From positions 1 to 21,259 of IMG/VR virus record IMGVR_UViG_3300044637_000411: a stretch of 21,259 bases of DNA. One strand, 5' to 3'. The notes below the pieces were generated by a model. It ran no database searches and had not been told where the DNA came from. It was given only the letters and a program-made list of their open reading frames with translations. Of this stretch, positions 1 to 21,259 are shown piece after piece. This DNA is from a virus. The position numbers and the translations under genes were made by a program. Position 1 is the stretch's first letter. Each line of letters opens with the position of its first letter.

Positions 1-554
1 GATGTAAGAAATAGACCCTGCGAATTTGTCACCGCTGCGTTAACACGACCGTTTGATGAGTTATAGTTATCCCAAATACAGTTACCACTACCACGCTTAC
101 ATAATACTTGAATTGCTGGTTGACCACCACTATTTGTTCCACACTCAGTATCCTCACCTGTATTAGATGTTCTTGAATAAACCGACATACTATTACTTGT
201 GGTTATCGCTGGAACAGTTCCGTAGAATGTGGTCATTACCAAACCTGTTTGTCCATATGAATTTGTACCATTACCTTTCACACCTGTCGATGCAAATGTT
301 GCACCACCGTTCCAAGTAATTGTATATGTTGTTGGGTCCACCAAATTATATTTGGTTGTTGTTGATGTACCTCCGATAAACGGATATATGATGTACATCT
401 TTGACCATAATGAATTGCTCTTTAAATCAAGAACCAATTGATTAACAGCGTTCTTCTGCGTGGTATCTGTAATACCTGCCGCAGTTATAAACGCTTGTGC
501 ATTTGGGTCATACACAGCTCCTGAATTAAAAAATGCAAATGCAGCAAAATTCAT
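1..554 (-). CDS. Partial phage surface or fibre-associated protein, C-terminus outside window
   Basis: The start codon is at 554 and the frame stays open to the left edge, giving 184 codons without a stop. The ATG shares one base with the stop of the upstream fibre gene (TAATG), which suggests translational coupling. The N-terminus (MNFAAFAFFNSGAVYDP) is followed by a segment with SLWSKMYIIYPFIGG near residues 50-65, then a Gly/Thr/Asn/Ser-rich stretch that looks beta-structured. From memory, this arrangement occurs in surface or tail proteins of Bacteroidetes phages, where the later part is often lectin-like; that match was not tested here. Sitting directly after the long collagen-like fibre, it is most likely part of the same attachment apparatus. 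I see no catalytic motif in the visible part. Confidence 0.75.
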   Translation of the reverse strand, partial: MNFAAFAFFNSGAVYDPNAQAFITAAGITDTTQKNAVNQLVLDLKSNSLWSKMYIIYPFIGGTSTTTKYNLVDPTTYTITWNGGATFASTGVKGNGTNSYGQTGLVMTTFYGTVPAITTSNSMSVYSRTSNTGEDTECGTNSGGQPAIQVLCKRGSGNCIWDNYNSSNGRVNAAVTNSQGLFLT

Positions 555-3500
555 TATACTAAGTTCTTTACGTTTGCTAGGTAAAGTGATGATGTATCAA
601 AACTTACCAATGTTATTATATCATTACCTACCGCAGTTGTTGGAACATATGCTGAACCAGAAACTTGTTTAATTGAAGTTGGGAATGATACTGTACCAGA
701 TCCTGTTGTGTTTAATAACACGTTAATTGTTTGACCTGCTTTAATGTTTGATGGTTCAATTCTAATATCTTGAGAACCTGTTAGTGCTAAGACAAAGAAG
801 TTACCGTTATTTAAATTCAATGATGCTGTATTGGATGATACTGCTAATGCGTTAACATTACCTTGAACATATCCAGTTATTGATGCTGAACCAGTTACAG
901 TTAATGAACCAGATACAACTAAACCATTTTTAAAATTAATCACAGGATTTGCACCTTTTCCTGTCATAAAAGGAGCACTATTTGGTAAACCCATTGCAAA
1001 TAAATCATCACCTAATTCAGCTATTTGGAAATTGTGATTGCTTGTACCAATTATTAATGTGTTAGAACCTGATGTGTAGTTACCGTTTGTTGAGTTACCA
1101 ATGACAGTTACATTGTTACCAGATACAAATTGATTTGCTGCTGAGTTACCAATGAATAAGTTACTTGAACCAGATACGATTGAGTTACCAGCAAATGTTC
1201 CAAAGAATATATTGCTAGAACCAGATGTTAATTGATACGCTGCATCATTACCCCAGAACTGATTATCAGATCCAGATAAAAATCCTTGACCTGCACCAGA
1301 ACCAACTGCTGTATTTCTTCTACCAATTGTAAGTAATTTTAATGCTCTAAAACCAAATGCTGTGTTATCTTGTTCTGTAACATTTTGTAATGCTTGACTA
1401 CCAACTGCTGTTGATTGGTTTGAACCTGATTTAATTGTTAAACCATTTATTGAGCCAGTTTCATTAATGTTTAATGAACCTAATATTGTTTGTGTTGAAC
1501 CAGCGGAACCTGTTGTAATAACTCCTGCTGGTGCTGGTAAATTTGTTAAACCAGAACCATCACCAACGAATGAACCTGTGAAAGAAGAACCAGATACTGA
1601 ACCATCAACATTTAATGAGCCAGATATTAAAACCGAACCTGTTATTCTTGTATTGTTTCCACTATCAACGTGTATTGCGTTTCTTCTTGAACTTGCGTTT
1701 GTACCTGTTCCAACAACAAACACAGCTTCTTGTGAACTTTCTTGTAATGAACCTGTTGCGTTGAACCTACCTACTATAACTGTACCACCAGATGTTGTTG
1801 ATGTATGTGATGCTGATACAATTAAATTATCACCCAATACCGCTGTTGAAACTAAGTGTCCTGCTGATGAACCACTTTGTTGAGAGTTAATTATATTACT
1901 TCTACCTATTACTACGTTACTATCAAATGTTCTTCTATTTGATGTATTAGAACCACTTATCACTAAAGTATTTGATTGTCCACCAAGTATATTTCCTGTA
2001 ACCGTTGCGTTATTTACTGCTGTTGAAACTGATGATGAATAGTTATTAGTAACCGTCATACCACCACCAACATTACCTTGATAAGTTATTGATGAACTAT
2101 TATGATTTAAAGTAACATGAGGAAAGGAAACTCCTGCAAAAATATTATATACGATACTTGGGTTTAATCCTAATGTTGTTGTATTTGCGTTTGAAGTAAA
2201 ACCTTGACCCCCAACATAGTTAAAACTGAAACCAACACTACCACTTTGATGAAGTATTTGTGTACTTCCATATATCAAGTTACTGTTAACATTTGGTGCT
2301 GCTAATGAGCTTGATGTAAATTGTAATAATATTGCTCCCTGTAAAGCATTATTGGATATGGTTGGTCGTAATAATGACCCCGTTCCTATCACTGGTATTG
2401 TTGAACCAATATTACTATTACCACCGATATATCCGTATGTTCCTGCTGTTACTAATGTGTTTGCTCTTGTACCTCCAAGTAAAATATTGTTTGAACCTGA
2501 TATTACAATTGAACCTGTTTGCCCTGCCGCTGCAGGACCTGTTAATCCACCGAATATAATGTTAGATTGTGATATAGGTGCGGATGCTGATATATTCATT
2601 TTAACTGAACCACTATTAAATGCTTCAGAGAATATATCAATTAAACCATTATTAACAACACCACCAATTAAACTACCAGATATAATAACATCAGGTAAAT
2701 TTAAACTACCTGTAATTACTTGTGTTGATGTAATTGAACCTGTTGTTATAAGTCCTGTATAATCTACCACACCACTTGTTCCTGAAGTACCAGATGTTCC
2801 ACTTGTACCTGATGAACCTGCTTGACCAGATGTTCCTGACGTTCCTGAACTACCACTATCACCACTTGTACCAGATGTACCGCTACTTCCAGATGTGCCA
2901 GATGTACCTGATGGTGATGTAATAAGAATAAACAACATATCATGGTTATTTGGAAACGAAAATGTTGCTGTTTGTAAAGTAACAGGGAATGTCCAATATG
3001 TTCCATTATCAACTCCTGTACCTATTGTCCACTCTTGATAATTCGTATGATTTGATTGGTCTTGTAAAGATATAGTTGAACCTGAGGTTATGTTGGATAA
3101 AAATATATCCACGTTATTTCCTAATTGGTCTATCTCACTTACATTAATTGATGTTGCACCTGATTGTACTACGTTATCCCAAATGATATGTCCTGAACCA
3201 GGGTCACCACTTTGGATATTGTCTTTTGCTTTATAGTTGAAGAATGAACTTGATAATCCACTCGTACCACTAGAACCACTAGAACCAGAAGTTCCACTTG
3301 AACCATTGCTTCCTGAAGTACCACTAGTACCTGATGAGCCATCCGACCCGCTTGTACCAGATGTTCCTGAACTTCCTGTCGCTCCACTTGTACCTGACGT
3401 TCCTGATGAACCCGCCTGACCACTCGTACCACTTGACCCATTAGATCCTGAGGTTCCACTTGTTCCTGAAGAACCAGAAGACCCTGACGTTCCACTAGAC

Positions 3501-4156
3501 CCTGAGGTTCCTGAACTACCAGATGTTCCACTAGTCCCTGAAGAACCACTATCTCCACTCGTACCTGATGTACCAGATGTACCTGACGTACCACTGGTTC
3601 CACCACTAAACGCAACACCATTAACAAGATATTGTCCTGTTACATCTATTGAACCTGTTACACTAAATGAACCTGAAAAGTTTATACCATTGTCTGCTAC
3701 GATATCAATACGTTTAACCGAACCGTAATTGTCAACCTTGACATATGTTACATCGTCACCTAAGAATATTTGACCACCACTTGCTGTGATGTGTGTATCT
3801 AATGGTGATGTATTATATATTTCTACATATCTTGCATCAGATTGATTTGGTTTTAAGAATAAACTTCCTGTACCAATAATATCTGTTGAGAATAATGAAC
3901 CTGTTATTGTTTGATTACCGATAAATGTATTACTACCTGTGGTTGCAAATGAACCTGTATCAATTGAAATAGGTGCACCATTAACGGTTAATGAACCAGA
4001 GATGTTTACCTGAGTTAAACTCATTTGCAATGGAGAATTATCCCCATCACCTGTTTGAACAGTTTGTAGTGTGTTAGTTAAACCATTAGTACTATCAGTC
4101 ATCTTTAATAGACCCTGATAGGATTGTGATACATAGAGATTTGTTAATTGACCCAT
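554..4156 (-). CDS. Long collagen-like phage tail fibre / virion surface fibre
   Basis: This 1200-residue protein is built of repeats. Residues 1-180 hold beta-type units with repeated (I/L)TGSL and SGSLTVNG motifs. Two collagen-like Gly-X-Y blocks (about 184-300 and 415-463) are made almost only of GTS and GSS triplets. They flank a globular insert of about 115 residues that contains GHIIWDNVVQSG and YQEWTIGTG. The middle has more SGS/TGS turns and a FTGSFVGDGSGLTNLP motif. Residues about 915-1040 hold YadA-head-like repeats of the type NTAVGSGAG and NLFIGNSAA. The end is a small beta domain. No peptidase S74 self-cleaving chaperone is seen at the C-terminus. These features fit a trimeric fibre used for host binding; the exact position on the virion is inferred. 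The ATG at 4156 lies 21 bp after the preceding gene. Confidence 0.85.
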   Translation of the reverse strand: MGQLTNLYVSQSYQGLLKMTDSTNGLTNTLQTVQTGDGDNSPLQMSLTQVNISGSLTVNGAPISIDTGSFATTGSNTFIGNQTITGSLFSTDIIGTGSLFLKPNQSDARYVEIYNTSPLDTHITASGGQIFLGDDVTYVKVDNYGSVKRIDIVADNGINFSGSFSVTGSIDVTGQYLVNGVAFSGGTSGTSGTSGTSGTSGDSGSSGTSGTSGSSGTSGSSGTSGSSGSSGTSGTSGSNGSSGTSGQAGSSGTSGTSGATGSSGTSGTSGSDGSSGTSGTSGSNGSSGTSGSSGSSGTSGLSSSFFNYKAKDNIQSGDPGSGHIIWDNVVQSGATSINVSEIDQLGNNVDIFLSNITSGSTISLQDQSNHTNYQEWTIGTGVDNGTYWTFPVTLQTATFSFPNNHDMLFILITSPSGTSGTSGSSGTSGTSGDSGSSGTSGTSGQAGSSGTSGTSGTSGTSGVVDYTGLITTGSITSTQVITGSLNLPDVIISGSLIGGVVNNGLIDIFSEAFNSGSVKMNISASAPISQSNIIFGGLTGPAAAGQTGSIVISGSNNILLGGTRANTLVTAGTYGYIGGNSNIGSTIPVIGTGSLLRPTISNNALQGAILLQFTSSSLAAPNVNSNLIYGSTQILHQSGSVGFSFNYVGGQGFTSNANTTTLGLNPSIVYNIFAGVSFPHVTLNHNSSSITYQGNVGGGMTVTNNYSSSVSTAVNNATVTGNILGGQSNTLVISGSNTSNRRTFDSNVVIGRSNIINSQQSGSSAGHLVSTAVLGDNLIVSASHTSTTSGGTVIVGRFNATGSLQESSQEAVFVVGTGTNASSRRNAIHVDSGNNTRITGSVLISGSLNVDGSVSGSSFTGSFVGDGSGLTNLPAPAGVITTGSAGSTQTILGSLNINETGSINGLTIKSGSNQSTAVGSQALQNVTEQDNTAFGFRALKLLTIGRRNTAVGSGAGQGFLSGSDNQFWGNDAAYQLTSGSSNIFFGTFAGNSIVSGSSNLFIGNSAANQFVSGNNVTVIGNSTNGNYTSGSNTLIIGTSNHNFQIAELGDDLFAMGLPNSAPFMTGKGANPVINFKNGLVVSGSLTVTGSASITGYVQGNVNALAVSSNTASLNLNNGNFFVLALTGSQDIRIEPSNIKAGQTINVLLNTTGSGTVSFPTSIKQVSGSAYVPTTAVGNDIITLVSFDTSSLYLANVKNLV

Positions 4157-4177
4157 AGCATTTTTAATATTTTTGTT

Positions 4178-5200
4178 TTATACGTTTTTCCAATCACTGG
4201 AAACATTTTTCCATAATTCAGAAACTTGAGCCCAGGTAAGTCCTGTCGTAAATGGTAACACTGGAAGTACACATCTATCATAATCATACTTTTGAATAAA
4301 GTGAAACTCAATTATCCATCCTGATAAGATTGTTTCTGTCTTCTCATAGAATGGTATAACATTTGCTTCCACACCTGCATCAAAATCCGATAGATATAAC
4401 TTTGCAAAAAAGTCCTTAACAATTTCTAATTGATCAGATAATACATCTGTAAAATTTGAAATGTCATTGTTTAACTTATCAACAAAGAATACTCTCCATC
4501 CTAAATGTATATGACTACGTTGTATCAAAGTGATATCAGGTAGAACATACATACGCGGATATTCTGGCTCTTGTTTTGTTATTATGTCGTTTGTTAATTG
4601 CTCTATATCTCCAAATCCATATGAATTAACCTGTTGGTGTAAGTTTGCAAATTCTTGAAACTCATCCAATATATATTTGTAACTGTTGTATTGTTGGTCT
4701 TCTGGGAATTGGAAGTTCCCTGTAACTGGTGGTGTACAACTATTATAATCAAACGCAACTTGAAATGATACGTTTAATGTCCACCCACCTAGAATGGTTT
4801 CAAATCTTTCTAAGAATGGTATAACATCTGGGTTCTCATTTACAACCAAATACCAACTAAAGTCACCTTGTTGTGCGGTATATGATTGTAATAGAACGGT
4901 CCAAACATCCATTATTGTTCTCAATGTATCAGACATTACTTCCGCCTGATTTGATTGGTCATCATCAACTCTATCCATTATGATGATAGAGAAGCGATAA
5001 TTAAGATAATTTTCGTCTAATTTTACATCCCCAGGAACAACATACATTCTTTGATATTCTGGTTCCTGTTTGGTTACAATATCGTTTGTACATTGTGCAA
5101 GGTCACCAAACCCAAAAGATTTAATCTGTTGGTGGTGATAAGCGATTGAACTTAAATCCGCTACTATCTGTTTGTAATTAATTGAACTTGTGTTAACCAT
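4178..5200 (-). CDS. Phage structural protein made of two tandem copies of one domain
   Basis: A 340-residue protein whose two halves are clearly related. Residues about 9-160 contain FGFGDLAQCTNDIVTKQEPEY, an RMYVVP segment and a later ERFETILGGWTLNVSF. Residues about 173-325 contain YGFGDIEQLTNDIITKQEPEY, RMYVLP and EKTETILSGWIIEFHF. Each half ends with a DYxxC-type segment (DYNSCTPPV, DYDRCVLPV). Its place between the packaging genes and the fibre suggests a neck, tail-connector or tail-completion role, but I do not recognise a characterised family. The conserved 13-nt AT motif lies 2 nt before the ATG, so this gene may be the first in a transcription unit with the fibre genes. The C-terminal 15 residues (WAQVSELWKNVSSDWKNV) contain a short internal repeat. 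Confidence 0.75.
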   Translation of the reverse strand: MVNTSSINYKQIVADLSSIAYHHQQIKSFGFGDLAQCTNDIVTKQEPEYQRMYVVPGDVKLDENYLNYRFSIIIMDRVDDDQSNQAEVMSDTLRTIMDVWTVLLQSYTAQQGDFSWYLVVNENPDVIPFLERFETILGGWTLNVSFQVAFDYNSCTPPVTGNFQFPEDQQYNSYKYILDEFQEFANLHQQVNSYGFGDIEQLTNDIITKQEPEYPRMYVLPDITLIQRSHIHLGWRVFFVDKLNNDISNFTDVLSDQLEIVKDFFAKLYLSDFDAGVEANVIPFYEKTETILSGWIIEFHFIQKYDYDRCVLPVLPFTTGLTWAQVSELWKNVSSDWKNV

Positions 5201-5202
5201 TC

Positions 5203-5215
5203 TATTATTAAATAT
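5203..5215 (-). promoter_or_regulatory. 13-nt AT motif copy 1 (ATATTTAATAATA)
   Basis: This is an exact copy of a motif also found at 8463-8475, 17883-17895 and 20405-20417, always on the minus strand near a gene start. Here it is 2 nt from the ATG of the duplicated structural protein. It could be the core of a phage promoter or an AT-rich translation-initiation element. Confidence 0.45.
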
Positions 5216-5241
5216 AAAATAATCCGAAATGTAACTTGAAA

Positions 5242-6062
5242 TTATACCTGTCCTAGCAATTTCTTCTGTTCTTTAATCTGTTCTTGTTCCCACGATATGA
5301 GATATGACAGTTGATTTAGAACTTCCGTGATGTTTTTTTGGTAGATGTATTCGTGTTTAGTAAAATCGTTGTCAGCAATTTTGTTGACGACAAGAAACCA
5401 CCCGAACGATTTTTGGAAGTTAGTTTGAAAATCATCCTCCACATCATCCATATTAGTTTTATCTGGGTCCATAAGTTCATCTTGCTCACCAAAGATGGAG
5501 GGGTATAGGTTGAATATTTCTTTGCGTACTTGATAAAAAAAAACTGTGCACCTATTACATATGACACATCTAAATTCTTTTTGAAGTATTCGGCTCGTTT
5601 TGGTAGCGTTGTTAAATCATATTTCTCTATCTCAAAGTTATGTTCGGAAATTTTGTTGGTGATTGGTCGGTACATAATTGCTGCTAGAATATGTAATACA
5701 TCCAATAATTCATCAACCTTTTTTGTTGATAACGTGTCCATATCAATAAACTCAGCAAAGGTTAGGTCTCTCCAGTTAGGAAAGAAACCATATTCAACAC
5801 CGTTTAATTCAAATTTATCTTTGAATACAATGTCATCATTCTTAGGTAATTTATCTGTTATATAATTGGATATATATACAATCTCTTCAAATGGACAATC
5901 TAATAAATCCTCTAATGGACAAGTACTTACTGTGCTAATTAGTTTTGCTGCAAAGTAATCTTGTGTGAAGAAGTCCTTAATCTTATAAATCTTTGCGTAT
6001 TGTTCTATCGTGATTACGTTGTTAACAATGTATGGTTCACCATCAATTTTAAATCTAAGCAT
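5242..6062 (-). CDS. Phage protein of unknown function, apparently read through a -1 frameshift
   Basis: Frame 0 from the ATG at 6062 gives 248 residues ending at 5316. After a run of nine T's (minus strand, 5543-5535; residues 174-176, Phe-Phe-Phe) frame 0 becomes odd in composition (WMMWRM, then a Ser/Thr/Lys-rich end). The -1 frame instead gives a smooth continuation, with YQVRKEIFNLYPSIFGEQDE at the junction and an acidic DDVEDDF and Gln/Lys-rich helical C-terminus, open to a stop at 5242. The combined product is about 273 residues. Either ribosomes slip at T TTT TTT, as in tail assembly chaperones of many tailed phages, or the run is one base short through mutation or a sequencing error. 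It lies just after the large terminase and before structural genes. I do not recognise its family. Confidence 0.65.
5535..5543 (-). other. T9 slippery run (candidate -1 frameshift site)
   Basis: On the coding strand the codons are CAG TTT TTT TTT ATC. The heptamer T TTT TTT is in the correct phase for a -1 slip, after which reading continues TAT CAA GTA CGC AAA without a stop for 97 codons. No downstream stimulatory hairpin was identified by eye. Confidence 0.5.
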
Positions 6063-6077
6063 ATATATGTATATTTT

Positions 6078-7409
6078 TTAAATGAATGCAATGGAATATC
6101 TTCCTGTCGCTTTCATATTTTTTATTTCAAAGTACATTCTCATCATTAGAGCATCTGATAAGTCAGGGGATTTACCCAGTATTCTTTTCATATCATCCTT
6201 TGACATTACTGCCACTTTATTATCTTTATCCACATCTTTTAGTTTAATGGCTAATAACTCCTGTGTCAAGTCATCAACAACTGATGGGTTTAGTATATTC
6301 AAACTAATCTTATTCTCTTTGAATAATTCAGACAACTTAACATAACATTGCGATTTAAGGTTGCTAAAGTTCTGGTTGTGTAATGCTGAACTGTTATTCA
6401 CAAAGTTGGTTCCACGGATCTGATCCGCAACTCCACCACCTACCCCATCACTATCTACGATAACGTTCGTAGGATGTATTCCGTACTTCGCAATTAACTC
6501 CTTAATTTCAGCCGATAATTCTGTGGTTGATAGTTTGGTAAAGACAAACACTTCTAGGACAACCATGCCACTCCAAATCATCACTACGGATCTATCTGCT
6601 CCAAACCTTGCTACGTCAACTGACATATACTTCTTATCTGTTTCTTGTGGAACAAATTTGAATACTGAATTGGATATATCATCAAATGAGAATAATGCAT
6701 CTGCTTCATCTAGGTAATCCCAGTCACCTTCCAACAATCTTTTACGTTGTTGAGGTGGTAATGACTTAAGCATCTCAATGTAGGATGGCGGCAGGTACGG
6801 ATTATCTAGTGGTAATGATGGTATGAATACTTTGTTATCTTCTAATGTTTCCTGTATAAATGGTAAGTAAAACTCTTTCTTAAGCCAGTTGTTTGATGGG
6901 TTACAGGTCATCAATACTTTTGGAATAAAGTTATACTCATTGAGTTTATATCTTAAACGTGATTTTATAATGTTGAATGCTAGTGATGTGATCTGCGCTG
7001 CTTCATCTATAAACGCCGCTGTTATCTCCAATGAACCTAGGTTATCAAAGTTTGGGTCTGATGGATGATATGCTAAATCTTTTAATATAATCTCCGATCC
7101 GTTATAGAATGTCACCACGTTTGATTGACCATTGAATGTATAATGGTCACCTGCTTTAAATGTCATTTGATTAAGCAATCCGAATAACGTATTAAGTGTG
7201 GTTAGTTTTAACTGTTGTAATACTGTACGTCCTATCAAACATCTAACGCCTGGATATTGAATGCACATATTAATAATCCATAAACATCCCAGCCAACTCT
7301 TACCTCCACCAGCAGATCCACCGAATAACACAATGTTAGTGTGGTCGTCAGTTAAGTACTTCCACGCTTGTGATTGTCTCTTGGTTGGGGTTATCTCTAC
7401 TGATGACAT
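6078..7409 (-). CDS. terL: Terminase large subunit (packaging ATPase and nuclease)
   Basis: The motor protein that pumps DNA into the prohead and cuts concatemers. All expected motifs are present in 443 residues: Walker A GGSAGGGKS (30-38), Walker B AAFIDEAAQ (131-139, with D135 and E136), the coupling motif TCNPS (168-172), and a C-terminal RNase H-like nuclease with acidic residues in SVDVARFG (D265), VDSDG (D319, D321) and SPDLSDA (D416, D419). The length is normal, so the enzyme looks intact. The ATG shares a base with the stop of the preceding glycosyltransferase gene (TAATG), so the two are probably translated together. The small subunit lies two genes upstream. Confidence 0.96.
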   Translation of the reverse strand: MSSVEITPTKRQSQAWKYLTDDHTNIVLFGGSAGGGKSWLGCLWIINMCIQYPGVRCLIGRTVLQQLKLTTLNTLFGLLNQMTFKAGDHYTFNGQSNVVTFYNGSEIILKDLAYHPSDPNFDNLGSLEITAAFIDEAAQITSLAFNIIKSRLRYKLNEYNFIPKVLMTCNPSNNWLKKEFYLPFIQETLEDNKVFIPSLPLDNPYLPPSYIEMLKSLPPQQRKRLLEGDWDYLDEADALFSFDDISNSVFKFVPQETDKKYMSVDVARFGADRSVVMIWSGMVVLEVFVFTKLSTTELSAEIKELIAKYGIHPTNVIVDSDGVGGGVADQIRGTNFVNNSSALHNQNFSNLKSQCYVKLSELFKENKISLNILNPSVVDDLTQELLAIKLKDVDKDNKVAVMSKDDMKRILGKSPDLSDALMMRMYFEIKNMKATGRYSIAFI

Positions 7410-8002
7410 TAGTTATGTACGTATAATACTTTATCAATCTTGGTTATTGGCATGAAAAATTCTGTTAAACTAATAAGGTATTTTTGAATGAATGTGTGAT
7501 CTGACTCAGGATAAGTTGGGTCCAATCTTAAACCCCTAATTAATCTATTCATATATGCCGCACATCCAATGTCGATATAACCTAATTGTAATTTTGTTTT
7601 AATAGGTTGATATACATTGCTAACCAGATTATGTAACATATCACAATAAATAAATTGTGTCTCTGGTTTCTTTGATGCAATTAAAAACTCTTCAACAAAT
7701 GTTGGAACATAGTAGTTGTCTTCCCCTGTCATAACAATCCATTCTTCGGTCGCCATATCTAAACCAATATTTCTTGGAGTATGTCCCCAGTCATTATAAC
7801 GCTTGTCTAGTATGGTTAATTTAATTCTTGGGTCATTAAAAAATTCTACAATGGTTTTCATTGCATCTTGTATCTCATCAGGTGGACAATCAGCGATAAC
7901 GTGTGCCGTCCAATTAGGATTTGTTTGAGCCATCAATGACCCAAGCAATGCTATTAAGTGATTTGTTCTTTCAAATGTTGGTATTATAAATTCTATTTTC
8001 AT
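7409..8002 (-). CDS. GT-A fold glycosyltransferase (family 2-like)
   Basis: The N-terminus KIEFIIPTFERTNHLIALLGSL is the typical first strand and helix of family 2 glycosyltransferases. A loop with NDWGHTPRNIGLDMATEEW (about 69-88) is followed by MTGEDNYY (about 91-98), where EDN takes the place of the DXD metal and sugar-nucleotide site. At 197 residues it is short for the family but contains the whole nucleotide-binding half. It sits between the small and large terminase genes, and its stop overlaps the terL start. Likely role: transfer of a sugar to a phage structural protein, DNA base or host surface glycan. The sequence does not show which. Confidence 0.85.
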   Translation of the reverse strand: MKIEFIIPTFERTNHLIALLGSLMAQTNPNWTAHVIADCPPDEIQDAMKTIVEFFNDPRIKLTILDKRYNDWGHTPRNIGLDMATEEWIVMTGEDNYYVPTFVEEFLIASKKPETQFIYCDMLHNLVSNVYQPIKTKLQLGYIDIGCAAYMNRLIRGLRLDPTYPESDHTFIQKYLISLTEFFMPITKIDKVLYVHN

Positions 8003-8052
8003 ATATATGGTAAGGCAAAAACGAAGTTTTGCGTGTAATAAAGGGAAAAAAA

Positions 8053-8463
8053 TTATTGTTCCGTTAGATTAATGTTAATTGAGATTGGTTCACCATTTGA
8101 TGTGATGTCAATCTTTCTTTGTTCCAATCCGTATAGTTTATTGATGTCCGCTAATGTTTCGCGCTCCACCCTCTTATTGTTGTCAGCTCTGGCCCTAGCA
8201 AGTAGGTCAAAGTACCTTGATAACTGCTCGGAGATAATCTCTTCCGTCTTCTCTTCAAATCTTGCTTTAATTCTATCTTTAACGTCTTTCCAAATACTCT
8301 CAGCCGAACGCTCGGTAATGGCCCATCGTTTGGCTCCTTGGACCCTAAATTCTGTGTAGGAGAGTTTGTCATAAAGTATCATTTCGAATGCTTCTGGTAT
8401 TCTTTCTTCGTATGTTGCTATGCTAGATTTTCTACCGCCGCCTTTTTTATTTTCTTGTTCCAT
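8053..8463 (-). CDS. terS: Terminase small subunit (DNA recognition)
   Basis: A 136-residue protein. The Gly/Lys-rich N-terminus (ENKKGGGRKSS) precedes a helical domain with YDKLSYTEFRVQGAKRWAITERSAE that reads as a helix-turn-helix. A long charged helix rich in Arg and Glu follows (about 65-105), consistent with the oligomerisation region of small terminases, then a short beta C-terminus ending INLTEQ. Known family role: the protein forms a ring, binds the packaging site and hands DNA to TerL. Neighbourhood supports this: terL is next but one downstream. The call is by architecture and context, as small terminases diverge greatly in sequence. The conserved 13-nt AT motif overlaps the A of its start codon. 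Confidence 0.75.
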   Translation of the reverse strand: MEQENKKGGGRKSSIATYEERIPEAFEMILYDKLSYTEFRVQGAKRWAITERSAESIWKDVKDRIKARFEEKTEEIISEQLSRYFDLLARARADNNKRVERETLADINKLYGLEQRKIDITSNGEPISININLTEQ

Positions 8464-8475
8464 ATTATTAAATAT
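8463..8475 (-). promoter_or_regulatory. 13-nt AT motif copy 2
   Basis: The copy reads ATATTTAATAATA, and its last base is the A of the terS start codon. If it acts as a promoter here, the message would start inside or at the very edge of the gene, which argues for a translation role or for a leaderless transcript at this site. Confidence 0.4.
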
Positions 8476-8495
8476 AAAATTTACATTTTAGTAAT

Positions 8496-9089
8496 TTAAT
8501 TGACGTATTCCCAATTAAATCTTATTCGTTTAGTTTCAGTCAAATCTTTATTTGTCATAAGTTTAGAATTGATTGTTGTATCTCTAATTAATTTGGAAGA
8601 GCTTTCTTTCGCATATACCTTGACCTTAATATCATCAAGATGTTCTACGTGCAGAAGTTGATTACATTTCATAAAGAAGTGAATATCATCATAACCATAG
8701 TTCCCGCAAAAATCTTCATCATATCCACCCACCTTTTCAAAATCATCTTTGTGTATCATATACACATTATAACTCTTGGTATCTTCTCTACCCAAATAAT
8801 AGATAGTTCCTATTTGTTTATCCATTGAGTTTAGTTTGTTGTATAAATCTTTGGTTAACAAATGGTCAATATCCAAGCAAACAATCCAACCATTTAATTC
8901 TTGGAAACCTAAGTTCCTAGCACCTGGTTGGTTCCATTTTATATCGTCAGTTATTCTTAATACTTTAACATTATCTAATGAACCCAATTGAATTTCTGAA
9001 CAATCATCCACAATCATTGTTGGAATATCTTGCTCAATTATTTGAGGTATTCTTTCTATCTGTCCAAAGTAAGTGTATAATACTGTCAT
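8496..9089 (-). CDS. Glycosyltransferase, galactosyltransferase-like C-terminus
   Basis: A 197-residue GT-A type enzyme. The N-terminus has MIVDD (25-29) and a basic-acidic turn NQPGARNLGFQEL (53-65), then CLDIDH (71-76), whose DID matches the DXD metal site. GGYDEDF (121-127) and YGYDDIHF (131-138) match the acceptor and catalytic segment seen in beta-1,4-galactosyltransferase-like enzymes (GGYDExF ... GxDxD). Its start overlaps the stop of the upstream CxxC protein by 4 nt (ATGA). It is the second glycosyltransferase within 1.7 kb, on the other side of terS from the first, so the two may act in sequence on one target. The target is unknown. Confidence 0.85.
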   Translation of the reverse strand: MTVLYTYFGQIERIPQIIEQDIPTMIVDDCSEIQLGSLDNVKVLRITDDIKWNQPGARNLGFQELNGWIVCLDIDHLLTKDLYNKLNSMDKQIGTIYYLGREDTKSYNVYMIHKDDFEKVGGYDEDFCGNYGYDDIHFFMKCNQLLHVEHLDDIKVKVYAKESSSKLIRDTTINSKLMTNKDLTETKRIRFNWEYVN

Positions 9090-9430
9090 ATGTTAATTCC
9101 CAAGTTATGTTTGATTTTGTATTCGAACTTGATAAACTCTTTATTACCACATCCGCCACACGCTTTTCTGTAATTATAACCCATAACATATTCAAATATT
9201 TTATATATCTTGGTTAGGTCCTTATCACTATTTGCATTTGCTTTCATTAATTTGTATGCTTCAATAATATCTTCTTCTGTTGGTAATGCTTCTTCAATGA
9301 TTAGTTGAGGTAATGTTATAGTTACTTCCTTTTTCTTTTTACATTCTTTACATCCTTTTAGCTTCTTCCCTGGATTTTCTATTGCTTCCTTCTTAAGTTG
9401 TTCTAAACGTTCTAATTCGTTATTCATCAT
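9086..9430 (-). CDS. Small phage protein with two Cys pairs
   Basis: A 114-residue protein. An N-terminal charged helix is followed by GCKECKKKK (27-35), then a helical middle containing TEEDIIEAYKLM, and near the C-terminus ACGGCGNK. The two CxxC pairs could jointly bind one zinc ion, although they are about 60 residues apart. Short proteins with a CxxC-polylysine segment and a C-terminal Cys pair are common in Bacteroidetes phages as far as I recall, without an assigned function. The gene overlaps its neighbours on both sides (11 nt upstream, 4 nt downstream), so it is part of a tightly packed operon. Confidence 0.75.
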   Translation of the reverse strand: MMNNELERLEQLKKEAIENPGKKLKGCKECKKKKEVTITLPQLIIEEALPTEEDIIEAYKLMKANANSDKDLTKIYKIFEYVMGYNYRKACGGCGNKEFIKFEYKIKHNLGINI

Positions 9431-9650
9431 CTAGGGGATTTATTGTATCTAAATTATCAAACCAGTCCATTGTATCCTCTGATATTTTCTTTGCATACGC
9501 ATCCATTTCTTTTGCGTGGAATTTCTCAGGGGTATCTGGTACTTCTTCAATTGGTTCTTCAACTATCTTTGCTTCTTCTGTTTCTGTTGCTGGGTAATAC
9601 ATCTTTCTATTTCCTGTTGGTTTATTTTTATTTTTGCAATTACATCCCAT
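9420..9650 (-). CDS. Small acidic protein with N-terminal MGCNCK motif
   Basis: The start chosen is the ATG at 9650, giving 76 residues. The longer reading frame from 9764 would run through the preceding gene and begins with an implausible Lys-rich segment; the 9650 start lies 4 nt after that gene's stop. The protein opens MGCNCKNKNKPTGNRK, then becomes strongly acidic (ETEEAKIVEEPIEEVPD) and ends DWFDNLDTINPLDDE. The Cys-x-Cys near the N-terminus may bind metal. Function is not recognised. It overlaps the next gene by 11 nt. Confidence 0.6.
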   Translation of the reverse strand: MGCNCKNKNKPTGNRKMYYPATETEEAKIVEEPIEEVPDTPEKFHAKEMDAYAKKISEDTMDWFDNLDTINPLDDE

Positions 9651-9654
9651 ATAT

Positions 9655-9849
9655 CTATATTTCTTTATTATGGTTTCTTTCTTCTTCTTTCTGTCTAAGC
9701 ATTTCATTATACAATAACAATAACTTCTCCCTTTCTTCTGGGGATTGTCTATTGATTTGTTCAATGGTTTGTTTGCTTATCTTATCGTATAACTTCTTTG
9801 CATCTCTATCCTGCATTCGTTTTATTCTTCTATTCTGTGATGTTGACAT
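9655..9849 (-). CDS. Small charged coiled-coil protein
   Basis: A 64-residue protein, almost wholly helical and charged, with a basic start (MSTSQNRRIKRMQDRDAKK) and a Glu/Lys/Leu-rich half (EEREKLLLLYNEMLRQKEEE) that looks like a coiled coil. It overlaps the end of the methyltransferase gene by 20 nt and is followed 4 nt later by the next start, so it fits the operon. No family is recognised. The composition alone could arise in low-complexity sequence, which is why confidence is moderate. Confidence 0.55.
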   Translation of the reverse strand: MSTSQNRRIKRMQDRDAKKLYDKISKQTIEQINRQSPEEREKLLLLYNEMLRQKEEERNHNKEI

Positions 9850-10390
9850 TCTCTCTGGTTTTGATTGTTATGTTCTTCTTGAACGCGTGGATAACTCCTT
9901 GGTGATCTATATCTAGGTGAGGAAACTTGTAGTAATCAATCTCGTATCCATTATCTTTTAGTAATCTCTCACAGGATATTAAGCATGGTAAATTGTGAAA
10001 TTCTATACCAATATGTCTAATTCCTTCTAGGTACTTACCGTCAAGACCGTTTAAAAACAATTCTCCGCCCTCTACGTCAATCTTTAGGACCGTTGGCTTG
10101 TAATACCCTAGATACAATTCAAACTTCTCTATACGGTCTATATAGTCCATTACGTTGATAAAGTTTTTCATCCAGAAATTTGTCTTAAACCATTGGTAAG
10201 ATTGTTCACTTGGGTCAATCCCCACAACCAATTTTGCTTTGTTCTGAATAAAGTACATTGGGGTTGGTAAATGTTCTTGGTTATTAATTCCGCATCCTAA
10301 GTCCAGGATGGTTTCATTTTCTACTGGTAAGAACCTCCAGTGGTCACTTGCATCTTCTGAGTTGATATAACCCTTAATCTGTCTATCCAT
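9830..10390 (-). CDS. FkbM-like SAM-dependent methyltransferase
   Basis: A 186-residue Rossmann-fold enzyme. Motif I is ILDLGCGIN (28-36), the SAM-binding glycine loop. VVGIDPSE follows as the acidic end of the second strand. LKIDVEGGELFLNGL (about 101-115) is the signature segment of the FkbM family, and HIGIEFHN the next strand. Family members commonly methylate sugars or O-linked glycans. With two glycosyltransferases in the same operon, O-methylation of a transferred sugar is a reasonable inference, but the substrate cannot be read from the sequence. The protein is short, and its C-terminal KKNITIKTRENVNITE appears to be an unstructured tail. It starts 2 nt after the sigma-like gene. Confidence 0.85.
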   Translation of the reverse strand: MDRQIKGYINSEDASDHWRFLPVENETILDLGCGINNQEHLPTPMYFIQNKAKLVVGIDPSEQSYQWFKTNFWMKNFINVMDYIDRIEKFELYLGYYKPTVLKIDVEGGELFLNGLDGKYLEGIRHIGIEFHNLPCLISCERLLKDNGYEIDYYKFPHLDIDHQGVIHAFKKNITIKTRENVNITE

Positions 10391-10392
10391 AT

Positions 10393-10908
10393 CTAATTGT
10401 TTAGTTTTTTTAATACGTTGTATTTAATCAGGGTTCTACTTTCCTTTAAGTAATTGGATATAGATGAAATTGGGATAGTCGTTTTTTTTGAAACCTTTTT
10501 CATACTACCTAATGTCATATACATCTCAAATAAGGATTTTCTGAACCAATCTAACTCACACCATTCTTGTTCTAATATATCAAATATAATCTGCTTTTCA
10601 AAGTTTTCTTGGTCGTCAGTCATTGATAATACCTCTGTTAAATCAGAATACATTTTAAACTCTCTGCGTACTTTATAATAGAATGGGGATGTGTTGGAGT
10701 GCCAATTAATTCTCATTATGGCAACGATGTAATATTTTATACTATTATCATCATAGTTGGTAAGGATTATCTTATCCTTATCATATAGTTGGATTATAAC
10801 TTCGTGTAGTAGGTCTTGGGTGAGATTATGGTTCTTAGTGATTTTCTTGGCTATATTAAACAATTCATAGTAGTTCCTCGTTATATAACATTCTATTTTT
10901 TTATTCAT
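10393..10908 (-). CDS. Phage sigma-factor-like protein (sigma-70 family, ECF-sized)
   Basis: A 171-residue protein with the two-part plan of small sigma factors. The N-terminal helices (ELFNIAKKITKNHNLTQDLLHEVIIQLYD, in parts at about 15-44) resemble region 2, with the DLLHEV segment typical of the core-binding helix. The C-terminal part (about 130-165, with GSMKKVSKKTTIPISSISNYL) resembles the region 4 helix-turn-helix. Such proteins would redirect host RNA polymerase to phage promoters, often late ones. Its position at the start of an operon that leads to terminase and structural genes fits that role. The assignment is by architecture; region 2 is divergent. The gene overlaps the preceding one by 8 nt. 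Confidence 0.7.
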   Translation of the reverse strand: MNKKIECYITRNYYELFNIAKKITKNHNLTQDLLHEVIIQLYDKDKIILTNYDDNSIKYYIVAIMRINWHSNTSPFYYKVRREFKMYSDLTEVLSMTDDQENFEKQIIFDILEQEWCELDWFRKSLFEMYMTLGSMKKVSKKTTIPISSISNYLKESRTLIKYNVLKKLNN

Positions 10909-11161
10909 TAATTAATAATCTTAAATCCTGTAAGACCTGACATATCTCATAATTCTCATCTTTTTCATTGGTTATGATTGAACTGATTAATAATAAATCT
11001 AAAACTCTTAATCTATTCATGTCTGGTCTTATCTGCTTATCTAACACCAATAGTAGTGTATCTACTAATGTTTCACATAGTTCTTTCCTTTTGTCTAAAT
11101 TCAATTGCCAATAATCCTTGGGTATTTCAATTTCTCCTACTTTGATATGTTTATCTTTCAT
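10901..11161 (-). CDS. Small helical protein of unknown function
   Basis: An 86-residue protein, mostly helical, rich in Leu and Glu (LVDTLLLVLDKQIRPDMNRL, then ICQVLQDLRLLINE). It has no Cys, no signal peptide and no clear DNA-binding motif. It overlaps the zinc-finger gene by 11 nt upstream and the sigma-like gene by 8 nt downstream, so it is probably co-translated with them. A small partner of the sigma-like protein is possible from this position, but nothing in the sequence proves it. Confidence 0.7.
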   Translation of the reverse strand: MKDKHIKVGEIEIPKDYWQLNLDKRKELCETLVDTLLLVLDKQIRPDMNRLRVLDLLLISSIITNEKDENYEICQVLQDLRLLINE

Positions 11162-11951
11162 TCTTAAGATTTTTTAATGTCTTAGTTATAATTGTTTTAA
11201 TTGTACCAGGGTTATATTGTGGATAGTATTTAATTATTTCATTTGCGGCTATGCAATCATAATAATACATCTTAACTATATCATCAATATCATCTTGGGG
11301 AATAGAACTTTGTTTTGTAAATGAGAAATATGGTAACTTATCCAACGGTATAAATCTTTTTCTAGCCACGTTTTTTGGTTCATACTTAGATCCAATAACT
11401 TTTAATGCTTTGGTCTGTAGGTAATCCATTCTGAATTTGCTTACACCATACTTAAGTTCAATCTCCTTTGGTTTTAATTTGTTGATAAAGTATTCGTATA
11501 TCGCCTCAAACTCGTTGGTATCAGGTTTTAATTTCATTGCATCTGGTAATACAAGCAAATCCTCAGGTTTGATTAAATCTTTTAGTTGTGCATTCTTCTT
11601 GTTTCGATTAATGAATACCCTGAACTTGATTAACCAATTACCATTCTTATCTTTGATTTTGTCATCATACCATATACCTTTTTCCTTATTGAATTTCCAC
11701 CCGAATGCTTTTAACGTATCAAACGTTTGTATCTTCTGTGCTTCATCGGTATATTCATTTGGTTGAAATGGAACACGAGATGAACCACCATTTTCGTCTC
11801 TCTCTTTTTTTCTTCTCTCTTGGTTATGTATAATATCACAAGGTTTACATCTTCTTGAATACCAACGACCACCACCATTAGTTCTAGTGTAGGTATAGAA
11901 GTTTTCTATATCAAGTAATAATTCACAATCGGGACAAGTTTTAAAATCCAT
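11151..11951 (-). CDS. Zinc-finger and helix-turn-helix-like protein, probable DNA-binding regulator
   Basis: A 266-residue protein. The N-terminus CPDC (6-9) and CKPC (about 36-39) sit around an FYTYTRTNGGG turn and form a treble-clef-type zinc site like that before HNH nucleases. However, no HNH catalytic histidines follow, so it is more likely a binding domain. The middle (about 80-120) has Trp- and Lys-rich strands. The second half has two helix-turn-helix-like stretches, IELKYGVSKFRMDYLQTKAL and AANEIIKYYPQYNPGTIKTI. It is the first gene of the left minus-strand operon and faces the plus cassette across a 321-bp control region, a usual place for a switch regulator. Its leader carries a terminator-like hairpin (11973-12018). 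Confidence 0.7.
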   Translation of the reverse strand: MDFKTCPDCELLLDIENFYTYTRTNGGGRWYSRRCKPCDIIHNQERRKKERDENGGSSRVPFQPNEYTDEAQKIQTFDTLKAFGWKFNKEKGIWYDDKIKDKNGNWLIKFRVFINRNKKNAQLKDLIKPEDLLVLPDAMKLKPDTNEFEAIYEYFINKLKPKEIELKYGVSKFRMDYLQTKALKVIGSKYEPKNVARKRFIPLDKLPYFSFTKQSSIPQDDIDDIVKMYYYDCIAANEIIKYYPQYNPGTIKTIITKTLKNLKNER

Positions 11952-11972
11952 ATGTTATAATATAAATACTTG

Positions 11973-12018
11973 AAAAAAAACAAAAAGTCCGCAGGATGAT
12001 GGAAGCAAACCTACGGAC
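11973..12018 (-). terminator. Terminator-like hairpin in the leader of the left operon
   Basis: On the minus strand GTCCGTAGG (12018-12010) pairs with CCTGCGGAC (11995-11987), with one A-C mismatch and a 14-nt loop, followed by TTTTTGTTTTTTTT (11986-11973). It lies only 21 nt before the first ATG of the operon, so it acts either as an attenuator or as the end of a short leader RNA. Confidence 0.6.
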
Positions 12019-12053
12019 CTTATAAGTAGTTAATATATTAAACTAACTATACT

Positions 12054-12085
12054 TAAATATATGAAATGTCCAGGTCAATATCAAG
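12054..12085 (-). promoter_or_regulatory. Possible promoter for the left minus-strand operon
   Basis: On the minus strand CTTG (12085-12082) is followed after 20 nt by TATATTTA (12061-12054), a one-base variant of the Bacteroidetes TAnnTTTG box. The -33 element is imperfect, so this is tentative. Confidence 0.25.
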
Positions 12086-12120
12086 TTTTTAGGCAGTAAA
12101 AAATAAAATATTGATCAGAT

Positions 12121-12151
12121 TATGGAATTTACGATTTTTTATGTATATTTA
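12121..12151 (+). promoter_or_regulatory. Possible promoter for RNA element 1 and the plus cassette
   Basis: TATATTTA (12144-12151) is a one-base variant of TAnnTTTG and lies 19 nt after TATG (12121-12124), a poor match to TTTG. Position fits: a start near 12156 would place GCACTTCAC almost at the 5' end of the transcript. Confidence 0.25.
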
Positions 12152-12195
12152 ACATTATACGTCGCACTTCACAATTTACCGACATTAAAGATTTT

Positions 12196-12258
12196 AAGGG
12201 TTGTCTAACGAAAACTGAAGTGAAGTGCAGTGATTAGTTGGATGACCCTTTTTTGTTT
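12196..12258 (+). ncRNA. Structured RNA element, copy 1 (leader of the plus cassette)
   Basis: AAGGGTTGTCTAA (12196-12208) pairs along all 13 positions, including G-U pairs, with TTGGATGACCCTT (12238-12250), followed by a T-rich tract. Inside, ACTG (12214-12217) pairs with CAGT (12228-12231) around the loop AAGTGAAGTG. A near-identical copy lies at 14819-14875. This copy ends about 20 nt before the ATG at 12273, so it could end a short RNA or attenuate the operon. I know of no named RNA family with this sequence. Confidence 0.7.
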
Positions 12259-12272
12259 AAAACTATTTAGAT

Positions 12273-12920
12273 ATGGCTAAACGATTTACTGATAGTGAAA
12301 AATGGGAAGACCCGTTTTTTACTAACCTAACAAATGATGAAAAGGTAATTTGGATTTACCTGTTGGACCACTGCGATAACGCTGGTGTTCTTAAAATTAA
12401 TATTAAAAATATTAATTACTTTTGTTCTACGAACATAACGGTTGAGGAATTATTTATTACTTTCCAAGGTAGATTAACTAAAATTTCAGTTGATACTTGT
12501 ATTATTAATAAATTTTGTTACTTCCAATATGGTCCCGATTTTCTTCAAAGTAATAATAAAGCAGTCCAATCTGCTATTAAAAAATTACTTGAATTGGGTA
12601 TAGTTCAATTAGTTAATAATACTTATATCCTATCAATACCCTATCAATACTCTATAGATAGCCCCAAAGAAGAAGTAAAAGAAGAGGATGAAGTTGAGGA
12701 TGAAGTTATTGATAAAAAAGAAGATTGGAATATAAAACAAATTAAAAACAGAGTTGAGGAAGATTGTAAAATTCCAAGTAATGTTAAAACTAGTGTAATA
12801 GCAATAATTGATGGTTATTTTACTAGAACACAAGTAGAATTAGTTAATGAAAATAAAAATTATTTCAAAAACATAAAAGCAACTCATCCAATTCTTAATG
12901 AAGTGGGTATAACATTTTAA
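12273..12920 (+). CDS. Replication-initiator-like winged-helix protein
   Basis: A 215-residue protein whose N-terminus MAKRFTDSEKWEDPFF, then LTNDEKVIWIYLLDHCDNAGVL, matches the start of a group of phage replication proteins that I recall from Bacteroidetes and Firmicutes phages (DnaD/O-like N-terminal winged helix). LLELGIVQLVNNTYIL (about 106-121) looks like the wing. A highly acidic linker (EEVKEEDEVEDEVIDKKED, about 130-150) separates it from a C-terminal helical domain. The expected role is to bind the origin and recruit a helicase loader, but no helicase is in the window. It is the first gene of the plus-strand cassette. The ATG at 12273 lies just after RNA element 1 and has no Shine-Dalgarno. 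Confidence 0.7.
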   Translation: MAKRFTDSEKWEDPFFTNLTNDEKVIWIYLLDHCDNAGVLKINIKNINYFCSTNITVEELFITFQGRLTKISVDTCIINKFCYFQYGPDFLQSNNKAVQSAIKKLLELGIVQLVNNTYILSIPYQYSIDSPKEEVKEEDEVEDEVIDKKEDWNIKQIKNRVEEDCKIPSNVKTSVIAIIDGYFTRTQVELVNENKNYFKNIKATHPILNEVGITF

Positions 12921-12931
12921 ACTTAAAAATC

Positions 12932-13243
12932 ATGAAAATAACAGAAAAAGTTGTATCTTTATCAGAGAAGGTTGAGATACTTTTAACAAGGTATCCCAAC
13001 CTTAGGGATGATGATAAATTATTAGTAACCAAGATGTGGTATTTTGAAATGAAGAAAGTTAATCTTGAACCAAATAACACGCCAGTTTCATTGTTCTTTA
13101 CTTTATATAAAGAAGGAAAACTATCCAATGCTGAAGTAATTGGTAGAGCAAGACGTAAAGTTCAAGAATTAAATCCAGAACTTCGTGGTAAGAATTGGGA
13201 AGATAGACACAAAGAAGCGGAAGATACTAGATTAACAATATAA
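12932..13243 (+). CDS. Conserved-type phage protein of unknown function
   Basis: A 103-residue, highly charged helical protein. Segments YPNLRDDDKLLVTKMWYFEM (about 20-39) and RARRKVQELNPELRGKNWEDR (in parts, about 73-94) resemble a small protein that I recall as widespread in phage early regions, usually annotated hypothetical. The Arg/Lys-rich C-terminal half could bind nucleic acid. It follows the initiator gene after 11 nt and is probably co-transcribed with it. No catalytic motif is seen. Confidence 0.75.
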   Translation: MKITEKVVSLSEKVEILLTRYPNLRDDDKLLVTKMWYFEMKKVNLEPNNTPVSLFFTLYKEGKLSNAEVIGRARRKVQELNPELRGKNWEDRHKEAEDTRLTI

Positions 13244-13254
13244 AAATTACTCAA

Positions 13255-13479
13255 ATGGAAGCAGTAAAAACAAAGACAACCCAAGAGCAGATTGTATCTC
13301 AATCTCAACTAGACAGAGCATTAGAATTTCTTAAGACACAGGAAGTTCAATTTGGTCTAAAAGAAATTATTGGTGTATCATCGGTGTTAGAAGATTACGT
13401 AATACACGGTTGGACAAAAGAATTAAACACAAGAGTATCTGCGTTGGATACTTGGATTAAAGAACAAAAAAAAAAGTAA
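13255..13479 (+). CDS. Small helical protein, ends on an A10 slippery run
   Basis: A 74-residue protein with an N-terminal Thr/Lys/Gln-rich start (MEAVKTKTTQEQIVSQ) and two amphipathic helices. No family is recognised. The last codons are CAA AAA AAA AAG TAA, which contain the in-phase heptamer A AAA AAG directly before the stop. A -1 slip there would add Val-Asn-Lys and then run into the ATG of the next gene in frame, giving a fusion of about 174 residues. It lies 11 nt after the preceding gene. Confidence 0.65.
   Translation: MEAVKTKTTQEQIVSQSQLDRALEFLKTQEVQFGLKEIIGVSSVLEDYVIHGWTKELNTRVSALDTWIKEQKKK
13466..13476 (+). other. A10-G run with in-phase A AAA AAG heptamer
   Basis: The heptamer at 13470-13476 has the sequence and phase of the classic dnaX-type -1 slippery site and sits directly before the TAA stop. 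The following gene is in the -1 frame. It may simply reflect a Lys-rich end plus the A-rich initiation region of the next gene. Confidence 0.3.
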
Positions 13480-13484
13480 ATAAA

Positions 13485-13778
13485 ATGGAAGCAAAACAAA
13501 CAACTTACGGAAATCTTGTTAATTACAGAACAAGAAGAATTAATATGTTGAATGATGTTACTATCAATTCAATGAACGATAAAGATGAAATTATCCCTGT
13601 TACTTTAAATAAGGGTAGAAAATACAAAATTGATGACTGTTGCAGAATGGACTCTGATGGTTTATCTTTGATGTTATGCACCGTTACGGATGTCGTGTTT
13701 GGTTACAGATACGAGTGCATATTGGAATGTTCGGAGGTTATTGATTTATTTCTGTTCGCAGAAATGTCTCAATGCTGA
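13485..13778 (+). CDS. Small Cys-containing protein of unknown function
   Basis: A 97-residue protein starting MEAKQTTYGNLVNYRTRRIN. The middle has YKIDDCCRMDSDGLSLMLCT and the end CILECSEVIDLFLFAEMSQC, so five to six Cys residues are spread over the last 50 positions, without a regular zinc pattern. The fold is probably a small beta barrel, judging by alternating hydrophobic residues. The ATG is 5 nt after the previous stop, in the -1 frame relative to it. A strong terminator follows 37 nt downstream, so this is the last gene of the first plus-strand unit. Confidence 0.65.
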   Translation: MEAKQTTYGNLVNYRTRRINMLNDVTINSMNDKDEIIPVTLNKGRKYKIDDCCRMDSDGLSLMLCTVTDVVFGYRYECILECSEVIDLFLFAEMSQC

Positions 13779-13814
13779 TTTATTATATCTCATATTTTTG
13801 TTTAAGAATACATT

Positions 13815-13850
13815 GGGTCCCATTGGTGTGAGGGACCCTTTGTTTTTTTT
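13815..13850 (+). terminator. Intrinsic terminator after the first plus-strand gene block
   Basis: GGGTCCC (13815-13821) pairs perfectly with GGGACCC (13832-13838) around a 10-nt loop and is followed by TTTGTTTTTTTT. It lies 37 nt after the stop at 13778. Confidence 0.85.
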
Positions 13851-13868
13851 ATAACTTTTATATATTTA
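13839..13868 (+). promoter_or_regulatory. Candidate promoter for a small RNA
   Basis: TTTG (13839-13842) is followed after exactly 18 nt by TATATTTA (13861-13868). The spacing equals that of the stronger promoter at 14038-14067, and the second box differs from TAnnTTTG only in the last base. The TTTG overlaps the T-tract of the preceding terminator. Confidence 0.4.
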
Positions 13869-13950
13869 TAGTAGGAGGGTGGTTCTCTACTATGTAAATT
13901 TAATTTAAACCTACCCCTTTGGTTATGATTGATATAACCACCCTCTTTTT
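13869..13950 (+). ncRNA. Candidate small RNA with closed 5'-3' stem
   Basis: GAGGGTGGTT (13875-13884) is perfectly complementary to AACCACCCTC (13936-13945), which is followed by TTTTT. Alternative pairings exist: ATAGTAG (13868-13874) with CTACTAT (13887-13893), which puts GGTGGTT in a loop, and GGTTAT (13921-13926) with ATAACC (13934-13939). The RNA can therefore form a terminator stem closing its ends, or two local hairpins. It lies between two terminators and has a promoter-like sequence in front. Confidence 0.5.
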
Positions 13951-13974
13951 CATTTCATTTTTATAGGAAAAAAG

Positions 13975-14000
13975 AACTCACCAATTTGGTGGGTTTTTTA
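13975..14000 (+). terminator. Second intrinsic terminator before the 14.1 kb promoter
   Basis: AACTCACC (13975-13982) pairs with GGTGGGTT (13988-13995), including one G-U pair, around AATTT, followed by a T-tract. An A-tract precedes it, so it could also work from the other strand, although no minus-strand gene is nearby. Confidence 0.7.
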
Positions 14001-14037
14001 TTGATAACCAATCAGTTATAATTTTTTTAATATTTTT

Positions 14038-14067
14038 TTTGTAATATAAAGAATATGCCTATCTTTG
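14038..14067 (+). promoter_or_regulatory. Bacteroidetes-type housekeeping promoter
   Basis: TTTG (14038-14041), 18 nt, then TATCTTTG (14060-14067) is an exact match to the TTTG / TAnnTTTG consensus known for the primary sigma factor of Bacteroidetes. A start near 14073 leaves a leader of about 40 nt before the ATG at 14114. It would be read by host polymerase without phage factors, as expected for an early gene. Confidence 0.75.
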
Positions 14068-14113
14068 TGTCTCATTAAAGTCGGGGACAGGATATATCTG
14101 AACATAAAAAGTT

Positions 14114-14362
14114 ATGAAAAATTATTTAACACAAAAGATTGCAAAACCTGAAACACCTCAACAAATGTTAGCAAGGGCGTTAAAACAATTACGAAATTCA
14201 AAACCTTCAATTAAAGAAAACCCTATTGATGCTTCTTTACGTAATTTAATTGAATGCATTCTGTTACAACCGAGAAATCAACTTATCGGTAACTTAAATT
14301 ACGTTGTAGACAACCTAAACGAATTAGGTCTTGACTATACAATCACATTAAAAACCAAATAG
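14114..14362 (+). CDS. Small early protein of unknown function
   Basis: An 82-residue, basic, mainly helical protein (MKNYLTQKIAKPETPQQML, then RNLIECILLQPRNQLIGNLNYVV). It has no recognisable domain. It is the first gene behind the best host-type promoter in the window, so it is likely expressed early and strongly; host takeover proteins often occupy such positions, but that is inference. It shares the start context AGTTATGAAAAATTA with the next gene. Confidence 0.65.
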   Translation: MKNYLTQKIAKPETPQQMLARALKQLRNSKPSIKENPIDASLRNLIECILLQPRNQLIGNLNYVVDNLNELGLDYTITLKTK

Positions 14363-14364
14363 TT

Positions 14365-14793
14365 ATGAAAAATTACACAACAATGGGAGAACTTATGAAA
14401 GTAGCAGAAACCAAAATGGCTTGTACTGAACACACCATCAAATGGTTTAACGATATGAAAGTTCATCTTAAAAAAGAATATCAAATGACAAAAAAAACAA
14501 ATAAAAGTTTATCTAATTGTCCTTTTGAAGTTTATGTTTTATTAAGTTTATCTGCATTTAAACAAAAAGAACAAAATCCAAATCAAGTTGAAATTGATTT
14601 ATTTAATGATATTTGTGATTTTTATGTTCAAAATTATCAAGAAGTAAATGAAGATTATAAAGTTGATAAAATGAGATGCAAATCCTTATTTGAATATATC
14701 TTCACTGCTTTTGATAGACATAATACAAGAAATTGGTCTTTAAGTTTATCAGATGTAATGACTAGTTTTAAAGATTTTAAACCCCAAGATTAG
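14365..14793 (+). CDS. Early protein of unknown function
   Basis: A 142-residue protein starting 2 nt after the previous stop. It is helical and charged, with KWFNDMKVHLKKEY (27-40), a CPFEVYVLLSLSAFKQKEQ segment and an acidic VNEDYKVDKM. No transmembrane segment, Cys pair or known catalytic motif is seen. It is the last gene of the plus cassette, and RNA element 2 with its U-tract follows 25 nt after the stop, acting at least as the terminator. Confidence 0.7.
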   Translation: MKNYTTMGELMKVAETKMACTEHTIKWFNDMKVHLKKEYQMTKKTNKSLSNCPFEVYVLLSLSAFKQKEQNPNQVEIDLFNDICDFYVQNYQEVNEDYKVDKMRCKSLFEYIFTAFDRHNTRNWSLSLSDVMTSFKDFKPQD

Positions 14794-14818
14794 GTTTGCT
14801 CATAACTTCCTAACTAAT

Positions 14819-14875
14819 AAGGGTTGTCTAAGAAAACTGAAGTGAAGACCAGTGAGTATTAGATGACCCTTTTTT
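14819..14875 (+). ncRNA. Structured RNA element, copy 2 (end of the plus cassette)
   Basis: AAGGGTTGTCTAA (14819-14831) pairs with TTAGATGACCCTT (14859-14871) along 13 positions, followed by T's. The inner stem ACTG (14836-14839) / CAGT (14850-14853) encloses AAGTGAAGAC. Compared with copy 1 the one stem difference changes a U-G to a U-A pair, so pairing is kept. It also serves as terminator for the plus operon, between convergent genes. Confidence 0.7.
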
Positions 14876-14901
14876 ATTAGTCATTTCTAGCCGTTTTTAG
14901 T

Positions 14902-15213
14902 TTACTTCTTTTCCCATTGAGCATAACATATAGCTGATGCTTGTTCCGTGCCGTATTCAGCCGTTAAATCGCCAATACAGCGACTTATGAACTTGCTCTC
15001 ATCCTCATCACTTTCTGGTGATGGAACAGGGAACCCTTCTTTTACTTTTGCTTGTTCTTCTTTGATTGGAACACAGTTTGGTGAACCATCATCTTTTAAC
15101 CCGATTGGTTCATAACCAGCCCAACAAGGATTTGGTTCTATATCTAGTTTCTTCTTGGGATAAATAACTTCAAAGTTATTCAACTTCAATTTGATAATTT
15201 GCTCTAATTTCAT
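14902..15213 (-). CDS. Short phage protein with two conserved-looking Cys motifs
   Basis: A 103-residue protein. NPCWAGYEPIGLKDDGSPNCVP (in part, about 28-49) and SRCIGDLTAEYG ... AICYAQWE (about 77-100) each carry a Cys pair. From memory both motifs occur in short or fused proteins near portal and capsid genes of many environmental phages, function unknown. The middle is acidic and Pro-rich (PSPESDEDES). The start overlaps the stop of the coiled-coil gene (ATGA). It is the last gene of the right arm and runs towards the end of the plus cassette. Confidence 0.7.
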   Translation of the reverse strand: MKLEQIIKLKLNNFEVIYPKKKLDIEPNPCWAGYEPIGLKDDGSPNCVPIKEEQAKVKEGFPVPSPESDEDESKFISRCIGDLTAEYGTEQASAICYAQWEKK

Positions 15214-15470
15214 AAGTTGTTATGTTTTTTTAATTTTCTATTCTCATTCATTAGTTGCTCAACACGTTTTTGTAACTCCTCCACTTTAATATTCAATTCG
15301 TGTATTTCTATTTTAAGGTCGTCAATAATATTCTTATATAGACCAATTGATAGTTCTAGGTTTCTTAATACTTGGTTATCCGTTTCAGCATTGCTTCTTC
15401 TTTTACCAACAGCCCATGCGGCTATACCTGTAATAATGTTAGAAGCAATTAATATTAATTCTGTATTCAT
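15210..15470 (-). CDS. Membrane-anchored coiled-coil protein, possible holin or spanin component
   Basis: An 86-residue protein with one hydrophobic segment at the N-terminus (TELILIASNIITGIAAWAVG, about 3-22) followed by basic residues (KRRS), which favours a cytoplasmic C-terminus. Residues about 45-83 form a clear heptad-type coiled coil (LKIEIHELNIKVEELQKRVEQL). The plan resembles small phage membrane proteins near lysis genes, including holin-like and Rz-like proteins, but no lysin is next to it, so the role stays open. Upstream, AGTTTGGCA occurs twice (15479-15487 and 15502-15510) in the leader. Confidence 0.65.
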   Translation of the reverse strand: MNTELILIASNIITGIAAWAVGKRRSNAETDNQVLRNLELSIGLYKNIIDDLKIEIHELNIKVEELQKRVEQLMNENRKLKKHNNL

Positions 15471-15478
15471 AATTTCTT

Positions 15479-15510
15479 AGTTTGGCATTGTTTTACTTCC
15501 GAGTTTGGCA
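15479..15510. repeat. Direct repeat AGTTTGGCA x2, 23-bp period
   Basis: Two exact 9-bp copies lie in the 40-bp gap between the connector gene and the coiled-coil gene, on the coding strand as TGCCAAACT. They could be a protein-binding site or simple chance. Confidence 0.35.
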
Positions 15511-16131
15511 CTAGTAACAATCGGCACACGGCGGATTTTCGTGTTCCAACTCTGAATACATTGGAATACCATTATCAGTAACTTGTCTTTTCGCATAACC
15601 TTTTCTGGTTGTGTGAGCAAGGAATATACCATTATTATACTTCTGGCTACGATCTGGTATCATACCGTCAGTAGTAGATTGTGATGTGTACTCTGGGAAC
15701 TTGTTTTGACCTCTACCAATCAATAGATAATCTTGAAGACGTGTCATATAAAAGTCAGCACGTTGTTTCTGGATTGTACGCAAATACTGCATTGTGGCCA
15801 GATCGACTGATGTAGCATTCTCCATTGTTCCTTCCACAATACCGCGGTTCATCGTTCTATAATGAATGTGTGGGATAGCATTGAAGTATGCTGTCTGTAT
15901 CATAAATGGTGCGATGTAATCATTCACCAATGTGGTTTCATCGGCATTGAATGTATTACCAGTTGCAGACACTTGTGATAACAAATGGTTATAGAACCTT
16001 GTACCTAATATAGTTTGTAAATCTATATCCTGTGCAATTTGAATTTCCGCTTTTAATACATCCATATCAACATTCTTATTGATGTTGGTAAATGCTTTAA
16101 GTTTTGTTTCTGATATTAATAAAACACCCAT
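15511..16131 (-). CDS. Head-tail connector-like protein
   Basis: A 206-residue protein directly after the portal gene (gap 2 nt), where adaptor proteins that plug onto the portal usually lie. The N-terminal half is helical (VDMDVLKAEIQIAQDIDLQTILGT, in parts, about 21-44) and reads like gp6-type adaptors, with a long helix pair around DYIAPFMIQTAYFNAIPHI. The C-terminal part is richer in Gly, Thr and Pro and ends HENPPCADCY with a CxxC pair. Assignment rests on position and helical plan. Confidence 0.65.
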   Translation of the reverse strand: MGVLLISETKLKAFTNINKNVDMDVLKAEIQIAQDIDLQTILGTRFYNHLLSQVSATGNTFNADETTLVNDYIAPFMIQTAYFNAIPHIHYRTMNRGIVEGTMENATSVDLATMQYLRTIQKQRADFYMTRLQDYLLIGRGQNKFPEYTSQSTTDGMIPDRSQKYNNGIFLAHTTRKGYAKRQVTDNGIPMYSELEHENPPCADCY

Positions 16132-16133
16132 CG

Positions 16134-17492
16134 TTAATTATAGTTTAATTCTTCTTCTCCCAACCAAGCATTGCATTGCTCTTCTGTTAATCCATAACCA
16201 GCCATTAACATTTGTGCTGCCTGCATACGGTTTATTTTTTCTTTATTATATTCTCTTACAATTCTCAATAAACCCTGGTATTCTCTTCCAGATAATTTCT
16301 TGATATTCTCATTGATTAATTGTTGTTCTCCTTCTGGCTCACCAACTTGAACTGGTGTAACAGGTTTGTCATCAACAACTGGGTTCTCTTTAACATCACC
16401 TGTTAAGAATAATGATAAAGGTTTAACTTCAAATGTTGTTGGCTTATCAAATTTTAATGAAACCAATTTGCTAAATGCTGGGAGAATTTCATTCTGATAC
16501 GGTTGAATAACCATCTTGCGGAAGTATTCAGAATGCTCCACAATCTCATTGCCTCCACCCAATTTACCAGCGGTAGCAATGCCAAATAACTCAGCACTAG
16601 AAACTCTATGTGCGGATAGTATTGAACGTGTAATGTCATCGTTTAAAGATTGATAGTAATTGTCATTATCATTACGTGGGATTTGTGTAATCTCAGGTGA
16701 TAATTCTTTGCTCTCATTGAATGAGATAATGGCTTGTCCTGCGTTGTCTGTTCCACCGTATTGCTCTTCTAAAGCACGAACCAATATTCTTTGTTCTTCT
16801 TCACCTGGAATACCGTTATTATAATTGATCCATAATGAAGGAACCATACCTTTACGTAGGTTATTCATATGGAAATTCTTTGCTTCAATATCTATCTCAA
16901 TTGCTCTTTGACCAGCAGACCAGTCAGGGATTGGATAGTATGTTAAATTTGGTTGATAACATTTAAAGTAATAAATCTGAGACCCACCCTTTTCTTGATT
17001 GAATGCTGGATATTCTTCTGGTGGAAACTTTCTAATTTGTTTCCAATCTGGACAGTAATAATAATGTTCTATTACATCATCATCGCTTAATTTACCACTT
17101 CTAATTCTACTAAAATCAAGATGGTATATTTCAGCGACTTGTTTTTTATCCTTGGTCCAAACAACGTTTAACGCAAACCCACCAAATAACATAAAGTCCA
17201 ATACCGCTTTCTTCATTACCTCTGTAACATTCTCACGAGTATTAATCAAATTAACGGTAGCCATTGGGTTGTTTAATGACACCAATCCATCACCCATAAT
17301 CTGATTTACTTTAGATGTAACAACAGCTTTATGTATTGCACAGTTGTCATATAATTGTATAAAGTAATTTGGTAGTAAGTTATTTTCGCCATAAAATACC
17401 CAAGGACTACGTTGTAGCACTTCTGAATATACTGGAACCGATGCGGTTTGAAACTTAATTTTTTGAAATTCTGCTTTCTTTATTTCACTCAT
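16134..17492 (-). CDS. Portal protein
   Basis: A 452-residue protein of normal portal length. The N-terminal part has YGENNLLPNYFIQLYDNCAIHKAVVTSK and a DFMLFGGFALNVVW strand. The middle has RNDNDNYYQSLNDDITRSILSAHRVSSAELFG (about 280-312), the region where HK97-type portals carry the sequence before their tunnel helix, then a GNEIVEHSEYFRKMVIQPYQNEI helix. The C-terminus is a Pro-rich linker and a helical tail. Twelve copies should form the DNA entry ring of the capsid. The gene lies downstream of the capsid gene, the reverse of the usual portal-protease-capsid order, and is followed by the connector. Confidence 0.88.
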   Translation of the reverse strand: MSEIKKAEFQKIKFQTASVPVYSEVLQRSPWVFYGENNLLPNYFIQLYDNCAIHKAVVTSKVNQIMGDGLVSLNNPMATVNLINTRENVTEVMKKAVLDFMLFGGFALNVVWTKDKKQVAEIYHLDFSRIRSGKLSDDDVIEHYYYCPDWKQIRKFPPEEYPAFNQEKGGSQIYYFKCYQPNLTYYPIPDWSAGQRAIEIDIEAKNFHMNNLRKGMVPSLWINYNNGIPGEEEQRILVRALEEQYGGTDNAGQAIISFNESKELSPEITQIPRNDNDNYYQSLNDDITRSILSAHRVSSAELFGIATAGKLGGGNEIVEHSEYFRKMVIQPYQNEILPAFSKLVSLKFDKPTTFEVKPLSLFLTGDVKENPVVDDKPVTPVQVGEPEGEQQLINENIKKLSGREYQGLLRIVREYNKEKINRMQAAQMLMAGYGLTEEQCNAWLGEEELNYN

Positions 17493-17494
17493 AA

Positions 17495-17869
17495 CTAATC
17501 TTGTATGTATATATAATTCTCATTATTCTCGTTTGGTGAAACGTATGTGGTAAAGAATGGTTCTTCTTCTGTTCCTTGAAGTATTGCTATACCTGTAAAA
17601 ACTAGTTCTGTTCCATTACCATAAATGTTTAGATTGTATTCACCCTCATAATTTAAATCCTGACCTGGGTCTTGAAGATTTAATATTATCTCACAATAAC
17701 GAATATTTTGAGCATATTCTAAAGGGTCAGAAGTACTAACTGTATAACTCTTAACCTCACTTGACATAATATGTGTAAATGTCAAAGTATAACCAGTAAA
17801 GGTAGTTGTTGAGTTATTGTTGATATTCATCACCAATTCGTTTTGTTGTCCTTTTTGTAAGTATAACAT
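17495..17869 (-). CDS. Small beta-rich structural protein
   Basis: A 124-residue protein of alternating hydrophobic and polar residues (TFTGYTLTFTHIM, YEGEYNLNIYG, LVFTGIAILQG), suggesting a beta sandwich. It ends with an Asn/Glu-rich tail. It lies between capsid and portal genes, is followed 2 nt later by the portal gene and is preceded by a terminator and a copy of the 13-nt motif, so it starts a new unit. A decoration, head-fibre or minor tail role would fit; the family is not identified. Confidence 0.65.
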   Translation of the reverse strand: MLYLQKGQQNELVMNINNNSTTTFTGYTLTFTHIMSSEVKSYTVSTSDPLEYAQNIRYCEIILNLQDPGQDLNYEGEYNLNIYGNGTELVFTGIAILQGTEEEPFFTTYVSPNENNENYIYIQD

Positions 17870-17882
17870 AATGTGTTCTCTA

Positions 17883-17895
17883 TATTATTAAATAT
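17883..17895 (-). promoter_or_regulatory. 13-nt AT motif copy 3
   Basis: ATATTTAATAATA lies between a terminator (17926-17948) and the start at 17869, 13 nt from the ATG. This placement, after a terminator and before a gene block, favours a promoter role. Confidence 0.5.
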
Positions 17896-17925
17896 AAAAA
17901 AAATGAAATTGATTTTTAATAACGC

Positions 17926-17948
17926 AAAAAAGGGACATTACTGTCCCT
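17926..17948 (-). terminator. Intrinsic terminator after the 178-residue structural gene
   Basis: On the minus strand AGGGACA (17948-17942) pairs perfectly with TGTCCCT (17937-17931) around a 4-nt loop, followed by a short T-tract (17930-17926). Confidence 0.8.
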
Positions 17949-17995
17949 CTTTATTGGATTTAGATATAGATATTCAGTCACAACGACCTACTAAT

Positions 17996-18532
17996 TTAAC
18001 CTGAAATTGAAGCTCCTGCAAATACTGATGCTAAAGTACCATCAATAACTCTTGCTGGTTCTTGTTCGGCCCCTGTGAAGATAAGTTCATAGCCATTGCG
18101 ATCACCGAATGCAGTACCTGTAGCAGCGCTACCACCACTCAAATACAATCCATTAACTTGACCTAAAAGATATTGTACATCATTTTGGTCAATAGCAACG
18201 ATTTGTATTTGGTCGTTTTGAGATAAGATTTTCAATTGGTTTCTTTTGTCTTGGTCATATTTGAATAAGATAGCAGTAAGAACTTGTTCAAAAAATATAG
18301 TTCCGTTCTCAAATGACTTTTGAACATTTTGAGAAAGTGAACTTGTATTACGTTTTAATTCAAATCCGTACAAAGTAGTTCCACTAGTTGAAGTTGCGCC
18401 TGTAATAGACCCATCTACTGAGTATGTATAACCAGTAACTTCACCACCGCCACCAACAACGTATATCTTTTTAATTCCCCCAATTCCATCGGAACAAGAT
18501 AATTGAACTCCTGAAGAGATAAAACAACTCAT
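17996..18532 (-). CDS. Structural protein next to the capsid gene, possibly tail tube-like
   Basis: A 178-residue protein opening MSCFISSGVQLSCSDGIGGIKKIYVVG. A Cys-x(n)-Cys start followed by a GGIKxIY strand is, as I recall, typical of a structural protein coded near the capsid genes of Bacteroidetes phages. Helix SFENGTIFFEQVLTAILFKYDQDKRNQLK (in parts, about 73-100) and strands GYELIFTGAEQEPA follow, a layout compatible with a tube-forming protein. The function is inferred from position and plan only. It is bounded by terminators on both sides, so it may form its own transcription unit. Confidence 0.6.
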   Translation of the reverse strand: MSCFISSGVQLSCSDGIGGIKKIYVVGGGGEVTGYTYSVDGSITGATSTSGTTLYGFELKRNTSSLSQNVQKSFENGTIFFEQVLTAILFKYDQDKRNQLKILSQNDQIQIVAIDQNDVQYLLGQVNGLYLSGGSAATGTAFGDRNGYELIFTGAEQEPARVIDGTLASVFAGASISG

Positions 18533-18568
18533 ATTATTGTATATTAATTTTTTAGTTTATTTTTTTTA

Positions 18569-18595
18569 AAAAATGAGAGGCCTTTCACCTCTCAG
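18569..18595 (-). terminator. Intrinsic terminator after the major capsid gene
   Basis: On the minus strand TGAGAGG (18595-18589) pairs perfectly with CCTCTCA (18581-18575) around a 7-nt loop, followed by six T's. It begins 23 nt after the capsid stop. Partial read-through would let downstream genes be expressed at a lower level than the capsid. Confidence 0.85.
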
Positions 18596-18617
18596 GTTTT
18601 TATATTTTTGATTTAGA

Positions 18618-19586
18618 TTAACTTAAACCATTTGTTGCAAAGTATGCAGTTGAACCAAACTTAGCGATTGTTACACCGTAGTTATAGTTTGCACGTAATC
18701 TCAACTCATCAAAATCTTTTGAGTACCATACAACCAATTTTTCGTGATCTGATAAAAGGTCAAAACCTACTACCATGTACTCCGCTGGTCCGATTGTTAC
18801 TTGGTTAGAACCATTCAAACCAATCGTAGGGATAACCTTTACGTTTGTGTTTGGATGAGTTGCTTCCATCATACCAGTTACATCAGTTGCACCAATGTAG
18901 TTAGCGAAGAAGTTAGCACGTGTTAAGGCCTGAACATAGAGTCGGAACGATTGGTATGACATAAAACACACCAAATCTTCACGAGACATTGCATCATCAG
19001 ATAATGCGTTAATTAATTTATCTACCTCAGTGATTGGGTTACCGTTTGTACCGTAAGCAGCAGAAGGAGAGAAAGTTGTACCTGAAGCAGATACAGCAAC
19101 ACCAGTTTGACCTGATGCAATTAAGTAAGTGAAACCAGAGAAACAGTCGCCTGATGCTGGAGCCGCTTGCCATAATTTTTGTTCAATTCTTTGTTGAATT
19201 TGTTTTACTTTTAATTCTGATATTTGAACCTCAAACGGTACGGTCTCTTGTGTTTGACCTGGAGCCATCAACATTGATTGGTATGTATCATACAAATCTT
19301 TGTAACATAATGCTTCGTTATATTTCTCAGCACAAGTTGTGATGTTAGTTTGAGTAAACTCAGTAGTACCAGATGATGTCCATCCGCAAGTACCTGATTG
19401 GAAATAAGGAGTTGAGTTTAATAGGTTCAACGCTTGTGTTCCTTTAATACCTAAACGTACGTTAACGTACTTAGGAGTTGTTGCACCGATAAGTGCTTTT
19501 GAAAGTAATTCACCACCAACTTGGTCAACGTATCCACCGATAGTTGCTACGTCATATGCGAATTGTTCTCTTGATAAAATTTTCAT
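18618..19586 (-). CDS. Major capsid protein
   Basis: A 322-residue protein of the size expected for an HK97-fold capsid subunit. The N-terminus has an amphipathic region (MKILSREQFAYDVATIGGY), followed by a helix with ELKVKQIQQRIEQKLWQAA (the spine-like helix, about 124-143). A Gly/Ser/Thr-rich stretch and then DLVCFMSYQSFRLYVQALTRANFFANYIG lie in the likely P- and A-domains. The C-terminus is DEFELRLRANYNYGV-like (DFDELRLRANYNYGVTIAKFG). Context is strong: scaffold and protease genes directly precede it, and a strong terminator follows. Several Cys residues (for example CGW and CAEKYNEALCYKD) occur in the N-terminal third. Confidence 0.85.
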   Translation of the reverse strand: MKILSREQFAYDVATIGGYVDQVGGELLSKALIGATTPKYVNVRLGIKGTQALNLLNSTPYFQSGTCGWTSSGTTEFTQTNITTCAEKYNEALCYKDLYDTYQSMLMAPGQTQETVPFEVQISELKVKQIQQRIEQKLWQAAPASGDCFSGFTYLIASGQTGVAVSASGTTFSPSAAYGTNGNPITEVDKLINALSDDAMSREDLVCFMSYQSFRLYVQALTRANFFANYIGATDVTGMMEATHPNTNVKVIPTIGLNGSNQVTIGPAEYMVVGFDLLSDHEKLVVWYSKDFDELRLRANYNYGVTIAKFGSTAYFATNGLS

Positions 19587-19612
19587 AATTTTAATTTTTT
19601 TATTTTTTTTAA

Positions 19613-20371
19613 TTATTTGTTTGTGCTTCTTAATGACATAATCATAGAGATTTTATCCTCTAAATCTTCATTTGAAACATTATTAAACTTTTCAGTTTTT
19701 CCATTAGCAATTGGTTTTGCTCCTGGTTCTTTTTTAAATGAATTGAATTGTGCTTCAACGTCTTTTATTTTATTTTCTAAAGAACCCATCTTCTCAGACA
19801 TTTTCTTTACAAAATCTTTTAACATCTCAAGCATCTCAACTTCTACTTTTGGTCCTTCAGTTGCTGGTTCATCAATTGCTGGAGGCATAGCATCTGGACC
19901 TTCTTTTGGAAGTTCTTCTTCTAATGCTTCTTCAACCTTAACAATAACACCATCTTTGGTTTCAACCTTACTTCCGTCCTCTAGTTCGTGTACTCCATCT
20001 GGTGCAGGAATTTCTGCATCTTCAGTTACTACTACAACTTTAGCACCTTCCATAAGACCGTCACCTTCAACCTTTATTACAGTACCATCAGCCAATTTTG
20101 CGTCAACAAAAATCTCTTTTACAGATTTAATTTCTCCGTTTACAACCTCTATTTCAAAGTTTTCAACCAATCTGAACTTACCATCTTCTAATGCAACTTG
20201 TTGAAACGCATCATTAATCTTAGAGATTTTCTCTCCAACCTTTAAATCTGCTGTTTGTAGAATTGTATTATCTTCCAATTTGAAAGATTTTAAAGTAGCA
20301 TCATCAGATAAGAAACCAAACTGCTTCATTAATTTTTTAATCTCAGCGATTGCGGTTTTTGAATTTGACAT
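19613..20371 (-). CDS. Capsid scaffolding / assembly protein
   Basis: A 252-residue, very acidic protein between protease and capsid genes. The first 40 residues are helical (TAIAEIKKLMKQFGFL), then a strand-rich acidic middle has repeated D/E-G-x-V units (ADGTVIKVEGDG, EDGSKVETKDGVIVKVEE). A Pro/Glu linker follows, and a C-terminal coiled coil (MLEMLKDFVKKMSEKMGSLENKIKDVE, in parts, about 180-207). Such acidic, coiled-coil proteins in this position guide capsid assembly and are removed by the protease. The basic end (KPIANGKTEKFNN ... RSTNK) could bind the capsid protein. Confidence 0.75.
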   Translation of the reverse strand: MSNSKTAIAEIKKLMKQFGFLSDDATLKSFKLEDNTILQTADLKVGEKISKINDAFQQVALEDGKFRLVENFEIEVVNGEIKSVKEIFVDAKLADGTVIKVEGDGLMEGAKVVVVTEDAEIPAPDGVHELEDGSKVETKDGVIVKVEEALEEELPKEGPDAMPPAIDEPATEGPKVEVEMLEMLKDFVKKMSEKMGSLENKIKDVEAQFNSFKKEPGAKPIANGKTEKFNNVSNEDLEDKISMIMSLRSTNK

Positions 20372-20404
20372 AATCTATTTTATTTGTTTTATTATTATTC
20401 GTTC

Positions 20405-20417
20405 TATTATTAAATAT
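20405..20417 (-). promoter_or_regulatory. 13-nt AT motif copy 4
   Basis: ATATTTAATAATA lies in the 72-bp gap between protease and scaffold genes, 33 nt before the scaffold ATG. The distance is too long for a ribosome-binding site, which supports a promoter or operator. Confidence 0.5.
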
Positions 20418-20443
20418 GGATTTTTATATATATTCCAAAAAAA

Positions 20444-21259
20444 TTAATCATTTACGTTATTTAATATCTTCACTACTTGTTTAAGGAACATCTCTTCCAT
20501 GCAGAATGATGCCACCTCTTCAAAGTAACCAGACACGCTAAAGCCGTTTAAATAACCTTCTTTAACCTTCTTCCATACCTCATCATTTCTAACCTTCATT
20601 GATACAAACCAAGTTCCGACAGGTAGATCCGAATAACCATACTTGCTGGATTTATCCTGAACATCTTCCTTAATCCAACTCTCAACCACATATACATCTG
20701 ACACCGCTTTACCATTATGGTTCTCATCGTTGTTATCAATGTACTTGTTACGCATATACTTCTCAGCAATCATTTTGATGGTATCAGAACTGAAATAAAC
20801 ATAGTATGGATTACCCTTGGCATCTTTACGGAATATTTTTAAATCTGGTATCATTGCTGGCCCTATCACAATACGCTTTTCATCATCTGTAGCAAATCTT
20901 TGTTTTGACATATTGTTTTTATCAATAGATTTGATTTTGGCTTCTGACCAACTTAGAGCAGATTTACCACCCCAAGCATCATACATCAATTTACCACAGC
21001 CATCACCATATCCTTTTGAACTATCTAAATCAACTGCGTGTCTTGATAGATAAGAGTACATTCTGCGGATTGTATCTTCTGAAATAGGTTCACCTTTAGC
21101 CAATTGATTAGCACGTTGTTTTCCTACCTCTGTACCACAAGAACCCCATCCATTCTCTTCAGCATATTTTAATACCGCTTTAGCGTTGTTTTTAACACTA
21201 TCAGGATAATCTGAATAACTCTCAAACATTGATGGTTTAGTTATAGATTTTGGTATTGT
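20444..21259 (-). CDS. XkdF-like prohead protease with N-terminal extension, partial at window edge
   Basis: The frame is open to the right edge; an ATG at 21229 exists, but ten more in-frame codons precede it without a stop, so the true start may lie outside. Residues 1-85 (from that ATG) form a domain with YPDSVKNNAKAVLKYAEENGWGSCG, ANQLAKGEPIS and AWGGKSALSW, which in my recollection is fused to proteases and other head proteins in many phages. The second part has DENHNGKAVSDVYVVESWI (the His segment), LPVGTWFVSMKV and GYLNGFSVSGYFEE (the Ser segment), matching the XkdF-type serine protease domain. It should cut the scaffold during head maturation. Scaffold and capsid genes follow directly. 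Confidence 0.8.
   Translation of the reverse strand, partial: TIPKSITKPSMFESYSDYPDSVKNNAKAVLKYAEENGWGSCGTEVGKQRANQLAKGEPISEDTIRRMYSYLSRHAVDLDSSKGYGDGCGKLMYDAWGGKSALSWSEAKIKSIDKNNMSKQRFATDDEKRIVIGPAMIPDLKIFRKDAKGNPYYVYFSSDTIKMIAEKYMRNKYIDNNDENHNGKAVSDVYVVESWIKEDVQDKSSKYGYSDLPVGTWFVSMKVRNDEVWKKVKEGYLNGFSVSGYFEEVASFCMEEMFLKQVVKILNNVND

Follow-up and report, generated by a model that had tools for sequence, protein, structure and literature searches.

The window, that is, the whole 21-kb virus record (21,259 nt), belongs to a phage whose terminase is 47% identical to its counterpart in Flavobacterium phage 11b and whose portal shares 30% identity with that of Nonlabens phage P12024S. These likenesses suggest that its host probably lies in Flavobacteriia. 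Two sister phages, L009 and L013, show 61-64% protein identity to it. A structured element (copy 1) precedes the first gene of the plus-strand operon, and a shorter version of it (copy 2) is found further downstream (Table 1). A preliminary description of this DNA reported two elements in the same orientation, at 12196-12258 and 14819-14875, with a 13-pair outer stem, an ACTG/CAGT inner stem and the core GAAAACTGAAGTGAAG. All of these are present, as are the differences reported between the copies (TG to AC in the loop and a U-G pair turned into U-A in the stem). The hairpins occupy 12196-12250 and 14819-14871 on the same strand, and a T-tract follows each. The extent given for copy 1 is right for its 3' half; the real start lies at ~12158, not 12196. 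A promoter-like box and a 5' hairpin, P1 (GTCG-CACTTCACAATTTAC-CGAC, 15 bases upstream of the terminator hairpin), which had been missed, also belong to this copy. The -7 box ends nine bases before P1, so the transcript is predicted to begin at P1, and the window copy has no clear -33 TTTG.

Table 1. Coordinates of the elements and associated features in the window
Feature	Position	Strand	Basis
-7 box TATATTTA, Bacteroidota-type promoter; predicted transcript start 12156-12157	12144-12151	+	Consensus likeness
P1, 5' hairpin; stem GTCG (12161-12164)/CGAC (12180-12183)	12161-12183	+	Covariation among relatives
L1, CACTTCAC, loop strand of the 8-bp loop-loop helix	12165-12172	+	Exact complement of L2
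Linker ATTAAAGATTTTAA; its ACATTAAAG part strongly conserved	12184-12197	+	Alignment
P2, terminator hairpin; outer stem 12198-12208/12238-12248, extra pair 12209/12237, inner stem 12214-12217/12228-12231	12198-12248	+	Covariation, folding
Loop-E/sarcin-ricin-like internal loop; GAAA (12210-12213) opposite GATTA (12232-12236)	12210-12236	+	Consensus only
L2, GTGAAGTG, loop strand pairing with L1	12220-12227	+	Exact reverse complement of L1; covariation
U-tract of copy 1	12249-12254	+	Sequence
First gene behind the leader, 215 aa	12273-12920	+	No confident family; weak replication-initiation resemblance only
Promoter-like site of a second unit, TTG-18-TATCTTTG	14039-14067	+	Sequence, Bacteroidota consensus
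Copy 2, P2 terminator without P1; loop GTGAAGAC (14842-14849), U-tract 14870-14875	14821-14875	+	Sequence, covariance model, folding

Both copies combine a stable hairpin with a T6 tract, as expected of intrinsic terminators. Folding energies were -22.3 kcal/mol for copy 1 (z -5.1) and -20.2 kcal/mol for copy 2 (z -5.2), and 0 of 200 shuffles were as good in either case. A simple terminator scan with loops of 3-8 listed neither copy, because the structure is larger than this range. A candidate hairpin in the linker (UUAAA/UUUAA) was rejected, its covariation being no higher than that of shuffles.

Homologues were gathered by pattern scans of IMG/VR and by protein-led searches. We retrieved approximately 32 distinct homologues in IMG/VR phages, all of which keep an exact 8-bp helix between the loops of P1 and P2. 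Since the searches of viral collections used exact degenerate patterns, more distant members will have been missed. The relatives carry paired changes in their stems, part of the outcome that the preliminary description had named as support. The stem of P1 occurs as GTCG/CGAC, GTCC/GGAC, GTTC/GAAC and GATC/GGTC, and the 11-pair outer stem of P2 and its inner stem covary as well. In most relatives, the internal loop consists of GAAA opposite GAGUA (GATTA in the window), which we take to be the consensus of the loop-E or sarcin-ricin motif. AGUA opposite GAA, a consensus match rather than a structure, is found exactly or as a close variant in nearly all elements of this kind (type I), with AUUA in window copy 1 and ACUA in the element of phage L010.

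Three elements (L060, L102 and L181) form a rarer type II. They retain P1, the linker and the 8/8 loop pairing, and their terminator stem, followed by a U-tract, is unrelated to that of type I (AAACCCUUGUA/UACAGGGGUUU in L181). Here, AAGUAC opposite AGAAA resembles a loop-E motif with the strands exchanged, again as a consensus match and not as a structure. Given this unrelated terminator, the features kept across the types are the hairpin plus U-tract and the loop pairing. Some members have imperfect U-tracts (TTTGTTATT, TTATTTTTT), so termination may be weak there or the U-rich stretch may serve translation. The four helices can apparently all form at once, which leaves no obvious candidate for a mutually exclusive antiterminator.

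The preliminary description had argued that the element is more than a plain terminator and that its loop has a base-pairing target. For copy 1, both the covarying homologues and the pairing agree with this: the target lies in cis, in the loop of P1, as an exact complement. In an alignment of 27 distinct type I elements, 216 of the 216 cells of the L1-L2 helix are paired, with no mismatch and no G-U. Forty-nine cells are changed on both sides (12.9 in shuffles) and none on one side only, and two-sided changes affect 6 of the 8 pairs. The covariation score was reached by 0 of 500 shuffles, and controls with slid strands collapsed. This alignment admitted exact loop matches only, a bias that we checked with scans free of that condition. 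When only the terminator half was used, ignoring P1, every true element except window copy 2 had an 8/8 complement 47-49 nt upstream. A scan with the linker and stem, ignoring the loop, likewise found an exact 8/8 complement in all true elements except window copy 2. The element of L010, reached solely via protein similarity, also has the exact loop match.

Twelve sequence versions of the loop pair occur among the 27 elements. In addition to CACTTCAC/GTGAAGTG in the window, relatives carry TGCTTCAC/GTGAAGCA, CGCTTCAC/GTGAAGCG, GTCTTCAC/GTGAAGAC, CTCTTCAC/GTGAAGAG, CTCATCAC/GTGATGAG, CTTCTCAC/GTGAGAAG, GTTCTCAC/GTGAGAAC, CATCTCAC/GTGAGATG, CCTCTTAC/GTAAGAGG, CCTTCAAC/GTTGAAGG and CCATTCAC/GTGAATGG. 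The loop was initially thought to be as conserved as the stem; among the relatives it is instead the fastest-changing paired part of the element, and its partner changes along with it. A freely varying loop had been considered to refute a role beyond termination. The loop does vary, but its variation is fully compensated. Kissing pairs average 4.6 inferred changes, versus 2.4 for P2 pairs, on a tree built from the non-kissing columns; this difference should be read as a maximum, because the tree is short and was built without the kissing columns. The loop variation may reflect either compensated drift or selection for distinct loops.

A -7 box lies 3-10 nt before P1 in 32 of 32 elements, and TTTG occurs 18-20 nt upstream of it in 21 of them. 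The consensus reported for Flavobacterium promoters is TTTG/TANNTTTG, and transcripts start 4-5 nt after it (PMC6847099). Downstream, a start codon follows 7-25 nt after the end of the type I stem (27 of 27 measured elements), a distance too short to hold a second promoter. The terminator is, therefore, placed between the promoter and the first gene with none in between, which is the layout of a leader attenuator. Ten of 15 tested first genes match PHROG families of replication-initiation or DnaD-like loader proteins. The genes behind the leader differ among relatives (HTH_36, Lin1244_N and DUF6291 types), indicating that the control element stays while the gene downstream is exchanged. In L013, L055, L121 and L123, the first ORF encodes another small protein. 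The first gene of L010 is 88% identical over residues 1-131, yet this phage has a different loop pair.

Copy 2 resembles copy 1 beyond chance (blastn E 1.9e-17; covariance model 70 bits, E about 1e-13 to 1e-12). It lacks P1 and the linker, and the terminator half of the L009 element matches it at 95% identity. Both bases in which the copies differ fall within the strand that takes part in loop-loop pairing. The loop of copy 2, GTGAAGAC, can pair with the phage's own L1 at only six of eight positions, and its matching partner, GTCTTCAC, occurs nowhere else in the window. Copy 2 lies between convergent genes, a terminator position. With the second promoter-like site in the plus-strand block, it ends a second, separate unit (genes 14114-14793). 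This unit consists of two small genes absent from the sisters L009 and L013, so that in the window phage copy 2 comes together with two extra genes. The idea that the copies mark the ends of an exchangeable cassette is not supported as a general feature, since L009 and L013 have copy 1 only and no second copy was found in the other searched records. When extra copies were sought in the same genomes, the one model match below E 1e-3 besides copy 2 was an ordinary GGGACCC-type terminator.

The element appears to be restricted to uncultured phages. Scans with Rfam 15 of the whole window and of single type I and type II elements remained far below the gathering score, in line with the earlier statement that no RNA family fits. 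Among isolate phages and plasmids, a single chance hit was the only DNA match to the element. The covariance model likewise found none in the isolates nearest to these phages, namely Flavobacterium phage 11b, Nonlabens phage P12024S and, over most of its sequence, Cellulophaga phi10:1. A pattern scan of bacterial genomes from 84,980 species returned nine stretches, none with the element. The covariance model had no match in 396 genomes around a Flavobacteriia assembly, a weak negative given the strict filters.

Taken together, the ~100-base RNA before the replication genes looks like an undescribed RNA switch. Our preferred reading, to which we assign a probability of about 0.5, is that copy 1 works as an attenuator in the leader of the phage replication operon and that a kissing loop within the RNA molecule tunes it. 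The features established by comparing sequences (where the promoter lies, the hairpins P1 and P2, the pairing of their loops, the U-tract and the order of the genes) would fit together as follows. A leader RNA of ~100 nt would begin the plus-strand (replication-initiator) operon, its transcript starting at P1 or a few bases before it. P1 would fold first and P2 emerge next, whereupon pairing of the 8-nt loops would give a compact kissing-loop fold that also contains an internal loop of the loop-E type. Together with its U-tract, P2 would act as an intrinsic terminator 7-25 nt ahead of the first start codon, so that the downstream genes would be made by read-through only. We infer that termination really occurs here and that docking of P1 on the terminator loop, subject to whatever sets it, regulates termination; most likely it lowers it, a direction that is a guess. 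Two lines of evidence point to such regulation: copy 2, without P1 and with a non-matching loop, serves where only termination is needed, and the loop pairing is conserved through a complete change of terminator in type II. Counting against an attenuator are the imperfect U-tracts, the coexisting helices, the window's first gene without a confident family and the other small first ORFs.

Attenuators in replication-initiator leaders have precedents. In the plasmids pT181 and pIP501, the leader of a replication initiator gene likewise contains a premature terminator, but there an antisense transcript drives attenuation (PMC5703833). For the phage leader, a paired -33/-7 pattern facing it was found in 1 of 27 elements with a strict pattern and in 0 of 27 with a sense-like pattern, which detects 18 sense promoters.

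A clearly less probable alternative is that the product is the terminated leader of ~100 nt, which would act in trans as a stable small RNA with its 5' hairpin locked to the terminator loop, gene 1 being expressed by occasional read-through. Promoter, compact fold and terminator do define a discrete RNA, and IsrK of the Gifsy-1 prophage, a phage leader with an internal terminator, shares the layout of a short RNA and a read-through mRNA (PMC4825925). IsrK differs in that it precedes other genes, its action in trans has been shown and its host is Salmonella. In the phage leader, the variable loop strands are already occupied within the molecule; in the available stretches of the phages' own sequence, the loop 8-mers occurred elsewhere 2 times against 7.9 expected, and no target was found.

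It is rather unlikely that the loops serve to determine specificity between phages, with leaders pairing in trans and versions diverging to avoid or impose interference. Such an RNA incompatibility of lytic phages would make the kissing loops a phage-specific code, in which matching leaders interfere in a co-infected cell and non-matching ones do not. The 12 loop versions in 27 elements, their faster change and absence of G-U intermediates would fit this, as would the different loop pair of L010 next to a closely similar first gene and the mismatch between the copy 2 loop and the phage's own L1. There is also a plasmid parallel. Leaders of the IncI complex and ColIb-P9 repZ, likened here by description rather than by sequence, have a pseudoknot-controlled replication initiator, long-range loop pairing and loops that differ between compatible replicons, and few loop changes switch compatibility (PMC10724649). 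These plasmid leaders act on translation and use an antisense RNA (PMC10724649 and papers cited there), unlike the phage leader with its terminator and no detected antisense promoter in 27 leaders. Furthermore, the strands that pair here belong to one molecule, loops would also become variable through neutral, compensated drift if pairing is strictly kept, and the short tree without kissing columns inflates the rate contrast. Lysogeny found no support either: a tyrosine integrase (PF00589), which would speak for a role in trans, was absent from 44 records, a weak absence because many of these are fragments.

Two further readings are improbable. The leader might resemble put, an RNA whose binding causes RNA polymerase to pass over terminators further downstream. 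According to the excerpted account of HK022, put RNA binds the beta' zinc-binding domain of RNA polymerase and confers termination resistance downstream, and putL and putR likewise form two stem-loops of ~70-100 nt in all at the 5'-end of early transcripts (PMC9378689). That account, from which the likeness is drawn by description, mentions no terminator within the element and no kissing helix, whereas the second stem here has its own U-tract. Just as improbably, this could be an ordinary stable 5' leader, in which the fold protects the mRNA 5' end, P2 does not terminate and the U-rich stretch is a ribosome entry site. The start codon is indeed close, an A occupies position -3 in 20 of 27 elements, and both mRNA structure and adenines ahead of the start codon modulate translation in this phylum (PMC6847099). 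Against this, copy 2 places the same hairpin and T6 at an operon end, and type II re-creates a hairpin and U-run from a different sequence. Finally, a DNA-level inverted repeat, with the matching 8-mers as the operator of a phage protein, is very hard to sustain. The Watson-Crick matching is perfect and free of G-U, but each 8-mer invariably lies in a hairpin loop, and the stems of these hairpins show covariation that includes G-U pairs and fits RNA. The 8-mers also start ~55 nt apart, and so variable a core is unlike the site that a single protein would recognise.

Leader attenuators and kissing loops are both known kinds of RNA control. We found no description of the element in open-licence papers, nor of this combination on a phage replication operon. 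GOLLD and ROOL are also phage-borne structured RNAs with kissing loops, but they are large (GOLLD members are often over 800 nt), form multimers and, in the sections of the literature consulted, are not described as leaders of replication genes. The element adds an undescribed family of structured RNAs, strongly supported by covariation and apparently limited to uncultured Bacteroidota phages, at a location that looks like a switch of the phage replication genes. If the attenuator reading is true, kissing loops that dock on an intrinsic terminator would be an unusual way of setting read-through. Since the RNA is otherwise conserved and its loop changes are fully compensated, self-versus-other recognition by loop identity could be tested directly and cheaply.

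The second unit of the window, which is ended by the second copy of the leader element, comprises two small genes with a promoter-like site of their own. The first of these is absent from the sister phages L009 and L013. Its homologue in L010, another phage record carrying the element, lies on the opposite strand, which gives this gene the appearance of belonging to a mobile cassette. A possible hairpin at the start of this unit contains CATTAAAG, which is also present in the linker of the element, a match that may be a coincidence.

Upstream of the divergent minus-strand gene, a hairpin-like stretch is kept in both sisters and is probably that gene's own leader, or a terminator. Elsewhere, the window encodes a 1200-aa protein in which repeats of the collagen type are recognised (PF01391, E 1.4e-22).

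Positions of features in the window and in phage record L004
Feature	Record	Position	Strand	Sequence
Collagen-like protein	window	554-4156	minus	
Hairpin-like stretch	window	11962-12022		GTCCGCAGGATGATGGAAGCAAACCTACGGAC
Gene 3	window	13255-13479		
Possible hairpin	window	14060-14090		GTCTC-ATTAAAGTCG-GGGAC
Two small genes	window	14114-14793	plus	
Gene-3-like protein	L004	5860-6084		

The L004 protein, whose likeness to gene 3 was judged by eye, unaligned, is encoded opposite to the element; by this comparison, the small genes flanking the element switch side from phage to phage.
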